Assembly: GCA_001510385.1 (NCBI GenBank)
Contig: LFFE01000007.1
Coordinates: forward strand, 124,001 to 188,000
Source of the DNA: Actinobacteria bacterium casp-actino5
GTDB taxonomy: Bacteria > Actinomycetota > Acidimicrobiia > Acidimicrobiales > Ilumatobacteraceae
Reading direction: 5' to 3'
DNA length: 64,000 nt
The translations under genes were made by a program, and so were the position numbers. Numbering within the stretch: position 1 is the first letter of the stretch; every line of letters begins with the position of its first letter. The notes below the pieces were generated by a model. It did no database searches and had not been told where the DNA came from. It saw only the letters and a program-made list of their open reading frames with translations. Below, piece after piece: positions 1-64,000 of this stretch.

Positions 1-1
1 A

Positions 2-1225
2 GCAGGCTGTGACGACGAAGGTGTATTGACCGGGCTGCATGTGCGTGCGATTGGTGATTCGGGGGCATACGCAAGCGTTGGAATGAAGGTTCTCGAACGC
101 GCAGCGGGCCATGTCGCAGGGCCATATCGATGGAAGTCGCTCGACATTGAGGCAACTGCTGTTCGCACAAATAATCCAGTCTGTGGGGCGTTCCGAGGGT
201 TCGGTGCTAACCAGGCACAGTTCGCAACCGAAGGAGTGATCGATCGGCTGGCCGAGTTGGCCGGAATCGATCGTTGGGAATTTCGAATGCGGAACGTCAT
301 CTCTCCGGGTGACATCTGGGGACCGGGCCAGATTATGGATGAGGGTGCCGGTGGGGCTCGTGAATGCCTTCACGCCATCAAATCTGACTACGACGAGGCG
401 CTCTCAGCCGGACGTGCCGTAGGACTTGCAATCGGTATGAAGAATTCGGGTCTCGGTAACGGCTTCCGGGAAGTTTGTGGTGCAGTTGTCAGGTTCCGTC
501 GCGACGGTCGTATCGAGGTTCGCCACGGCTGGACAGAAATGGGCCAAGGCGTTCATACGGTTGCTCTCCAAGTCGCGGCTCAAGAACTCAACGTGGATGC
601 TGAACGTATTGACGTGATGGTTGACACAACGAGAGAACTTGGATTCGGCCAAACAACTGGTAGCAGGGGAACCCTGATGACGGCAGGCTCCGTTGCTGCT
701 GCCTGCGCAGCTGCGCTTGCATCGAATTGTGAAGTTGATGTCGATCACTTCGGCGAATACGTCGTCGATTGGACGCACCATCTCGGTGACCCTGAACATC
801 CAAACCCGACAATTCATTCGTGTTTCTCATACGCTGCACAACTCGTCGAAATCGATCGCTCATCAGGTGCCATCGAACGAGTTCTCGCTGTTCACGATGT
901 CGGCAAAGCGGTCAACCCGATACTTGTCGAAGGACAGATTCAGGGCTCAGTTCACATGGGACTCGGCTATGCGTTGAGCGAAGACTTCCCGAGCGATGAA
1001 TTTGGGATGCCGACCGCTACGACATTACGGCAACTCGGTATCCCGCGTGCCAAAGATATCCCACAGATAGATGTCAAGGTGGTCGAGGTTCCTCAGCCCC
1101 ACTCACCATTTGGCATCAAAGGCGTGGGCGAAATTGGCCTGGTCCCAACAGCTCCTGCAATTGCTGGAGCGCTACATGACTTGGACGGCGAACGGCGCCG
1201 TACACTGCCCATGCGCCGTCAGTGA
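2..1225 (+). CDS. Xanthine/aldehyde dehydrogenase, molybdopterin-binding subunit (5' partial)
   Basis: Molybdenum hydroxylase large subunit; the family oxidises purines or aldehydes by hydroxylation at a molybdopterin centre. The reading frame is open to the window edge, so the N-terminal part is missing; the TTG at 26 is an internal codon. Visible family motifs are AFRGFGANQ (cofactor domain), GWTEMGQGVHT and, near the C-terminus, KGVGEIGLVPTAPAI, whose Glu is the usual catalytic base. The nearby 8-oxoguanine deaminase and nitrogen genes suggest a purine-catabolic xanthine dehydrogenase. Other molybdenum hydroxylases (CO or aldehyde dehydrogenase types) cannot be excluded from this fragment. 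Stop at 1223-1225. Confidence 0.9.
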   Translation, partial: AGCDDEGVLTGLHVRAIGDSGAYASVGMKVLERAAGHVAGPYRWKSLDIEATAVRTNNPVCGAFRGFGANQAQFATEGVIDRLAELAGIDRWEFRMRNVISPGDIWGPGQIMDEGAGGARECLHAIKSDYDEALSAGRAVGLAIGMKNSGLGNGFREVCGAVVRFRRDGRIEVRHGWTEMGQGVHTVALQVAAQELNVDAERIDVMVDTTRELGFGQTTGSRGTLMTAGSVAAACAAALASNCEVDVDHFGEYVVDWTHHLGDPEHPNPTIHSCFSYAAQLVEIDRSSGAIERVLAVHDVGKAVNPILVEGQIQGSVHMGLGYALSEDFPSDEFGMPTATTLRQLGIPRAKDIPQIDVKVVEVPQPHSPFGIKGVGEIGLVPTAPAIAGALHDLDGERRRTLPMRRQ

Positions 1226-1236
1226 CGCCGGCGTAG

Positions 1237-1274
1237 TTCACACTCCGTTAACAATCGAGATACCGGTGCGAAAC
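1237..1274 (+). promoter_or_regulatory. Predicted GlnR box, four half-sites at 11-bp spacing
   Basis: Four 5-mers lie at exact 11-bp spacing: TTCAC (1237), TTAAC (1248), GATAC (1259) and GAAAC (1270), each separated by 6 nt. This fits the published actinobacterial GlnR pattern gTnAC-n6-GaAAC-n6-GtnAC-n6-GAAAC. It sits just upstream of a promoter-like pair and about 60 bp before the GSII start, a position suited to activation. A GlnR homologue is encoded 2.5 kb downstream. Binding is inferred from pattern only. Confidence 0.7.
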
Positions 1275-1280
1275 CGCTCA

Positions 1281-1308
1281 TTGGCAGAGTGATGCCTACC
1301 CCTACAAA
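1281..1308 (+). promoter_or_regulatory. Putative sigma-70-type promoter of GSII
   Basis: TTGGCA at 1281 and TACAAA at 1303 are separated by 16 nt, a plausible -35/-10 pair. It lies directly downstream of the GlnR-like box and about 25 bp before the GTG start of the glutamine synthetase. No experimental support; other pairs are possible. Confidence 0.4.
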
Positions 1309-1334
1309 TTGCGAATATCGCCGAAAGGAATCAC

Positions 1335-2363
1335 GTGGCGTACCAAGCTGAATACATCTGGATTGATGGCCATGAGCCAACTCCACAACTCCGTTCAAAG
1401 ACGAAGGTTCTTGCTGACGAAGTGACCGATCCTCCCATCTGGGGCTTCGATGGTTCTTCAACCGAGCAGGCAACTGGTGACAAGTCTGACTGTGTGCTTC
1501 GTCCAACATTTACTTGCCCCGACCCAATCCGCGGCGGTCGCAATATTCTCGTGATGTGTGAGGTGTTGCTCGCATCAAACATGCGTGCACATCCAACGAA
1601 CACTCGTGCAGCTTGCGCCCGAGTTGAGAAGAAGTACAAGGACGACGAAATGATCTTCGGCCTTGAGCAGGAATACACGATGTTGCGCCCCGACGGCTCA
1701 CCTCTTGGCTTCCCAGTTGGCGGCGGACAGCCAGCACCACAGGGCCCGTACTACTGCGGTGTCGGCACAGGTCGAGTTGTTGGGCGAGAAATTGTTGAAG
1801 AGCACACTCAGGCATGTATCGATGCTGGTCTTGCAATTTCAGGAACCAATGCAGAGGTCATGCCTGGTCAATGGGAGTTCCAGATTGGACCACTCGGACC
1901 TACCGCTGTTGGCGATCAGATGTACGTCGCTCGCTGGCTACTTCACCGCATTGCCGAGGATTACGACGTAGTCATCAGTTTTGCTGCGAAGCCAATGAAG
2001 GGCGACTGGAACGGCGCTGGCTGCCATACGAACTTCTCCACCATTGCGATGCGCGAGAACTACAAGGCCATCACCGCAGCATGTGAAGCCATTGGAAAGA
2101 ACTACATGATGCTCGTCGAGAACTACGGCGACGGAATTGCTGACCGCCTGACCGGTCAGCACGAGACCGCTCCTTGGAACAAGTTCTCCTACGGCGTCTC
2201 TGACCGTGGTGCATCGATCCGTATTCCATGGCAGGTCGAGAAAGATGGCAAGGGCTATGCAGAAGATCGTCGCCCAAATGCCAACTGCGACCCGTACACC
2301 GTTGCGCAGCTCATCACCGACACTGTGTGCTCAGCTGCAGCAAAGGGTTCCAAGAAGCGCTGA
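1335..2363 (+). CDS. glnII: Glutamine synthetase, type II (eukaryote-like)
   Basis: ATP-dependent condensation of glutamate and ammonia in the cytoplasm. At 342 aa it has the short GSII length. Motifs are IWGFDGSSTEQATGDKSD near residues 35-52, FGLEQEYT (glutamate/metal site), NAEVMPGQWEFQIG and NGAGCHTNFST, all in GSII form. The GTG start is supported by AAGGAA four bases upstream; the ATGs nearby are not in frame. It is followed by a strong hairpin terminator, so it is largely its own unit, and is preceded by a GlnR-like box. In Streptomyces GSII is GlnR-controlled, and the same is inferred here. No adenylylation site is expected for this type. Confidence 0.96.
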   Translation: MAYQAEYIWIDGHEPTPQLRSKTKVLADEVTDPPIWGFDGSSTEQATGDKSDCVLRPTFTCPDPIRGGRNILVMCEVLLASNMRAHPTNTRAACARVEKKYKDDEMIFGLEQEYTMLRPDGSPLGFPVGGGQPAPQGPYYCGVGTGRVVGREIVEEHTQACIDAGLAISGTNAEVMPGQWEFQIGPLGPTAVGDQMYVARWLLHRIAEDYDVVISFAAKPMKGDWNGAGCHTNFSTIAMRENYKAITAACEAIGKNYMMLVENYGDGIADRLTGQHETAPWNKFSYGVSDRGASIRIPWQVEKDGKGYAEDRRPNANCDPYTVAQLITDTVCSAAAKGSKKR

Positions 2364-2395
2364 TCATCTCAGCGTCCCTTGGTGACGTCGCAATG

Positions 2396-2435
2396 AAGGG
2401 GGCCTCGTGTGCACGAGGTCCCCTTTAGCGTTTTT
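2396..2435 (+). terminator. Rho-independent terminator after GSII
   Basis: A 14-bp stem (2396-2409 with 2412-2425, one G-U pair) closes on a tiny TG loop, and a TTTTT run follows at 2431. It lies 33 bp past the GSII stop and about 30 bp before the next glutamine synthetase. Confidence 0.85.
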
Positions 2436-2467
2436 CACTGGCAGACTGAGGGATTAGAGGAGGGTTC

Positions 2468-3805
2468 ATGCGTGAACAGCAATGTGACTATGTGCTGAAA
2501 ACTGCATCAGAGCGCGGTGTTCGCATGGTGCGACTCTGGTTTACCGACGTGCTCGGAAACCTAAAGAGTTTTGCGATTAGCCACAACGAACTCGAGAACG
2601 CCCTTAACGATGGAATGACCTTCGACGGTTCATCAATCGATGGGTTCTCTCGAATTCAAGAATCTGATGTGCTTGCAATCCCAGATCCGGACACCTTCCA
2701 AATTCTGCCACTTGGCGACAAAGGTGCTGCCGAAGCTCGAGTGTTCTGCGACATCCATCACCTCGATGGGACACCGTTTACTGGAGATCCGCGCCAGGTT
2801 TTGCGTCGACATGTTGAAGCGGCCCGCAACGAGGGACTCACGTTTTATGTCGCTCCCGACATCGAATTCTTCTACTTCAACACTCCGCAAACCGGCGAAC
2901 GACCAATACCACTCGACAACGGTGGCTACTTTGACCTCACCACCCGCGATGTCACGGGCGATCTTCGTAAGCAAACCATCCGCACGCTCGAGCAAATTGG
3001 AATCCCGGTTGAGTATTCATTTCATGAAGATTCACCGAGCCAACAAGAGATCGACCTTCGTCACGACGATGCACTAACAATGGCTGACTCGGTGATGACA
3101 TTCCGGCTCATCGTGAGAGAGGTCGCGGCAGCCCACGGTGTGTACGCAACCTTTATGCCAAAGCCTCTAGAAGGTGTGCAAGGTTCAGGAATGCATACCC
3201 ACCTTTCACTCTTCGCTGGAGACGACAATGCGTTCTACGACGAGGACGACGCATACAACCTGTCTCCTCTTGCGAAGTCGTTCATGGCTGGTCTTCTTCA
3301 TCACGCGGCAGAAATCACTGCCATCACAAATCCAACTGTGAACTCCTACAAGCGGTTGGTTCCAGGATTTGAAGCGCCAGTACATCTCAGTTGGGCTCGG
3401 AACAACCGGTCAGGTTTGATCAGAGTGCCAATTGCAAAGCGTGGTAACCCTCTCGCCACTCGCCTCGAATACCGATCTCCCGACCCCAGTTGCAACCCAT
3501 ATCTCGCATTTAGCCTGATGCTTGCCGCAGGATTGAAAGGGGTCCGAGAGGGATATGAGTTGCCTGTTGAAGCCGATGCGAATTTATTTGAACTTGACGA
3601 TAACGCTCTCACCAAGCTGGGAATCGGCCAGTTACCGCAGTCACTCGCTGAGGCACTTCGCGCAATGGAACAATCAGAGTTGGTCCGCGAGGCACTTGGT
3701 GAGCACATATTTGAATGGTTCCTGCGCAACAAACGGCGAGAGTGGATGGACTACAAGACACACGTCAGTCAATTTGAAATTGACCGATACCTGGGGACAC
3801 TGTGA
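2468..3805 (+). CDS. glnA: Glutamine synthetase, type I (alpha subgroup, GlnA2-like)
   Basis: Forms glutamine from glutamate, ammonia and ATP as a dodecamer. It is 445 aa, the size of GSI-alpha enzymes such as actinobacterial GlnA2. Motifs are MTFDGSSIDGFSRIQESD (residues about 50-67), APDIEFF, EDSPSQQEIDLRHDDAL, GSGMHTHLSLF and NRSGLIRVP. The C-terminal tail lacks the insertion and the adenylylated Tyr context of GSI-beta, so control by adenylyltransferase is unlikely. The ATG start has a near-ideal ribosome site (AGAGGAGGG). The stop overlaps the GTG of glnR by four bases, implying translational coupling with the nitrogen regulator. Confidence 0.96.
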   Translation: MREQQCDYVLKTASERGVRMVRLWFTDVLGNLKSFAISHNELENALNDGMTFDGSSIDGFSRIQESDVLAIPDPDTFQILPLGDKGAAEARVFCDIHHLDGTPFTGDPRQVLRRHVEAARNEGLTFYVAPDIEFFYFNTPQTGERPIPLDNGGYFDLTTRDVTGDLRKQTIRTLEQIGIPVEYSFHEDSPSQQEIDLRHDDALTMADSVMTFRLIVREVAAAHGVYATFMPKPLEGVQGSGMHTHLSLFAGDDNAFYDEDDAYNLSPLAKSFMAGLLHHAAEITAITNPTVNSYKRLVPGFEAPVHLSWARNNRSGLIRVPIAKRGNPLATRLEYRSPDPSCNPYLAFSLMLAAGLKGVREGYELPVEADANLFELDDNALTKLGIGQLPQSLAEALRAMEQSELVREALGEHIFEWFLRNKRREWMDYKTHVSQFEIDRYLGTL

Positions 3806-4500
3806 CCCAAGCCGAAAGTGGAACCATTCTCGTCGTTGGCGATCCCATTTCGGCTGAACTTGCGCGAACCCTAGACCTCTGCGGTCGAACATGGCATGGC
3901 ATGTGCTTCAACGATGATCCATCTGGCGTTGAGCCGACCGATGGATGGGTAGGGGCAATCATCGATCTGTCCAACGATCCCGAATCGGGCTGGTCTGTGG
4001 CTCGCGGCCTTCGTCGATCAGATCGTGACCCGGTACGGACGCTGATTCTCGTGAGCGGTGGGCAACTTGCTGAACTCAGTCATCGAGATGACCTGTTCGA
4101 TGACTTCTGCCTTACGCCGTTCCACCCTTCAGAAATCGAAGCACGCCTCAACCATCTCCTTGCTACGGCCGGACCCATCGCAACCCGATCCGAGGTCGTG
4201 CTCTACGAGAATCTCGCTCTCAATCTTGAGACCTATCAGGCTTCAGTTTCTGATCGGCCTCTTGACCTCACGTATATGGAGTACGAACTGCTGAAGTTCC
4301 TTGTCCAAAACCCTGGGAAGGTGTTTTCGCGTGAAATGTTGTTGAGTCGCGTATGGGGCTACGACTACTACGGCGGCGCAAGAACTGTCGATGTACACGT
4401 TCGCCGCCTTCGCGCAAAGCTTGGTGAAGAACACGCCGATCTCATTCAGACAGTTCGGTCGGTCGGGTATCGCTTTGGTCATTTGCGCTGGCGAGCTTGA
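3802..4500 (+). CDS. glnR: GlnR-type winged-helix nitrogen response regulator
   Basis: OmpR-family regulator of 232 aa. Residues 8-120 form a receiver-like domain that keeps one central Asp (D55) but lacks the clear acidic pocket of normal receivers, as is typical of orphan GlnR proteins that work without phosphorylation. Residues 130-230 are a winged helix: YELLKFLVQNPGKVFSRE, SRVWGYDYY, RTVDVHVRRLRAKLG and TVRSVGYRF. The GTG start overlaps the glnA stop (GTGA). The setting beside two glutamine synthetases and a matching operator upstream of GSII supports GlnR over a generic OmpR protein. No sensor kinase gene is nearby. Confidence 0.85.
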   Translation: MTQAESGTILVVGDPISAELARTLDLCGRTWHGMCFNDDPSGVEPTDGWVGAIIDLSNDPESGWSVARGLRRSDRDPVRTLILVSGGQLAELSHRDDLFDDFCLTPFHPSEIEARLNHLLATAGPIATRSEVVLYENLALNLETYQASVSDRPLDLTYMEYELLKFLVQNPGKVFSREMLLSRVWGYDYYGGARTVDVHVRRLRAKLGEEHADLIQTVRSVGYRFGHLRWRA

Positions 4501-4501
4501 G

Positions 4502-5863
4502 TCATTCTGCAAGCCGCTGAATTCGGCGTGAGGCAGAGGCATGCGCTCTAAGCATCTCCTCAGTCGCATCTGACACGAGGCGACCATCTCGTACCACTGG
4601 CCGACCATTGATGATCGTGTCCCTAGCCCCGGTCGGTCCGCAACGTAACCATGCGGCAATCGGGTCAGACACAGCCCCTGCATATGCGATGCCGTTTTGA
4701 TCCCAGACTGCGATGTCAGCAACAGCACCGACACTCAACGTTCCTAACTCACCTGATCGTCCTAGGCAAGCGGCACTTCCCAGGGTTGCCATCTCAAGAA
4801 TCTCACGGGCGGTGATTGCGTCTGCGCCATCGCGAAGTTTTGCGAGGAGCAAGGCCTGACGTGCCTCGAGCCACATCGAACCGGAATCTGCCGATGATGA
4901 TCCGTCGACACCCAGCCCTACGTGGCATCCCGCATCGCGAAGGGCAGTTACCGGAGCAATTCCAGACGAGAGGATGAGATTCGAACTTGGGCAGTGCGCG
5001 ACGCCTACGCCCGCTGAGCCCAAACGGCTGATCTCATCAGCATCGGGCATCACACAATGCGCAACCCAGCTACGTTCACTCGCCCAACCTGTGCGCTCTA
5101 AGTACTCGGTTGGACGACATCCAAATGTTGCAATGCTAAACTCATCATCTTCAGCATTTTCTGCAAAGTGAGTGTGCAAACGCACGTTGAGATGCTCAGC
5201 AAGTTCTGCTGTTCGAACGAGCAGCTGCTCGGTTACGCTGAACGGCGAACATGGGGCGAAGGCGATTTGAGTCATCGAGCCCCACGAATCATCATGATGT
5301 CGCTGTACGGCAGACTGGCAGGCAGCAAGAATTTCGTCATCATCCTCGACGACATCATCTGGGGGAAGGCCACCATCTTTCTCAGAAAGTGACATCGACC
5401 CCCGAGTCGGATGGAAACGAACACCAAGATCAAGCGCCGCTCGAATCTCGGCAGATAACAGGTCTCCAGAATTTCGAGGGTGCACGTAGAGGTGATCGGT
5501 CGAGGTCGTGCATCCAGAGAGCGCAAGCTCGGCGAGACCTACCCAAGCGGACAGATAGATGCTCTCCTCATCAATTGACTTCCAGAGTGGGTACAACGAT
5601 TGCAGCCACCCAAACAGTGGCTTGTTAGTCATGTCCTGATACGCCCTCGTGAGGTTCTGATACAGGTGGTGATGGGTGTTGATCAGACCGGGCGTGACGA
5701 GGCACCCAGATGCATCAATCACCACGTTGGCGTGAGGTGGATCGTCACTACCGATTCCGTCAATACGACCCTCTACTACCGACACCCAGCCGCCCGCCAG
5801 TTCGCGCCGCTGGTCGTCCATGGTTGCCACAAGCCGGGCATTTTTGATGACGAGATCGACCAT
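4502..5863 (-). CDS. 8-oxoguanine deaminase-like amidohydrolase
   Basis: Metal-dependent hydrolase of 453 aa in the AtzB/guanine deaminase branch; the closest described type converts 8-oxoguanine to urate plus ammonia. Metal ligands are visible as THHHL (after PGLI), HTHFAEN, a later His in WVAHCVMPDAD and Asp in GLGVDGSSSAD. The stretch RGSMSLSEKDGGLPPDDVV is characteristic of the 8-oxoguanine deaminase group. Its 3' end faces glnR with one base between them. With a xanthine dehydrogenase-type gene close by it suggests purine salvage for nitrogen. Substrate is inferred; hydroxyatrazine-type or other aminopurine deamination is possible. Confidence 0.82.
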   Translation of the reverse strand: MVDLVIKNARLVATMDDQRRELAGGWVSVVEGRIDGIGSDDPPHANVVIDASGCLVTPGLINTHHHLYQNLTRAYQDMTNKPLFGWLQSLYPLWKSIDEESIYLSAWVGLAELALSGCTTSTDHLYVHPRNSGDLLSAEIRAALDLGVRFHPTRGSMSLSEKDGGLPPDDVVEDDDEILAACQSAVQRHHDDSWGSMTQIAFAPCSPFSVTEQLLVRTAELAEHLNVRLHTHFAENAEDDEFSIATFGCRPTEYLERTGWASERSWVAHCVMPDADEISRLGSAGVGVAHCPSSNLILSSGIAPVTALRDAGCHVGLGVDGSSSADSGSMWLEARQALLLAKLRDGADAITAREILEMATLGSAACLGRSGELGTLSVGAVADIAVWDQNGIAYAGAVSDPIAAWLRCGPTGARDTIINGRPVVRDGRLVSDATEEMLRAHASASRRIQRLAE

Positions 5864-5938
5864 GTTCCAACGCTAATCAGTTGAGAGCCACCGAATCGGC
5901 GTCTCTAGCCTGAGAAGACTCCTGCAGATGTGGTCTGA

Positions 5939-6094
5939 TCAGTCGTCAATCTCGAGGAGTTCGCTGCCCTCAAAGCGACGCTCGCCATCACGCTGAAGGA
6001 CTGCGCCGAGAATTGCACTCGCTACACCACCGCTGATCCCGATAATGACGGGGAACAGCGCAAGAAGAATGATGATTGCAATTGCACCAGCCAT
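5939..6094 (-). CDS. Small single-span membrane protein (51 aa)
   Basis: A short reading frame, ATG at 6094 to TGA at 5939, encodes 51 residues: an N-terminal hydrophobic helix of about 28 residues (MAGAIAIIILLALFPVIIG onward) followed by a charged tail (QRDGERRFEGSELLEIDD). It fits exactly in the gap between the RidA gene and the deaminase, in the same direction. I recognise no family. The clean membrane helix and acidic tail make it a likely real micro-protein, probably co-transcribed with its neighbours. Confidence 0.6.
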   Translation of the reverse strand: MAGAIAIIILLALFPVIIGISGGVASAILGAVLQRDGERRFEGSELLEIDD

Positions 6095-6147
6095 GACTTC
6101 AGTCTAGTTGCTTGAACCTAAAAGGCCAGTTTCGATGCTTTGCATCG

Positions 6148-6498
6148 TTATTGCTCGGGCAAGTACGCCCATGCCTCTATTTCGACTGCGCCATTGAGCG
6201 GAAGTGCGGCCACGCCAATAGTTGAACGGGCGGGTCGATGGTCGCCAAATGCGGCCACATACGCGTCGTTGAATTCTGCAAACGTCGACATATCAGTCAA
6301 AAAGCACATTGTCTTTGCAACATCAGAAAGGCTCGCTCCATGTTCAGCGAGGCGATCTGCAAGATTTGCAACAGACTGTGTCGTCTGGGCAGTGACGCCC
6401 TCGACGAGAGCGCCGTCGACGATGCCCAGCTGGCCAGACACAATGATGAAATCGCCGGCTCGAACAGATGGGGAATATGGACCAATCGGAGTAGTCAT
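6148..6498 (-). CDS. RidA/YjgF family enamine/imine deaminase
   Basis: At 116 aa it is slightly shorter than typical RidA (about 125-130). The family hydrolyses reactive enamine/imine intermediates such as 2-aminoacrylate. Conserved parts are YSPSVRAGDFIIVSGQ near the N-terminus, the Arg in RPARSTIGV that binds the substrate carboxylate, and VEIEAWAY with its Glu at the C-terminus. It lies in a minus-strand run with the HhH-like membrane protein upstream and the micro-protein downstream. The exact substrate is not deducible. Confidence 0.9.
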   Translation of the reverse strand: MTTPIGPYSPSVRAGDFIIVSGQLGIVDGALVEGVTAQTTQSVANLADRLAEHGASLSDVAKTMCFLTDMSTFAEFNDAYVAAFGDHRPARSTIGVAALPLNGAVEIEAWAYLPEQ

Positions 6499-6532
6499 AC
6501 CGACACCTTAGATATTTGCCAGCGGTCGACGT

Positions 6533-7222
6533 TTACTGGTTTCGCTCTGCTGCCAGCGACGCTTCGAAGGCACGGGCCTCATCCCAACGCCCCTCCGCGA
6601 AACGTTTTGCCTGCGCCGACCACGTCGAGGGGTCATGGCGTCCATACCGAGCACCTGCATCTGCGAGCATCGACGTGAGCACTTCTGGCTCCGCCCGTGC
6701 CAGATCCCACCAAGTGCGAATTCCTACGCCGTGGCACAAGCGCTCGATTGCAGGCCCAATTCCAACAACCGCTTTCAGGTCGTCCTGCACCAAACGACGT
6801 CCAAGCACTGCCGCTCCAAGTGCAACATCAGGGCGCGAATCGATGCTCGCTGAAATTGGAGATTCTTGTTGCGGCTGCGACTTCAGTTCATCATCGACAT
6901 CAGCAGAACGTGATTCGTGCGAATCACCGTCTTCAGGAGCTGGGTCTTCGTTGCTATTAACTTTGCTGACAGTAACAACGAGACGTTCTTTCATCGATTC
7001 AACTTCAGCCTGCAGGAGATCGCGTTCTTCAGCCACACGCCCTAGCGTCGTTGCACGCTCGCGAAGTTCCGCCATCTCTTCTTCAAGCTCATGCTGAACT
7101 TGCTTACGAGCACGAGACACCTGCCGACTCGCTGACGCGCTTCTCAGCACCCAGCCAACAACAAGACCAATTAACGCTGAAAGACCAAACCAGATGAAGC
7201 CAATAGTCAATGTGTATGGCAT
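6533..7222 (-). CDS. Membrane-anchored coiled-coil protein with helix-hairpin-helix-like C-terminus
   Basis: 229 aa of unknown function. Residues 1-28 are one transmembrane helix with two Gly motifs (GLSALIGLVVGWVL). Residues about 32-85 are highly charged and heptad-like, consistent with a coiled coil. Residues about 90-130 are acidic and disordered. Residues about 145-225 (LKAVVGIGPAIERLCHGVGIRTWWDLA) resemble the HhH fold found in LapA- or flap-endonuclease-like C-terminal domains. It follows the OmpA-family gene by 43 bases on the same strand, suggesting a shared envelope role. No catalytic residues seen. Confidence 0.75.
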   Translation of the reverse strand: MPYTLTIGFIWFGLSALIGLVVGWVLRSASASRQVSRARKQVQHELEEEMAELRERATTLGRVAEERDLLQAEVESMKERLVVTVSKVNSNEDPAPEDGDSHESRSADVDDELKSQPQQESPISASIDSRPDVALGAAVLGRRLVQDDLKAVVGIGPAIERLCHGVGIRTWWDLARAEPEVLTSMLADAGARYGRHDPSTWSAQAKRFAEGRWDEARAFEASLAAERNQ

Positions 7223-7265
7223 CAGTTCAGCACCTCTCCAAACGGTATTTCAAGCACGACATCGC

Positions 7266-8783
7266 TCACGTTACCGAGACGATGATTTCCACACGGCGGC
7301 TGAGGACCTTGTCTTCAACCCCCTCAATAATGATGGGCTCGGCCGATCCAATTCCTTCTGAACGAACAACTGAACGCTCCAGACCCTGGCCAATCAGCAC
7401 ATTCGCGACAGCAGCCGCACGATCGGCGCTCAGTAGAAGGTTAGACGCGGGGACACCATCACTATCAGTGTGACCTCTCACAACAACTTCGATTCCAGGA
7501 ACACCGATTAGAAGTTGAGCGACGCGTTCGAGAACACGGTCACTTCCCCAGACAAACTCGGCTCTTCCCGACACAAAACTCACCGGAGACCCCGCAAGTA
7601 GTTCAGAAATCTCGTCATTGAGAGCATCAACTTCACCGGCAGTGACCGGTAGTCGAGGGGCAAGCAGAACTTCTGCACCAACTGAACGAGCGACAGCCTC
7701 CATTGCAGCCGCCCGATTTTCATCGAGGTAGGTGCCGGTGATGCGTATACCTACTTCTGAGATCCTAAGTTCACCTGTGTCGAGAGTCTCCAGCATTGCC
7801 GTCAGGATGCGCGAAATGGCACCCACCGAAATCACCTCCGCCAACAAATCAGGAATGTCCTCATCGATTACAGGCCCACGCCTTGGCTCAAAGGATCGAC
7901 CAGACTGCTCGACCAAGTCAGACACCATGATGAGAACATCATCGCTCAGGCTTGAACCCAATGCCTCAACAACATCGCTCGAGAAACTGACCTGAAGAAG
8001 TGGGAGCACGCCAGTTCCATCTGCCTGCAGCACCGTATCGATGAGCCAAATCTGACGCCCTCCAACTTCCAGAACCTCGATGACTTGGGCATATCGATCA
8101 ATCATTGTGACCCCGTCAACTATCTCTACTCTGCTCGTCTCAACCGAATCGAGCATGTGAATGTCCACGAGCGCAATCGTTGACGACGACTCACTCTCGA
8201 TTTCAGCCAATAGGTCAGCACCTAGTTGATCGAATGCCCCATCGACGGGTGCGAGCACCACTGAGATCCCACTCAGGCGATTCTCAAATCCAACCGACAG
8301 CAGTAACCGGGACATTGTCGTGAGTTCAGGGTCACTCTCAAGCACCGATACCAATAGCTCGTCATCATTGACAGGCAGCGCCTCAGTGGTAGTTGTTTCA
8401 CTTGATGACAAACCGAGTGTCGTTGTTGAACCAACGCTGGGGGTTGTCGTTACAGGTGCCGCTGTGCTTGACCCATCAACTGTTGGGGCACGAAGAACAC
8501 GACATGTGCGATCAGCGGCCATGGAATGAACACCGCGAACCAAGGCGAGGTTTGCCACAAGTTGAGCGGGGAACTCAACTGGAGAGGAACAAAAAACCGT
8601 CCCATCTTGGCCTGAGAAACTGATGCCATTGACCAACGGCTCAACAACGAGCGCACGTTCGAGAGTCCGGGCTTCTAGGTCCCGTTCAATCGAAGAGACA
8701 TAGAACGGTGCGCCTGTAACAAACAGTGCCGCAGCAGAAATGATGGCAAGAGCGAATGTCTTGCGAGATGGTGTTGGTGTCAG
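7266..8783 (-). CDS. Envelope protein with BON, fasciclin-like and OmpA domains (non-standard start)
   Basis: About 505 aa if it starts at the CTG at 8783. After a membrane anchor (KTFALAIISAAALFV) come a BON-like domain (VNGISFSGQDGT), a Thr/Ser-rich linker, a FAS1-like domain (SVVLAPVDGAFDQLG ... IWLIDTVLQAD), a second BON-like part and a C-terminal OmpA peptidoglycan-binding domain (VVVRGHTDSDG, then LLLSADRAAAV). The layout recalls mycobacterial ArfA. The only usual start, TTG at 8636, would cut off the membrane anchor and split the first BON domain. Upstream in frame there is no ATG, GTG or TTG before the stop at 8850-8852. The CTG at 8783 overlaps the erpA stop as CTGA. Start therefore uncertain; domains confident. 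Confidence 0.8.
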   Translation of the reverse strand: MTPTPSRKTFALAIISAAALFVTGAPFYVSSIERDLEARTLERALVVEPLVNGISFSGQDGTVFCSSPVEFPAQLVANLALVRGVHSMAADRTCRVLRAPTVDGSSTAAPVTTTPSVGSTTTLGLSSSETTTTEALPVNDDELLVSVLESDPELTTMSRLLLSVGFENRLSGISVVLAPVDGAFDQLGADLLAEIESESSSTIALVDIHMLDSVETSRVEIVDGVTMIDRYAQVIEVLEVGGRQIWLIDTVLQADGTGVLPLLQVSFSSDVVEALGSSLSDDVLIMVSDLVEQSGRSFEPRRGPVIDEDIPDLLAEVISVGAISRILTAMLETLDTGELRISEVGIRITGTYLDENRAAAMEAVARSVGAEVLLAPRLPVTAGEVDALNDEISELLAGSPVSFVSGRAEFVWGSDRVLERVAQLLIGVPGIEVVVRGHTDSDGVPASNLLLSADRAAAVANVLIGQGLERSVVRSEGIGSAEPIIIEGVEDKVLSRRVEIIVSVT

Positions 8784-9112
8784 GAGAAGCTCTGCCCGCA
8801 GCCACAGGTGCGGCTTGCGTTTGGATTCGTGATTGCGAATCCTGACTGGTCAAGCCCGTCTTTGTAGTCGAGTGTCGCGCCGACGAGTAGTTGAGCCGAT
8901 GCAGGGTCGACAACAACCTTCACTTCACGAAGATCTTGGCCATAGGTGGCTTGCTCATCGTCAGAGGCGACGTCACCGTCAAAAAACATCTCATAGGAGA
9001 ATCCGCTACAGCCACCCGGGCGCACGGCTACACGAAGCGCGAGTTCTTCCGCGCCCTCGCTATCGAGAAGATCTCGGACTTTTGAAGCTGCAGTGTCTGT
9101 AAGCGTGATCAT
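8780..9112 (-). CDS. erpA: Iron-sulfur cluster insertion protein (HesB/IscA type)
   Basis: A-type Fe-S carrier of 110 aa that delivers clusters to apoproteins. The three conserved Cys are present: RPGGCSGFSYEM and the C-terminal TCGCGQSFS. I chose the ATG at 9112 over longer possibilities because AGGAGG lies six bases upstream and family N-termini begin at this point (MITLTDTAASKV). It is divergent from mrp, another Fe-S carrier, with 73 bp between them, so the two may share a regulatory region. The stop overlaps the presumed start of the OmpA-family gene. Confidence 0.95.
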   Translation of the reverse strand: MITLTDTAASKVRDLLDSEGAEELALRVAVRPGGCSGFSYEMFFDGDVASDDEQATYGQDLREVKVVVDPASAQLLVGATLDYKDGLDQSGFAITNPNASRTCGCGQSFS

Positions 9113-9185
9113 GATGAACCTCCTGGACTCAACAAATTGTATACGCCAAGGCGACCCGTAGGCCACTCATGGCTAGTCTGATCCT

Positions 9186-10421
9186 ATGTCGGCTGAACGT
9201 ACGGCTCCGCCAACGATTGAAGAAGTGACCGAGGTGTTGTCGACGGTCATCGACCCAGAACTTGGTAGCGATGTTGTTTCACTTGGAATGATCCCGCGTA
9301 CTGAAATCTCCCCTGGGGGGCGGGTTCTCGTGGAGGTTCGACTCACCATTTCTGGATGTCCAATGCGGGCAGAGATAAAGAAGATGGTCGAGCAACGACT
9401 TCTTGTTCACCCCGGAGTTACAGAGGTTCGACTCGAATGGTCAGAAATGGACTCCAACGAGCGTTCCGCCGCAATGTCGACGGCTCGTGCGGCGGCTCGA
9501 GATCGTGCGCCAGAGACAGCGATCGGGCAGCGCTGTCAGGTCCTTGCTATCTCGAGCGGTAAAGGTGGGGTTGGTAAAAGCTCTGTCACGGTCAATCTCG
9601 CCGCCGGACTCGCAGAGCTGGGTTTCACCGTCGGAGTTCTCGATGCCGACATTTGGGGATTCTCTGTTCCCCGCTTACTTGGTATGAGCGACCGCCTTGA
9701 CGCGACTGAAGTTGATGGGCGGCCGCGCATCATTCCAAATCGACGGCAGATTGGAACTGGAGTGCTCGAGGTTGTTTCAACCGGATTCTTAGTTGAGGAG
9801 TCGACGGCTCTCATGTGGCGCGGCTTAATGCTGACAAAAGCCGTTGAACAATTTCTTCGAGATGTGGCCTGGGGCGATCTCGATTACCTGCTGATTGACA
9901 TGCCTCCGGGGACTGGTGATGTTCAGATGGGTCTCGCTCGTCTCCTCCCGCGGACTTCGCTTCTCGTCGTCACGACTCCGGCGACTGCTGCTCAGCGGGT
10001 GGCTCAACGTGCTGCCGATATGGCTCAGCGATCGTTTTTACCCGTGCTCGGCGTCATTGAGAATATGAGTGGGTTCATCTGTGAGCACGGAGATTTCCAC
10101 CCTGTATTTGGTGAAGGGGGAGGTCGAGCTCTCGCAGATGCCATTGATGTCCCTCTACTTGGATCAATTCCAATCGAAGCATCGGTGTCAGCGGGTGGCG
10201 ACAACGGTGAGCCCGTCATCCTCAGCGGGTTGGGATCTGCAGCAGCCGCATTGCGATCGATTGTTGATCAAATCGTTGACAGTGTCGCACCACCGATGGG
10301 CTCTGATGAGCAGCTTGATGGCTGCGCAACGAAGATCCTCGCTGCCTTCGATGACGCCTTTGCTACTGAAGATCAGCGGAATTTGGCGAATACAAATTCT
10401 GGGAGTGGCACCGAGTCATAG
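9186..10421 (+). CDS. mrp: Mrp/ApbC-type ATP-binding Fe-S carrier
   Basis: 411 aa. Residues 1-95 are a MIP18/DUF59 domain with ISGCPM. Residues about 118 onward form a deviant Walker A P-loop ATPase (SSGKGGVGKSS at 123-133, DADIWGFSVPRLLG, DYLLIDMPPGTGD). Family members bind and transfer Fe-S clusters. The usual CPxCG ligand motif after ENMSGF is reduced to a single Cys (FICEHGDFHP), as the second Cys is absent. The last 49 bases overlap the end of the opposing Nudix gene. Divergent erpA supports the Fe-S role. Confidence 0.93.
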   Translation: MSAERTAPPTIEEVTEVLSTVIDPELGSDVVSLGMIPRTEISPGGRVLVEVRLTISGCPMRAEIKKMVEQRLLVHPGVTEVRLEWSEMDSNERSAAMSTARAAARDRAPETAIGQRCQVLAISSGKGGVGKSSVTVNLAAGLAELGFTVGVLDADIWGFSVPRLLGMSDRLDATEVDGRPRIIPNRRQIGTGVLEVVSTGFLVEESTALMWRGLMLTKAVEQFLRDVAWGDLDYLLIDMPPGTGDVQMGLARLLPRTSLLVVTTPATAAQRVAQRAADMAQRSFLPVLGVIENMSGFICEHGDFHPVFGEGGGRALADAIDVPLLGSIPIEASVSAGGDNGEPVILSGLGSAAAALRSIVDQIVDSVAPPMGSDEQLDGCATKILAAFDDAFATEDQRNLANTNSGSGTES

Positions 10422-11257
10422 TCAGGATCTCCCGGTACGGCGATTCCAACTACATTTCCATCGGCGTCAGTCTTCATCCGGGGAAGAATGGTTTGTGGAA
10501 GACCCATCGCCTCACCACCTGCGAGCGCTGCATCTGCAGAATCAAATTCGCTCAACCATTCGAGATTTGCAACGGTCGGAGGGAACATCTGCAGTTCGCC
10601 AGCTTCCCAACGCTTCAGTGCATCCTGTGGTCGAACCCACAAACTGTCGATCGTCTCTCCGCCATCGTGCAGAGGCTCTTGGAGCTCGGGAGCCCGGGCG
10701 AGAAGAAAGCGAGTATCAAATCGACGACCTTCTCCAACAGGGGTGATCCAGTGGCTGACGAAGCCGATGACGTCAGTGACCAGTCGAAGATCATGCTGCG
10801 CGCATAACTCTGAGAGCGACTCAGTTCCTTGGTGGATTGCCTCTCGTGCCTCACTCATCGGTCCGACAATGTCGCCTTCAAACCTGATCATCTCGGTCTC
10901 GGTTGAACGACGGGCGAGCAGCACTCCAGCTTCTTCAAAGCTTTCGCGAATTGCGGCGACAATCCATGCAAGACCACCACTTTCGAGACCAAGCCGTGCC
11001 GAGGCTTGTGCATCGTCAAGCCCGTCGCAGATTTCTTCAAGTTCGTCAGCGTGATCAGTTCCGTCAACTTTCCCGCCCGGAAACACATACTGGCCACCAG
11101 CGAATGCCGCCGAGAGTGTTCGGCGCAACATGAACACCTCTGGCCCTTCAGCACCATCGCGCACCAACATCACCGTGGCGGCAGGGCGAACTGCGATATC
11201 TGCGGCGCGAGATCGCTCAGGTTGGTCCGGTGTTGCTGATGAGGTGTCGCTGGCCAT
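10373..11257 (-). CDS. Nudix hydrolase, NUDT7/NUDT19-like
   Basis: 294 aa. A Nudix fold hydrolysing a nucleoside diphosphate linked to another moiety. The Nudix box is interrupted: FPGGKVD is followed by an insert of roughly 40 residues before RESFEEAGVLLA, as seen in CoA-diphosphatase-like NUDT7/19 proteins. The N-terminus (VRPAATVMLVRDG ... VFMLRR) and the middle (WITPVGEGRRFDTRFLLA) also match that group. It is convergent and overlapping with mrp. CoA or acyl-CoA as substrate is an inference from the subgroup. Confidence 0.85.
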   Translation of the reverse strand: MASDTSSATPDQPERSRAADIAVRPAATVMLVRDGAEGPEVFMLRRTLSAAFAGGQYVFPGGKVDGTDHADELEEICDGLDDAQASARLGLESGGLAWIVAAIRESFEEAGVLLARRSTETEMIRFEGDIVGPMSEAREAIHQGTESLSELCAQHDLRLVTDVIGFVSHWITPVGEGRRFDTRFLLARAPELQEPLHDGGETIDSLWVRPQDALKRWEAGELQMFPPTVANLEWLSEFDSADAALAGGEAMGLPQTILPRMKTDADGNVVGIAVPGDPDYDSVPLPEFVFAKFR

Positions 11258-11295
11258 AAGACGACCGTACTTCGCTGCTGACGCTTCTACCGAGG

Positions 11296-12144
11296 TCAGA
11301 CGTCGTTCTCACCCACAGTCTCCGAGTCTCTGCCGAGGCGAGCGTACGTCGCTGATGCAATCACAATCGCCCCAAGTACAACAGCAACATTTTGCCAGTT
11401 GTTATTCAGGCTGGTGATGACACGCCGCTGGAATTGTTCAACAGCAACCGTGATCGGGTCGCTCTCGCCGTTGACGTCGACCACCCAGAAGTAGTAAGCG
11501 AGATATAGACCCGACAACACCACGAAGACTCCAGCAATCGTTTCGACACGATGCATACCCCGCCGCAACACTCCCAGTAGTCCAATTTTGGCGACTGCAA
11601 GTGAGACCGTTAGCGCCGTAATCAGCAACCCCATTCCAGCGGCATATGCCGCGACATTTCCAAGCGCTCCAAAAACCCCGTTGCTTCGCACAGCAATCAG
11701 GGTGGGTAAGAACAACCCAATGGTGCAGCCCAGCGAGGCCACTGCGTAGGCGACGCCGAAGAGGAACATTGAGCGAACCCCTCGATCGCGCCCACCTACG
11801 TCAAGTCGTGGCAGTGCGAGCCCAACTCCGCGGCCCGTCAACATCGCGATTCCGAGTACCACAAGACCCACTGCAATCACAATTGTTGCGTAGCGAGCAT
11901 TCTGCTGAATCCATGAGGTGAAGTTGTAGGTCACGAGACCAACAACGATGAATACCGACATGAATCCTGCCGTGAGTGCCGAGCTCACTACCAGCGCTCG
12001 CCGAATACTCGCCCTTCGGACTCCGAGACCGGCCGACACCTCAGATGTATCGGCGCCAAGAAAAAACATGAGATACGTCGGCAACAGTACAAACCCGCAG
12101 GGGTTGACCGCAGCAACAAGCCCTCTCAGAAACGACAGTGTCAT
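11296..12144 (-). CDS. ccdA: CcdA/DsbD-like transmembrane thiol-redox protein
   Basis: 282 aa and six or more membrane helices. The family moves reducing equivalents from cytoplasmic thioredoxin across the membrane. Signature NPCGFVLLPTYLMFFLG lies in the first helix, and the partner Cys is in ASLGCTIGLFLPT in the fourth. It overlaps the upstream TlpA-like gene by four bases (ATGA), a classic pair serving cytochrome c maturation or extracytoplasmic thiol reduction. This fits the heme c-carrying proteins encoded elsewhere in the window. Confidence 0.9.
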   Translation of the reverse strand: MTLSFLRGLVAAVNPCGFVLLPTYLMFFLGADTSEVSAGLGVRRASIRRALVVSSALTAGFMSVFIVVGLVTYNFTSWIQQNARYATIVIAVGLVVLGIAMLTGRGVGLALPRLDVGGRDRGVRSMFLFGVAYAVASLGCTIGLFLPTLIAVRSNGVFGALGNVAAYAAGMGLLITALTVSLAVAKIGLLGVLRRGMHRVETIAGVFVVLSGLYLAYYFWVVDVNGESDPITVAVEQFQRRVITSLNNNWQNVAVVLGAIVIASATYARLGRDSETVGENDV

Positions 12145-12740
12145 GCGTCCACGCCTCCTACAACGCCAAAATATACACCGATTGCTGTGGTCAATTCATC
12201 AGCGGTGAGAACCCCAGCATCACCAAGAATTTGGCCCTGAGCATTAACGAACACCGTGTACGGAAAGCCGACTGTTCCGAGGGCATCGGTGAGTTCGGCG
12301 AGCGGATCTCGGTAGAGGTCGTATGTGACTCCCATTTGGGAAGCAAACTTGGTCATTGCCTCTGCAGAATCGACAGGGTTAATTCCGATGAATACGACGT
12401 CGTCTCCGAATTGCTCATTGACTGCGGCGAAGTCTGGCATTTCACGGCGACATGGAGGGCACGCCGCGAACCACAGATTGACCACCATTGGCTTCCCGAT
12501 CAAGTCCGATGAGTTCACAGTTCCCCCGCCAACGTCAACGATGTCAACAGATGGAAAGAACGCGCGGGTGACGACTTCGCCTTCTTCTGAAAGCTGATAT
12601 TCGCCAGGATTTGTAAGAACTGCGTCGACTTCATCATCAACGAGGGCATCACGAACCTCTGGTGCACCAACTGCAACGAGCCCAACCATCACGATGCCCA
12701 TCGCAATCGCAAAGAGACGTAGACGGGTGGACCGGTTCAC
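12141..12740 (-). CDS. TlpA/ResA-like membrane-anchored thioredoxin
   Basis: 199 aa. One N-terminal membrane anchor (residues about 8-27), then a redoxin domain with the active site WFAACPPCRREMPDF (CxxC as CPPC) and the cis-Pro segment GTVGFPYTVFVNAQG. The protein likely acts outside the membrane, receiving electrons from the overlapping CcdA and reducing apocytochrome c or copper-site thiols. Which target is used is inference. Confidence 0.9.
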   Translation of the reverse strand: MNRSTRLRLFAIAMGIVMVGLVAVGAPEVRDALVDDEVDAVLTNPGEYQLSEEGEVVTRAFFPSVDIVDVGGGTVNSSDLIGKPMVVNLWFAACPPCRREMPDFAAVNEQFGDDVVFIGINPVDSAEAMTKFASQMGVTYDLYRDPLAELTDALGTVGFPYTVFVNAQGQILGDAGVLTADELTTAIGVYFGVVGGVDA

Positions 12741-12752
12741 CCTGACAGACTA

Positions 12753-13109
12753 TTAGGCAACCAAGTGAGGTGGCACGGGCACCTCATCAACCACAAGGGT
12801 CTCTCGCTTCACTTTTGTTGGGCGGCCTCGTCGAGGCCGGTCCTCAACGATGACGCCATCCATGAGAAGTTGTCCGCCCCATACGCCATACGTCTCACTT
12901 CGTTGAAGAGCCCCGCTCAAGCAGTCTTCGGCCAACCGACAGCGGCTGCAAATTGCTTTTGCTCTGGCGAGTTCGTGCGCATGATCCGAGAAGAACAGGT
13001 ACGCGAGCCCACCTTCTCCATCTGAGCAGCGTGCACGATCAAGTTGCAGTGGTTGGGTGTCGGGAAACTCTGGAATTTCAATCTGAATGCTCATGCCTGT
13101 CAAGAGCAC
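12753..13109 (-). CDS. WhiB-family iron-sulfur transcriptional regulator
   Basis: 118 aa. Four conserved Cys for a 4Fe-4S cluster: DRARC near residue 28, then the CSRCRLAEDC set. The GVWGG turn follows at about residue 75, then a basic AT-hook-like tail (RPRRGRPTK). Such proteins are restricted to Actinobacteria and their phages and act with the primary sigma factor. The start is GTG at 13109, with GAGGAA 11 bases upstream; an ATG at 13094 (MSIQIEIPEF) is an alternative. Which WhiB subclass it belongs to I cannot say. Confidence 0.93.
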   Translation of the reverse strand: MLLTGMSIQIEIPEFPDTQPLQLDRARCSDGEGGLAYLFFSDHAHELARAKAICSRCRLAEDCLSGALQRSETYGVWGGQLLMDGVIVEDRPRRGRPTKVKRETLVVDEVPVPPHLVA

Positions 13110-13134
13110 GAACGTTCAGATTCCTCGCACTTTT

Positions 13135-14109
13135 TTACATTCTCAGCAAGATTTTCCCGACGTTTGCATCTGCCTCCATGTGGCGATGTGCATCAGCGAT
13201 GTCGTTGAGATCAAATGTCGTGTCGATGACGGGCTTCATGTCGCCAGATTCAAACCGAGGCAGCATCTGTGCGGCGAAGCCTTGCACCGCAGCAATCTTT
13301 TGCTCAATCGGCCGATTGCGAAGCGTGGTACCAATCCAGGTCGCACGTTTGGCGAGAATCAATCCCGTGGTGATCGAAGACGCCGCCCCACCCATAAGAC
13401 CTACCTGCATGATGGTGCCCTGGGAGGCGAGCGCTCGAAGGTTTCGGTCTGATTCTTCTCCGCCGATGACATCAAGGATGACGTTCATGCCTTGCGGTAC
13501 TGCTGCCTGCAGTTCGGACAGCCAATCAGATGGCGATCGCTCAATCACCAGATCGGCTCCGAGCGCTCGGCAGGCATCGGCCTTACGAGCGGAACACGTC
13601 ACCGCGATGTGTGCACCAATCGATTTAGCGATCTGAATCGCTGCGGTACCGACACCACTTGCACCGGCATGCACGAGAGCCCATGCTCCAGAGGTCAGCC
13701 CACCTTGCCCAATGAGCGCATCCCATGCGGTTACAAACACCTCAGGGATTCCAGCCATCTCGTCATCAGCAACTGCGGTCGGTACAGACATCGCCATTCG
13801 TTCGTGCGTGATCACCATCTCGGCGTTACACGCACCTGCTTCGATTCCCATCACTCGGTCACCTACCGACCAGCGGGTGACGCGAGATCCAACCGATTCG
13901 ACAAACCCGGCATATTCGAGACCGAGAATTTCGTGTTCACGCTTGATCGGGTCGGGGTACCCACCCTGACGTTGCAGGGTGTCAGCTCGATTGCACGCGC
14001 TATACGACACCGCGACACGAATCTCATCTGGCCCAGGAATCGGATCAGGGACATCCTTCACCACAATGACTTCTGGTCCCCCGTACTGTTCTACAACTGC
14101 TGCTCGCAT
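13135..14109 (-). CDS. NAD(P)H:quinone oxidoreductase, PIG3/zeta-crystallin type
   Basis: 324 aa from the ATG at 14109, which matches family N-termini (MRAAVVEQYGGPEV). Medium-chain dehydrogenase without zinc ligands: CNRADTLQRQGGYPDP is the PIG3 signature and GASGVGTAAIQIAKSIGAH the nucleotide-binding loop. It reduces quinone-like compounds using NADPH. A longer frame to 14145 is open but adds residues unlike the family. No obvious ribosome site. Confidence 0.87.
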   Translation of the reverse strand: MRAAVVEQYGGPEVIVVKDVPDPIPGPDEIRVAVSYSACNRADTLQRQGGYPDPIKREHEILGLEYAGFVESVGSRVTRWSVGDRVMGIEAGACNAEMVITHERMAMSVPTAVADDEMAGIPEVFVTAWDALIGQGGLTSGAWALVHAGASGVGTAAIQIAKSIGAHIAVTCSARKADACRALGADLVIERSPSDWLSELQAAVPQGMNVILDVIGGEESDRNLRALASQGTIMQVGLMGGAASSITTGLILAKRATWIGTTLRNRPIEQKIAAVQGFAAQMLPRFESGDMKPVIDTTFDLNDIADAHRHMEADANVGKILLRM

Positions 14110-14149
14110 GTGATGAGTGTCGTCGGCGGAACACCCCCGCGTCAATCGT

Positions 14150-14731
14150 TCAGGCCTGAGAATTTTTCTCTAGTGCTTCGCTGACCTCTTCAGATGAGCG
14201 AAATACAACCTGCTGGTAGTGCTGCAACTCGGCAACACTCTCTTTGATGTCATCGAGTGCTCGATGCGAATTTGGCTTCCACGGCCGCCGCGCATTTGCC
14301 TCTGGATACCAGCGACGCACCAGTTCTTTGATGCTGGACACGTCGACGCTGCGGTAGTGAAGATAGTTCTCGATCTCGGGGAGATAGCGAGCCAGGAACC
14401 GACGGTCAGTTCCGATTGAGTTACCGCATAGGGGAACCGTTCCAGCGTCGGGGCAATGCTCTTTGATGAACTCGAGGGTCTGTCGGCCGGCTTCTTCAAG
14501 TGTCAATGTTGACGAAGAAATTTGCTCAAGCAAGCCTGAATCTGTGTGCATCTTCATCACAACTTCGTTCATCTTGTTCAGCACATCGTCAGGCTGGTGG
14601 ATCACAAGATCAGGGCCTTCGGCGACAATGTTCAAGTCGTCGTCTGTGATGATCGTTGCGATCTCCACGATGACGTCACTCATGTGATCAAGCCCGGTCA
14701 TTTCGAGATCCATCCATACCAACACGTTCAT
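14150..14731 (-). CDS. orn: Oligoribonuclease
   Basis: 193 aa from the ATG at 14731 (MNVLVWMDLEMTGLD). DEDDh 3'-5' exoribonuclease degrading 2-5 nt RNA and pGpG. Exo I is WMDLEMTGLD, exo II includes GNSIGTDRRFLARYLP and exo III is HRALDDIKES, with VDVSSIKEL between. No Shine-Dalgarno is apparent before the start. It faces away from the poly-gamma-glutamate hydrolase gene with 80 bp between them. Confidence 0.95.
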   Translation of the reverse strand: MNVLVWMDLEMTGLDHMSDVIVEIATIITDDDLNIVAEGPDLVIHQPDDVLNKMNEVVMKMHTDSGLLEQISSSTLTLEEAGRQTLEFIKEHCPDAGTVPLCGNSIGTDRRFLARYLPEIENYLHYRSVDVSSIKELVRRWYPEANARRPWKPNSHRALDDIKESVAELQHYQQVVFRSSEEVSEALEKNSQA

Positions 14732-14811
14732 GATGTTACGTGCCAATATGCGCGATCTGCAGATGTGAGATCCAGTCGGCACAACTGATCGCAATCTGAC
14801 ACCATGGTCAT

Positions 14812-15426
14812 ATGGCTCCCACAACCCTCGCAGAACTACTTGCGATGGAAGGAGTGCACGAAGAACTAGCAATACGTTCAACGTTTGGCTTCATGGCATT
14901 TCATGGTGGCGGTCTCGAAGCGGTCACCGACACGATCGCACGAGCAGCTGCTGAAGAAGCGAACGCGTCGTATTACGGAGTACTGCATCCCGACAATGAT
15001 CCGCCCCATCTTCCATCAACGCGCTTCCGTCCTGATGAATCGCAAATGTTGACAGATTTCATCAACCATGTTGATGTTGTCGTCACCATTCACGGCTTTG
15101 GCCGACGAGGACTATTCACCTCATTGCTGCTCGGCGGAACGAATCGTGATCTCGCAACACATGTCGCCGACACGCTTCGTCCAAGGCTCCCGGCCTATCA
15201 ACTCATTGACGACGTCGATGAAATACCACAGAATCTTCGCGGTTTGCACCCCAATAACCCGGTGAACCTTCCACGACAAGGAGGCGTGCAGATCGAATTA
15301 CCTCCACGTGTGCGGGGGTCGTCTCCACTCTGGTGGGACTGGGAAGGCGGGCTCACGCCACACACAGAGTTGCTGATTGAGGGATTAGCCGAAGCGGCTC
15401 AAACCTGGCAACTGTCTACGTCGTAA
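14812..15426 (+). CDS. Poly-gamma-glutamate hydrolase family protein
   Basis: 204 aa. Zinc peptidase-like family first known from phage PghP and found in bacterial genomes. Signatures are FMAFHGGGLEAVTDTIA (HGG metal site), VVTIHGFGRRG and GVQIELPPRVR near the C-terminus. No signal peptide, so cytoplasmic. It stands alone between orn and a WXG100 gene. Real substrate in this organism is unknown; the phage-type fold alone is not evidence of a prophage because no other phage genes are present. Confidence 0.85.
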   Translation: MAPTTLAELLAMEGVHEELAIRSTFGFMAFHGGGLEAVTDTIARAAAEEANASYYGVLHPDNDPPHLPSTRFRPDESQMLTDFINHVDVVVTIHGFGRRGLFTSLLLGGTNRDLATHVADTLRPRLPAYQLIDDVDEIPQNLRGLHPNNPVNLPRQGGVQIELPPRVRGSSPLWWDWEGGLTPHTELLIEGLAEAAQTWQLSTS

Positions 15427-15430
15427 TTTC

Positions 15431-15478
15431 CTCACAACTGTGAGCGGTGGGCTCCCTGCAGCGAACCTTCTCACAGAA
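15431..15478 (+). promoter_or_regulatory. Inverted repeats upstream of the WXG100 gene
   Basis: A perfect inverted repeat CTCACA-AC-TGTGAG occupies 15431-15444, and a second, TTCT-CAC-AGAA, occupies 15468-15478, sharing a CTCACA core. They lie in the 66-bp gap before the WXG100 start. They could be an operator. The first could equally be a weak stem after the upstream gene, but it lacks a T run. Confidence 0.35.
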
Positions 15479-15492
15479 ATCGAGGAACCAAC

Positions 15493-15756
15493 ATGATGTA
15501 CGGAGCAAACCCCGAGCAACTCGCCCAACTTGGAAGAACGTTGCACGATCAAATGTCAATGATCAGTCAGCTCATCTCAACAGTTGACAAAGCAATTGGA
15601 TCAACAATGTGGCAGGGCCCAGCTCGCCAGCGCTTCGAACAAGATTGGAACGGCTCGTTCAAGCATGCACTACATCGTCTCGATGAAGCATTTGGCTCTG
15701 CAGGTAGAGACTGTATTTCGCGTTCAGAGGAACTGCTCAGAATCATGGGTGGCTAA
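15493..15756 (+). CDS. WXG100 (ESAT-6-like) small helical protein
   Basis: 87 aa, predicted to form two helices around the turn MWQGPARQRFEQDW, which carries the W-x-G motif at about residue 40. Family proteins are exported by type VII secretion as dimers. GAGGAA precedes the tandem ATG start. No FtsK/EssC ATPase, EccD-type channel, PE/PPE or LXG toxin gene is within the window, so any export system must be elsewhere. Function unknown. Confidence 0.85.
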   Translation: MMYGANPEQLAQLGRTLHDQMSMISQLISTVDKAIGSTMWQGPARQRFEQDWNGSFKHALHRLDEAFGSAGRDCISRSEELLRIMGG

Positions 15757-15797
15757 CCGGCTTCCCGGAATTCCCTTCGCTTACCTACACTTGACTT

Positions 15798-16037
15798 GTG
15801 GCACACATTGACTTCACCATCGAACCGTTCGTTGAGGGACAACCAGGTGCACATGTCACCGAACCGATCGCAGCACTAGCTGCTCTTGGAGTCACCACCG
15901 AATTTGGTGCATTTGGTTCAAGTTGTGAGGCTGAGCACAGCATGATGCCAGAAGTCGTCGCAACCGTCTTACGGTCTGCGTTCAGCAATGGCGCAACGCG
16001 GGTAAATATTGAGGTTGTCGGAGATTCAGACACGTGA
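15798..16037 (+). CDS. Thiamine-binding-like (MTH1187/YkoF superfamily) protein
   Basis: 79 aa, GTG start. The pattern DFTIEPFVEGQPGAHVTEPIA, then EFGAFGSSCEA, then VVATVLRSAFSNGATRVNIEV fits the single-domain beta-alpha-beta fold of COG0011/MTH1187-like proteins, some of which bind thiamine. It is short for the group. It overlaps the downstream regulator by four bases (GTGA), pointing to a three-gene operon. Ligand not established. Confidence 0.65.
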   Translation: MAHIDFTIEPFVEGQPGAHVTEPIAALAALGVTTEFGAFGSSCEAEHSMMPEVVATVLRSAFSNGATRVNIEVVGDSDT

Positions 16038-16399
16038 GCCATCAGGATCGGCACCCGCTTCTGGACTCAATTCAGCCGCTCCTCGAAGCGATTGGCGCGT
16101 CGACGGTTTCAAGCCCTGACGCGCTGCCTTCAGATATCCCTCTCGAATTTGAAGGCGATGTCATTGCTGCAGTGAGGCTTCCAAAGTTGCACGGTGCCCT
16201 CGATCGGCTGATCGAATCGGTAGAAGTCGAAATCGGTGGGCGGCTTGCCGACATGTCCCGCGAAGATAAACAGCGTGCTGTACGACTTCTCGATGAACGC
16301 GGTGCGTTCACCTTGCGTCGAGCGGTCGAAGACCTTGCCGATGCGATGGGTGTGAGCCGGATCACCGTCTACAACTATCTGAATGCAATTCACCGCTGA
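16034..16399 (+). CDS. Helix-turn-helix regulator, YheO/DauR-type C-terminus
   Basis: 121 aa. The C-terminal 55 residues (VRLLDERGAFTLRRAVEDLADAMGVSRITVYNYL) match the HTH that ends YheO/DauR-type regulators. The N-terminal half is not a recognisable PAS/YheO sensor domain and is short, so it may be a reduced version. It sits between a small ligand-binding-like protein and a HAD phosphatase, overlapping both neighbours by 4 and 1 bases. Likely DNA-binding; target unknown. Confidence 0.75.
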   Translation: MSHQDRHPLLDSIQPLLEAIGASTVSSPDALPSDIPLEFEGDVIAAVRLPKLHGALDRLIESVEVEIGGRLADMSREDKQRAVRLLDERGAFTLRRAVEDLADAMGVSRITVYNYLNAIHR

Positions 16400-17106
16400 T
16401 GCGGCGAGGCGACCTCATTGACGTCGTCGGCTTTGATGCTGACGACACCCTGTGGGAGTGCCAAGACACATTTGATGCCGCGGAACAACTGTTCTTCGAA
16501 ACGGTAAGCCCATATGCATCGGAAGGCATCGATCTGGCAGATTCCCTCCGCTCTACCGAACTCGGGAATCTTGCAATCTCTGGCTACGGCGTCAAAGCAT
16601 TTGGGCTTTCGATGATCGAGGCTGCTGTGACTGCAACAGGTGGGAAAATTCCGTCACGCGCGATCGGAGTCTTGGTCGATCACATTCATGACATGTTGCG
16701 CGAACCCGTGAAACTTCTTGACGGTGTTGCCGGTGCCTTGCAGTCTGTGGCTCAAACCCACCGCATCGTCATGATCACCAAAGGTGACCTTGTTCATCAA
16801 ACTCGCAAAGTCCGAACATCTGGGCTGTCTCACCATTTTGAACACATCAAAATTGTCTTAGAAAAAGATGCCGAGACATATCAGGGTGTTCTCGACGAGT
16901 GGAACATCATTCCGTCAAGGTTCCTGATGGTGGGTAATTCGGTTCGGTCAGACGTGGTCCCCGTCCTCGAGATCGGGGGGTTTGCTCTCCACATTCCATA
17001 TCACGTCACGTGGGACCACGAAGTCGTCAACACAACCTCACACGCATTTGAATCGCTTGACTCAATTTCGATGGTTTCAAACTGGCTTGCGAACGAGGCC
17101 AAGTAA
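16399..17106 (+). CDS. HAD-superfamily hydrolase
   Basis: 235 aa. Motif I is DADDTLWEC (nucleophile Asp of DxDxT), motif II is the Thr in IVMITKGD, the conserved Lys lies in VLEKDAETY and motif III is MVGNSVRSDVVP. The small cap between motifs I and II is helical. Probably a phosphatase. It starts within the stop of the HTH gene (TGATG), so it is the last gene of that operon. Substrate unknown. Confidence 0.85.
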   Translation: MRRGDLIDVVGFDADDTLWECQDTFDAAEQLFFETVSPYASEGIDLADSLRSTELGNLAISGYGVKAFGLSMIEAAVTATGGKIPSRAIGVLVDHIHDMLREPVKLLDGVAGALQSVAQTHRIVMITKGDLVHQTRKVRTSGLSHHFEHIKIVLEKDAETYQGVLDEWNIIPSRFLMVGNSVRSDVVPVLEIGGFALHIPYHVTWDHEVVNTTSHAFESLDSISMVSNWLANEAK

Positions 17107-17113
17107 CCACAAG

Positions 17114-18028
17114 TCAGAGGCGCCGAAGTCGAACTTCAGCCACTCGGTGATCTTGTCCTTTTCGAACAATCAGCGAAGCCCGATTTCTCGTAGGCATGAT
17201 GTTTTCGCTGAGGTTTACACCGTTGATGCGTTGCCAGATCGACCTCGCCATCTCGACCGATTCTTCGTCGTTGAGATCGGCGTAGTGCGCAAAGAAACTG
17301 TCCGCTCGCTGGAATACCGACTGCCGGAACGTGAGAAACCGTTCGATGTACCACTCTTGGATGTGCTGCTCATCAGCATCGACGTAAATCGAAAAGTCGA
17401 AGTAGTCCGACACAAACTCAGAGTCATCTCCACCAACCTGTAACACGTTAATGCCTTCAACGATGACAATGTCTGGTGAATCGACGACAACACGCTCATC
17501 GGGAACAATGTCGTAGACAATGTGGTCGTAGACAGGGGCCGATGCCGGTGTTCCGCTCTTCACATTGCGAAGGAACTCAATGAGCGACCGAGTGTCGTAA
17601 CTCTCGGGGAAACCTTTGCGATCCATGAGACCACGCGACTCAAGTTCGGCATTCGGATATAAAAATCCGTCGGTGGTGACCAGGTCAACTTCGGGGTGGT
17701 CGGGCCATCTTGAGAGCAGTGCTTGCAAGATTCGACTAAACGTACTTTTCCCGACGGCAACTGAGCCTGCAACTCCGATGACGTATGGGACTTTCGGAGC
17801 GTATGCGCCGAGGAACGTTGCAGAAACGCGATGAAGGTCTTGAACGGTACTGATGTACAGGTTCAACAAACGACTCAACGGCAGGTAGACCGCAGCAACC
17901 TCTTCGAGATCAATCCTCTCGTTGATACCACGAAGTTGCTCGAGGTCTGCCTCTTCCAGCGTCATCGGCGTAGCGGCACGAAGTGCTGCCCATTCGGCCC
18001 TGTTGAACTCGATGTACCTGCTTGGCAC
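17114..18028 (-). CDS. coaA: Pantothenate kinase, type I
   Basis: 304 aa. First step of coenzyme A synthesis, ATP-dependent phosphorylation of pantothenate. P-loop [12 protein letters not shown] is followed by [31 protein letters not shown] and [11 protein letters not shown], all diagnostic of bacterial type I CoaA, which is feedback-inhibited by CoA. GTG start at 18028. Divergent from the methyltransferase gene with only 23 bp between the starts. Confidence 0.96.
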
Positions 18029-18051
18029 GGCAGTGACCCTACGCTAGAAAA

Positions 18052-19449
18052 GTGGCGGATCAACCATCGGTGGTAAACAATGTTGAGCGCCGTCGTCTCG
18101 GCTCGTGGTACACCCCGCCTGCTCTTGTCGACCAGATGTTCACAATGCTCACGAGTGACAGGTGGCATCTCGAACATTCGCACTCGCCGCTGCGTGTTCT
18201 CGACCCTTCGTGTGGTGACGGGAGGCTACTCATTGCAGCTCGGCAGCGATTGGGTGCTTCCTGCACTCTTGTCGGCTGCGATGTGAGCCCGTCAACCCGT
18301 GCCCTCAATGAACAACACGGCATCGAGTTCGTTGAAGCAAACGGACTAGGCGTTGATTGGTCGACATATCAGGGTCATCACGGCTTTGACCTCGTGGTGT
18401 CAAATCCACCATTTCTTTCACAACTCGCAACTTCGACATCTCGAAAAGGAGCCAGCACACTTGGCGGCGGCCCCTACGCGAATAGTGCGATGGAGTTTTG
18501 TCTGACCGGAGTTGAGGCATTGCGACCTGGCGGCCGGCTTGTCATCGTTCTTCCTCAGTCTGTACTTGCGTCGCGAGATACCACCGATCTGAGAACCCGC
18601 GTCACCTCGCTTGCAACTCTTGTGAACTCGTGGTGGACATCGACACCACAATTTGATGCTGATGTGACCGTGGCGGTGCTTGTATTTGAACGGCGAGCTA
18701 CGGCGGTCACAGGTAGCGCCGCTCCATGGACAGGCGCAATAACCGATGCCCTCGGGATTCCGCCTGTTCCGGCGCTTGCAACGAGGGGAACGATCGGAGA
18801 TCGTGCGACGGCTTCTGCAAATTTTCGGGATGAGTATTACGCCCTCGTGCCGGCCGTAGCTGACCACGAGCATGGCCCGCCACTCATCACCTCTGGGCTC
18901 ATCGACCCGGGTCGCTGTTTATGGGGCCTAAAGCCAGTCCGCTTTGCGCACCAACTATTTGAGAACCCTCGTGTCGACGTAAGCCAACTCAGTGGGCGGT
19001 TCCCCAGTTGGGCAGACAGGATGCTGAAACCAAAGGTTCTCGTCGCTGCTCAAACCCGAACCATCGAGGCGGTTGTCGATCTTCACGGCGAGTGGTTACC
19101 GGGTGTTCCTGTCACCACGGTCTTCGCACACTCACATGGCGATCTCGAGTCGATCGCATCGGTCATTAACTCACCAATCGCTGCCCTCGTTGCGTGGCAC
19201 AGACGAGCTGGAACAGGTCTCTCACCGACCTCGTTACGGCTCTCACCTGCATCAGTTCTTGACCTTCCCTGGCCAAGGTTCGATATCGACTCGCACGCAT
19301 TGACCGAACTAGCAGACGGAACATTTGCCGACTTTGGGCTGAAGATGTGTGCATCCTTCGGGGTAAGCGGTGCAGAGGCTGATCGCATCACTTCGTGGTG
19401 GCAAAATGCCGGGCGCCCGCGACAAAAAAGACCCCCATCAACTTCATAA
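18052..19449 (+). CDS. Solitary N6-adenine DNA methyltransferase-like protein
   Basis: 465 aa, GTG start. Residues 17-28 (GSWYTPPALVDQM) are the X-motif common to gamma-type N6 methylases. SAM motif I is VLDPSCGDGRLL at about 49-60 and catalytic motif IV is NPPF at 118-121. The C-terminal half resembles a TaqI/Eco57I-style target-recognition region but is not assignable. No restriction endonuclease or specificity subunit is adjacent, so it is an orphan methylase or methylates another substrate. Flanking genes are housekeeping. Confidence 0.8.
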   Translation: MADQPSVVNNVERRRLGSWYTPPALVDQMFTMLTSDRWHLEHSHSPLRVLDPSCGDGRLLIAARQRLGASCTLVGCDVSPSTRALNEQHGIEFVEANGLGVDWSTYQGHHGFDLVVSNPPFLSQLATSTSRKGASTLGGGPYANSAMEFCLTGVEALRPGGRLVIVLPQSVLASRDTTDLRTRVTSLATLVNSWWTSTPQFDADVTVAVLVFERRATAVTGSAAPWTGAITDALGIPPVPALATRGTIGDRATASANFRDEYYALVPAVADHEHGPPLITSGLIDPGRCLWGLKPVRFAHQLFENPRVDVSQLSGRFPSWADRMLKPKVLVAAQTRTIEAVVDLHGEWLPGVPVTTVFAHSHGDLESIASVINSPIAALVAWHRRAGTGLSPTSLRLSPASVLDLPWPRFDIDSHALTELADGTFADFGLKMCASFGVSGAEADRITSWWQNAGRPRQKRPPSTS

Positions 19450-19462
19450 ACCTGATGGGGTC
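19424..19462 (-). terminator. Hairpin with T-run oriented to the minus strand
   Basis: TGATGGGGTC (19453-19462) pairs with GACCCCCATCA (19430-19440), with one bulged C and a 12-nt loop. Read on the minus strand, the stem is followed at once by TTTTTT (19429-19424). It overlaps the last codons of the methyltransferase gene. On the plus strand no T run follows. It would therefore stop antisense transcription coming from the copper block. Confidence 0.5.
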
Positions 19463-19492
19463 TGGTTGACTAAAGGTGTGCGAACTCGTCGG

Positions 19493-19870
19493 ATGATTCC
19501 TCTCATCAGAATGTTCTTCGTAGTGGGAAGTGCGTTTGCAGTTGCCGCATGCTCTTCGGAACCCGTGCTCGAATTGTCAGTTGGTGCACGTGAAGGAAAA
19601 ACACTGTACGACACCAACGGGTGCGCCTCCTGTCACGGTTCGAACGGATCAGGTGGGGTTGGACCGATTCTCGCCGGGATTGCTGGAACCAACGTCGCAC
19701 TGAGTGACGGATCATTGGTGATTGCCGATCGGGCCTACTTGGTGGAATCAATCCTGCTACCACAGGCACAACTTGTTGATGGCTACAACATCAAAATGCC
19801 ACAGAACCAGCTCACAGCCGAGCAAGCTGACCTGGTAGCGCAATTCATTGAGGAACTAGTGATCCCGTGA
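19493..19870 (+). CDS. Lipoprotein cytochrome c, single heme
   Basis: 125 aa from the ATG at 19493; a GTG at 19478 is also possible. Signal peptide ends in the lipobox AVAAC. One heme c site, GCASCHGSNGSGGVGP, and an axial Met in KMPQNQLT. First of four tightly overlapping genes (cytochrome c, SCO1, cupredoxin, membrane protein). Likely an extracytoplasmic electron carrier or part of copper/oxidase assembly. The small size and Gly-rich loop resemble subunit-type cytochrome c domains of caa3 oxidases. Confidence 0.87.
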   Translation: MIPLIRMFFVVGSAFAVAACSSEPVLELSVGAREGKTLYDTNGCASCHGSNGSGGVGPILAGIAGTNVALSDGSLVIADRAYLVESILLPQAQLVDGYNIKMPQNQLTAEQADLVAQFIEELVIP

Positions 19871-20451
19871 GACGCGTCGTTCTCGGGGCCGCAATGACCC
19901 TGCTCAGCATCACGTCCGCGTGCGGTGGTGGGCAGCGTGAATTTGCCGGTTTCGTGAGGACCCCTGCACCGTCATCTCAGGGCATCACACTTCCCAACGT
20001 TGCTTCCGGTGCTGACCGAGAACTCGTTGCTGGCAATAACAATCTTCTCGTGCTCTACTTCGGTTTTACGAATTGCCCCGATATTTGTCCGACCACCCTG
20101 CAAGACCTCACCGTCGCACTCAGGCGTCTAGATAATGCTTCTCACATCGAGGTGGCCATGATCACGGTCGATCCAGATCGCGATCTCGAGGTACTTGACG
20201 CGTACATCAAAAGTTTCATTCCAACTGCTGAGGCGCTCGGAACAGTCGACGAGTCTGCGTTAGCAATCGCTGCACAACCGTTCGGAGCGAGCTACTTGGT
20301 TGACGACTCAGGAGGTGAGATCGAAGTCGCTCATTCAACATCGTTGTATGTCGTCGATGATGAAGGAACACTGCTTCTCACATGGCCATTTGGTACTGCT
20401 TCGACGGACATTTCCGCTGATCTTCGCGACCTCCTCTCAGGGCGCCGATGA
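19867..20451 (+). CDS. SCO1/SenC copper chaperone
   Basis: 194 aa lipoprotein (SITSAC lipobox). Thioredoxin-like fold with the copper-binding pair in TNCPDICPTTLQDL (CxxxC) and the distant His in VAHSTSLYVVD. Family members metallate or reduce the CuA site of cytochrome oxidase subunit II. GTG start overlaps the previous stop by four bases. A caa3 oxidase with a CuA site is encoded 9 kb away, its probable client. Confidence 0.93.
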   Translation: MRRVVLGAAMTLLSITSACGGGQREFAGFVRTPAPSSQGITLPNVASGADRELVAGNNNLLVLYFGFTNCPDICPTTLQDLTVALRRLDNASHIEVAMITVDPDRDLEVLDAYIKSFIPTAEALGTVDESALAIAAQPFGASYLVDDSGGEIEVAHSTSLYVVDDEGTLLLTWPFGTASTDISADLRDLLSGRR

Positions 20452-20822
20452 AAAAACTGCTGATTGCTCTCATTGCTGCGGCGGCCGTCACCGCCACCAC
20501 GATCATCATCTTCACTGGCGATGACGCCATCTCGCGGACCTCTTCGATCACGACCTTGGCTGACTACGAATATGAGATCCCGCCTGGCACAGGCGGGAGA
20601 ACTGACGCCGGCGAAGAACTCGACATTTTCCCACTGCTATTGGAGGTTCGGGTTGGTGAGTCGATCCGCATCGTGAATAACGATGACCGCGATCATCTCA
20701 TTGGAGCATTCTTTGTTGGAGCCGGTGAAACGTTGACACAAGAGTTCGTGAGCTCTGGCGTGCTCACTGGAGAGTGTTCGATCAGGCCAGGCAGCAGTTT
20801 TACTCTGCAGGTATCCGAATGA
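20448..20822 (+). CDS. Cupredoxin-like exported protein
   Basis: 124 aa with an N-terminal membrane anchor or signal (residues 4-23). The rest looks like a plastocyanin-type fold: LLEVRVGESIRIVNNDDRDHLIG with a His and GVLTGECSIRPGSSFTLQV with a Cys, two of the ligands used by blue copper sites. No clear second His or Met, so copper type and even binding are uncertain. Overlaps SCO1 upstream and the membrane protein downstream by four bases each. Confidence 0.72.
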   Translation: MKKLLIALIAAAAVTATTIIIFTGDDAISRTSSITTLADYEYEIPPGTGGRTDAGEELDIFPLLLEVRVGESIRIVNNDDRDHLIGAFFVGAGETLTQEFVSSGVLTGECSIRPGSSFTLQVSE

Positions 20823-21856
20823 TTGAACGGCGCGCATTGCCGTCACGAATTGCGATGTCGCTTTGCGGTGGTCTCTTCATCGCTCTCGTTCCGGCAACCG
20901 CAGCATTTGCTGATGCTCCTGGCCCCACCGATTACAACTCGACGATCACCGCTATTGAGACCGACGATCGGCTGCCACTGCCTGAAGGCGTCGGCATCTC
21001 GATTGAAGGGCATGATTCGTTTCTGGCACTGACCGTGCCCAGAGGGGTCGCAGCACAGGTGCCCGGCTACGAGCAAGAGCCCTACCTGAAAATTGATCAG
21101 GACTGCACGACGTTAGAGAATCAACGTTCGGTGTCGACTTGGTACAACAAAGACCGATTCGGTGGAGATATTGCGACAAACGTTGTCGATAACGATGCCG
21201 ATGCCGACTGGAAGGTCATTGGTTCGAGTTGTTCCGTTGCTTGGCACGATCACCGCATTCACTACATGTCACCGATTCGCCCAATCAATGCAGAACCGGG
21301 TGATGTGATCGTCACTGACTCCATCGCCCTCACCATTGATGGGCGAGATGTTGTCGTTCATGTTCAAAGCGAATTGTTTGCACCGCCCTCACAATTGCCA
21401 GCAATCATCGGTGCGATTATTTCTCTTGCAATGGTTGCAATGATGTGGAGAGGAACAACTCTGGCTGTACTAGTTTTCCCAGTTTCGGCAATCGGACTCA
21501 TCGTTGGTGGAGCACAGTACGTGTGGGCTCCCACAGCAACCGGGCCGAACATCAGCGTCGTGATTTTTCCGTTCATTGCTGTGACAGCTGGAGTTGCCGT
21601 ATACGCCGCTCGACACAGAGGACTCCTATTCACCAATGGATCAACCCTGCTCGGTGGCACAATGCTCACGATCTGGGCGGTTCTTCGGCTTGATGTGTTC
21701 AGCTTTGCACTGCTGCCAACATCGCTTCCCTACTGGGTTGACCGCTGCTGCACCGCAGTCGTTGCGGTGAGTGGAATCGCCTTCGTGAGCTATGCGATGC
21801 AACAGCTCTGGCGGATGTCGGTCGTTCGGCCACAAACCGAACTGGTAACTGACTAG
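20819..21856 (+). CDS. Actinobacterial membrane protein with WHDHRIHYM motif, copper-block partner
   Basis: 345 aa. Signal peptide (residues about 8-31, ending AFADA), an extracytoplasmic region of about 165 residues, then five or so membrane helices. The outer region contains SVAWHDHRIHYMSP, a cluster of His and Met typical of metal contact, and two Cys (DQDCTT, GSSCSV). I recognise it only as a recurring actinobacterial family beside SCO/CopC-like genes. A role in copper delivery is inferred from context. Start ATG overlaps the cupredoxin stop. Confidence 0.7.
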   Translation: MIERRALPSRIAMSLCGGLFIALVPATAAFADAPGPTDYNSTITAIETDDRLPLPEGVGISIEGHDSFLALTVPRGVAAQVPGYEQEPYLKIDQDCTTLENQRSVSTWYNKDRFGGDIATNVVDNDADADWKVIGSSCSVAWHDHRIHYMSPIRPINAEPGDVIVTDSIALTIDGRDVVVHVQSELFAPPSQLPAIIGAIISLAMVAMMWRGTTLAVLVFPVSAIGLIVGGAQYVWAPTATGPNISVVIFPFIAVTAGVAVYAARHRGLLFTNGSTLLGGTMLTIWAVLRLDVFSFALLPTSLPYWVDRCCTAVVAVSGIAFVSYAMQQLWRMSVVRPQTELVTD

Positions 21857-22350
21857 CCCTCGTCTACCTCAACCGTGACGGTGAGGTCATCAGCGTTCTC
21901 AAAGTCGAGCGTCAGATCGAATGTGTTGCCTACCGCAAGTGGTTCAACAAGATCAATCAGCATGATGTGGTAGCCACCCGGAGCCAGACGAACCGGCGAA
22001 CCTGCAGGTAGGGGCAACCGGCCAATCTCTTGCATCGACATGGCGCCGTCGTGCATTTCGCCATCATGCATCGTGTCGTGATCCATGTCGCTCGAGTCAT
22101 CAGACATATCCATTGCTTGCACAACTTCATGTATCTCTGCACGGTCAGCAATGTCCTGAGGAACTGTCACGGCAATCAGGGCATCATCATTTGTGGCAGT
22201 GATCTTGAAGTATGCGGCCCCGGTGGTGACTCCGGCAGGACTGACCCGCGCCCAGGCATCTTCGACAGAGATTTCATCGCTCCCACCGCAACCAGAAATG
22301 GCAACTAGAGCCAATGGCAACGAGCCGACGATTACAGCGCTGAGTTTCAT
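21853..22350 (-). CDS. PCuAC-type copper chaperone with His/Met/Asp-rich insertion
   Basis: 165 aa lipoprotein (AISGC lipobox). PCuAC core: AWARVSP, then AEIHE (H74) and GGYHIMLIDL (H128, M130), the usual Cu(I) ligands. Between them, where most members have a short Met loop, residues about 79-106 form an extra segment rich in Asp, Met and His (for example MDHDTMHDGEMHDG). It is convergent with the membrane protein gene, their ends overlapping by four bases. Probably hands copper to the CuA site together with SCO1. Confidence 0.92.
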   Translation of the reverse strand: MKLSAVIVGSLPLALVAISGCGGSDEISVEDAWARVSPAGVTTGAAYFKITATNDDALIAVTVPQDIADRAEIHEVVQAMDMSDDSSDMDHDTMHDGEMHDGAMSMQEIGRLPLPAGSPVRLAPGGYHIMLIDLVEPLAVGNTFDLTLDFENADDLTVTVEVDEG

Positions 22351-22389
22351 CAGTACATCATATTGGCGGGAAAGTGTTGCTCTCGGATC

Positions 22390-23367
22390 TCAGCGATTCC
22401 ACGGTGCCGATGGAGAAACAGCACCTGCACCACCGGTCAAGACCTCAACACCATCGTCTGTCACGAGAACTGTATGTTCAAATTGGGCAGTTCGCTGCCA
22501 ATCTGCGGTCACCGCAGTCCAGCCGTCGTCCCACATTCGATGACGCCAATCGCCAAGGGTGATCATCGGTTCGATGGTGAACGTCATCCCCGGGAGCATC
22601 TCAAGAGTTGCACGAGAATCGTAATAATGAAGTATCTGAATATCGGTATGGAACTGCTCGCCGATGCCGTGACCGATGAACGATTTCACGACCCCGTAAC
22701 GATGCTCTTTGGCGTGATCCTCAATTGCGCGACCGATATCGCTCACCGGTCGGCCCGGTCGAACAGCCTCGATTCCAAGCCACGTACACTCCTCGGTCAC
22801 ACGGATGAGATCGCGACTGACTTCGTCGACTTCACCTACACAAAAGGTGGCATTGGTATCTCCGTGCACACCGCCGATGAATCCCGTCACATCAAGGTTC
22901 ATGATGTCGCCATCGAGCATTACTCGTGAATCAGGTATTCCATGGCAAATCACCTCATTCGCTGACGTGCACAAGCTCTTTGGGTAACCGTGATAGTTCA
23001 ACGTGCTCGGGTACGTCCCACGTTCAATGAACAGGTCGTGGACATACGCATCTACCTCATCTGTTGTTTTGCCCGGTTCGAGAAAATCACCCGCAAGTCG
23101 AAGAACCTCGGCTGCGATCTTGCCCGAATGCCGCATGCGCTCAATGATTTCAGGTGTTTTCACGAGGGGTTCATCCCAGTGTTCAACAACTCCAGAATCT
23201 GCGTATGACGGCCGAGGAATTGTCTCTGGAACGAGCCTCATCGGCGAAATCTCACCCGGATGGACGCGGCCTTCGGTGTTCCGGTGGCACCGTTTGTACT
23301 TTCGTCCACTTCCGCACCAACACGGTTCGTTTGCTTGGAGGGATCCGGTGGGGGGTTGCGTTGTCAT
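22390..23367 (-). CDS. map: Methionine aminopeptidase type I with SEC-C zinc motif
   Basis: 325 aa. N-terminal SEC-C element (NEPCWCGSGRKYKRCHR, residues about 13-29) as in actinobacterial and eukaryotic long forms. The pita-bread catalytic domain carries the metal ligands in NLDVTGFIGGVHGDTN (two Asp), GHGIGEQFHTD (His), FTIEPM (Glu) and AQFEHTVLVTD (Glu). Removes N-terminal Met from nascent proteins. Downstream end of a minus-strand run but separated by 36 bases from pdxH. Confidence 0.95.
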   Translation of the reverse strand: MTTQPPTGSLQANEPCWCGSGRKYKRCHRNTEGRVHPGEISPMRLVPETIPRPSYADSGVVEHWDEPLVKTPEIIERMRHSGKIAAEVLRLAGDFLEPGKTTDEVDAYVHDLFIERGTYPSTLNYHGYPKSLCTSANEVICHGIPDSRVMLDGDIMNLDVTGFIGGVHGDTNATFCVGEVDEVSRDLIRVTEECTWLGIEAVRPGRPVSDIGRAIEDHAKEHRYGVVKSFIGHGIGEQFHTDIQILHYYDSRATLEMLPGMTFTIEPMITLGDWRHRMWDDGWTAVTADWQRTAQFEHTVLVTDDGVEVLTGGAGAVSPSAPWNR

Positions 23368-23403
23368 GACACGTCAAGTCTACGAGCCGTCGGTTGGAGT
23401 GGC

Positions 23404-24054
23404 TTACGGAGCCAGCCGGTTGCGAACCCATTCGCCACCGGAGCGCGTATATTGCACCCGATCATGGAGTCGGCTCGGCCGACCCTGCCAGAATTCCCAC
23501 CGAATCGGAATGATCCTCCAGCCACCCCAAAACGGTGGCCTGGTGACCTCGTCAGACCCGAAACGATCCTCAGCCTCGGCAACAAAAGATTCGAGTATCT
23601 CTCGACTATCAATCACCTCTGATTGAGGCGAAGCCCATGCCCCAATCTGAGATCCTCGAGGGCGACTCGCAAAATACGCATCGCTCTCTGTATCAGCGAT
23701 TCGTTCAACGGTGCCGGTGACTCGAACCTGTCGATGGAGGGCCAACCACCCAAACACTGCTGTAGCGCGTTGGGTCGACTCAAGTTGCTGACTTTTGGTC
23801 GAGTTGAAGTTTGTAAAAAACGTGACGCCTCCGTCGGATACCTCTCGGGCAAGCACAATTCGGGCATCCGGTGTGCTGGTTGCATCCACTGTCGCAACCG
23901 TCATCGCATTTGGTTCGACAAGACCTGCGTCGATGGCATCGCTATGCCAAGAATGCCACTGCACGACCGGCGAATCGTCGACATCTGAAACATCGAGACC
24001 CGCTGTTTCGTACTGCACCCTCCGGTGCCGGACGAGATCATTTCCGTCGGTCAT
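23404..24054 (-). CDS. pdxH: Pyridoxamine/pyridoxine 5'-phosphate oxidase
   Basis: 216 aa from the ATG at 24054, one base after the serS stop. FMN-dependent last step of pyridoxal phosphate synthesis or salvage. Family features are MTVATVDATSTPDARIVLARE, FFTNFNSTKSQQL, the flavin-site segment VRVTGTVERI, SRPRGSQIGAWAS and the C-terminal RIIPIRWEFWQGRPSRLHDR and RLAP. A longer frame reaching into serS is open but would add non-family residues. Confidence 0.95.
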   Translation of the reverse strand: MTDGNDLVRHRRVQYETAGLDVSDVDDSPVVQWHSWHSDAIDAGLVEPNAMTVATVDATSTPDARIVLAREVSDGGVTFFTNFNSTKSQQLESTQRATAVFGWLALHRQVRVTGTVERIADTESDAYFASRPRGSQIGAWASPQSEVIDSREILESFVAEAEDRFGSDEVTRPPFWGGWRIIPIRWEFWQGRPSRLHDRVQYTRSGGEWVRNRLAP

Positions 24055-24055
24055 A

Positions 24056-25369
24056 TCAGCCTCCGAGACGAGATATTCCGCGCATATACGGTGACAAGAC
24101 CTCTGGAATGTTGACGCTTCCATCAGCCTGCCGATGCGTTTCAAGAATTGCTGCCCACACTCGAGGAACGGCAAGCGCCGAACCGTTTAAGGTGTGAACA
24201 AGCACGGTGCCCTTCATTGGCTTGCCGTCGGCATCAACCTGGCGATGGCGAATATCTGCCCGGCGAGCTTGGTAGTCAGAGAACCACGACACCGATGAGA
24301 CTTCGAGCCACTGACCACACCCTGGCGCGTACACCTCGATATCGAAAGAACGATGGTGACTTTGCCCTAAATCTCCAGTGCAAATTTCAATCACCCGATG
24401 ATGCAGCCCGAGAGAGGAAATCATTCGCTCAACGCGAGCCACCATATCGATGAGCAATTGGGGGGCTTGCTCAGCAGCTGCCAACGCCAAAATTTCGACT
24501 TTGTCGAACTCATGTGAGCGGAGCATCCCTCGAGTATCTCGCCCTGCTGACCCTGCCTCACGGCGGAAACATGGGCTAAAGGCCATAAAACGCATCGGGA
24601 GATCTGCCGCATCGAGAATCTCGCCGCTATACATCGAGGTCAGAGGAACCTCCGCGGTTGGAATGCACCACAGATCATCACGTTCGATGGCGTAGGCATC
24701 ATCGGCAAATTTTGGCAGCTGGCCTGTCGACGTCAACGTCGCCGTTGAGACAAGCGATGGTGGACGAATCTCTTCGAACTCATCTGCATTGCTGTCGAGC
24801 GCATATTGGCACAGCGCTCGTGCCAATGTTGCTCCCGCACCGCGCTGCATCGTAAACATTGATGCCGCAATTTTTGTCGCACGTTCGTTATCGAGAATGC
24901 CAAGCAATTCACCGATTTCCCAGTGTGGGACTCGCTGGTGTTCGGCGAAACCATCGATGCCTCCCTCGGGAAGAAACGGACCATTAACCACCGGGTTGTC
25001 ATCTTCACTTGCTCCATCTGGAACGTCTCGGTGAGGCACATTTGGGATGTGAAGGAGTAACTCGTGCATCTTCGCCGAGAGCACTTCGTGATCCCGCTCG
25101 ATACGAGAAACGTCGTCGCCCAGGGCCCGACTCTGTGCTTGAACGGCTTCGGCTTGCTCGACATTGCCATCTCGACGCAATTGACCGACTTCGCGAGAGA
25201 GTTCATTTATTCGAGCGCGAGCCTCGTCGCGCTCAGCAGTAATCTCTCTCAACCGCCGGTCGAGCTCAAGAACCTCCTCGACCTGAGAATCACATGATGA
25301 ATCACCGCGACGCGCCAGCGCGGCACAGATTTCATCAGCGTGCTCTCGGAGCTGTCGAACATCAATCAC
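24056..25369 (-). CDS. serS: Seryl-tRNA synthetase
   Basis: 437 aa. N-terminal helical arm for tRNA-Ser (residues about 1-110). Class II core with motif 2 PCFRREAGSAGRDTRGMLRSHEFDKVE and motif 3 LNGSALAVPRVWAAILE. Standard bacterial length. It follows ctaG by 17 bases in the same direction, so it may be carried on the oxidase transcript. No T-box leader is visible in that short gap. Confidence 0.97.
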   Translation of the reverse strand: MIDVRQLREHADEICAALARRGDSSCDSQVEEVLELDRRLREITAERDEARARINELSREVGQLRRDGNVEQAEAVQAQSRALGDDVSRIERDHEVLSAKMHELLLHIPNVPHRDVPDGASEDDNPVVNGPFLPEGGIDGFAEHQRVPHWEIGELLGILDNERATKIAASMFTMQRGAGATLARALCQYALDSNADEFEEIRPPSLVSTATLTSTGQLPKFADDAYAIERDDLWCIPTAEVPLTSMYSGEILDAADLPMRFMAFSPCFRREAGSAGRDTRGMLRSHEFDKVEILALAAAEQAPQLLIDMVARVERMISSLGLHHRVIEICTGDLGQSHHRSFDIEVYAPGCGQWLEVSSVSWFSDYQARRADIRHRQVDADGKPMKGTVLVHTLNGSALAVPRVWAAILETHRQADGSVNIPEVLSPYMRGISRLGG

Positions 25370-25386
25370 GATGCCGAGGCTACCGG

Positions 25387-26325
25387 TCAGTCCTCTTCAC
25401 GTGCAGGTGCAGAGCGCGCAAAGGCGGCCTCCACATCGGCCGTGGTGAGAGGAGCCTCCCCAGCAGCTTCGTCAGCCGGTACAGAATTTCTGCGATAGTC
25501 GTGGCTATTCCTGAACTGCTTCGCGTATTGAATGAAGTACCCGATAATGAGCGCCCAAAGGAACATTCCCGCCATCGTCTTCATGATCGCACCAGCAAGT
25601 TGCTGATCCTCAGCAAGCGAAAGCCCCCATAAACGCACAGGCCGGGCATACGCCTCGTACACCGCCGACTCAGCAAAGGTAAGGAACGCGGCCGGAATTG
25701 TAGGAATAATCGATTGTGCGAAGAGGTAGATGCCTTTACCGAGCGGTCCGAGCTGAAATTCAGGAATCGGGCCAACAACTGGCATCCACATCAGAAGCGC
25801 CGAGGAGACGACGAGCACGTGAAGGAGATAGTGCAATGCGCCATTCCAGTAACCATCACCAACGGAGGCGTTCACCAGCGACGGAAGGTGCGTGAGCAAG
25901 GTCGCTCCGTTGAACAACAGGGCAGCAACAACCGGACGCGTCAGGAACCGCATCGCCTGATACACCGAACCATTTCCGATGAGCACGCGCATCAGCCAGG
26001 TTGGTGTCGCAAGCAACGCCAACGGCGGAAGCCAAAACGACAGCGCCATGTGTTGAACCATGTGCACCGAATAGAGATAGTCCTCGCTGATGTCGTGAAC
26101 CGGCCAATCGCTCGATATCCACAGCACAGTGATCGCCGCGACAAACGAAATGGTGTTTGACTTGCTCAACACCGGCTGTCCGGGTTGAACCGCTTTTGGT
26201 CCGATCACCCTCACCGTATAAATAAATGCGGCCGTGAGAAAGCTGGCGAGTAGCCAGACCTCTGGATGCGGTACAAACTTCCAGGGATTAACCGAGATGT
26301 CGACCTGCGCCAACATCGAGTTCAT
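25387..26325 (-). CDS. ctaG: Cytochrome c oxidase assembly protein, caa3 CtaG type
   Basis: 312 aa, about seven membrane helices. Matches the Bacillus-type CtaG (caa3) family that helps assemble the caa3 oxidase: conserved WPVHDISEDYLYSVHMVQHMALSFWLPPLALLATP with its His pattern, then a C-terminal acidic tail. It is unrelated to the Cox11-type CtaG. Located just after subunit IV in the oxidase operon, as expected. Confidence 0.92.
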   Translation of the reverse strand: MNSMLAQVDISVNPWKFVPHPEVWLLASFLTAAFIYTVRVIGPKAVQPGQPVLSKSNTISFVAAITVLWISSDWPVHDISEDYLYSVHMVQHMALSFWLPPLALLATPTWLMRVLIGNGSVYQAMRFLTRPVVAALLFNGATLLTHLPSLVNASVGDGYWNGALHYLLHVLVVSSALLMWMPVVGPIPEFQLGPLGKGIYLFAQSIIPTIPAAFLTFAESAVYEAYARPVRLWGLSLAEDQQLAGAIMKTMAGMFLWALIIGYFIQYAKQFRNSHDYRRNSVPADEAAGEAPLTTADVEAAFARSAPAREED

Positions 26326-26331
26326 GTCACC

Positions 26332-26661
26332 TCAGCTCTGGAAGAAATGCAGTGTTGCAAGGAACACGGCATAACAACCAACTGCCAGCGTCATGCCGAT
26401 GTAGAACATGAGGCTGAACAACTTTGAGTCAAACTTCAGGTGCATAAAGTACAACAACACCATGAAAAACTTGACTGCCATCAAGATGAGAAGTCCAGGA
26501 AGGAACGCCGCACCCAATTGTTCTTGGGTGTAGCTAAATACCACCTCAACGGCAGTGATCACGGCAAGGAAAATTGCGATCTTGATATATCCGAGATCGG
26601 TGAGACCATGCTCAGCATGCTCATCGCCGTGAGTGTCATGTTGTTCTGTGGCCGTACTCAT
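26332..26661 (-). CDS. Cytochrome c oxidase subunit IV (CyoD/CtaF-like)
   Basis: 109 aa with a His-rich N-terminus (EQHDTHGDEHAEHG) and three membrane helices. KFFMVLLYFMHLKFDSKLF is the signature of the short subunit IV of bacterial oxidases. Six bases separate it from ctaG and 16 from subunit III. Structural accessory subunit of the caa3 oxidase. Confidence 0.92.
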   Translation of the reverse strand: MSTATEQHDTHGDEHAEHGLTDLGYIKIAIFLAVITAVEVVFSYTQEQLGAAFLPGLLILMAVKFFMVLLYFMHLKFDSKLFSLMFYIGMTLAVGCYAVFLATLHFFQS

Positions 26662-26677
26662 GTCAACTCAATTCTTA

Positions 26678-27292
26678 TCAGGCTGGGATCAGGTACACGA
26701 GGGTGAAGATGAGGATCCACACCACGTCGACAAAGTGCCAGTAGAGACCGAACAGTTCAACAACTTCCTTCTTGTCGCCAACAACTTTGTTCTTCGAGAT
26801 CATTCCAACGAGCGACATCAACATGATGATGCCGACGCTCACGTGAACACCGTGGAACCCAGTGAGCGTGAAGAAACTCGATGAAAAGAGGCTCGTCGTG
26901 AAGCCGAGACCCTCACGGTAAAAGGTGGTGAATTCGTACACCTGACCAGCAACAAACAGAGCGCCAAGCAGGGCGGTTACCGACAACCACAGTTTCGTAT
27001 TTCGATCATCATCACGATTCGCTGATGACACTGCCAACACCATGGTGAGCGACGACATCAGAAGCACAAAGCTTGAAGCAGAGGTGAATGGGATATCCCA
27101 TACCTGGTCTGGGCCAAGGTTTGCCGAGTGGCGACCTCGATACAGCATGTAGGTCGAGATAAGTCCACCGAAGAGCAAACACTCCGAGCCGAGGAACATC
27201 CACATTGCCAACTTGTTGTTTGACAACCCGGTTGACGTGTGGTGGGCACCGTGATCGACGTGATCGTCGGCGTGAACTGCAGTATCAGCCAT
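26678..27292 (-). CDS. ctaE: Cytochrome c oxidase subunit III
   Basis: 204 aa, five membrane helices. Conserved WMFLGSECLLFGGLISTYMLYR and the C-terminal FFTLTGFHGVHVSVGIIMLM, WHFVDVVWILIFTLVYLI. Start chosen at the ATG at 27292 (MADTAVHADDHVDHGAH); it overlaps the ctaD stop by eight bases. A longer open frame to 27406 would run inside ctaD and is not family-like. Part of the proton-pumping oxidase core. Confidence 0.95.
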   Translation of the reverse strand: MADTAVHADDHVDHGAHHTSTGLSNNKLAMWMFLGSECLLFGGLISTYMLYRGRHSANLGPDQVWDIPFTSASSFVLLMSSLTMVLAVSSANRDDDRNTKLWLSVTALLGALFVAGQVYEFTTFYREGLGFTTSLFSSSFFTLTGFHGVHVSVGIIMLMSLVGMISKNKVVGDKKEVVELFGLYWHFVDVVWILIFTLVYLIPA

Positions 27293-29291
27293 GAGATGCA
27301 ACCTCCATCGAAGTGCCAGTCGGCGGGTCGTAATCCTCTTCAGGGGCGGTATGCGGCTCAAGACCCCATCCGTAGAACGAGACCAGCGCAAGGACCGCTC
27401 CACCAAGAAGAAGGAACAAGTTGTAAATCACGCCATACGCCATGATCGGAAGGCTGAACGCCAACAAGATCGGCCAATATGAAGGTGATGGCAGGTGAAT
27501 ATGACCATCGGCATTTTTCTCTTCCTCGGCAAGAACTTCTTCGGCAGTTGCAACTTGGTGGAACTCATGATGGCCGTCAGCGCCACGATCCTCGTACTTG
27601 CGATGGAAGAACTCATCGAGGTGGCCAACCTGCGGCACGCGGTCGAAGTTGTGCTCTTTCGGTGGGTTGGTGGTGATCCACTCCAGGCTGCGGGCATCCC
27701 AAGGGTCAAGTGGTGCTTTCTCGGTTCCTTTGCGATGCGAAACATAAATGTTCACGAAGAACAACAAGACGCCAAGTGCAAGCACAAATGTGCCGATGGA
27801 CGCAACGAGGTTCCAGAAACCGATGTTGAAGAACCCCTCGCCTGCACGGTTCTCAGTCCACTGATACATACGTCGTGGCTGACCTTGCAAACCAATGATG
27901 TGCATCGGTCCGAACGTGAGGTTCATACCGATAATGGTGAGCCAGAAGTTGACCCGACCGAGACGCTCGTTGAGCATCTTGCCAAACATCTTGGGCCACC
28001 AGTAGTACATGCCCGCAAACAAGCCGAGTACTGCGCCACCAAAAATCACGTAGTGGAAGTGAGCAACGATGTAATACGTGTCAGTCTGTTGAGTATCAGA
28101 AGGTGCAACCGAGTGGGTGACGCCAGACAGACCGCCAATGGTGAACTGGATAATGACACCTACTGCATACAGCATTGGAACAGTGAATTTGATCTTTCCA
28201 CCCCACATCGTGAGGGTCCAGTTCACGATCTTCACACCGGTCGGAATGGCAATCGCCATGGTTGCCACGGAGAAAGCCGCAACAGAAATCGGACCAAGTC
28301 CGGAAGCGAACATGTGGTGAGCCCACACACCCCAGCCAACGAATCCGATCGCTGCGCCAGAGAAGACGATCAGCGGGTAACCAAATAGTGGCTTCTTCGA
28401 GAACACCGGGAGAATTTCTGACACGATGCCAAAGCTCGGAAGAACGAGGATGTACACCTCGGGGTGACCGAAGATCCAGAACAAGTGCTGCCACAACAGC
28501 GGGTCGGCACCAGCTTCCACGGTAAAGAATGTTGCATCGAAACTGCGCTGGAACATCAACATGAACAACGCCACGGTGATGACTGGCATAGCGAACAACA
28601 AGAGGAACTGCACCACCATCACCATCCAGGTGAAGATCGGCAACTTCATCAAACTCATACCCGGGGCCCTCATGTTGATCACCGTCACGATGAGGTTGAT
28701 GGCGCCGGTGAGAGAAGCAATACCAGTGATCTGCAGACCGAGACCCCAGAAGTCAACGCCGTTCGATGGAGAGAACGCAACCGATGAGTTCGGGGCGTAC
28801 ATAAACCAGCCGCCATCGGCTCCACCACCGAGGAACCATGAGGTGTTCAAGAAGAGGCCACCAAATAGGAACGCCCAAAAGCCAAACGCATTGATGCGCG
28901 GGAAAGCGACGTCGCGGGCACCGATCTGAAGCGGCACAAAGTAGTTTGCGAAAGCAGCCGCCATCGGCATCACGAACAAGAACACCATCGTGGTGGCATG
29001 CATCGTGAACATCTGGTTGTACTTGTCGGCCGACAACACTGTCCCATTCGGCCCAGCGAGTTGCAAACGGATGAGCATTGCTTCAATGCCACCGACCACG
29101 AAGAAAAACATGGCAACAACGCCATACATAATTCCGAGTTTCTTATGGTCGATCGTAAACAGCCACGACTTCCATCCGGTTGTTTCAACAGGACGACGGA
29201 AGACTCCGTACGACGACTCTGGAGTCGCCTCTGAAGGCGTCGATTGATCGACGACTTCTACTTCATCAGAGGGGCGTTCAATGATTGCCAT
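27285..29291 (-). CDS. ctaD: Cytochrome c oxidase subunit I (caa3 type) with C-terminal two-helix extension
   Basis: 668 aa, catalytic subunit reducing O2 to water. All six metal/heme His are present: H98 (MHATTM), H276 with E278 and Y280 (FGHPEVY), H325-H326 (WAHHMF), and H411 and H413 (VAHFHYVIF). Residues about 590-650 form an extra His/Glu-rich linker and two more helices (SPSYWPILLAF, LLLGGAVLALVSFYGWGLEP), resembling a fused small subunit IV-like segment. Seven bases after ctaC. A-type oxidase by HPEVY. Confidence 0.97.
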   Translation of the reverse strand: MAIIERPSDEVEVVDQSTPSEATPESSYGVFRRPVETTGWKSWLFTIDHKKLGIMYGVVAMFFFVVGGIEAMLIRLQLAGPNGTVLSADKYNQMFTMHATTMVFLFVMPMAAAFANYFVPLQIGARDVAFPRINAFGFWAFLFGGLFLNTSWFLGGGADGGWFMYAPNSSVAFSPSNGVDFWGLGLQITGIASLTGAINLIVTVINMRAPGMSLMKLPIFTWMVMVVQFLLLFAMPVITVALFMLMFQRSFDATFFTVEAGADPLLWQHLFWIFGHPEVYILVLPSFGIVSEILPVFSKKPLFGYPLIVFSGAAIGFVGWGVWAHHMFASGLGPISVAAFSVATMAIAIPTGVKIVNWTLTMWGGKIKFTVPMLYAVGVIIQFTIGGLSGVTHSVAPSDTQQTDTYYIVAHFHYVIFGGAVLGLFAGMYYWWPKMFGKMLNERLGRVNFWLTIIGMNLTFGPMHIIGLQGQPRRMYQWTENRAGEGFFNIGFWNLVASIGTFVLALGVLLFFVNIYVSHRKGTEKAPLDPWDARSLEWITTNPPKEHNFDRVPQVGHLDEFFHRKYEDRGADGHHEFHQVATAEEVLAEEEKNADGHIHLPSPSYWPILLAFSLPIMAYGVIYNLFLLLGGAVLALVSFYGWGLEPHTAPEEDYDPPTGTSMEVASHG

Positions 29292-29298
29292 CTGTTAC

Positions 29299-30597
29299 TC
29301 ACTTCCGCTCAAGGAGGTAGGCGATTAATTGATCGATTTGGTCTTCGCTCAGACCGAGATACGGCATTCCTCTAACCTTGCCGTCGGTCTGCTCCAGCGT
29401 TGCTGGATCGGCGTACATTGGCTTCTTCGCAGGAGCATTACGTAGCCATTCACGAAGGTCAATCTCGTTGAGGCAGTCCTGCGAGACTCCAGCCAAGTAC
29501 TTGTCACCGAATTCCTCGGGACTGGACTCCCACACGTCGGCGCGACATTCAGGGGTGAGAAGATCCCAGGTAGCACCTGCAAATGTGTTTCGAACCATGA
29601 GATTCGTCAAGTTTGGCGCTGCTCCGGAGTACACAAACTGGTCTGGGTATGACACAACGATGTTGCCGTTGTTCGGATCTAGGAGGCCGTTGACTTGGTG
29701 ACAACGCGAACACTGGGCAATAAAGGTTGTTTCACCTTCCGCCGCCAGGCTGCCCTCCTGAGGCGCTTGGTACGGCTCTAATTCATTATCAAGCCACTTC
29801 TGGAAATCTGCAGACTCGAGCACCACCGTCTCCATACGCATATTTGCGTGAGAGAGTCCACAGAACTCGGTGCATTGGCCGGCGTAAATACCGGGAGTAT
29901 CTGACTCAAGACGAAGGAAGTGGACTCGCCCAGGCACCATGTCGCGCTTGCCATTTAGGCGCGGGATCCAGTAACTGTGGATGACATCTCGGCTCGTACC
30001 GCGCAGTAGCACCTTCGTATTCGCCGGAATTACTAGCTGACCCGACGTGATAATTGGGCTTGCCTCAACGGCTGAAGGGGCATAACCGCAGATGGTGCCA
30101 TCTGCTCCGACTTCGTAGTCATATTCCCACCACCACTGCTGACCAGTCACGTTGATCACGCACTCTGTGTCATCGGTTGCATTGAGCGCCATCACAACGC
30201 CCACCGTTGGAATCGCAATCGCCGCAAGAATCACCGCTGGAATCGCAATGAAGAGATACTCGAGCCAGGCCTTGCCGTGAGCCTGCTCGGGAATCGGCTG
30301 GCCCTTATCGCGGTACTTCACCACGGTGACGGCAATGAAGGCCATCACAATGACGCCAACAACACCGGCAGTGAGGAACACCGGCCACTGCAGGTCTTGG
30401 ATCTTCTGTGCATTTGCACCGGCAGGCTTCCAGGTGTCCTGGGGAGCATCGGTTGCACACCCTGCAAGCAGGGCGGCCGCCGACAGACCGGCACCAGCAG
30501 TGGCTAGTTTGCGACCTCGCGAACTCATGTTCTCAAGAATAGGAGTCGAATCATTCGAAGTAGACATGGTGCGATCGTGAACCTTCAGGTGACTCAT
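29299..30597 (-). CDS. ctaC: Cytochrome c oxidase subunit II with C-terminal cytochrome c domain
   Basis: 432 aa. Lipoprotein-like signal (ALLAGC), two membrane helices, a CuA cupredoxin domain (VTGQQWWWEYDYE and the ligand loop GQCTEFCGLSHANM), then a heme c domain with QCSRCH at about residue 305 and an axial Met near the end (RGMPYLGLS). This makes the enzyme caa3-type. The ATG at 30597 is preferred because GAGGTGG lies seven bases upstream and it overlaps the previous stop by four bases. Later ATGs at 30567 and 30528 are alternatives that would trim the N-terminus before the lipobox. Confidence 0.95.
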   Translation of the reverse strand: MSHLKVHDRTMSTSNDSTPILENMSSRGRKLATAGAGLSAAALLAGCATDAPQDTWKPAGANAQKIQDLQWPVFLTAGVVGVIVMAFIAVTVVKYRDKGQPIPEQAHGKAWLEYLFIAIPAVILAAIAIPTVGVVMALNATDDTECVINVTGQQWWWEYDYEVGADGTICGYAPSAVEASPIITSGQLVIPANTKVLLRGTSRDVIHSYWIPRLNGKRDMVPGRVHFLRLESDTPGIYAGQCTEFCGLSHANMRMETVVLESADFQKWLDNELEPYQAPQEGSLAAEGETTFIAQCSRCHQVNGLLDPNNGNIVVSYPDQFVYSGAAPNLTNLMVRNTFAGATWDLLTPECRADVWESSPEEFGDKYLAGVSQDCLNEIDLREWLRNAPAKKPMYADPATLEQTDGKVRGMPYLGLSEDQIDQLIAYLLERK

Positions 30598-31721
30598 GGC
30601 ACAACCACCTCGATCCGCTCGTCGAGACCTGCGACTACGAAGGCGTAGCCACCTGACTCTTCGACAGCTGGATCGAAACTTGGTGCTGTGTAGTTAATGG
30701 TGAGAAGTTGAACTCCGCCCTCTTCAATGAGTGCAGTACAGAGACGAGCTGGAGAACCCTCAACATCCGCCAACTCGGCAATAAAGCGGCGTGGTTCAGC
30801 CGTTTCATTTCGGAACAAAATGTTGTTCGGGTTTGAACGAGGCAACTGAATCATTCCGCTCTTTGGGGTTTTGAGGCCAGGACGGATATACGACAAGCCG
30901 TTTTCGCTGAGTGTCACCTCGGCCGATGAGTTTGCCTTTCCTGCGACGGTCTGGCTTGCGTGCTCATCTGCCGAAATCTCCTCCTCACCGCACTTATCAA
31001 GTTCGGCGTAGTACGCCGTCGTGTGATGTTCCTTGATTTCACGCTCGCCATTTAGTCCGGCAACCGCTCCACCAGCAAGTAGAACCACACTGACAATCGA
31101 GAACAAACCAAACATCTTCGATGCACTGAGCGACCGTGCACGGCTAATCACAGCTCCACCGAAGAGCACGATTGTGGCAACGATTGAGAAGGCGACGATT
31201 GTTGACGACTTTGTCGGAGCTCCCAACATGACACGGCTGAACATGAAGACAATCAGCCCGAGCCCAATCGCTGCAGCAACTGGCATTTCCGCGGTATAGG
31301 CGAGACGACCACGCACCTCACGGTTGTGAGCGGCATCAGATGATGCGCCCTCAGCCCAGCCTTGGAGTAACCACTCTGCCGAGGCTGCAAGCACCACAAC
31401 AAGGCCGATCATGGTGAGTGCTGCGTGGATGACGACTCCTAGAGCAATCAGCACTCCGCCAACAGCAACTCCGATTGGCCAGACCGACGAGGCCGGACGC
31501 GGGGTTGCAGCAGCCGACCCTGAGAAACGTGTGACATCATCTGCGGCGACGTTCGCATCACGGATGAACGCGTTGATTCCTGCAAGGAAGATGAGTCCGG
31601 TGGTCAACGAAACCAACCCGACAGTACCCATGATGCCGCCGATAAGGACGCCATACAGCAGCGTTCCGATAAGGGAAGCTCCGCTTGCCCCGAAAAGAAG
31701 TTTTGAACCGGTGGTGAACAT
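30594..31721 (-). CDS. Unknown membrane protein in the oxidase operon, with exported C-terminal domain
   Basis: 375 aa from the ATG at 31721. About seven membrane helices in residues 1-230 (first FGASGASLIGTLLYGVLIGGIMG), then an extracytoplasmic domain of about 140 residues with a mostly beta pattern (IQLPRSNPNNILFRN, RRFIAEL, GGVQLLTINYTAPS, GYAFVVAGLDERIEVVV). The tail resembles a cupredoxin-like sandwich but lacks an obvious Cys/His/Met copper set; Cys occur in LDKCGEEE and ARLCTAL. It lies between the subunit III paralog and ctaC, overlapping the latter by four bases. No family recognised; a role in the oxidase complex is inferred from position only. Confidence 0.72.
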   Translation of the reverse strand: MFTTGSKLLFGASGASLIGTLLYGVLIGGIMGTVGLVSLTTGLIFLAGINAFIRDANVAADDVTRFSGSAAATPRPASSVWPIGVAVGGVLIALGVVIHAALTMIGLVVVLAASAEWLLQGWAEGASSDAAHNREVRGRLAYTAEMPVAAAIGLGLIVFMFSRVMLGAPTKSSTIVAFSIVATIVLFGGAVISRARSLSASKMFGLFSIVSVVLLAGGAVAGLNGEREIKEHHTTAYYAELDKCGEEEISADEHASQTVAGKANSSAEVTLSENGLSYIRPGLKTPKSGMIQLPRSNPNNILFRNETAEPRRFIAELADVEGSPARLCTALIEEGGVQLLTINYTAPSFDPAVEESGGYAFVVAGLDERIEVVVP

Positions 31722-31734
31722 CAGACTTCTGTCC

Positions 31735-32313
31735 TCACTTCGTGACGTAAACGACGAACCAAACTGCTGAGTAAGCCGCAGCAGCGAAGTACCAATACAA
31801 AGCGTGTGCCGAGACGATCTCGGATTGCCAATCTCGACCGCCAAGGGTTCTAAAGGCCGCAACAACGGTGAAGATGAGGCCGATGATGACGAGTGCCATC
31901 ATGGTGCCGGTGACAGCGTAAAACAATGCGCCGTATGCGCCCTCAGCGAGTTCGACCTCCATCTGGCTATACACGAATGCTTGGGCATTAATGAATGAAA
32001 GTGCCAGTATCGCAACGACCGAAAGGGCAAGTCCGGTATGGCCACGGTCTTGACGGCGAGCAGAGTACACCGCCCATTGAGCGAAGAAACACAGACCGAA
32101 GATGGTGATCAGCATCACGTTTGTCGCAACTTCGGGAATGATGTACTTCATCGGGAAGCGTTCACCAACGTCAACAACGTGCTGACGCTCCAGAAGCCAG
32201 ACGGCCAACATTCCACCGATCAAGGTGGTGCCAGCAAGACCAGCCAACGCTGAGCCAACGAGAAGTTGACGGCGCGGGGCGGGGGCCGGTCCAGATGGTA
32301 GAGCGAGCGTCAT
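31735..32313 (-). CDS. Subunit III-like protein (second heme-copper oxidase subunit III paralog)
   Basis: 192 aa, five membrane helices. Fits the COX3 fold: FPMKYIIPEVATNVMLITIFGLCFFAQWAVYSARRQDR, then SFINAQAFVYSQMEVELAEGAYGALFYAVTGTMM and the C-terminal SAHALYWYFAAAAYSAVWFVVYV, which parallels the ALYWHFVDVVW pattern of CtaE. It is more diverged than CtaE and overlaps the subunit I paralog upstream by four bases, so the two are probably made together. Confidence 0.8.
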   Translation of the reverse strand: MTLALPSGPAPAPRRQLLVGSALAGLAGTTLIGGMLAVWLLERQHVVDVGERFPMKYIIPEVATNVMLITIFGLCFFAQWAVYSARRQDRGHTGLALSVVAILALSFINAQAFVYSQMEVELAEGAYGALFYAVTGTMMALVIIGLIFTVVAAFRTLGGRDWQSEIVSAHALYWYFAAAAYSAVWFVVYVTK

Positions 32314-33905
32314 GAAGGGCTCCCTTCAGGGGTCTGATCGAGTTCGGGTTCTGACGAGCGAACAGTTGCAAGTGCTGCGTAATTGTCTGATGGCGCTGGG
32401 GACGAAGTCGACCACTCGATGGTGTGCGCACACCATGGATTTGATGTTCCGTCGGCCGTGCCGCCCCGAGTTGCTCCAGCGAACGCAAGAACAGTCAGCG
32501 CCATCAACGCGTAGCCGACAAGAGTCAACGTCGAAAAGAGTGACGCATCCGAATCTGCAAGGCCGGCAATGACCGCTGGGGCGCCCGCAAGAACGACACC
32601 AAGCGCACCGAGCAGCGCAAGTGGCAACACCTTTTTCTCGTCTCGCTTGAAACCAGAGAACTTCGGTGCCCAGAAGATAAGCCCGCCCATTGAGCCAACC
32701 GCAGCGGCAAGACACACGAGGGCAACCGAGCCTTCAACCGCTGTGGTTCCTGCAAGTTCAAGATCAACAACCTGAATGAGTACTCCGACTACTGCACCAA
32801 GAAGGAACAGCAAGGTGGCTAGCAAACCGAACAACATTGGGCTCAAAATCCTGGGCTTTGCCGAACTTGAGCCGTCAGGCTTGGCAACCAGTGGAGCAGT
32901 CAGCAACGTGATGACAATTCCCAGTAACGGAAGTCCAACAAAGAAGGCCATCACCACAAGCGATTTCACGACGTCTTGTCCCGAGGCGGAGAAGTCGACT
33001 GGGAAATCATTCTGCATGGTCACGCCAGAGAAGGCAGCGACCCCCACAAGTGCCGAACCTGCGAAGACAAGCTGGCGCATCGGATGGCGACGACTCACCG
33101 AAACCGGAAGAAGCTCAGCGAACACGCCCAACACTGGAATCGCATAGATGTACACCATCGGCGCAGAAAAGAACCGCGGCAGCCAATCAGCAAGAGCGTC
33201 TGAGTTGCCGAACACCAGTGCAGAATTCCGGTGGTCGACGAAGAGAAGGATCGTAAGACCGACCATTACCGGTGCCGTGACAACAAGTGAGATCGCCTGA
33301 ACAAGGGCGGTCCAGCTGAAGAACGGAACCCGCCGCATCGTGATACCAGGCGCACGAGATGTGAGAACAGTAGTTGCAACACTGATCGCAGCGGCAACGA
33401 CACCGAACATCATGAGAATCATCGCTGCGAGATAAAGGTCAACCATGTCGCCATCGGCTCCGCCGATACCGCCGCCATTGAGGATCGAAACCACAATCAG
33501 GACGGCGCCGGCGAGCCACATGTAGAAGCCGAGAAGCGTCAAGCGAGCAAATGCAATTGAACGCGCGCCAACCTGCATGGGAGTGACTGCGATGCTGAGG
33601 CCAAGAGTGAGAGGTAACGCGACCATCAGCACCAAACCAAACTGATGAAGTTGCGCCAACTGATTAAGTTGCTGACCGTTGAATGCGCCAAGATCCGCAA
33701 CAGCTTCGAGTGACCGAAGAATTGCAACAACCGAGACAGCAACCAACCCTAAAAGGCCAAAACCTGCGAAGAGGCGGCCAATCTTCTTGTGATCGGTTGA
33801 TGTTGCCCAATCTGCAATTGCAGCAACTGACGTGCCAATACGGCCGTCCGACAGCAGCGCCGAACCCGCACCCATTGCATTTCCCGATTGTTCCATCGTC
33901 GTCAT
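32310..33905 (-). CDS. Degenerate cytochrome oxidase subunit I paralog lacking most heme/copper ligands
   Basis: 531 aa, about twelve membrane helices. Homology to the neighbouring CtaD is clear: STDHKKIG versus TIDHKKLG, RAPGITMRRVPFFSW versus RAPGMSLMKLPIFTW, FWAPKFSGF versus WWPKMFG, and SNPWCAHTIEW versus LDPWDARSLEW. One heme His is kept (H87 in QLHQFG). The copper/heme a3 ligands are gone: FGHPEVY is FSAPMVY (H to A248, E to M250), WAHHMF is VTMQNDF (HH to Q298-N299), and VAHFHY is VEGSV (both His lost). It cannot have normal oxygen reductase chemistry. First gene of the operon; start among close ATGs at 33905 or 33896. Function unknown. Confidence 0.88.
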   Translation of the reverse strand: MTTMEQSGNAMGAGSALLSDGRIGTSVAAIADWATSTDHKKIGRLFAGFGLLGLVAVSVVAILRSLEAVADLGAFNGQQLNQLAQLHQFGLVLMVALPLTLGLSIAVTPMQVGARSIAFARLTLLGFYMWLAGAVLIVVSILNGGGIGGADGDMVDLYLAAMILMMFGVVAAAISVATTVLTSRAPGITMRRVPFFSWTALVQAISLVVTAPVMVGLTILLFVDHRNSALVFGNSDALADWLPRFFSAPMVYIYAIPVLGVFAELLPVSVSRRHPMRQLVFAGSALVGVAAFSGVTMQNDFPVDFSASGQDVVKSLVVMAFFVGLPLLGIVITLLTAPLVAKPDGSSSAKPRILSPMLFGLLATLLFLLGAVVGVLIQVVDLELAGTTAVEGSVALVCLAAAVGSMGGLIFWAPKFSGFKRDEKKVLPLALLGALGVVLAGAPAVIAGLADSDASLFSTLTLVGYALMALTVLAFAGATRGGTADGTSNPWCAHTIEWSTSSPAPSDNYAALATVRSSEPELDQTPEGSPS

Positions 33906-34036
33906 CTCAGTTTTGACTCACTTCTGCTTCAGTAGCGCCCGCAACGGAGCACACCTCTTTCGAAACTACCGTCTTGAAGACTACCTCGGAGAGGCCTCCG
34001 CAACCGAAATCATCCTGTTCGTTAAGCCAAGCATGC

Positions 34037-34972
34037 TCATAGGAGAACATCGACCGTCATGGCTGCAAAGAGCAACGTGATGTAAGTGATTGAGAACCCA
34101 AACAGCCGCATAGATGCCGACTCAGTGGGATTTTTTCCAAGTCGGACCGTGCCAAACAAGAACGCCGCTCCCAACGAAATCGCCGAGATCAGGTAGACCA
34201 TGCCGAGGTCACTCGAAGCGACGAACACGAGCAAACTCGATATCACGAGCGCAACCGTATGAGCGATCATCTGCACATGAGCATCTCGAAATGGGACGAT
34301 GGCCGGCAACATCGGAACGTTTGCAGCTCGATAATCGTCGGCATACCGAAGAGCGAGCGCCCAAAAATGAGGTGGTGTCCAAAAGAATATGACCGCAAAC
34401 AGCACGACTGGAACAACAGAAAGGCTGTTTGTCACAGCAGCCCAGCCAACCAGCACCGGAACCGCACCGGCTGCTCCACCAATCACAATGTTTTGTCGAC
34501 TTGTTCGCTTTAGCCAGAGTGTGTACACCCCGATGTAGAACGCCGTTGCAGACAATGCGAGGACCGCCGACAAGAAGTTGGCTGAAACCCATAACACTGC
34601 GAACGCAGCTACCTCGAGCACAACGGCGAATACGAGCGCCTCATTCGGCTTCACCAACCCGGTAACTAAAGGCCGGTGACGGGTGCGTTCCATCAACGCG
34701 TCAATGTCACGATCGACAAACATGTTCATAGTGTTCGCTCCACCGGCAGCAAGTGCTCCACCGATGAGCGTAAGGATGACAAGCCAAGTCGATGGCCAAC
34801 CATTCTCCGCAAGCACCATCGTCGGCACGGTCGTAATGAGCAGAAGTTCGATAATGCGAGGCTTTGTCAGCGCAATAAAGGCCCCGACTCGGTTGCGGGG
34901 CTGGCGGCTTCCATGCACAACGCCACCAGGTGCCATGCGCGAAGGCACGAGAGGACGGTTGCCAATGGACAT
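34037..34972 (-). CDS. ctaB: Protoheme IX farnesyltransferase (heme O synthase)
   Basis: 311 aa from the ATG at 34972. UbiA-family prenyltransferase that makes heme O, precursor of the heme A needed by the caa3 oxidase. Motifs are NMFVDRDIDALMERTRHRPL (Asp-rich site) and FFWTPPHFWALALRYADDYRAANVPMLP, with about nine helices. It lies 131 bp upstream of the oxidase operon on the same strand. The first open-frame residues upstream of 34972 are atypical. Confidence 0.95.
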   Translation of the reverse strand: MSIGNRPLVPSRMAPGGVVHGSRQPRNRVGAFIALTKPRIIELLLITTVPTMVLAENGWPSTWLVILTLIGGALAAGGANTMNMFVDRDIDALMERTRHRPLVTGLVKPNEALVFAVVLEVAAFAVLWVSANFLSAVLALSATAFYIGVYTLWLKRTSRQNIVIGGAAGAVPVLVGWAAVTNSLSVVPVVLFAVIFFWTPPHFWALALRYADDYRAANVPMLPAIVPFRDAHVQMIAHTVALVISSLLVFVASSDLGMVYLISAISLGAAFLFGTVRLGKNPTESASMRLFGFSITYITLLFAAMTVDVLL

Positions 34973-35073
34973 GGAACCATCGTACGACCCGTTAGATGTG
35001 CCGGCCAACGCCATCCGGCAGACTGTTTGATGTGACATATTCGTTGCTCACTCATTACGCGTCGTCCGACACG

Positions 35074-35349
35074 ATGACCGCGCCCGAGATTGACGTTGCC
35101 TCAAACGTCGAGCACGAGCGTGAATGGATCGTGATCGTGTGGAACGATCCCGTAAACCTCATGAGTTATGTCACCTACGTTCTCCAGAAACTGTTTGGCT
35201 ACTCAACAGAGAAAGCAACCGAACTGATGCTTGCCGTGCACCACGAAGGTCGGGCCAATGTGGCAAGCGGAAACCGAGAGCAATGTGAAATGCACGTGTT
35301 TCGGCTCCATGAACACGGGCTGTGGGCCACACTCGAGGAAGCCAGATAA
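35074..35349 (+). CDS. clpS: ATP-dependent Clp protease adaptor
   Basis: 91 aa from the ATG at 35074. Adaptor that brings N-degron substrates to ClpC/ClpA. Conserved [22 protein letters not shown], then the substrate-pocket Met/Asn set and HHEGRANV, plus the C-terminal GLWATLEEA. It shares a base with the DUF2017 start (TAATG), as usual in Actinobacteria. Divergent from ctaB, about 100 bp apart. Confidence 0.95.
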
Positions 35350-35888
35350 TGGCACTTCGACGAAAGCCGCCGGTTGAACGACGAGATCACGAGACGTGGA
35401 TCGTCCGCCTTGAACCCGACGAACGGGAGGTGCTCGCAACGATCATCGGGCAATTAGACGCACTCATTGATGACGCACAACATGGCACCGAGTCTGGAAT
35501 TGTCAGCCGCCTATTTCCGCCCGCATTCACTCATCACGAAGCCGAACACGAGGAACTTGACGCCGAGTACCAGCGGTTGATGCGCGAAGAACTCATCGCC
35601 TCACGCCGTACTTCGATCACGACAGTGATGACGACGTTCGACTCGGCAAAGGGTGGCAGCATCGTGATGAACCAGGGCGAACTCACCTCGCTCCTGCAAA
35701 CACTCAATGCGCTTCGGGTAACACTCGCCAGCGTTCTTGGCATCATCGACGATGACTCGGCCTCTATTGCTGACGACCAATCTGATGCGAGTCCCGAACA
35801 TCATCTATATATGTGGTCTGGCTGGATGTTGGAATGGATCGTGAGCTCGCTCACTGAAACCCTGCCCCAGGAGGGTGGAACGTTGTGA
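35349..35888 (+). CDS. DUF2017 family protein, ClpS partner gene
   Basis: 179 aa from the ATG at 35349, overlapping the clpS stop by one base. All-helical, with the pattern LEPDEREVLATIIGQLDALI ... RLFPPAF ... EEAELDAEY-like middle ... LTSLLQTLNALRVTLASVLGI and a Trp-rich end (YMWSGWMLEWIV). DUF2017 follows clpS across Actinobacteria; biochemical role unknown, possibly linked to Clp-dependent proteolysis by context. Confidence 0.85.
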   Translation: MALRRKPPVERRDHETWIVRLEPDEREVLATIIGQLDALIDDAQHGTESGIVSRLFPPAFTHHEAEHEELDAEYQRLMREELIASRRTSITTVMTTFDSAKGGSIVMNQGELTSLLQTLNALRVTLASVLGIIDDDSASIADDQSDASPEHHLYMWSGWMLEWIVSSLTETLPQEGGTL

Positions 35889-35931
35889 AGAGGGTGCTAA
35901 CGTAAAGTCGCCTTCAACGAGATGAGGACAA

Positions 35932-36007
35932 GCCCCCATCGTCTAGCGGCCTAGGACATCACCCTTTCAAGGTGACGGCACGGGTTCGAATCCCGTTGGG
36001 GGTGCCA
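35932..36007 (+). tRNA. tRNA-Glu (TTC)
   Basis: Cloverleaf with acceptor GCCCCCA paired to TGGGGGT (one terminal G-U), anticodon loop CTTTCAA with TTC, T-loop TTCGAAT and an encoded CCA at 36005-36007. First of three tRNA genes on the plus strand. Confidence 0.96.
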
Positions 36008-36025
36008 GACATAAATAGAACTCCT

Positions 36026-36099
36026 GGTCCCGTGGTGAAGTTGGAGTTCACGCCGGCCTGTCAAGCCGGAGGTCGCGGGTTCGAGTCCCGTCGGGACCG
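36026..36099 (+). tRNA. tRNA-Asp (GTC)
   Basis: Acceptor GGTCCCG pairs with CGGGACC (36092-36098), discriminator G at 36099, anticodon GTC in CTGTCAA and T-loop TTCGAGT. CCA is not encoded (CTC follows), unlike the other tRNAs in this window. Confidence 0.95.
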
Positions 36100-36165
36100 C
36101 TCGGGGCTGCCGATAGGCAGCCTCGTTGCGTATGTGGCTTGGGGCCGAGCTCCAATCCACTTCTC

Positions 36166-36241
36166 GGTCGAGTAGCTCAGTTGGCAGAGCGTCCGCCTGA
36201 AAAGCGGAAGGTCACCGGATCGACGCCGGTCTCGACCACCA
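36166..36241 (+). tRNA. tRNA-Phe (GAA) with unusual T-loop
   Basis: Acceptor GGTCGAG pairs with CTCGACC (36231-36237), anticodon loop CTGAAAA with GAA, CCA encoded at 36239-36241. The T-stem ACCGG/CCGGT is intact but the loop reads ATCGACG, so position 54 is A rather than the near-universal T. Confidence 0.93.
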
Positions 36242-36242
36242 C

Positions 36243-36273
36243 AGGCGCCTTCGGGCGCTTGTTGCAGTTTTCA
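36243..36273 (+). terminator. Hairpin terminator after the tRNA cluster
   Basis: A 7-bp stem (AGGCGCC with GGCGCTT, one G-U) closed by a TTCG tetraloop begins two bases after tRNA-Phe CCA and is followed by a loose T run (GTTGCAGTTTT). It ends the tRNA transcript before the opposing pyrE gene. Confidence 0.75.
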
Positions 36274-36332
36274 GCCTCGTGGATTACACGTTGCTTCGGA
36301 GTTGTTCGAGCGGTTTACCTGACTCGCACTGA

Positions 36333-36902
36333 TCACGTGCCTGGATCGAAGCCAAGATCGGTTGCTGTCAGCAATGGGTGGTAGACGACATTATTCGCCG
36401 TACAGAGTTCGGCACAGGTTGTTCCACGGTCGATGATGACGCTCGCAAGCACGACATTTGCGCCAAATGCGCGAACCACCTCAACAGCCTCTAACAAGCT
36501 TGTCCCTCGAGTCGTTGTGTCCTCGACGATGACAACCTGATCATCGGGGAGTAATGCGCCAGCAAGTCGGCCGGTCACACCATGATCTTTCGATTCTTTG
36601 CGAACGCTGAAACTTCTCAACATTCGGCCCTTTGTCGCTGCGACCGCAGCAACACCAAATGCAACCGGGTCAGCACCCATCGTCAATCCACCGATCGCCG
36701 TCACTTCCGCGGGAAGTATTTCGAGCAAAGCTTCGGCAACTACGACAATGCCATCAGGACGACATGCCGTCTGCTTCGTATCGAGAAACCACGAACTCTT
36801 CGCTCCGCTCTTCAATGTGAACTCTCCGCGTTTCACCGAGTGCGTCAACACGTGATCTCTCAGCGCAGCGCGAGACGGGGAAAGGTCAGGAAGCTGTGTC
36901 AC
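36333..36902 (-). CDS. pyrE: Orotate phosphoribosyltransferase
   Basis: 189 aa from the GTG at 36902 (then TQLPDLSPSRAALRDH). De novo pyrimidine synthesis, orotate plus PRPP to OMP. Conserved GEFTLKSGAKSSWFLDTKQ, SVRKESKDHG and the PRPP loop VVIVEDTTTRGTSLLEAV. The start is uncertain: a frame to 36986 is open but would overlap the divergent LLM oxidoreductase. GTG 36902 gives a normal length and has GGAG just upstream. Confidence 0.93.
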   Translation of the reverse strand: MTQLPDLSPSRAALRDHVLTHSVKRGEFTLKSGAKSSWFLDTKQTACRPDGIVVVAEALLEILPAEVTAIGGLTMGADPVAFGVAAVAATKGRMLRSFSVRKESKDHGVTGRLAGALLPDDQVVIVEDTTTRGTSLLEAVEVVRAFGANVVLASVIIDRGTTCAELCTANNVVYHPLLTATDLGFDPGT

Positions 36903-36948
36903 GTCTCCGAGGTTACGTGTCTGCCACGAAACCTCTATGTTCGGGGAT

Positions 36949-37887
36949 GTGACAACGACCGCTTTGGCCCCGTATCGAATCTTCACCGAACCGCAGCAGG
37001 GAGCGACCTACGATGATTTGCTCGCTGTTGCGTTGCGTTCCGAGTCACTTGGGTTCGGTGCCTTCTTCCGCTCTGACCATTACCTCAAAATGGGTTCAGT
37101 CAGCGGGGAACCAGGTCCAAGTGACGCATGGGTGACCCTTGGCGGACTTGCGCGCGACACCAATACCATTCGGCTCGGCACCCTCGTGACGGCCGCAACA
37201 TTTCGGCATCCGGGGCCGCTTGCGATCTCGGTTGCAAATGTCGATCAGATGTCGGGAGGCAGAATCGAACTCGGCCTTGGAGCCGGCTGGTACGAGGCCG
37301 AGCACACCGCCTATGGACTCCCATTCCCTCCACTCGGTGAGCGATTCGATCGATTCACCGAGCAACTTGCGATTATCGATGGCATGTGGCGCACGCCGGC
37401 TGGAGAAACATTTTCATATAGCGGTCATCATTGGTCACTAGCTGATTCGCCTGCACTTCCAAAGCCAGTCCAGGCCGGCGGTATCCCAATCATCATTGGC
37501 GGACGAGGCGCCAAGCGAACACCCGCACTCACCGCTGCGTATGCCTCAGAGTTCAACATGCCATTCACCGACCTCGACACATTTGCTGCGCAAACGGCTG
37601 TCGTCCGAGGCGCCTGCGAGGCAATTGGGCGTGCGCCGAGCGACCTCACGTGGTCAGCAGCTCTTGTTGCCTGTGTTGGAAATACCGAGGACGAATTTAG
37701 GCATCGATCTGAAGCGATCGGCCGAGAGCCAGACGAGCTACGACAAAACGGCGCTGCCGGTACAGTCGATCAATTTGTCGACACGGTGCAGCGTTGGAGA
37801 GACGCTGGTGCCGAACGGATCTACCTACAGATCCTCGATCTTTCCGACCTCGAACACCTTGACCTCATCGCCTCATTATTGGGTTAA
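36949..37887 (+). CDS. LLM-class F420-dependent oxidoreductase
   Basis: 312 aa from a GTG at 36949 with GGGG upstream; an ATG at 36937 is possible. Luciferase-like TIM barrel: FTEPQQGATYDDLLAVA, FFRSDHYLKMG, IRLGTLVTAATFRHPGPLAISVANVDQMSGGRIELGLGAGWYEAEH and PIIIGGRGAKRT. This pattern fits the actinobacterial F420 (TIGR03560-type) group rather than FMN luciferases. Substrate unknown. Divergent from pyrE. Confidence 0.9.
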   Translation: MTTTALAPYRIFTEPQQGATYDDLLAVALRSESLGFGAFFRSDHYLKMGSVSGEPGPSDAWVTLGGLARDTNTIRLGTLVTAATFRHPGPLAISVANVDQMSGGRIELGLGAGWYEAEHTAYGLPFPPLGERFDRFTEQLAIIDGMWRTPAGETFSYSGHHWSLADSPALPKPVQAGGIPIIIGGRGAKRTPALTAAYASEFNMPFTDLDTFAAQTAVVRGACEAIGRAPSDLTWSAALVACVGNTEDEFRHRSEAIGREPDELRQNGAAGTVDQFVDTVQRWRDAGAERIYLQILDLSDLEHLDLIASLLG

Positions 37888-37944
37888 CACCAGCTCAATC
37901 TCATCTCACACGACTGGGTCGCGCGAAGTCGACATTCTGGCGGT

Positions 37945-38775
37945 TCAACCGGTTGGCTGTACACGACTATCTCGGAGCAGTACCTCTTGGGCGACTGTCG
38001 CCACGTGTTCACCATCTGCAGTAAACACGTGCCCCATCGCAAGTCCTCTCGAGGCAGTGAAGTGGTGGCAGGTGAAGTCGTGGAGATGCCAGACATCAGA
38101 ACGCATCGGTCGATGGAACCAAATGGTGTGATCGAGACTCACGCCTTTCCAATGTTCACGCTCAACTTCGGTGCCATCAATTGCTGCCGCACGTACCGTG
38201 TCGGTCGCGAGGTCATCTGATGTATATGCAAGCCAGCATTGGTGCATAAGTTCCGCGTCAGATGAGTCATGTTTGACGAGGCCGTCATCATTCACCTTGA
38301 TCCAAGCAGTAACCCGCCCCGCACCCGTTCGCGGCGCATCACGAACGTCGCTTTCTGGAACAAAACATCGATCGAAGCGACGCGTGAATGAACTTTCATC
38401 CAACGTGTCGGGACCAGGGACAGTTGGCATCTTCACTGTTTGGAGATCAATTGCTTGGCTAGGACGTTGAAATGAGCATTCAGCATTCAAAATCGCGCCA
38501 ATTGCCTGACGCGCCACAACTCGTCGAGTCAAAAATGAACGCCCATTACGAATTCGGTCTACCTCATACCGAATGGGTTCGGTGTGGTCCCCAGGACGAA
38601 TGAAATATGCCCGGATCGAGTGAGGTCGAAAGCCTTCCTCTGCGGTCAGGGTCGCAGCTCGGAGCGCCTGCGCCACGACCTGACCCCCGTAGAGGCCTCC
38701 CCATGGATATTTCGGACCCGTACCAACGAACGTATCGGGTCCATGGGGGGTGAGTTCAAACATCATGACATTCAA
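37945..38775 (-). CDS. tesB: Acyl-CoA thioesterase II
   Basis: 276 aa, double hot-dog fold. GGLYGGQVVAQALRAA and the HSIRAYFIRPGDHTEPIRYEVDRIRNGRSF stretch are typical, as is the second half with LDHTIWFHRP and the C-terminal SRGLAMGHVFTADGEHVATVAQEVLLR. Hydrolyses acyl-CoA to free acid and CoA. The start may be one of several ATGs at 38775-38763. Single gene; neighbours unrelated. Confidence 0.92.
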   Translation of the reverse strand: MNVMMFELTPHGPDTFVGTGPKYPWGGLYGGQVVAQALRAATLTAEEGFRPHSIRAYFIRPGDHTEPIRYEVDRIRNGRSFLTRRVVARQAIGAILNAECSFQRPSQAIDLQTVKMPTVPGPDTLDESSFTRRFDRCFVPESDVRDAPRTGAGRVTAWIKVNDDGLVKHDSSDAELMHQCWLAYTSDDLATDTVRAAAIDGTEVEREHWKGVSLDHTIWFHRPMRSDVWHLHDFTCHHFTASRGLAMGHVFTADGEHVATVAQEVLLRDSRVQPTG

Positions 38776-38940
38776 CCAACGGAGTTATTCATCTCATGCA
38801 CCTCATCGCGGAAATTCGACAACCTTTCAACAAACGAGAGGTATCGAGCGATGATTGGATCATTTGTTTTTCGTCACATCACGAAAAGAAATCTCACGAT
38901 TTCCTCAAGAGGATTCTTTCAGCCGAAATTGGCCGCTTAG

Positions 38941-38967
38941 AAAATGAAAAATATTTAAATTAAAAAT
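38941..38967. promoter_or_regulatory. Very AT-rich tract upstream of the basic protein gene
   Basis: 27 bases contain a single G and no C, made of A-runs and a TTTAAATTAAA core, in otherwise moderate-GC DNA. It lies about 45-70 bp before the start of the 137-aa protein, where an UP element or intrinsically bent promoter DNA would be expected. The 234-bp gap between tesB and that gene holds nothing else I can identify. Confidence 0.4.
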
Positions 38968-39009
38968 GCGCTGTGCAAGCAAAAAGAAGTAGATGTATCC
39001 TCAGACTTT

Positions 39010-39423
39010 ATGGCAAGTAAGTCTGATAAATCTGCAATGAGCGATGACCATAAGGCGGCCCTCGCACAAGGTCGTCATGAGAGCCGCGTCGTGCGTGATT
39101 ACCTTGAAGCACTGAAGTCGTCAAAGCCAAAGCGTGGCCGCAAGCGAACCGCTGAAAGCATCCAAAAGCGTCTCTCAGCTATTGAAGTCGAACTCACATC
39201 AGCAGATCCGCTTAACGAGCTCTTGCTGCTACAAGAGCGTCGTGACCTCCAAGATGAATTCGAAGCACTTGGCTCAGGAACCGATATCTCTTCGGCTGAA
39301 GCCGAGTTTGTCAAGGTTGCACTCGATTACAGCAACCGTCGCCACATCTCATATGCCACATGGCGAGAATTTGGTGTTGACGCCGCCGTCCTCAAGCGCG
39401 CAGGTGTGCCTCGCTCACTCTGA
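39010..39423 (+). CDS. Conserved actinobacterial basic protein with KPKRGRKR motif
   Basis: 137 aa, soluble and lysine/arginine-rich in the first 60 residues, with SSKPKRGRKRTAES, an AT-hook-like or RNA/DNA-contact patch, followed by helices (ELLLLQERRDLQDEFEAL) and a C-terminal YSNRRHISYATWREFGVDAAVLKRAGV that looks like a small helical DNA-binding or recognition unit. I know it as a recurring uncharacterised family in this phylum. Preceded by an AT-rich tract, suggesting strong expression. Nucleoid or transcription role is inference. Confidence 0.75.
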   Translation: MASKSDKSAMSDDHKAALAQGRHESRVVRDYLEALKSSKPKRGRKRTAESIQKRLSAIEVELTSADPLNELLLLQERRDLQDEFEALGSGTDISSAEAEFVKVALDYSNRRHISYATWREFGVDAAVLKRAGVPRSL

Positions 39424-39452
39424 GTAGCCCTTCGGCGCTCAACAATTCTTGA

Positions 39453-40760
39453 TTAGAGGTCGTCTAGCTGGGCAATTGTCGCCGACACGTGCACAAGGGA
39501 CGCACGAAGATCAAATGCTGCATCAAGGTCAATTGCGGGCTCACGCGATGTCACTTCAGGATCGGCGGCGACTACATCCCTAAATGAGGTCCGTTGCTCC
39601 CACGCGAGCATCGCATCTCGTTGCACTATTCGATACGCCTCGTCGCGGGTCAATCCAGTTGCGACTAGCGCAAGGAGAACGGGTTGAGAGAACACGACGC
39701 CGAAGCTTGAATTGAGATTCTCTTCCATCCGCTCGGCATCTACCTCTAGGCGTTCAAGTAGACGACGGAGACGCCGCAGCATGTAATGCACGAGCATTGA
39801 CGAGTCGGGAAGAATCACACGTTCAACACTGGAGTGAGAGATATCACGCTCATGCCAAAGCGCCACATCTTGCAGCCCTGCCAACAAATTCGAACGAACG
39901 ACACGAGACAATCCGGAGATTGTCTCAGCGGAAATCGGATTACGCTTATGTGGCATCGCCGACGAGCCTTTTTGACCTGGTGCGAACCCCTCACGAACTT
40001 CACTCACCTCGGTGCGTTGAAGATGACGCAATTCGACTGCCACAAGTTCGCAGCTCGCCGCAATAGATGAACACGCCCACAAAAACTCGGCATGGCGATC
40101 TCTCGCAATGACCTGAGTTGCGGCAACTGGTCGAAGGCCAAGGGCTGCGCCAACGTGGGCTTCTACCTCCGGCGGGACATTTGAATAGGTCCCAACCGCA
40201 CCCGAAAGTTTCATCACGGAGATGCCATCACGAGCAGCCCGAAGCCGGTGCCGGTCTCTGTCGAGCTGCAACGCCCACAGAGCAACCTTCGCTCCAAATG
40301 TCGTTGGCTCAGCATGAACGCCATGTGTCCGACCGATCATGACCGTGTCGCGATGAGTTCTCGCCGTCGAAACGAGTTGACCGATGAGTTCATCGACAGC
40401 AACCAGCAGCAAATCTGCAGCATCACGCAATGCCCAACACAAGGCCGTATCGACAACATCAGTGGAGGTCAACCCGTAATGAATCCATGGGCCAGCGGTG
40501 CCACCAATAGCGTCCTGCACGACATCAACAAAGGCGGCGACATCGTGCTGTGTGACCTCTTCGCGGGCCACCACCGAAGCAACAAAATTATCATCGACAA
40601 CTGGAGCTGATGAGCGACACGCCACCGCATCCTGGGTAGGAACAACTCCAAGCGATGCGTGAGCCTCTGTTGCCAAGAGTTCAACTTCAAGCCATCGAGA
40701 CATTCGCGCAGCATCAGACCACACCGCTGCCATTTCGGGGGTCTGATAACGATCGATCAC
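39453..40760 (-). CDS. purB: Adenylosuccinate lyase
   Basis: 435 aa from the GTG at 40760, whose last two bases and next A form the purA stop (GTGA). A second GTG at 40775 would add five residues. Fumarase/aspartase fold: YGLTSTDVVDTALCWALRD, MIGRTHGVHAEPTTFG and the signature GSSAMPHKRNPI. Acts twice in purine synthesis. Operon with purA. Confidence 0.95.
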   Translation of the reverse strand: MIDRYQTPEMAAVWSDAARMSRWLEVELLATEAHASLGVVPTQDAVACRSSAPVVDDNFVASVVAREEVTQHDVAAFVDVVQDAIGGTAGPWIHYGLTSTDVVDTALCWALRDAADLLLVAVDELIGQLVSTARTHRDTVMIGRTHGVHAEPTTFGAKVALWALQLDRDRHRLRAARDGISVMKLSGAVGTYSNVPPEVEAHVGAALGLRPVAATQVIARDRHAEFLWACSSIAASCELVAVELRHLQRTEVSEVREGFAPGQKGSSAMPHKRNPISAETISGLSRVVRSNLLAGLQDVALWHERDISHSSVERVILPDSSMLVHYMLRRLRRLLERLEVDAERMEENLNSSFGVVFSQPVLLALVATGLTRDEAYRIVQRDAMLAWEQRTSFRDVVAADPEVTSREPAIDLDAAFDLRASLVHVSATIAQLDDL

Positions 40761-42037
40761 GCCTGTGATCCCCACAAGACATAGTCGTCACGCTCGGCAC
40801 CTACGCCGATAATTCTGACTGAGACGCCAACTTGCTCTTCGATCAAACGAATGAGCGCATGGGCCTGCAAGGGGAGATCATCTGAGGTCCTCGCATTTGT
40901 TGAATCACATTGCCAACCGGCAAGTTCTGTATACACCGGTTCGGCACGATCAAGCACTTCTGGCAGGTCGGGATAATTTGCGACCTCTTTGCCATCTATT
41001 CGATAACCGGTACAGACACGAATGGTCTCAAATGAATCAAGTACGTCTAATTTCGTGACAGCAAGTTCTGTCAGGCTGTTGAGACGAACGGCGTGGCGAA
41101 GCATCACACAGTCGAGCCATCCTGCACGACGACGACGCCCGGTCACGGTTCCGAATTCGCGACCAATATCAACGAGACGCTCGCCCAGTTCATCAGTGAG
41201 TTCAGTTGGGAATGGGCCTGCCCCAACTCGTGTGGTGTAGCTCTTCGTGATACCCACAACCCGATCGATATCGCGTGGTCCGAGCCCCGTGCCTGCACAA
41301 GCACCACCGGCCGTCGGATTGGACGAAGTCACATACGGGTAGGTGCCGTGATCAAGGTCGAGGAATGTCGCTTGGGCACCCTCAAGCAAGATTGCTGATC
41401 CATTGGCGAGCTCATCGTGCAGAAAGTTCACCGTGTCGCAGAGATATGGCTGCAGCCGCCTTCCGAGATCGGTGAACCGCGTAACCGTTTCGTCGACGTC
41501 GACAGGAACACCACCCGCCTGAGTGATGAGAACATTCTCTGATTCACATCGCTGACGAACAGCAGCTGCAAAAGAATCAATATCAGCAACCGCTCCTGCT
41601 TGGATTCCTACTCGCCGTGATTTGTCGGCGTAGGCAGGACCGATTCCTTTGAGCGTTGTACCGATTTTGTGATCGCCACGCGCCTCTTCGGCAAGAGCGT
41701 CATGGCTTTGGTGCCACGGGAAGATGAGGTGCGCTCGTGTTGACACTTTCAACTTGTCACAGTTGATTCCTCTCGATGTCAACGTGTCGATCTCGTTGAA
41801 CAATGTAGGGAGGTCAACAACCACACCATTTGCAATCACTGGCGTGACGCTGTCATAAAACACACCTGAAGGGGTCAACTGCAGCGCGTACTTCTCGTTG
41901 CCTACAACAACAGTGTGTCCGGCATTGTGGCCACCCTGATAGCGGGCAACAACAGGATGCTCTTTTGCGAGAAGGTCAATGACTTTGGCCTTGCCTTCGT
42001 CACCCCACTGGGCGCCGACGACGACGGTGACAGGCAT
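40757..42037 (-). CDS. purA: Adenylosuccinate synthetase
   Basis: 426 aa. GTP-dependent conversion of IMP and aspartate to adenylosuccinate. N-terminal GAQWGDEGKAKVIDLLA (usual GKGK is GKAK here), GGHNAGHTVVV, KGIGPAYADKSRR, EGAQATFLDLDHGTYPYVTSSNP and TGRRRRAGWLD. Coupled to purB by a four-base overlap. Both steps leading from IMP to AMP are thus in one operon. Confidence 0.97.
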   Translation of the reverse strand: MPVTVVVGAQWGDEGKAKVIDLLAKEHPVVARYQGGHNAGHTVVVGNEKYALQLTPSGVFYDSVTPVIANGVVVDLPTLFNEIDTLTSRGINCDKLKVSTRAHLIFPWHQSHDALAEEARGDHKIGTTLKGIGPAYADKSRRVGIQAGAVADIDSFAAAVRQRCESENVLITQAGGVPVDVDETVTRFTDLGRRLQPYLCDTVNFLHDELANGSAILLEGAQATFLDLDHGTYPYVTSSNPTAGGACAGTGLGPRDIDRVVGITKSYTTRVGAGPFPTELTDELGERLVDIGREFGTVTGRRRRAGWLDCVMLRHAVRLNSLTELAVTKLDVLDSFETIRVCTGYRIDGKEVANYPDLPEVLDRAEPVYTELAGWQCDSTNARTSDDLPLQAHALIRLIEEQVGVSVRIIGVGAERDDYVLWGSQA

Positions 42038-42118
42038 GCTTACGCTCCTTTACTGCCCGGACGGAACGTACCCTGATCGTAGTCGTTCATTCGCACGACT
42101 GCTCACGAAGCACATCAA

Positions 42119-42883
42119 CTACTTTGATTTTGCTTGCTCGGGTTGCTCTCGCAACTTGACTGGATTGTGAGATGTGCGACGGGTACCGATATTCAGGGTT
42201 TCTACGAATACCGAAAATGTCATTGCTGCGTAGATGTAGCCCTTCGGGATGTGCTCCCCGAACCCCTCAACGACAAGCGTGAACCCAATCAATAGTAAGA
42301 ATGCCAAGGCCAACATCTTCACCGATGGATGACGGTTCACGAACTGATAAATCGGACCGGATGCTGCAAGCATCACCAACACCGCAGCGACAATCGCAAT
42401 CACCATGACAGGAACCTGTTCGGTCATGCCAACCGCTGTAAACACCGAATCGAGCGAGAACACCACATCGAGCAACATGACTTGCGCGATAACTGCTCCG
42501 AAAGTCAACACTGCCGTTGAGCCATGCGTTTCACTGTCACCTTCGAGTTTGTGGTGAATTTCCTTCGTCGCCTTGTAAATCAGAAAGACACCCCCAGCGA
42601 GCAGGATGAGTTCCTTACCCGAGAAACTGAAATCTCGACCGAGGAATGAGAAGCCAAGTAATTCATCCTTCAGTGAAATAATCCATCCGATGCTGAGCAG
42701 CAGCAGCACTCGAATTCCACCAGCCGCAAGAAGACCTATTTGACGGGCCCGATCTTGCTGCTCTGCCGGCAACTTGGCCGCAAGGATGGAGATAAAGATG
42801 ACGTTGTCGACACCAAGCACAATCTCAAGCACGAGAAGTGCAACCAGAGCACTCCAAGCTGACGGATCACTCATCCAACTCAT
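42119..42883 (-). CDS. TerC-family membrane protein
   Basis: 254 aa, about seven membrane helices. Signature acidic helices LEIVLGVDNVIFISILA and DVVFSLDSVFTAVGM contain the Asp/Asn residues thought to bind metal ions. Members (TerC, Alx, YceF) are linked to tellurite resistance or Mn export during protein secretion; in this genome a metal ion role is likelier because no other ter genes are near. Single gene between purA and an SDR gene. Confidence 0.92.
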   Translation of the reverse strand: MSWMSDPSAWSALVALLVLEIVLGVDNVIFISILAAKLPAEQQDRARQIGLLAAGGIRVLLLLSIGWIISLKDELLGFSFLGRDFSFSGKELILLAGGVFLIYKATKEIHHKLEGDSETHGSTAVLTFGAVIAQVMLLDVVFSLDSVFTAVGMTEQVPVMVIAIVAAVLVMLAASGPIYQFVNRHPSVKMLALAFLLLIGFTLVVEGFGEHIPKGYIYAAMTFSVFVETLNIGTRRTSHNPVKLREQPEQAKSK

Positions 42884-42951
42884 ACGAGCACACTAGAACG
42901 CAGACGCTATAAACCCCGCGATTGGGCTTGCGAGTTAGGAAAAATCGAGAT

Positions 42952-43719
42952 TTACCCGGCGCTATACGCCATCGCACCATCGATACGAATAGTTGCTCCA
43001 CTCGTATAACTCGATGCATCACTTGCGAGATACAACGCAGCGCCAACGATCTCGTGAGCCTCGCCACCACGTTGTAAAGGAATCTCAGTTTTCGCCCGGG
43101 CGTCAAAGGCTTCGAGATCCCACGCCTTGGAGATATCGGTGAGGAATGGTCCGGGCATGATGACGTTGCAACGAACCTTCGGCCCAAATGCTCGCGCCAT
43201 GCCGGCGGTCATTGCATCGAGAGCAGCCTTGGCACCGGCGTACACCAACTCATGAGGTGTCGGGGCCACCGCAGCAATCGACGACACATTGATAATCGAG
43301 CCGCCATCTCCCGCTGCCATGCGGGTACCAATGAGGGAGGCCAATCGAAATGGACCTTTGAAGTTGACCCCCACAACCTTGTCAAACAACTCCTCACTCA
43401 CCTCCGCCAACGATGGATAGAGCGGCGACATGCCAGCGTTGTTGACCAACACATCGCAACGGCCAAACTCCGAGTACACAAGGCCTGCGAGCTCGTCGGC
43501 CTGCTCCCACCGGCCGGCATGGAACGCCGCCGCAACCGCTCGGCGTCCGGTGCGATCACGAACTTCTGAAGCAAGTTCCTCACAGGCTTCAATCTTTCGG
43601 CTGGCAATAAGAACATCTGCTCCATGTTCAGCAAATGCCAACACCATTTCACGGCCCAGCCCTCGGCTGCCACCGGTGACGAGTGCTACTCGCCCAGTGA
43701 GATCAAAACGGTTATCCAT
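42952..43719 (-). CDS. Short-chain dehydrogenase/reductase
   Basis: 255 aa from the ATG at 43719, favoured by GGAGG five bases upstream over the one at 43731. Rossmann motif VTGGSRGLGREM, NNAG structural motif in VLVNNAGMSP, catalytic Ser in NVSSIAAV and YxxxK in VYAGAK, then PGPFLTD and a C-terminal SYTSGATIRIDGAMAY. The last part suggests a typical 3-oxoacyl reductase-like or sugar/alcohol dehydrogenase SDR. Substrate unknown. Confidence 0.92.
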   Translation of the reverse strand: MDNRFDLTGRVALVTGGSRGLGREMVLAFAEHGADVLIASRKIEACEELASEVRDRTGRRAVAAAFHAGRWEQADELAGLVYSEFGRCDVLVNNAGMSPLYPSLAEVSEELFDKVVGVNFKGPFRLASLIGTRMAAGDGGSIINVSSIAAVAPTPHELVYAGAKAALDAMTAGMARAFGPKVRCNVIMPGPFLTDISKAWDLEAFDARAKTEIPLQRGGEAHEIVGAALYLASDASSYTSGATIRIDGAMAYSAG

Positions 43720-43779
43720 TACTGCCTCCATTGCACTAACGCTGTTCTTTCACCGTAATCGCAACCAGTTGTCAACTCG

Positions 43780-44328
43780 TTGGTGTGGAATGTGATCTCA
43801 TCTTTCGGCGTTGTAACAACTGTGACCGAAACCCCATCTGACCGCCTCACTCCTCCCTCAGGTAAGGGCGCTCGTGTCGTATTCGATGTCCACCGAGATG
43901 TTGCGCTTGACCCCGAAACCACCTGGGAAGCGCTGATCGATTGGGCTGGTCATGGCGATTGGGTTCCGTTGACCCACGTCGATGTTGACGTCAAGAACCC
44001 CAATCTCTTCACCGCATGGTCGGGGCCTGGGGCATCTGGCTGGGGCAGACGCCTCGCCCTTGAGGACCGGATGCAAGCCATCACCACTGAATTCGACGCT
44101 GGTTACGGACACTGTGTTGTTCACAAACTTGGCCCGTCGCTGAAAGGGGTTGCTGAGCTCACCATTACTCCGGGACCTGCACCCGGTACGACCTCAATTC
44201 ATTGGCACGAGAACGTGACAGTTCGTCGTCTGCCGAAGTTCCTCAGTTCGCTTACCGGGAAAATCAGTGCCGCCCTCTTCAACATGGCGCTCGGACGCAT
44301 GGAGAAGTGGGCAAATCGGAAACACTAG
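43780..44328 (+). CDS. SRPBCC-family (START-like) protein
   Basis: Up to 182 aa; start uncertain among TTG 43780, GTG 43792 and GTG 43822. The folded domain begins near VVFDVHRDVALDPETTWEALIDWAGHGDWVP, followed by beta strands and a C-terminal long helix (ISAALFNMALGRMEKWANRK), the helix-grip fold that binds hydrophobic ligands. Ends 60 bp before an NADP-dependent oxidoreductase gene on the same strand. Ligand unknown. Confidence 0.78.
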   Translation: MVWNVISSFGVVTTVTETPSDRLTPPSGKGARVVFDVHRDVALDPETTWEALIDWAGHGDWVPLTHVDVDVKNPNLFTAWSGPGASGWGRRLALEDRMQAITTEFDAGYGHCVVHKLGPSLKGVAELTITPGPAPGTTSIHWHENVTVRRLPKFLSSLTGKISAALFNMALGRMEKWANRKH

Positions 44329-44388
44329 CCAAATGTGGAGTTCAACTTCTCCGCGAATCTTTCCGCGAAATGTGATTGAGGAGTTCCA

Positions 44389-45327
44389 ATGGTCAAAGTG
44401 ATTGGCGTCGATGAATTCGGCGGCCCCGAGATGTTGAAGGCATTCGACATTCCTGCGCGTCCGGTTGGTGCCGGACAGGTGCGCGTTGAAGTTGGCGCTG
44501 CCGCAGTGAGCCCAACCGACACGATTCACCGATCAGGTGGCCGTGCCGAGTTGCTCCAGAAGGACCCACCTCCGTACGTACCGGGAATGGATATTGCTGG
44601 CACCGTGAGCGAAGTTGCAGAGGGCGTCGATCACTTAGCCGTTGGTGATGCAGTGATGGGTATCGTTGCGCCAACAGCCTCCCATGGTGGATATTCGGCT
44701 TCGATAGTCCTGCCAGCGCGATCAGTGGCCCACTCACCACACGGTGCATCAGTTGCCGAAGCAAGCACGCTCCCCATGAACGGACTCACGGCTCAATACG
44801 CCCTTGACTTGTTGAACCTGCCCGAGGGGTCCGTGCTCGCAGTCACCGGCGCAGCCGGCGCATTTGGTGGATACATGGTGCAACTTGGTGTTCACCGGGG
44901 CCTGCACGTCATCGCCGATTCATCGGAAGCCGATGAAGCCCTTGTTCGATCGCTCGGCGCTCACGAAATTGTTCGTCGAGGTGTCAATGTCGCCGAGAGG
45001 ATCCGAGCCCTCGTTCCTGACGGCGTCGATGGCCTGGCAGATGGGTCAATCCAAAATGAACAAGTTTTAGGAGCGGTGCGCGACAACGGCGGTTTCGCAA
45101 CTGTTCGTGGATGGCAAGGCCCATCTGAACGAGGAATCACATTGCATCAGGTGTGGGTGCGCGAATACGCAACAGAACTTGAAAAGCTCGATGAATTGCG
45201 TGACCTCGTCGAAGCCGGCGAGGTCACTCTCCGGGTTGCGGCGACATTTCCCGCTGACCAGGCATCTGAAGCCCATCGGCTGCTTGAGGCGGGCGGCACT
45301 CGAGGTCGCTGCGTCATCACGTTCTAA
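44389..45327 (+). CDS. NADP-dependent quinone oxidoreductase-like protein
   Basis: 312 aa, medium-chain dehydrogenase/reductase without zinc. GAAAVSPTDTIHRSGGR, PPYVPGMDIAGTV and the nucleotide-binding loop VTGAAGAFGGYMVQLG followed by IADSSEADEALVRSLGA. Second MDR in the window (the other at 13.1-14.1 kb is PIG3-like and only distantly similar). One base separates it from the following PPOX-type gene, forming a small redox operon. Confidence 0.9.
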   Translation: MVKVIGVDEFGGPEMLKAFDIPARPVGAGQVRVEVGAAAVSPTDTIHRSGGRAELLQKDPPPYVPGMDIAGTVSEVAEGVDHLAVGDAVMGIVAPTASHGGYSASIVLPARSVAHSPHGASVAEASTLPMNGLTAQYALDLLNLPEGSVLAVTGAAGAFGGYMVQLGVHRGLHVIADSSEADEALVRSLGAHEIVRRGVNVAERIRALVPDGVDGLADGSIQNEQVLGAVRDNGGFATVRGWQGPSERGITLHQVWVREYATELEKLDELRDLVEAGEVTLRVAATFPADQASEAHRLLEAGGTRGRCVITF

Positions 45328-45328
45328 G

Positions 45329-45712
45329 ATGGCCAACCTGTCAGCACGGGATGCATGGCTGGCGACCCAGCACAGAGACGGTTCGCCACATCTCGTTCCG
45401 ATCTGGTTTGTGGCCTTAGGTGTTGAATCCATTTGGATTGCTACCGGCAGGGACAGCACGAAAGTTGCCAACATCACACGAAATAACACGGTGTCAGTTG
45501 GCTTTCCCGCAGAAGGCGACGTGAAAGGTGACGCCGTGGTAGCCGGTATCGCCAACCTTCACGACCAAGCACCATCAGCGGTTCTTGATCTCTTTGTTGC
45601 AAAGTACGACTGGTATCCCGGCCCAGAACCCGACGCAGATGTTGGTGAATTGCAATTCATCGAGATCACACCACGCCGTTGGATCATGGGTTCATCGGTC
45701 TCGAACGACTAA
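45329..45712 (+). CDS. PPOX-class F420/FMN split-barrel protein
   Basis: 127 aa from the ATG at 45329, immediately after the previous stop. Split beta-barrel: SARDAWLATQHRDGSPHLVPIWFVALGVESIWIATGRDSTKVANITRNNTVSVGF is the common flavin/F420-binding half, and the C-terminus ends LQFIEITPRRWIMG. Likely a deazaflavin- or FMN-dependent reductase. A longer open frame runs back into the MDR gene but is unsupported. Confidence 0.85.
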   Translation: MANLSARDAWLATQHRDGSPHLVPIWFVALGVESIWIATGRDSTKVANITRNNTVSVGFPAEGDVKGDAVVAGIANLHDQAPSAVLDLFVAKYDWYPGPEPDADVGELQFIEITPRRWIMGSSVSND

Positions 45713-45721
45713 ACACTCTCT

Positions 45722-46630
45722 GTGATCAACGACCGGTTTGGAGCCCGACAAACATTCGCGTCGACCGCTCCATGGCTATTCGTGTTCTTGTGGAGCACCG
45801 GGTTCATCGTTGCTCGATACGCAACAAACGACGCCGACCCGCTGTCATTTCTTGCGGCTCGACTCTTCATCGCAGCTCTCATACTCGGTGCAATCGCCTT
45901 CATCTCAGGCGCACCGCGCGCTTCAGCGAGCGAATCAAAATGGTCGATCGTTGTTGGGCTTGGAATTCATGCGACCTATCTCGGCGGCGTCTTCATCGCC
46001 ATCGACCTTGGACTGCCATCGGGTGTCGGAGCGCTCGTCGGAGGTTTGCACCCGGTCATCACCGCAGTTGCCGGCGGAGCGCTTCTTGGTGAGTACCTCA
46101 CTTCACGGCAATGGCTCGGGGTTGTGCTCGGCTTCAGTGGAGTCGTTCTCGTCGTGATCGAAAGGCTCACCAACGACGCTCTTCATCTCCCGCTGCGAGC
46201 AGTAATTGCAGTTTCAATTGCCACACTCGGCATGTCAGTTGGCACGCTCATCCAGCGTCAGCGATGTGCCTCAACCCCGCTGCTATGGGGATCAGCAGTG
46301 CAGTACTCGGGCTCGGCAATAGCGCTCGCATTTGCCGCAGCGTTGTCGGGTCAAACAACACTGAACTTGACCTCAAACACGATCTGGTCTCTCGTGTGGT
46401 CAATCGGTGTGCTGTCAATAACTGCGGTGCTGACGATGCTGTGGTTGCTGCAACACAGAGCTGCAGCCAGCGTGTCAAGCTTGTTCTTCCTCGTGCCAGC
46501 ACTTTCAGCAGTCGAGGCCGCCATGTTGTTCAACGAACAACTCAATGCAATTGCGATCGCTGGATTTGTCGTCACAATTATTGGCGTCGCGCTCGTTACT
46601 CGCGCACCAGCCAACGCCACCGAAAGTTAA
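45722..46630 (+). CDS. EamA-family (DMT) transporter
   Basis: 302 aa, ten membrane helices in two repeated halves. N-terminal PWLFVFLWSTGFIVARYATNDADPLSFLAARL and the second-half VSSLFFLVPALSAVEAAMLFNEQL are typical EamA repeats. Members export amino acids or other metabolites. GTG start nine bases past the PPOX gene. Its end overlaps the opposing serine hydrolase by four bases. Confidence 0.9.
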   Translation: MINDRFGARQTFASTAPWLFVFLWSTGFIVARYATNDADPLSFLAARLFIAALILGAIAFISGAPRASASESKWSIVVGLGIHATYLGGVFIAIDLGLPSGVGALVGGLHPVITAVAGGALLGEYLTSRQWLGVVLGFSGVVLVVIERLTNDALHLPLRAVIAVSIATLGMSVGTLIQRQRCASTPLLWGSAVQYSGSAIALAFAAALSGQTTLNLTSNTIWSLVWSIGVLSITAVLTMLWLLQHRAAASVSSLFFLVPALSAVEAAMLFNEQLNAIAIAGFVVTIIGVALVTRAPANATES

Positions 46631-47763
46631 GAAACTACGGCGAGAGCCGCAGACACGAGTGAGTGCCCTCGGTCATCGGCCAGAAGGCCTTCATCCATTC
46701 GGTTCATCACATACGCAACGGTCATCTCGTTGTCAAGATCGTTCACCACCATGGAGCCCCCATAACCGCACCAGAAGCAGACCCTTCGATCGGGCAAATA
46801 GGAAGCGGTTTCATTCGGGAGTCCATATCCGAGACCAAATTTGACCGGGATTTGTAATACGAGATCGAAACCATCGGCCTGTACTCTGAACACCTCTTCA
46901 ACCGCATCTGAAGACATCACCCGAGTGGCGCCCATCTTGCCCATCGTCGAGATCAGACTCTGTGCCTGAGCAACACTTCTTGCATTCCCATGCCCGTTTG
47001 CTGCAGGAATATCGGCTCGTCGCCATTCATCTCGTCCGGCATATTCAGCGAGCACACGGGGCCCAGTGAACGTCTTGATTGCTGGATGATCTCGACCCAG
47101 TGCGCGCAGATCATTGTTGGGTGGAGGAGGTGGTGTCAATGTTGCAACGCGAGCAAATTCGCTCTCGGGCAAACCAATGTGGAAGTCAACACCAAACGGC
47201 TCAGCAATTTCCGTTCGGAAGAATTCGCCCAGCTTCATCGCCGTAATTCGACGAACAACCTCACCAACAAGGTGACCCTGGTTCATTGCGTGGTAGCCCG
47301 ACTGAGATCCCGGCTCCCACCACGGTGCTTGGGTGGCAAGCTTTGCGGTGCTCGATTCCCAATCAAACACGTCATCGACTGTCACGGGCTTGTCCCATCC
47401 AGATACTCCAGATGTATGACCAAGAAAATGGCGAACCAGAACCTTCTCTTTGCCATTCTGCGCAAACTCTGGCCAATACGTCGCAACTGGCGCATCGACA
47501 TCGAGCAACCCTCGGTCAACGAGTAGTAGTGCACTTAATGCCATCATCGTTTTCGTCGTCGACCACACATTCACGATGGTGTTGCGTTCCCAAGGAGCAG
47601 GATTATTCGCAGCGACCGTGCCACCCCACATGTCGACAACGAGCTCGCCACCCAGCATGACGGCAACACTCGCTCCTGTATCAGCCCCAGAGTCAAGGTT
47701 TGAAGAAAGAATTTCCTGCAATGTCTCAAATCGCCGGTCACATATTCCGCTAATCTCTGCCAT
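46627..47763 (-). CDS. Serine hydrolase, beta-lactamase/EstB-like family
   Basis: 378 aa from the ATG at 47763, with AAGGG seven bases upstream. Catalytic Ser and Lys in VWSTTKTMMALSALL (SxxK), Tyr in SGYHAMNQG (YxN), HTSG motif in FLGHTSGVSGW, and C-terminal YGGSMVVNDLDNEMTVAYVMNRM. Class C beta-lactamase fold used by esterases and D-peptidases. No signal peptide, so probably a cytoplasmic esterase. Confidence 0.9.
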   Translation of the reverse strand: MAEISGICDRRFETLQEILSSNLDSGADTGASVAVMLGGELVVDMWGGTVAANNPAPWERNTIVNVWSTTKTMMALSALLLVDRGLLDVDAPVATYWPEFAQNGKEKVLVRHFLGHTSGVSGWDKPVTVDDVFDWESSTAKLATQAPWWEPGSQSGYHAMNQGHLVGEVVRRITAMKLGEFFRTEIAEPFGVDFHIGLPESEFARVATLTPPPPPNNDLRALGRDHPAIKTFTGPRVLAEYAGRDEWRRADIPAANGHGNARSVAQAQSLISTMGKMGATRVMSSDAVEEVFRVQADGFDLVLQIPVKFGLGYGLPNETASYLPDRRVCFWCGYGGSMVVNDLDNEMTVAYVMNRMDEGLLADDRGHSLVSAALAVVS

Positions 47764-47822
47764 CTCATGCCCTTCTCGTGAATTGATGATCCGAGAACGT
47801 ATCAGGTCGTTTTCACAGGCGA

Positions 47823-48566
47823 TCACCGCACGGAATCAATGAAAAGAGTGATGAGCGGCGCAATAACTAACGCCGGCAGCATGTCAGCAACACGAATTTC
47901 TTTGACTTGCAAAAGGCGAATTCCGATCCCGAGGAGAAGGACACCTCCTGCGGCTGTCATGGCTGAAATCAACGCATCAGGCATGAAACTTCCGAAGACA
48001 ACCCCAAGAACGGTAAGGGCGCCCTGAACGACAGCGACAGTTACTGCGGAGAACATGACACCAACGCCGAGTGATGCTGCAAATGCCATCGCTGCGAACA
48101 GGTCGAGCGATGATTTCAACACGAGTTGATCGATACCGGTGCCTAAGCCATCGCTCAGTGATCCGAGGATCGTGAGTGGACCGACGCAAAAGAGCAACGA
48201 CGCACTGACATACCCCTCGACAAACCGAGCGCGATCTTCGTCACCTGCGTCTCCGCCAAATCGTTCCTGCAGGCGGGCACCCACCCCATTTAGTCGCGTC
48301 TCTATTCCCAACGATGACCCCAACATTCCACCAAGCACCACGGCGCCGAGTACGACAATCAGTGTCCATTCAGACCCAACGACGTCAATAAACGAATTGT
48401 CACCGATCGACATCACATTCAACGCCCCGACCACCAAGGTGATCAGTCCTAATCCGTTAGTCACCGTTTCACGAGTGACTGAAGAAAGCCGGTTACCAAT
48501 GAGGAGCCCCATGGTTGAACCAACGATCACTGCAACGATGTTGATCATCGTTCCGAGGCCGATCAT
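47823..48566 (-). CDS. DUF554 family membrane protein
   Basis: 247 aa, about seven helices. The pattern GTMINIVAVIVGSTMGLLIGNRL, FVEGYVSASLLFCVGPLTILGSLSDGL and SLDLFAAMAFAASLGVGVMFSA matches DUF554 proteins, possible transporters of unknown substrate. Minus-strand neighbours are GNAT upstream (nine bases) and the serine hydrolase downstream. Confidence 0.88.
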   Translation of the reverse strand: MIGLGTMINIVAVIVGSTMGLLIGNRLSSVTRETVTNGLGLITLVVGALNVMSIGDNSFIDVVGSEWTLIVVLGAVVLGGMLGSSLGIETRLNGVGARLQERFGGDAGDEDRARFVEGYVSASLLFCVGPLTILGSLSDGLGTGIDQLVLKSSLDLFAAMAFAASLGVGVMFSAVTVAVVQGALTVLGVVFGSFMPDALISAMTAAGGVLLLGIGIRLLQVKEIRVADMLPALVIAPLITLFIDSVR

Positions 48567-48575
48567 TGCGACCTC

Positions 48576-49040
48576 CTACAAACCGAAGCGATACAAGTTG
48601 GTCTCGTACGGCTCAAAGCCCAACCGCTGATACAACCGGTTGGCAGCCTCACGCGATGAACGACTAGTAAGGCTCACATTCTTCGCTCCCCGCTGGCGTG
48701 CCTCGTCGATTGCCGCAAGATTCAGTGCTTCACCAACACCAAGGCCTCTCGCGGATTCGTCGACTACAACATCTTCGATCCATGCTTTGAGACCGGTGGG
48801 GATGCGATAGAACGCAAGCGTCAGGCTTCCGACAACCGAACGCTCACCATCTGTTTCGACTTCCGCAATGAAAAGCGCCGAATTTGGGTTGTCGATGATC
48901 GACAACAATTCAGCCGATGTGGGTGCCGGAGACGATGACGACAGTTGCGGGATAAGCCGAGAAAACGACTCAACAAGATCGTCGTTGACCTCAGTCGCTG
49001 CTCGTACAGAAATTGTCACATCGGTAACGGTATCTGACAT
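48576..49040 (-). CDS. GNAT-family N-acetyltransferase
   Basis: 154 aa. Acetyl-CoA pocket in IEDVVVDESARGLGVGEALNLAAIDEARQRGAKNVSLTSR and RLYQRLGFEPYETNLYRF. Acts on an unknown amine. Nine bases upstream of the DUF554 gene; divergent from the PAC2 gene with 29 bp between the starts. Confidence 0.9.
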   Translation of the reverse strand: MSDTVTDVTISVRAATEVNDDLVESFSRLIPQLSSSSPAPTSAELLSIIDNPNSALFIAEVETDGERSVVGSLTLAFYRIPTGLKAWIEDVVVDESARGLGVGEALNLAAIDEARQRGAKNVSLTSRSSREAANRLYQRLGFEPYETNLYRFGL

Positions 49041-49069
49041 CTCATGCCAGCGGTAGCCTCTGTGGTGTC

Positions 49070-49954
49070 ATGGATTCAGACACCAGACATATTCGCTGGC
49101 ACGCCGAACCAGAACTCACCAATCCCGTGATGCTCGTTGCGTTCACTGGATGGAATGATGCTGGAGATGCCGCTTCAACCGCCGTTCGTACGCTGATCGA
49201 GACGAGCGGGGCAGAAGCTCTTGCTGACATTGATCCTGAAGCATTTACCGATTTTGCAACGGTGAGACCGTATGTTCGTCTCGACGAACAACAGCGCCGA
49301 AATATTGTCTGGCCAACGGTCGGGGTATGGTCGGCGTCTCTTCCAGGTTCAGATGTGATCTTTGTCCTTGGCCCTGAACCAGCATTGCGTTGGAAGACGT
49401 TCGCATCGCAAGTCGTAGGGATTGCCGAGAAGTACTCAAGTCCGCTTGTGATCAGCCTCGGTGCGTTGCTCGCTGATGTTCCTCATACCCGTCCCGTCCA
49501 TGTATTTGGCAGCGCGGGAGATGATGAACTGATTTCGAGGTTTGACCTAGAGCGATCGCGATATGAGGGGCCGACCGGAATCGTTGGTGTTGTCCAACAC
49601 GCACTCACGACTGCAGGATTCTCAGGGGCGTCACTGTGGGCGGCTGTTCCCGGCTACGCCTCGCAGGTTCCTTCACCAAAAGCAGCCGTAGCGCTCATTG
49701 AACGTGCGAGCACCATGATGGGCACACCTGCACCGATTGGAGAACTCGCCGCTGAAGCAGACGATTACGATGCTCGCGTTGAAGCTTTGATCTCTGACGA
49801 TGATGATCTTGTCATTCACATTGAACAACTCGAATCAATCGTTGACGACATGGAAGATGACCAAGATTCGAGTGGTCCGATCGATCTCTCCGAGTCAGAT
49901 GACCTTCTCAACGAAGTCGAACACTTCCTTCGCGAACGGGATAACGAGAACTAG
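49070..49954 (+). CDS. PAC2 family protein
   Basis: 294 aa. PAC2 fold, related to proteasome assembly chaperones: NPVMLVAFTGWNDAGDAASTAV, FVLGPEPALRWKTFASQVVGIAE, ALLADVPHTRPVHVFG, ALTTAGFSGASLWAAVPGYAS. Ends in an acidic low-complexity tail (DDMEDDQDSSGP) rich in Asp/Glu. Actinobacteria often have one; direct function is unclear and no proteasome genes are present here. Confidence 0.9.
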   Translation: MDSDTRHIRWHAEPELTNPVMLVAFTGWNDAGDAASTAVRTLIETSGAEALADIDPEAFTDFATVRPYVRLDEQQRRNIVWPTVGVWSASLPGSDVIFVLGPEPALRWKTFASQVVGIAEKYSSPLVISLGALLADVPHTRPVHVFGSAGDDELISRFDLERSRYEGPTGIVGVVQHALTTAGFSGASLWAAVPGYASQVPSPKAAVALIERASTMMGTPAPIGELAAEADDYDARVEALISDDDDLVIHIEQLESIVDDMEDDQDSSGPIDLSESDDLLNEVEHFLRERDNEN

Positions 49955-49969
49955 CTCATCGAGTGGTAG

Positions 49970-50671
49970 CTACGACTCAGTTCGCCACACCGGCGAGCGA
50001 GGAGCGTCAAAGCCAGTGTCAATCGACTCGCCACGGATTGCAGCAAACGCCATCTGTCCCCACCACTGTGCTCCTGCCGTGACTTCGGGCAGTGCGCCCT
50101 CTGCGAACCAGCCGACATCGCTTGTTTCGAGGGGATGGCCTCGGAGTTCACCACCGGTTGCTCGACAGTGGAACAGCAACATGTACATACCGAACCGAGA
50201 AAATCCCATGCGCTGGCCGTCAATTACTGAAAGTAAACGAACCGGCTCGCAGGTAATTCCTGTTTCTTCTTCGACTTCTTTGACCGCAACTTCAGAAGGC
50301 GAATACCCCACGTCAGCCCATCCTGTTGGATACAGCCATACACCAGACTCTCGGCGCTGGACCAAAAGAATCTCACCATCATCGTTGCCGACTACTGCCC
50401 CAATCGCAATCTTTGGGGTGACGTATCCGGGCACACCTTCACCAACATTTGCAAGCCATTCCTGAACGAAATGGTCGGTCTCACGATCGGTTTCGATGCC
50501 CTCAGCGAGTGTTTGAGCAGCAGCTTTTATATCAGCAGCAACATGGAGCACTTCTTCGTACCGCTCATGCTCATACAGACTGGCGGTAAAGCCCATTCCT
50601 GTGCGGGCGATCGCCGCCAAGGTATCGCTCCATCGAACGAGATCTCGCGGGTCGGGCACCGATGAGGTCAT
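49970..50671 (-). CDS. Nudix hydrolase with N-terminal helical domain
   Basis: 233 aa. Residues 1-65 form a helical part common in Nudix proteins annotated as Nudix_N_2. The Nudix box is PTGWADVGYSPSEVAVKEVEEETGI (GxxxxxExxxxxxxREUxEExGU form with V/K substitutions). Also ILLVQRRESGVWLYP and SDVGWFAEGALPEV. Likely hydrolyses ADP-ribose or a related compound. Eighteen bases after glnD on the same strand. Confidence 0.88.
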   Translation of the reverse strand: MTSSVPDPRDLVRWSDTLAAIARTGMGFTASLYEHERYEEVLHVAADIKAAAQTLAEGIETDRETDHFVQEWLANVGEGVPGYVTPKIAIGAVVGNDDGEILLVQRRESGVWLYPTGWADVGYSPSEVAVKEVEEETGITCEPVRLLSVIDGQRMGFSRFGMYMLLFHCRATGGELRGHPLETSDVGWFAEGALPEVTAGAQWWGQMAFAAIRGESIDTGFDAPRSPVWRTES

Positions 50672-50689
50672 TCACCGACAACCTAGTCG

Positions 50690-53014
50690 TCAACGGACAA
50701 CATGAAGAACCGCTCGCTGAACTTCCTTCCGATGGAATTCGTCGTACAGCGGCGTTCCTTGACGAGTTCGCACATAGAACGTATCAACAACTTCCATTCC
50801 AATCGTCTGCACCGTCGCATGGCGAATGTCAAGATCTAGTTCAGCTAGTGCCTTGGTGATGCGGTGCAACACTCCAAGCGATGACTCGCAGTGCACCTCA
50901 ATCACCGTCGCACTCGTCGATGCCTCATCATCAAATACCACCGTTGGCTCGCTCAACACCTTGGCTTGGGTTGCTCGACGACGACGCTGACTCTTCACAC
51001 GCTCCGCAAGTCTCGCCTCGATAGCGAGCTCGCCCTTGAGCGCACGTTGAAGATCGACCAAGACGGGGTCCCACTCGATGCCAGATTTTGGACGGATGAC
51101 GAGAACCTGCGATGCCGCCATCGCATCCACTCCGGGCTGTGGTTCATCAGAGTGCGCGCGTGCGCCGGCGACATCAAGGCCGTGCAACGACAACACACCT
51201 GCGACCTTGCTAAACGCTCCCGGTACGTCAGGTGTGACGACGGTAAGTCGATCGTGACCCTGTTCTTCGCTGAGGTGGATCGAGGTCTCACCGGTCGCCA
51301 TTCGCTCGAGCGTCGCGGCATCTGGAAAGAGTTGCCACGTGGCCTCAGTCATGTCACCTCCCCCAAGCACATGACTGACCCTGCTCACCAGGTCGTTTAC
51401 AAGCCCCTCTTTCCATGACCCCCAGGCCGATGGCCCCGTCGCTTTCGAATCGCTCTCGGTCAGAGCGTGTAACAGTTCGAGTCGCTGAGCATCACCAACT
51501 TGGCCTGCAACCGACGCGATCGTTGCCGGATCGCTGAGGTCTCGCCGCATCGCAACATCGGGAATCAACAGATGGTGCTCGACCATTGCGACGATGACAT
51601 CAGTGTCTGCTTCGGACAAACCAAACCGCGGTCCGATCGAACTTGCCACTAAGTCCATACCAACCTCGGTGTGTTCACCGGGAAGACCTTTTCCAATGTC
51701 ATGCAGTAAGGCTCCAAGAACTAGCAAGTCGGGACGCTGCACTCGATCAGCAAGTTCAGCAGCATTAGCCGCTGCCTCCCATAGGTGACGGTCGACGGTG
51801 AATCGGTGGTACGCGTTTCGCTGTGGCTTTGCTCGGACCGGCGCCCACTCTGGGAAAATTCGCTCGATCAACGAGTGCTGGTCGAGGCTCTCAAGCACTG
51901 GAATCGCACGGTGTCCCTCAAGGAGGAGTGCAACAAGTTCGTCAACTGCTCCCGCAGGCCAACGGTCGGGCCAATCTGGCATCTCTTCAGCAAAGCGCTG
52001 AAGGCTCCGACGTCCAATGCGATTTCCCGACCGCGCTGAGGCTTGAGCAACGCGAAGGATCAGTGTCGGGTCACTGACAAGATCGACGTCGTCGTCGACT
52101 TCTACGTCACCTTCGACAATCTTGATTCCTGGGGCGAGGCGGACTGGGCGGCCATCTCCAACGCGTCCATGATGTGACCAGGTTTCATCTGAGATCCACG
52201 CAATGGTGCGTGCTGCAGCTGAAATCTCAGACATCATTTCGTCGGCGTCGATGAACCCGGCGCTTACTGCAGCAGCATCTTGATCTTCTAATCTCAGCAC
52301 CTCTCCCCGACGCCCGGTGGAGCGATGAAGCCCTACTCGCGCTCGAAGGAGCGTCTCGTAGCAGTCGTCGAGGAGAGCAAGATCGGGGTCTGCAATCGAA
52401 AGACCGGCTGCTCGAGCCCACCACAACGACTGCACATCTCGAAGACCCCCATGACCACTTTTGATATCAGGTTCGAGGGTGTAGGCCACCTCACCAGCGG
52501 TTGTCTGTCGATGATGAGATGCATCACGAATTTCGGCCAACCATTTTTTGCGGCGGCGGCGCCAAGCACTTTGTGCTTGCTCAACGACCTGCTGCGCCAT
52601 TCGTTCATCGCCAGCAAGAAACCGTCCGGTCACGAGACTTGAAGCGGTGTCGATATCGGTCTTTGCCAGAGCTTCTTGTTCGTCAACGTTTCGCACCGCG
52701 TGGCCAAGAGCGACACCCGCATCCCAGATGGGGTACCACATCGCAGACGCCAATGGTTCTACTCGCTCAGATTTGCTTTTATGAATTACCAACACGTCAA
52801 GGTCGCTAAACGGGGCTAACTCTCCACGTCCATATCCACCGACGGCAATGACGGCGATTTTTGGTGCCTTTGGATGTTGTTCACGTGCAGATTCGTACAA
52901 CTTGAGCAACCACCGATCTGTGACATCGGACAGCGCTGTACAAAATGCTCGGCCGGTAAGCGGGGACGATGCGATCAGGCGATTTCGTGAAGTGGGGGAA
53001 ATACGCCTCGTCAT
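50690..53014 (-). CDS. glnD: PII uridylyltransferase / uridylyl-removing enzyme
   Basis: 774 aa. Glutamine sensor that modifies the PII protein. Nucleotidyltransferase motif GGYGRGELAPFSDLDVLVI near residues 60-78, an HD domain (LVLGALLHDIGKGLPGEHTEVG) and two C-terminal ACT domains (VVTPDVPGAFSKVAGVLSLHGL and HCESSLGVLHRITKALAELDL). Some actinobacterial homologues adenylylate PII. No PII gene or amtB in the window. Ties with the glutamine synthetase/GlnR block at the other end. Confidence 0.95.
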   Translation of the reverse strand: MTRRISPTSRNRLIASSPLTGRAFCTALSDVTDRWLLKLYESAREQHPKAPKIAVIAVGGYGRGELAPFSDLDVLVIHKSKSERVEPLASAMWYPIWDAGVALGHAVRNVDEQEALAKTDIDTASSLVTGRFLAGDERMAQQVVEQAQSAWRRRRKKWLAEIRDASHHRQTTAGEVAYTLEPDIKSGHGGLRDVQSLWWARAAGLSIADPDLALLDDCYETLLRARVGLHRSTGRRGEVLRLEDQDAAAVSAGFIDADEMMSEISAAARTIAWISDETWSHHGRVGDGRPVRLAPGIKIVEGDVEVDDDVDLVSDPTLILRVAQASARSGNRIGRRSLQRFAEEMPDWPDRWPAGAVDELVALLLEGHRAIPVLESLDQHSLIERIFPEWAPVRAKPQRNAYHRFTVDRHLWEAAANAAELADRVQRPDLLVLGALLHDIGKGLPGEHTEVGMDLVASSIGPRFGLSEADTDVIVAMVEHHLLIPDVAMRRDLSDPATIASVAGQVGDAQRLELLHALTESDSKATGPSAWGSWKEGLVNDLVSRVSHVLGGGDMTEATWQLFPDAATLERMATGETSIHLSEEQGHDRLTVVTPDVPGAFSKVAGVLSLHGLDVAGARAHSDEPQPGVDAMAASQVLVIRPKSGIEWDPVLVDLQRALKGELAIEARLAERVKSQRRRRATQAKVLSEPTVVFDDEASTSATVIEVHCESSLGVLHRITKALAELDLDIRHATVQTIGMEVVDTFYVRTRQGTPLYDEFHRKEVQRAVLHVVR

Positions 53015-53053
53015 CTTTGAAAGAGTAGATGCATTCTCAACGAATCGTCACCG

Positions 53054-53512
53054 TCAGCGAAGACCTTCATCTCGCCGGCGAAGCAAAATTGTCGCCGCCT
53101 TCCATGCTCCCCACTCAAGACCGGGTTCGTGCAGGCGAGCGTCGATATCACTCCAAGTTGCCGGAGCTATTGCGAACACGTCACCAGGATTGGCGGCCTG
53201 CACAAATTCGTCGCGTCGCACAGGTTGTGCTCCAACGCTCAATAAAAATTCGGTTGGTTCACGAAGCGACGCGCGCACTAGCGCCAAGGGATTTACCCGT
53301 TGTTCATCAGGATCAGTACTGAGGAGATCATCGAGCTGTGTAAGCAACTGATCAGACGCCGACACAGCCACCTCGTTCACACGCTCACCGGTGAGGCTCG
53401 TCGAAATTCCCTGGCTTTGCAGCACACCGTTCATCTGTTGAACAAGCCAACCAGGGATACACGCATGCAGCATTGCTAGAAGCACTCGAACTGGCGACGG
53501 CTGTTCACCCAC
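53054..53512 (-). CDS. Hypothetical protein upstream of glnD
   Basis: 152 aa, GTG start, no signal peptide or membrane helix. N-terminal half hydrophobic/helical (VRVLLAMLHACIPGWLVQQM), centre with LLTQLDDLLSTDPDEQRVNPLALVRASLREPTEFLLSVG, and a C-terminal WSDIDARLHEPGLEWGAWKAATILLRRR. I do not recognise a family beyond its looking like a conserved actinobacterial protein. It is 39 bases from glnD on the same strand. Confidence 0.7.
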   Translation of the reverse strand: MGEQPSPVRVLLAMLHACIPGWLVQQMNGVLQSQGISTSLTGERVNEVAVSASDQLLTQLDDLLSTDPDEQRVNPLALVRASLREPTEFLLSVGAQPVRRDEFVQAANPGDVFAIAPATWSDIDARLHEPGLEWGAWKAATILLRRRDEGLR

Positions 53513-53534
53513 GGTTCTCTTCTATCGTGTCGGC

Positions 53535-54797
53535 ATGAGCTTTCGCACGAGTCGCCAACGCCACGCCCGCATTGCGTGTGCATCTGGCCTTCTCGCTGCA
53601 CTGACAGCCTGCGCATCACCCTCAGGTTCCGGACCTGACCTCACCGTCAACATCCCTGTGACCACTGTCGCCCCTCAACAATCTGGCGATGGCGTGGTTC
53701 AGATTGCTGCGTTCCTTCCTGCAACGGGGCCAGGGGCACGTATTGGTACACCGATGTCAGACGCAGTTCGCCTTGCCGTCAGCGACATCAACGCGGCTGG
53801 AGGTGTCCTCGGAAACCCACTCGAGGTCAATTTTGTTGATGAAACAACGTCAAACGATCTCAGTATTGCCCTGCAGTCAGATGTTGACGCGATCGTCGGG
53901 CCTGCCTCATCGCTGAACGCGCTCTCGATGCTTGGTGATGCGATTGAGGCGGAAGTGCTCTCGTGCTCACCGACTGCAACCTCGCTGCTGCTCGACCGAT
54001 TCCCTGATGCAAACCTGTTGTTCCGCACAGTAGGCAGCGACAGCCTTCAAATGGCTGCCCTTGCGCGGACTGCTGCGAGAACGGGCGGTGGCTCTGTCAC
54101 GATTGTCCATCTGGATGATCCCTACGGACGTGGGCTGGCACAGGCCTTGGAAAGTGCGATTGAACTTCGACCAAGTCTCGCGTTGAATGCGACAATTCCA
54201 TTTTCTGGAAATGATCCAAATCTGGATGACGACGCCGCCAGCGTGGTCGAAACTGGATCTCGGGTAGTCGTGCTCCTCGGAGATGAGGCCGACGGCGGCC
54301 GAATGTTGTCAGCAATCGATCTCGCACTTCCCAACGATGCTGGTGTTGTCCCACCGTTTGTCGTGGTCAACGACGGCCTTCGAAGTGCCACAGACAGGAT
54401 TGCAACTATTTCTGATCGACTTCGAGAGCAAATCATCGGAGTTGCCGCCCGGGCAATCGTCCCGACCATCGACAGCCCCATGGGTTATTTCTCGACCAAC
54501 GCGTACGACTGCGTGATATTGATCGCTCTCGCCGCTCGGCAGGCAGGAAGCGACATACCGAAGTCGATTGCGAACCAGATGGCATCGGTGTCGTCTGGGG
54601 GGCGCCTGTGCACTACCTATGCGGAGTGTGCTGCGCTCATCGACCAGGGTTTACAAATTGACTACAACGGTCGATCGGGTGCGGTTGACCTCAATGCGAC
54701 CGGTGATCTCAGCCAAGCTTGGTTTCGGGAGTTCCGATTCGATGATGACGGCCGTGAGTACATCTTCAATGAAGTAGGAATCGAAATTTCGTCGTAG
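53535..54797 (+). CDS. ABC transporter substrate-binding lipoprotein, Leu/Ile/Val type
   Basis: 420 aa. Lipobox LTAC after an N-terminal signal. Periplasmic-binding fold I: IAAFLPATGPGARIGTPMSDAVRLAVSDINAAGGVLGNPLEV and ARTGGGSVTIVHLDDPYGRGLAQALESAI are the typical opening and hinge blocks. No permease or ATPase gene is nearby, so it either works with distant components or has a sensing role. Divergent from the hypothetical gene, 22 bp between starts. Confidence 0.88.
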   Translation: MSFRTSRQRHARIACASGLLAALTACASPSGSGPDLTVNIPVTTVAPQQSGDGVVQIAAFLPATGPGARIGTPMSDAVRLAVSDINAAGGVLGNPLEVNFVDETTSNDLSIALQSDVDAIVGPASSLNALSMLGDAIEAEVLSCSPTATSLLLDRFPDANLLFRTVGSDSLQMAALARTAARTGGGSVTIVHLDDPYGRGLAQALESAIELRPSLALNATIPFSGNDPNLDDDAASVVETGSRVVVLLGDEADGGRMLSAIDLALPNDAGVVPPFVVVNDGLRSATDRIATISDRLREQIIGVAARAIVPTIDSPMGYFSTNAYDCVILIALAARQAGSDIPKSIANQMASVSSGGRLCTTYAECAALIDQGLQIDYNGRSGAVDLNATGDLSQAWFREFRFDDDGREYIFNEVGIEISS

Positions 54798-54827
54798 AGG
54801 TTGGGGCCGCAACCATACGAAGTGCGA

Positions 54828-55481
54828 TCACACAAGTTCATCGATTGGTGCAAGGTAACCAACGAAGAAGTCTCCAAACTCTCCATAGAGCGCAGACCCC
54901 TTATCAAACCGCATGGTGTATACGACATCTTTGATGATCTCGAGACTCACTCCAAAAAGCGTTACGCCCCACTCATGAGAATCGAGACCCGTTGAGGCCG
55001 TCACAAGCTGCACGATTTTGCCAGCGAACGCTCTACCGCTCTTTCCGTGCTCCATCATCATCTCGGTACGTTCATCGAACGGCGTCGCGTACCAGTTCGC
55101 ATGACCTTCACGACGCTTGCTCATCGGATAGAAACAGAATGCTGGCTTACCCTCGGGCGGAAGCTGCGGGTAAAGACGGTCTCGCAATGCCTCCTCTGGT
55201 AACCCCTTTGCGTACTCGCTGACTTCCGTGATGCTGAGGTAACTATCGCGGACCTCCAAACCCGCACGTTGCATCTGGGTCTGCAGCGAATACAACACGG
55301 CGGTGTCGTTACTGATCGCCATTACTCCAACATCAGCTTTGTGACCAAGCATTGCTGCGGTAATCACTTGACACCCAGCTGATCGAGCGTCGGCAACAGC
55401 AGAATTCAGCGCCTCACGATCTGTCGCTGGCGTTGTTACACAGAACAAGTGAAGGACACACACACCAGTTTCCATTTGCAT
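54828..55481 (-). CDS. hemQ: Coproheme decarboxylase (chlorite dismutase family)
   Basis: 217 aa from the ATG at 55481 (MQMETGVCVLHLF); an upstream TTG at 55505 is possible. Last step of the coproporphyrin-dependent heme pathway of Actinobacteria/Firmicutes. Conserved FYPMSKRR with the reactive Tyr, NWYATPFDERTEMMMEHGKSGR with the heme-proximal His, and DSHEWGVTLFGVSLEIIKDVVYTMRFD. Supplies heme for the oxidases encoded here. Follows the ATP-grasp gene closely. Confidence 0.94.
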   Translation of the reverse strand: MQMETGVCVLHLFCVTTPATDREALNSAVADARSAGCQVITAAMLGHKADVGVMAISNDTAVLYSLQTQMQRAGLEVRDSYLSITEVSEYAKGLPEEALRDRLYPQLPPEGKPAFCFYPMSKRREGHANWYATPFDERTEMMMEHGKSGRAFAGKIVQLVTASTGLDSHEWGVTLFGVSLEIIKDVVYTMRFDKGSALYGEFGDFFVGYLAPIDELV

Positions 55482-55491
55482 GTTGTCGAGG

Positions 55492-56349
55492 CTATCGACG
55501 AACAACGGAGGCGAAGGCCCTAGCTACGCGGCCTGCAGCATCTGAATCGACCTCAAGAAAGAGTGACGGCTCGATCAGTTCAACTTCGGAGATCATCGGA
55601 CCGTTCATGGTTGGCAAGAGATCGATCCTCGCGTATGCAGTTGCGGGAAGAACCAAGAGCACACGATCGCAGAGTGATTGCTCAGCTTCAGTTGGTGTGT
55701 GAGCGCTGATCACCTCGACGACGTGATCGTCGCCAGACCATTGCGGTTCACCGTTCAGAATTGCTTCTTTATGAAATGCGTGGCTGAGTACCCCACCCGC
55801 TGTCACGAGTCCGACTTCACCGTAAGTGTCGATATCACCCAGGTATGGCTGAGTCATCGGCGTTTTTCCACTGCTCATCAGTTGTTCGGCGTACGCAATG
55901 GCGTGCTCAGATTGATTGATGAACCGACGAACGCCGTGCGAACCGGCTCCGACGGTTGGTTTGATCACGATGTCGTCACCGACAGATAAGAGTTGCGAGT
56001 GCCATTGAGGTTCGGTGCGGTCGATGAACTGAGTTGGAACAGTTGGAAGTCCCTTAGCCGAGAGATGAGCAAGGTAGCGCTTGTCAGTGTTCCACCGGAT
56101 GAGATCGGCAGAATTCCACAACTGTGTCTGTTCTGACGCCACCGTCAGCCAGTGGTCGAACTCGACTAACCGTCGGTGGTAATCCCACGTGGATCGGATG
56201 ATCGCCGCGTCGTAACCGGACCACTCGACGGTTTCGTCCCAGGCGACAATGTCAGTTCCAATATTGAGGTCAGCAAGTTCGGACTCCAGCAATGGCAAGT
56301 CAGCATCAGGATGCGATAAGCCCGATGATGTGACAAGGGCGAGCTTCAT
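55492..56349 (-). CDS. ATP-grasp ligase, RimK/glutathione synthase-like
   Basis: 285 aa from the ATG at 56349 (MKLALVTSSGLSHPDADLP). N-terminal pre-ATP-grasp domain with IRSTWDYHRRLVEFDHWL, then the ATP-grasp core: VIKPTVGAGSHGVRRF, QPYLGDIDTYGEVGLVTAGG and the Mg-binding end ISEVELIEPSLFLEVD. Probably ligates an amino group to a carboxylate. Substrate not deducible. Lies between a sulfur-carrier protein gene and hemQ on one strand. Confidence 0.85.
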   Translation of the reverse strand: MKLALVTSSGLSHPDADLPLLESELADLNIGTDIVAWDETVEWSGYDAAIIRSTWDYHRRLVEFDHWLTVASEQTQLWNSADLIRWNTDKRYLAHLSAKGLPTVPTQFIDRTEPQWHSQLLSVGDDIVIKPTVGAGSHGVRRFINQSEHAIAYAEQLMSSGKTPMTQPYLGDIDTYGEVGLVTAGGVLSHAFHKEAILNGEPQWSGDDHVVEVISAHTPTEAEQSLCDRVLLVLPATAYARIDLLPTMNGPMISEVELIEPSLFLEVDSDAAGRVARAFASVVRR

Positions 56350-56397
56350 TGCATTCAACAAAGGTGAAGCGAGGAAAACCCTGGACCAGCGAACTGA

Positions 56398-56673
56398 TCA
56401 GCCACCGGCCACAGCCGGAATGATGCTGACGGTGACACCGTCGGCAACATCGGTCAACAGTCCGTCGAGATAACGAACGTCGTCATCGTCAACGAAAATA
56501 TTGACGAACTTGCGAAGATTGCCATCTTCGTCAAGGAGACGGTCAGCGAAACCCGGGTGAGTTCCCTCGAGAGCAGCGATCACATCAGAAAGCACTCCTG
56601 CTTGAACCTCAACTTGCTTATCCCCTCCAGAGAGCGGACGAAGAGTGGTTGGGATGCGAACGGTGACGGCCAT
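56398..56673 (-). CDS. MoaD/ThiS-like sulfur-carrier protein
   Basis: 91 aa from the ATG at 56673 (MAVTVRIPTTLRPLSGG). Beta-grasp ubiquitin-like fold: RPLSGGDKQVEVQAGVLSDVIAALEGTHPGF, KFVNIFVDDDDVRYLDGLLTDVADGVTVSIIPAVAGG, ending in the Gly-Gly tail that is activated as an adenylate/thiocarboxylate. Could serve molybdopterin (a molybdoenzyme gene is in this window), thiamine or cysteine biosynthesis (CysO-like). No MoeB/ThiF is adjacent, so the pathway is undecided. Confidence 0.9.
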   Translation of the reverse strand: MAVTVRIPTTLRPLSGGDKQVEVQAGVLSDVIAALEGTHPGFADRLLDEDGNLRKFVNIFVDDDDVRYLDGLLTDVADGVTVSIIPAVAGG

Positions 56674-56733
56674 AGATAAAACACTACCGAGTTGGTCAGA
56701 TTTCGGCACATCGAGCTCAGGTAGGTTGTCAGT

Positions 56734-57729
56734 GTGCGTGTACTCGCAGCAGTCGACAAATTCCGTGGCACCGCAACTGCCCACGAGGTTGCCGCCGCCA
56801 TTGGCGATGCCTGCTGGGATCTTGGTCATGAAATTGTTGAATTACCGCTCGCCGACGGCGGCGAAGGTCTCCTTGAAGTATTTGGGGGTTCGAACCGACA
56901 CCACCGAGTGACCGGACCGCTCGGCACACCAATCGAAGCTGGATGGCGGCTCAATGGCCGGACCGCCATCATTGAAATGGCGCAGGCTGCGGGCCTCGAG
57001 CGCGCCGGCGGGGCTGAAGCGAACCGACCACTCGACGCAACTACTGCGGGAGTTGGCGAACTCATCCTTCATGCAGTTTCAGCCGGAGCGAAGAAAGTCA
57101 TTGTCGGCCTTGGTGGGTCAGCAACTACCGATGGCGGACTTGGTGCAGTCCAAGCGATTGGTTCATCCGGTCGACTCAACGGGGTGAATCTTCGCATCGC
57201 ATGCGATGTGACGACGACATTCGTTGACGCAGCTCGCGTCTTCGGCCCTCAAAAAGGAGCGACACCAGCCCAGGTCGATCTTCTTACTGGCCGACTTCAA
57301 CGGCTCATCCAGGTGTACGAGAACGACTTCGGCGTCAATGTTGCCGACATCTCGGGTTCGGGTGCCGCAGGCGGGCTTGCGGGTGGTCTGGTCGCACTCG
57401 GAGGTGTCATTGAGCCAGGCTTCGATCTTGTGGCTGACGAGGTAGGTCTTTACGATTCCATCGATCACGCCGACATCATCATCACTGGCGAGGGCCACCT
57501 CGACGCCCAAAGCTTTGAAGGCAAAGTCGTTGGTGGAATTGAACGTCTCGCTGCCGAGCGCAATCTCCCGGTGGTGGTCATCTGCGGTGTTGCCGACGAC
57601 GAAGTAGCAAATCGGCTTCCTACGTATTCACTCACTGACCGCTATGGGATCGAGGCGGCAACATCACAAACGAAACGTCTGATTGGCGAGACCACCCGAG
57701 AGATACTTTCGGAGTTTGCGGATCGTTAG
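56734..57729 (+). CDS. glxK: Glycerate kinase
   Basis: 331 aa, GTG start. Type GK-I fold: VDKFRGTATAHEVAAAI, LPLADGGEGLLEVF, VIVGLGGSATTDGGLGAVQAIG and DHADIIITGEGHLDAQSFEGKVVGGI are all signature segments. Phosphorylates D-glycerate. Divergent from the MoaD-like gene (60 bp), with its stop five bases from the end of the opposing LytR_C gene. Confidence 0.95.
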   Translation: MRVLAAVDKFRGTATAHEVAAAIGDACWDLGHEIVELPLADGGEGLLEVFGGSNRHHRVTGPLGTPIEAGWRLNGRTAIIEMAQAAGLERAGGAEANRPLDATTAGVGELILHAVSAGAKKVIVGLGGSATTDGGLGAVQAIGSSGRLNGVNLRIACDVTTTFVDAARVFGPQKGATPAQVDLLTGRLQRLIQVYENDFGVNVADISGSGAAGGLAGGLVALGGVIEPGFDLVADEVGLYDSIDHADIIITGEGHLDAQSFEGKVVGGIERLAAERNLPVVVICGVADDEVANRLPTYSLTDRYGIEAATSQTKRLIGETTREILSEFADR

Positions 57730-57733
57730 CGCG

Positions 57734-58384
57734 TCAGCCGGAGGTACCGGCTTCGACTTCAGTGACTGCCGCAGGGGCAAGTTCTTCAAGTGTGCGGCCT
57801 GCTTTATCAAGACCGAGCATGATAAGGACGCCTGCCCCATCGAGTGAACCTGTCTGCGTCGGTGCCGGAGTCTGCACCGGGGCAATCGAAGAAACTCCAC
57901 CCATTGAAGCAGCGACTGACTCGGCGACCGCCTGTGCGGCTGGAATTCCTGCGTCGTAGTACACAACCGTCAGTTCCAACCGCCCACCGATCGATGATGA
58001 CGCATTTGTTGGCGAACCAACCGAGTATCCGGCAGCAGCGAGTTCATCACTCAACAAGCCGGCTGAGCCACTCACGCCATTGGCGTTCGCAATGATCACC
58101 GACGCTCCCTCGGTCACCGGGCCAGCAACGGTTGTCGTTGTTTCGAGCACAACTGTCGTCGATGTCAATGAGGCATCTGGAGCAACGGTGGATTCCACCG
58201 AGGTGGTGGCAACAGGACCACCGAGCACGGCGTCACCGCTTGAGGAGATCGAACGCAGAATCAAAAAACCGACGACAACAGCAACAACCGACAGAACGAT
58301 TGCAAGCCCTCCAGCTACTTGGGCGGGTTCATTCCGAGGGACACGCCTTGGCACGCCTCCACTTGAGTCTCTTGAATCACTCAT
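57734..58384 (-). CDS. LytR C-terminal-domain membrane protein
   Basis: 216 aa. Cytoplasmic N-terminus, one membrane helix (AGGLAIVLSVVAVVVGFLIL, residues about 23-44), a Thr/Ser-rich linker and a LytR_C domain (GASVIIANANGVSGSAGLLSDELAAAGYSVGSP ... VYYDAGIPAAQAVAESVA). No LytR_CpsA_Psr catalytic domain. Envelope role likely. Overlaps the DUF3263 stop by four bases. A lipoprotein paralog lies on the other side of udk. Confidence 0.88.
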   Translation of the reverse strand: MSDSRDSSGGVPRRVPRNEPAQVAGGLAIVLSVVAVVVGFLILRSISSSGDAVLGGPVATTSVESTVAPDASLTSTTVVLETTTTVAGPVTEGASVIIANANGVSGSAGLLSDELAAAGYSVGSPTNASSSIGGRLELTVVYYDAGIPAAQAVAESVAASMGGVSSIAPVQTPAPTQTGSLDGAGVLIMLGLDKAGRTLEELAPAAVTEVEAGTSG

Positions 58385-58641
58385 TTCGACGTTCCTCCAG
58401 ATGCATCGGTGCCAGTTCCGAGTCGTTCACGACGCCGGACAACCCGTTGACGCTCAAGCCGTCGAACAAGAAGTTCATCATGCTCAAGAGCCTCTGGGAG
58501 TTCCAGCAACTCGTTCAACTCTCCATGGTACTCGTCAACCGAACACTGAAATCGCGCACGTATTTCCCGTTCACGAGTGTCGTCAAGAGTCCACCAGTTT
58601 CGCTCAAACTCGAGAATGGCTCTTTGACGATCTGTGATCAC
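58381..58641 (-). CDS. DUF3263 family small protein
   Basis: 86 aa. ITDRQRAILEFERNWWTLDDTREREIRARFQCSVDEYHGELNELLELPEAL matches DUF3263, a small helical actinobacterial family with a helix-turn-helix-like pattern that often precedes LytR_C genes, as here by a four-base overlap. Probably a regulator or DNA-binding protein; unproven. Confidence 0.87.
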   Translation of the reverse strand: MITDRQRAILEFERNWWTLDDTREREIRARFQCSVDEYHGELNELLELPEALEHDELLVRRLERQRVVRRRERLGTGTDASGGTSK

Positions 58642-58726
58642 CTCACAAGGATTACCGCTCAGAGGGTGCCTTTACAAGCACCCTCACGAACCTTCATCAA
58701 GGTTTCATCAATTATCCTCTACAAGC

Positions 58727-59347
58727 GTGTCTGACAAGCCGTTCATTATTGGAGTTGCCGGAGGCACTTCATCGGGAAAAACAACGATTGCTGAACGACT
58801 TGTCGAGGCAATGGGAGCGGACGACCTCGCTCTCGTAAAACTCGACTCGTATTACATTTCGCGGACCCAACAGCCGATGGACGAGCGAGCAGCGGCGAAT
58901 TACGACCATCCATCAGCCTTTGACTGGAACCTGATGAACGAGCACCTCGGCGAGCTAGTGCAGTGGAAATCAGCACCCGTTCCGACATACGACTACACCA
59001 TTCACGACCGAACTGACATCGTCGACATGGTCCAACCCGCTCGCATCATTGTCGTTGAGGGGATTCTCGTTCTCTGGAATAGCGAACTAAGGGATCGTTT
59101 TGACCTCAAAATATTTGTCGACACCCCAGCAGACCTGCGCTTCATTCGACGGCTGGAGCGTGATGTTGTTGAACGTGGTCGAACCCAAGAAAGCATCATC
59201 GCTCAATACCTTGCAACCGTCCGGCCAAGTCACGAGGACTTCATTGAGCCAAGCCGCGCCCATGCTGACGTCGTCATACCTGAAGGCGGCCTTAACCGTC
59301 CAGCGCTCGACATGCTGCTGGCTCGAGTTCGCGAAATCGTCGGTTAG
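58727..59347 (+). CDS. udk: Uridine kinase
   Basis: 206 aa from the GTG at 58727 (SDKPFIIGVAGGTSSGKTT). P-loop GGTSSGKTT, then LDSYYI, NYDHPSAFDW, APVPTYDYTIHDRTD, IVVEGILVLW and the lid VVERGRTQES. Salvages uridine/cytidine to the monophosphate. Frame upstream to 58634 is open but would not match the family. Flanked on both sides by minus-strand LytR_C genes. Confidence 0.94.
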   Translation: MSDKPFIIGVAGGTSSGKTTIAERLVEAMGADDLALVKLDSYYISRTQQPMDERAAANYDHPSAFDWNLMNEHLGELVQWKSAPVPTYDYTIHDRTDIVDMVQPARIIVVEGILVLWNSELRDRFDLKIFVDTPADLRFIRRLERDVVERGRTQESIIAQYLATVRPSHEDFIEPSRAHADVVIPEGGLNRPALDMLLARVREIVG

Positions 59348-59356
59348 CCCGTTGAT

Positions 59357-59920
59357 TTACGGGGTGCTTGTGGTTGCACCTGGCAAGAGTTGATCGGCGA
59401 AGTCATCACCGAGCGCAATCAGAACCCCAGCGTCACCAATTTCGGATGAGCTCACTGGCGGAACGGTTGGCATCTCGATCAACTGAATCACACCACCGAA
59501 CACTCGAACCAACGACTCGGCGACAACGAGCGCTGCTTCATCATCGACGTAATAGATTTTCGAGGCTCCAAGGGCACCCTCGGTCGAATTGGTTGGTGTT
59601 CCCATATCGAATCCTTCAGCGGCAAGCAATTCCGACATCCGGCCGGCCGATCCATTCACGCTGCTCGCATTTGCAACGATGACGGTTGCACCGTTGGTCA
59701 CTATTTCTGGGACTGCCGTCGTCGTTGTCACCTCGATGGTTGTTGTGGTGGCAGCTGGCGCGGCTGACGTTTCAACTGAAGGTTCAAGTGTTGTAGTAGT
59801 GGTCTCGGTGGCGTCGCCACTACCGCAAGCGGCGACGAGTGCGCCGCACACAACAACTGCCATGGCTGTACGAACACGGTGCCCGGCTTTGGCCAACTTT
59901 TCGATGCAATTGAGTGCCAT
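59357..59920 (-). CDS. LytR C-terminal-domain lipoprotein
   Basis: 187 aa. Basic N-terminus then hydrophobic signal with lipobox ALVAAC, a Thr-rich linker (TTTTTLEPSVETSA) and a LytR_C domain (GATVIVANASSVNGSAGRMSELLAAEGFDMGTP). The same domain order, linker type and motif arrangement as the membrane protein at 57.7-58.4 kb, so the two are paralogs with different anchoring. Function unknown, envelope-located. Confidence 0.88.
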   Translation of the reverse strand: MALNCIEKLAKAGHRVRTAMAVVVCGALVAACGSGDATETTTTTLEPSVETSAAPAATTTTIEVTTTTAVPEIVTNGATVIVANASSVNGSAGRMSELLAAEGFDMGTPTNSTEGALGASKIYYVDDEAALVVAESLVRVFGGVIQLIEMPTVPPVSSSEIGDAGVLIALGDDFADQLLPGATTSTP

Positions 59921-60004
59921 GGCTCTAACAGTACAGCGTTCAACTCGCCCTCTGAATTCGGACTCAACGATGCCACACCGAGCGATGTAACGTCTGGCGC
60001 ACCT

Positions 60005-60946
60005 ATGAACGCGTCGATCCCGGTCATCAACATTCAGTCACCTGATCAAGATGTCATCGCTGGGATCATCGATGCCTATTCACAAATTGGCTTCGCGCAG
60101 ATCGTCGGGCATGGCGTTGACCAGCGCACAATCGATGGAGCGTTTGATGCATCGGCTCGCTTTCATGCACTTCCAGTCGATGAGAAGATGACAATTGCGC
60201 TTGACCACAACCACCGCGGGTACATCGCTGACGGGACTGCCGTCGATCGATCATCTGAGGTGGTGCCAGCGACAGCTGCAAATCGGAGTCAATCGTTCAT
60301 GATGATGCGCGAAGATGCCGCCGACTCTCATGAGGTTCTACGTGGGACTCCTCTTGCGGGTGAAAATCAGTGGCCTCAGCTCGCGAATTTCCGAGAGCCG
60401 GTTACGGCGTGTCATGACGCAATGCGAGATGTTGCGCTTCGGATTCTTTCACTGATTGACCGCGGACTTCAGGCTGATGGCGCACTTATTCAGGCATTCG
60501 ATGTACCAACCACTTGGTTTCGGCTACTGCATTATCCACCGGTTGATGTGAACGCTCCGGTCGATGTGTTTGGATCGGCGCCGCACACCGACTTTGGTGC
60601 ACTCACCCTTGTTGCCCAGGACACTGCCGGCGGGCTCCAGGTCGCTCAAGGAAACGACCAGTGGATTGATGTCGAGCCAATCGATGGCGCATTCGTCATG
60701 AATGCAGGTTCGATGCTGCATCGGTGGAGTAACGGTCGGCTTCGAGCAACTCCCCATCGAGTTCGTAACCGTGGCGCGAGTGATCGATACTCGTGCGTGC
60801 TGTTTTGTGACCCACATATGTCAACTGAGATTGCACCGCTTCCTTCATGCATCGACGACAGGGAAGCGTCTCGGTTTGAGCCAGTTGTGTTTTCTGATGT
60901 TGTTGCGCATCACTTGGGTGCGATCTACGAACAGCATCAAAACTGA
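60005..60946 (+). CDS. Fe(II)/2-oxoglutarate dioxygenase, isopenicillin N synthase-like
   Basis: 313 aa from the ATG at 60005 (MNASIPVINIQS). N-terminal DIOX_N part with GFAQIVGHGVDQ, then the catalytic core HTDFGALTL (HxD) ... LHRWSNGRLRATPHRV (distal His) with RYSCVLF (RxS-like 2OG contact). Typical fold of plant-like and bacterial 2OG oxygenases acting on small molecules. Substrate unknown. No partner gene nearby. Confidence 0.9.
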   Translation: MNASIPVINIQSPDQDVIAGIIDAYSQIGFAQIVGHGVDQRTIDGAFDASARFHALPVDEKMTIALDHNHRGYIADGTAVDRSSEVVPATAANRSQSFMMMREDAADSHEVLRGTPLAGENQWPQLANFREPVTACHDAMRDVALRILSLIDRGLQADGALIQAFDVPTTWFRLLHYPPVDVNAPVDVFGSAPHTDFGALTLVAQDTAGGLQVAQGNDQWIDVEPIDGAFVMNAGSMLHRWSNGRLRATPHRVRNRGASDRYSCVLFCDPHMSTEIAPLPSCIDDREASRFEPVVFSDVVAHHLGAIYEQHQN

Positions 60947-60953
60947 CGGCTTG

Positions 60954-61029
60954 TGGAGCCGGGTGCGAGAATCGAACTCGCGACCACATGATTACAAGTC
61001 AAGTGCTCTACCAACTGAGCTAACCCGGC
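60954..61029 (-). tRNA. tRNA-Thr (TGT)
   Basis: On the minus strand: acceptor GCCGGGT paired to ACCCGGC, D-arm GCTCAGTTGGTAGAGC, anticodon loop CTTGTAA with TGT, T-loop TTCGATT, and CCA encoded at 60956-60954. The anticodon stem contains a T-T mismatch at positions 28/42. Confidence 0.94.
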
Positions 61030-61087
61030 AGCGTCACGGACAAGTCCGATGCGCAGACGTAAGGCTACGAGACGAGTGCGCCGACGG

Positions 61088-62875
61088 CTACCACTCGTAC
61101 CAGCGCACCAACTTCGCGTTCACAACAATTCGGTGATCGAGGCTCGTTGGCAAAAAATTCTCTTTGCTGCAAGCAATTAATGACACGGATGTTGTCGACA
61201 GCGAACGACTAGCGGCAAGAATCTCATCACGATCAGATGAGGTAAGCAGCCGCTCAACGACCTCATATTCGAAGGTCCGCCGATCTGAGGTCACAATCTC
61301 AACGCGATCACCAGCAACAAGGCGATGCACATTTCTGAGGGGTCCACCCGCACTCGTACGATGCGCAAACAGGGCAACATTGGCTGACTGACCCATGTCT
61401 CCGGTGCCAGTCCAATGCCATGTATCCCCCTCGTCCGTAACGACAACAGAGTCGCCGTCTCGCACCCGCGATTCAAGATTGAGCGCCGGAACCTTCAACG
61501 TCCATTCAGGTCCGACCGCCTGTGGAGCAGGATTATCGGGAGCGCCAACAGCGGCAGAGCGCGGGCTACCCGTGAAATATCCGAAGTAGTCGACGATCAC
61601 GTGAGATCCCCCATAGGAGTACACCGAAAAGCCCGAATTCTCAGTTATCCGCGTCACCACTTGATTGGCAAGCGTGGTACCCCGCTCGGTGTAGTTCAGA
61701 TTCGAAGACACTGGATACACCGAGGGAGACCATTTATACGTCCGAGCCGGGGAAACATAAAGATATCCCCAGCCAAGCGAGTCATCCGCGGTGACGTTCA
61801 ACAGCACAGAGGAGGCTCCAGTGGCTGGCTCACGTGGCACAGGTGATTCAAGCATCCAGTTGTGCCACAACCGGTGGGGACTCGGTTGACGGGTATCAAC
61901 GATGCGTTCTGGTAGGGCCGGGACAAAGAGCCCTTCGGATGATTCACCGCTTTCGGGTCCAGTGAAGTACCCGAGAAGATCAACAATGATGTGTCCCCCG
62001 CCGTAAGACCACACGTTAAAGCCACGAATCGAGTTCATCTCACCAACCGGCACCACTGCAGCCGCAGCACGCGTCTGTCCCTTGCTCTCAACATTGAGGT
62101 TTGAAGAGTCGGGCACCTCACGTTCTCCGAACGGGTAGCACGTGAGAAAACCCCAGTCCTTGGCACCATCTAGCGTGAGATTGATCATCACCGCAGTTGC
62201 ATCGGAGGGCACAACACGCGAAACGTCGACCGCAGATATTGAACGCGCTCCCGGAGCATCTCGATGACCAGACCGAGAGTCAAAGATGCGACGTGGAATT
62301 TCAAGACCAACGTATCGACCGGCGCGAACCGGACCAGCAGAAGGCACAAAGGTGCCGACGACGTCAACAATCAGGTCGCAGTCGCTATGGCTCTGCAATT
62401 CAACGGCACCATCATCGCCGAGTTGAACCGTGACCAAATTTGCGAATACTTGGTGTTTATGTTGCATGTTGAGATTCGACACATCTGGCATCACAACTCC
62501 GGACGGATACACCGACACAAAGTTGAACCCAGCGAGATTGATCGCAGTGACCGTTAGTGTCGCCGCTGTCGCTGTCTCTGGGATTCCGTCTCTACCCGCG
62601 ACTTGAACACGAATTCGCTTCCCATTTGCTGAGCGCAGTCTGGTGTAGGAGTACGTTCCATTTTCCGGTTGACGAGTGTCGGCGAGACGAGTCTGTCGAC
62701 TAAGGGCAACAAACTTGCTGGCTCCACTCGGCGCCGACACGTTCGGTTGCTGCAGCCCAAACACCCGCGGAGCATCGCCGACAGCAACGAGTCCGAGGCC
62801 AGCACCTAACCCTCCAAGAAAGTGGCGACGCCCAACGAGATGAGGGCGATCGTTATCGGTGGGCACTCTCACCAC
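61088..62875 (-). CDS. Tat-exported sortase fused to three surface repeats
   Basis: 595 aa. Twin-arginine signal GRRHFLGGLGAGLGLVAVG (residues 15-33). Three repeats of about 125 residues: 54-178 (TRLADTR ... LIVDVVGTF), 188-305 (RRIFDSR ... IIVDLLGYFTG) and 316-436 (ERIVDTR ... VIVDYFGYFTG), each with SNLN in the middle, a common actinobacterial surface repeat. C-terminal residues about 455-595 form a class E/F-like sortase domain with H505 (FAHR), C569 (LIACS) and R582 (DHRIV). Thus an exported transpeptidase-like protein carrying its own surface module. No LPxTG-type target seen. Confidence 0.82.
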   Translation of the reverse strand: MVRVPTDNDRPHLVGRRHFLGGLGAGLGLVAVGDAPRVFGLQQPNVSAPSGASKFVALSRQTRLADTRQPENGTYSYTRLRSANGKRIRVQVAGRDGIPETATAATLTVTAINLAGFNFVSVYPSGVVMPDVSNLNMQHKHQVFANLVTVQLGDDGAVELQSHSDCDLIVDVVGTFVPSAGPVRAGRYVGLEIPRRIFDSRSGHRDAPGARSISAVDVSRVVPSDATAVMINLTLDGAKDWGFLTCYPFGEREVPDSSNLNVESKGQTRAAAAVVPVGEMNSIRGFNVWSYGGGHIIVDLLGYFTGPESGESSEGLFVPALPERIVDTRQPSPHRLWHNWMLESPVPREPATGASSVLLNVTADDSLGWGYLYVSPARTYKWSPSVYPVSSNLNYTERGTTLANQVVTRITENSGFSVYSYGGSHVIVDYFGYFTGSPRSAAVGAPDNPAPQAVGPEWTLKVPALNLESRVRDGDSVVVTDEGDTWHWTGTGDMGQSANVALFAHRTSAGGPLRNVHRLVAGDRVEIVTSDRRTFEYEVVERLLTSSDRDEILAASRSLSTTSVSLIACSKENFLPTSLDHRIVVNAKLVRWYEW

Positions 62876-62935
62876 GCTAGAGGGTGCCCAAGCGCGAGCA
62901 ACAATCGTTATACCCCCAACTGATAGAAGCGACGC

Positions 62936-63856
62936 TCAGCGGTGGCGCCGTACTTCATAGGCCGCAAGTGCCGCTGCGGCCGACACATTCAACGACTCAA
63001 CTCGACCAAGCATCGGAATTGCACAGACCAAGTCACATCGTTCGCGAACGAGGCGTGAAAGCCCGGCACCTTCCGCCCCAAGCACCACACAAATACCTTC
63101 AGCAGCAAGGTCGCCGAGTTCAAACAAACTGCGGTCAGCAGCATCATCAAGACCGACAATCCAAATGCCCTGGTCTTTCATACGGGCGAGAGCAGCAGGT
63201 AACCCTGGCACAACTGCAACCGGCACATGCTCAATTGCACCTGCAGCTGCCTTAGCAACCGTTGGAGTGATATGCACCGCCCGGTGACGGGGGACAACAA
63301 TTCCGTCGACACCGGCTCCCTCGCAGCTTCGCATGATCGCGCCGAGATTTCCCGGATCAGTCACGCCATCAACAGCAACTAAAAATGGTGCAACACCCTC
63401 GCGGCGCTTGATGAGCCGAGCCAGGTCAACCTCTGGAACCTCTGCTGCGCGTGCGAGCACTCCCTGAGGAGCCTCTGAACGAGCAGCGGTTTCGAGACGC
63501 CGGCGAGCGACATATGCAACTGGAACACGATTCGCTCGGGCAAGACCGACAATGTCATCGAGAGCCTCATCGCCTTCAAGTTCAGATGAGATCCAGATCT
63601 CTTGTACTTTGCGACGCTGAGCGAGAAGTAATTGACGAACTGCTTGTCGACCTTCGATTTGCGAGCCACCGAGTGTTTTCGGTCGTGATGCACGTGGTTC
63701 ATCATCTCGACGAATCGCTCCGGTGCGTCCGGCGCCACGGCTGCGAGGGTTTGGGCGAGAACCGCCTCTCCCTGCTGGTCGTGAACCGCTGCGCGAATTC
63801 TTCCTCGGCTGCCCGCTTCCTCGAGAGCCTCCACCAGTATTTCTCCGACCATTCAT
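62936..63856 (-). CDS. rlmB: 23S rRNA 2'-O-methyltransferase, TrmH/RlmB family
   Basis: 306 aa from the ATG at 63856, with GGTGG-type ribosome site upstream. N-terminal 60 residues are Gly/Arg/Ser-rich and disordered (NSRSGSRPAGRGGSRPNPRSRG). Then the substrate-binding domain (IEGRQAVRQLLLAQ) and the SPOUT fold: VTDPGNLGAIMRSCEGAGVDGIVVP, VLGAEGAGLSRLVRERCD, IPMLGRVESLNVSAAAALAAYEV. Likely methylates G2251 in 23S rRNA. Overlaps the ispF stop by four bases. Confidence 0.93.
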   Translation of the reverse strand: MNGRRNTGGGSRGSGQPRKNSRSGSRPAGRGGSRPNPRSRGAGRTGAIRRDDEPRASRPKTLGGSQIEGRQAVRQLLLAQRRKVQEIWISSELEGDEALDDIVGLARANRVPVAYVARRRLETAARSEAPQGVLARAAEVPEVDLARLIKRREGVAPFLVAVDGVTDPGNLGAIMRSCEGAGVDGIVVPRHRAVHITPTVAKAAAGAIEHVPVAVVPGLPAALARMKDQGIWIVGLDDAADRSLFELGDLAAEGICVVLGAEGAGLSRLVRERCDLVCAIPMLGRVESLNVSAAAALAAYEVRRHR

Positions 63857-64000
63857 CGTGTCACCACCACCGTTGCCCAACATGCAATTCCCTCAGCCCG
63901 ACCAATCGCGCCGAGGCCTTCGGCACGCCGCCCCGTCACTGTTACCGGTGCAGAACATGCCTCTCCGAGATTCTGTTGCATCTCTTGTCGGGCAGGAGCA
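63853..64000 (-). CDS. ispF: 2-C-methyl-D-erythritol 2,4-cyclodiphosphate synthase, C-terminus (partial)
   Basis: The last 48 codons are visible; the gene continues past the window edge. The reading APVTVTGRRAEGLGAIGRAEGIACWA matches the conserved C-terminus of IspF (non-mevalonate isoprenoid pathway), either alone or as an IspDF fusion. Stop TGA overlaps the rlmB ATG (ATGA). Confidence 0.85.
   Translation of the reverse strand, partial: APARQEMQQNLGEACSAPVTVTGRRAEGLGAIGRAEGIACWATVVVTR

What the first reader, a model, noticed from the sequence alone, without database searches (positions are those of the whole stretch)
32310..33905. Catalytically stripped cytochrome oxidase subunit I paralog
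The 531-aa protein aligns along its length with the neighbouring CtaD, yet by direct comparison keeps only one of six ligand His: H87 stays. HPEVY has become APMVY, the HH pair is QN (298-299), and HFH is replaced by GSV. Full length, membrane helices and conserved loops argue against a decaying pseudogene. It may be a structural, regulatory or single-heme subunit of a larger complex.
Basis: partly seen in the sequence, partly recalled or inferred. Interest (0 to 1): 0.82.

Follow-up and report, generated by a model that had tools for sequence, protein, structure and literature searches.

The report
Metal-free oxidase module beside active oxidase
In a group of environmental actinobacteria, the genes of the working oxygen-consuming enzyme are regularly preceded by a full-length look-alike that has lost nearly all its heme- and copper-binding residues yet is still conserved, so a respiratory enzyme core seems to have been kept as a scaffold or helper rather than as a catalyst.

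Summary
The 531-aa protein (I*) has a complete COX1 fold (AlphaFold pLDDT 91.8; PDB Z 38.5) but lacks five of six ligand His, the gate Glu and the D- and K-channel residues. It is not alone: next come a COX3 remnant (III*) and a CtaF-like protein with a cupredoxin fold (IV*). In 91 of 91 loci holding both I* and a caa3-type ctaD, these genes precede ctaC-ctaD in one order. None of 101 distinct I* has the CuB triad; 72 keep no ligand His. Five near-root I* keep the three heme His, and they alone of 97 tested loci have an intact type-1 copper motif on IV*: hemes and blue copper seem to have been lost together. dN/dS is 0.03-0.23 in 20 pairs. I* has one origin, apparently outside the neighbouring CtaD clade. 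A single-heme role of His87 is unlikely. I infer a cofactor-free structural partner of caa3; physical association is untested. In passing: a second His-less, cbb3-like family in the phylum. Ten paper searches showed no description.

The parts
32310..33905 (-). I*: COX1-fold protein, 531 aa, without CuB triad and heme a3 ligand; only His87 of the six ligand His kept
   Evidence: PF00115 116.2 bits; ligand tables; AF2 pLDDT 91.8 and PDB Z 38.5
31735..32313 (-). III*: degenerate COX3, 192 aa; start overlaps the I* stop by 4 nt
   Evidence: PF00510 35.6 bits over cut-off 23.8; NF050119 34.8 bits, under its cut-off
30594..31721 (-). IV*: CtaF-like N-half, further TM helices, C-terminal cupredoxin fold without type-1 Cu ligands; the ORF is open from TTG 31865, likely start ATG 31721
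   Evidence: alignment, sequence, AF2 and cupredoxin matches Z up to 9.6; PF12270 only weak, 13.3 bits
29299..30597 (-). ctaC: subunit II with fused cytochrome c; start overlaps the IV* stop by 4 nt
   Evidence: COX2, COX2_TM, Cytochrom_C; TIGR02866 178.6 over cut-off 147.7
27285..29291 (-). ctaD: subunit I with 6 of 6 ligand His
   Evidence: PF00115 517 bits; TIGR02891 688.1 over cut-off 670.75
26678..27406 (-). ctaE: subunit III (ORF as listed; its true start may lie further in)
   Evidence: PF00510 66 bits
26332..26661 (-). small subunit IV (COX4_pro)
   Evidence: PF03626 46 bits
25387..26325 (-). ctaG: caa3 assembly factor
   Evidence: PF09678 136 bits
34037..35038 (-). ctaB: UbiA-family heme o synthase, directly upstream of I*
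   Evidence: PF01040 213.8 bits; name by synteny and recall

Best explanation
SHOWN: I*-III*-IV* is the protein core of a second oxidase-like complex. Its near-root relatives keep the ligands of two hemes and of a blue copper but no CuB triad; the window's lineage has lost these sites (one isolated His remains), while the sequences stayed under purifying selection in one operon with an active-looking caa3 oxidase. INFERRED: the three proteins assemble like subunits I, III and IV of an oxidase and dock on CtaC-D-E as a non-catalytic partner, stabilising the caa3 enzyme or its contact with complex III, much as inactive paralogs support active twins in other heteromers. The near-root module could have carried electrons to caa3; in the window only the scaffold role remains.
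For: Same gene order in 91 of 91 loci holding both I* and caa3-type ctaD, I*-ctaD gap 2.6-3.4 kb. In ten order genomes whose every matched COX1 locus I read, I* and the caa3 operon are absent together. dN/dS of I* 0.03-0.23 in 20 pairs; ctaC 0.03-0.18, ctaB 0.01-0.21, ctaD 0.015-0.14. Full COX1 fold. 74 positions are at least 80% conserved, 43 of them (my count) in five motif stretches (38-44, 108-123, 178-198, 412-418, 490-523), including a tail (S517, P520, D523) that the window CtaD does not share. At the three CuB positions Gln is the commonest residue (63, 76, 36 of 101) against 2.1% Gln overall. All three heme His and the type-1 Cu motif occur together in 5 of 5 loci; 92 of 92 others have neither set complete. 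One origin, 100/100.
Against: No direct evidence of contact with caa3; shared neighbourhood and joint absence could reflect co-regulation or loss as one block. Caa3 oxidases of other orders do without I* (five loci with at least 4.9 kb upstream of ctaD). dN of I* is a median of about 2.4 times that of CtaD (range 0.6-8.6 in 19 pairs, worked out), whereas a tight interface might be slower. Only monomer models were made.
Confidence: 0.5

Rival explanations
1. Assembly factor: I*-III*-IV* is a transient template or chaperone on which CtaD/CtaE fold or receive heme and copper, and is not part of the mature enzyme.
For: It sits between ctaB and ctaC, with ctaG downstream; near-root loci carry a thioredoxin-like gene between IV* and ctaC (Pfam in L069 only).
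Against: Most forms have lost the metal sites a metallochaperone would need; besides His39 of the TDHK motif no His or Cys column exceeds 60%. A whole I-III-IV core is an unusual size for a chaperone (judgement, no call).
Confidence: 0.17
2. Independent membrane complex: the module has its own non-redox task (for example ion conduction, or lipid or cofactor handling) and is only co-regulated with caa3.
For: It mostly evolves faster than CtaD and has its own conserved C-tail.
Against: No order locus with a caa3-type ctaD and more than 4.3 kb upstream lacks it, and the order is the same in 91 of 91; D- and K-channel residues are gone.
Confidence: 0.13
3. Regulatory decoy: I* competes with CtaD for CtaC/CtaE or cofactors and sets the amount of active oxidase.
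For: Motifs of subunit I that by recalled topology face the cytoplasm are preserved.
Against: It has its own III* and IV* partners, present in 91 of 91 loci that hold both I* and ctaD.
Confidence: 0.09
4. Still redox-active in the window: a single heme bound through His87 or through ligands that the alignment misses.
For: The helix-II His is the ligand kept most often (26 of 101) and is kept across the genus; near-root relatives keep three heme His; a His at position 225 occurs in 60%.
Against: Helix-X His gone; the His87 position is Y, F or L in 7 of 8 other readable genera of the family; no other His or Cys above 60% except His39.
Confidence: 0.07
5. Decaying pseudogene or assembly artefact.
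For: Ligand loss alone.
Against: One open frame, dN/dS far below 1 in 20 of 20 pairs, 101 distinct proteins of at least 400 aa.
Confidence: 0.02

Closest known systems
A-family heme-copper oxidase subunit I (CtaD/COX1; actinobacterial aa3, bo3)
   Same: Full-length fold, Z 38.5 to E. coli bo3 and 38.2 to M. smegmatis aa3; motifs TDHK, RAPG, IEW
   Different: No CuB triad, no heme a3 ligand, one of two heme a ligands in the window, no D- or K-channel residues; far below the NCBIfam equivalog cut-offs
COX3/CtaE and actinobacterial CtaF (PF12270)
   Same: III* passes the PF00510 cut-off; the IV* N-half resembles CtaF weakly (20.6 bits in L129, below cut-off)
   Different: Paralogs lying upstream of an intact ctaC-D-E set
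3TM-plus-cupredoxin proteins near actinobacterial ctaD
   Same: Near-root IV* of L069 finds matches in 74 of 296 phylum genomes, a count that includes the order's own IV*; outside the order they match its C-half
   Different: In the window the type-1 Cu ligands are gone
Catalytically dead activating paralogs (prozyme, PMC5201418; trypanosomatid DHS, PMC3663545; only listing and abstract starts seen)
   Same: An inactive paralog kept beside an active enzyme
   Different: There activation was shown by experiment; here it is only inferred, and a three-gene membrane core is involved

Membership tests
Heme-copper oxygen reductase subunit I (A-type) | COX1 sequence family and fold | tested here: met
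   PF00115 116.2 bits over cut-off 34.8; Z 38.5, rmsd 2.8, 484 aligned
Heme-copper oxygen reductase subunit I (A-type) | CuB triad of three His | tested here: not met
   0 of 3 in the window; 0 of 101 distinct I* have the triad, three have one His of it
Heme-copper oxygen reductase subunit I (A-type) | Heme a3 proximal His and bis-His heme a | tested here: not met
   Only helix-II His87 kept
Heme-copper oxygen reductase subunit I (A-type) | D-channel Asp, gate Glu, K-channel Lys | tested here: not met
   S, M and T in the window
cytochrome c oxidase subunit I equivalog (TIGR02891) | Score over curated cut-off | tested here: not met
   149.3 against 670.75 bits
COX3 (PF00510), for III* | Score over curated cut-off | tested here: met
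   35.6 against 23.8 bits
Type-1 copper cupredoxin, for IV* | Cupredoxin fold | tested here: met
   About residues 311-423, Z up to 9.6; fold only
Type-1 copper cupredoxin, for IV* | His-Cys-His-Met ligands | tested here: not met
   Absent in the window; motif found in 5 of 97 loci, all near-root, and in L071, whose I* is off the contig
Actinobacterial CtaF (PF12270), for IV* | Score over curated cut-off | tested here: not met
   13.3 bits in the window, 20.6 in L129, cut-off 26.9
Inactive-paralog partner (pseudoenzyme) | Catalytic residues lost while under purifying selection | tested here: met
Inactive-paralog partner (pseudoenzyme) | Physical and functional association with the active enzyme | not testable with these tools
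   Only synteny and joint absence

The most novel reading that the evidence does not exclude
A whole respiratory enzyme core (subunits I, III and IV with a cupredoxin) was stripped of its metals across one bacterial order and kept as a permanent, non-catalytic half of an asymmetric caa3 complex; together with the independent His-less cbb3-like family found near complex III genes, this would make 'dead oxidase as membrane scaffold' a recurrent principle in actinobacterial respiration.
Probability: 0.35. Interest if true: 0.88.

Novelty: new variant of a known kind. Interest (0 to 1): 0.74.

Why it matters
Subunit I of heme-copper oxidases is usually thought of through its metals (recalled, no call). 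A series from functional enzyme, through a form that keeps two heme sites and a blue copper but no CuB, to a form without complete metal sites shows which parts of the fold are kept without catalysis, and offers a natural test of what subunit I does besides catalysis. It also warns that counting COX1 genes overstates the number of working oxidases in these bacteria.

Tried and rejected
Recent duplication of the neighbouring ctaD: not supported, I* lies outside the caa3 clade in the 71-row tree (this is the quick tree, as the careful search did not finish; support of the I* branch 89; I* branches are long and one non-I* row is very long). Single-heme role through His87: unlikely. Pseudogene: rejected. 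I* in other orders of the class: not found where I looked. The class search (149 genomes, match list cut by the tool) mixes I* and CtaD; I read loci of 11 of its other-order genomes (L152-L156, L186-L191), and every A-type COX1 there had six His. L186 also holds a different, cbb3-like His-less protein. The rows listed for the IV* model are cupredoxins, laccases and other copper proteins or COX2-type chains, and the VIA-align rows rest mainly on residues 308-423, so its membrane half is barely tested; that is no evidence of a new fold.

Limits of the counts: I* was recognised as a COX1-like ORF of at least 400 aa without GHPE(V/I)Y; L136 and L150, picked up by that rule, were dropped because they have all six His. 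Truncated I* (for example L048, L051, L052, L111) are not in the census. Loci of the named and unnamed collections overlap; identical proteins were counted once (109 loci, 100 distinct, plus the window). In one search some ligand strings were misread as gaps by the quick alignment, and its output was cut; the L-INS-i census replaces it. Of family f20, both COX1 loci were read in G084, G092 and G135, one of two in G100 and G129, none in G104, G132, G143, G148, G151, G158 and G175. G172 and the 72% complete G008 gave no match. NG86 dN/dS is rough; the window pairs have saturated dS, and some III* values rest on over-extended ORF starts (up to 0.36).

Literature: ten searches (listings only) and passages of PMC8239418 and PMC9145763 showed no description of a ligand-less COX1 module; subscription journals are mostly not held.

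Full report
1. The observation. The protein is encoded at 32310-33905 on the minus strand. It matches Pfam COX1 with E 2.2e-33 and aligns to the window's CtaD at 25% identity over 530 columns. Of the six ligand His only His87 (helix II) remains. The D-channel Asp, gate Glu and K-channel Lys are gone too. The own genome (90.8% complete) has two COX1 matches, this gene and ctaD.

2. It is a three-gene module. The next gene (31735-32313) is a COX3 relative above the Pfam cut-off, weaker than the true ctaE (35.6 against 66 bits). The one after it (30594-31721) has an N-half that resembles CtaF (weakly, below the Pfam cut-off), more helices and a C-terminal domain that folds as a cupredoxin. I call them I*, III* and IV*. 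I*/III* and IV*/ctaC overlap by 4 nt, and 13 nt separate III* from the likely IV* start. Then come ctaC with its cytochrome c domain, ctaD with all ligands, ctaE, a COX4_pro gene and ctaG. The genome also has a CtaA match and, on another contig, a complex III with split cytochrome b (only the cytochrome b N-half rests on a family model, its neighbours on reading).

3. Distribution. 40 of 41 genomes (own included) have a match to I*, a search that does not by itself separate I* from CtaD. The detailed set is 79 named loci and 80 fetched regions. In these 159, 109 loci hold an I* of at least 400 aa and 104 a caa3-type ctaD; 91 hold both, always on one strand and always in the order (ctaB)-I*-III*-IV*-ctaC-ctaD (87 complete with ctaB and ctaE, 3 without ctaE, 1 without ctaB). 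Seven order loci have a caa3-type ctaD without a complete I*; in all seven the sequence held upstream of ctaD is short (1.2-4.2 kb). The nearest named relative (L110, I* 89% identical) is titled Ilumatobacteraceae; others are Desertimonas flava (L075) and Ca. Microthrix MAGs (L129, L139), so the order is Acidimicrobiales or its GTDB equivalent (inference from titles; a few titles name other taxa). Ten order genomes of which I read every matched COX1 locus (G027, G031, G038, G053, G084, G092, G096, G135, G154, G179) have neither I* nor the caa3 operon; their COX1 are other, fully liganded types. In other orders of the class, six caa3 loci lack I*, five of them with at least 4.9 kb upstream of ctaD.

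4. Origin and stepwise loss. In a tree of 27 I* and 33 functional COX1, I* is one side of a 100/100 branch. In a 71-row quick tree with other COX1 types, I* does not fall within the caa3 clade (support 89), so it does not look like a recent tandem copy; long branches make its exact place unsure. Among 101 distinct I* none has the CuB triad (three have one His of it); 72 keep 0 of 6 ligand His, 20 keep one, 4 two and 5 three. The five (L055, L062, L063, L066, L069) keep exactly the helix-II His and the two helix-X His, that is the ligands of both hemes, and branch nearest to functional COX1. Those five also have an intact type-1 Cu motif on IV*; none of the 92 other loci with an IV* ORF has it (3 of 100 had no IV* ORF). 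L071, whose I* lies off the contig, has the copper site too. In several intermediate families the cupredoxin domain is missing altogether; in the window's family it is present without ligands. L067, sister to four of the five, lost its heme a3 His and its cupredoxin domain, which suggests a second, parallel loss of both, though its branch is long. The likely history: CuB lost first, then hemes and blue copper. Few lineages stand behind this correlation, so 5-of-5 against 0-of-92 is not 97 independent events.

5. Selection. NG86 dN/dS for I* is 0.03-0.23 in 20 of 20 close pairs, against 0.015-0.14 for ctaD (19 pairs), 0.03-0.18 for ctaC and 0.01-0.21 for ctaB. 74 positions are at least 80% conserved; 43 of them lie in five motif stretches that, by recalled COX1 topology, face the cytoplasm, and a tail (S517, P520, D523) is conserved in I* but not shared with the window CtaD. 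The three CuB positions hold Gln in 63, 76 and 36 of 101 I*, although Gln makes up only 2.1% of residues. Apart from His39 of the TDHK motif no His or Cys column exceeds 60% (His225), so no replacement metal site is apparent. Against a simple picture, the helix-II His is still present in 26 of 101.

6. Structure. The I* model has pLDDT 91.8 and pTM 0.92; its best matches are E. coli bo3 (Z 38.5, rmsd 2.8, 484 aligned) and M. smegmatis aa3 (Z 38.2, rmsd 2.7, 482 aligned). The IV* model has pLDDT 80.6 with a confident C-terminal beta domain whose best matches are cupredoxin domains (Z up to 9.6); Foldseek ranks the COX2 chain of a caa3 oxidase (2yev_B) first, at low TM-score.

7. Interpretation. 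Shown: a conserved oxidase core without complete metal sites, tied to an active-looking caa3 operon. Inferred: it is a structural partner or docking platform of caa3. Assembly factor, independent complex and decoy are the main rivals. No tool here tests physical association.

8. A parallel seen in passing. One caa3 locus of another order (L186) has upstream of ctaC a cbb3-like subunit I without any ligand His, fused to a cupredoxin with intact type-1 Cu motif. Of 27 proteins aligned (this one and 26 relatives chosen among the best COX1-part matches), 23 have none of the six His and 4 have all six. In L293 and L297 the His-less protein is fused to a FixO-like cytochrome c; in L295 it sits beside FixO-like and cytochrome c genes, divergent to a cytochrome b operon. 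The window's genome gave no match to this protein at E 1e-10.

Noticed in passing
L186:9090-11219 (-), and relatives such as L293:5364-7361, L295:6253-7692, L297:6603-8570: A second, independent His-less heme-copper subunit I family of cbb3 (CcoN) type: 23 of 27 aligned proteins have 0 of 6 ligand His; L293 and L297 are fused to FixO-like cytochrome c, L295 lies beside a cytochrome b operon, L186 is fused to an intact cupredoxin upstream of ctaC.
   Followed up: partly
L062, L063, L067, L069, between IV* and ctaC: Near-root operons carry a thioredoxin/AhpC-TSA-like (TlpA/ResA-like) gene there, absent in the window (confirmed by Pfam in L069 only).
   Followed up: no
Phylum genomes, for example G200:C2, G222:C628, G232:C5: The 3TM-plus-cupredoxin half of near-root IV* matches proteins about 2 kb from functional-type ctaD in other actinobacterial families (positions).
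   Followed up: no
I* columns of the former CuB site, 101 distinct proteins: Gln is the commonest replacement at the three CuB positions (63, 76, 36 of 101), far over the 2.1% Gln background.
   Followed up: partly
window 30594-31721, C-terminal domain of IV*: In the window's family two Cys (near CGEE and CT motifs) recur in most rows of the copper-less cupredoxin-like domain, perhaps a disulfide in place of copper.
   Followed up: no
G172 (same family, 96% complete): No COX1-like match at all in two searches, unlike its relatives.
   Followed up: no
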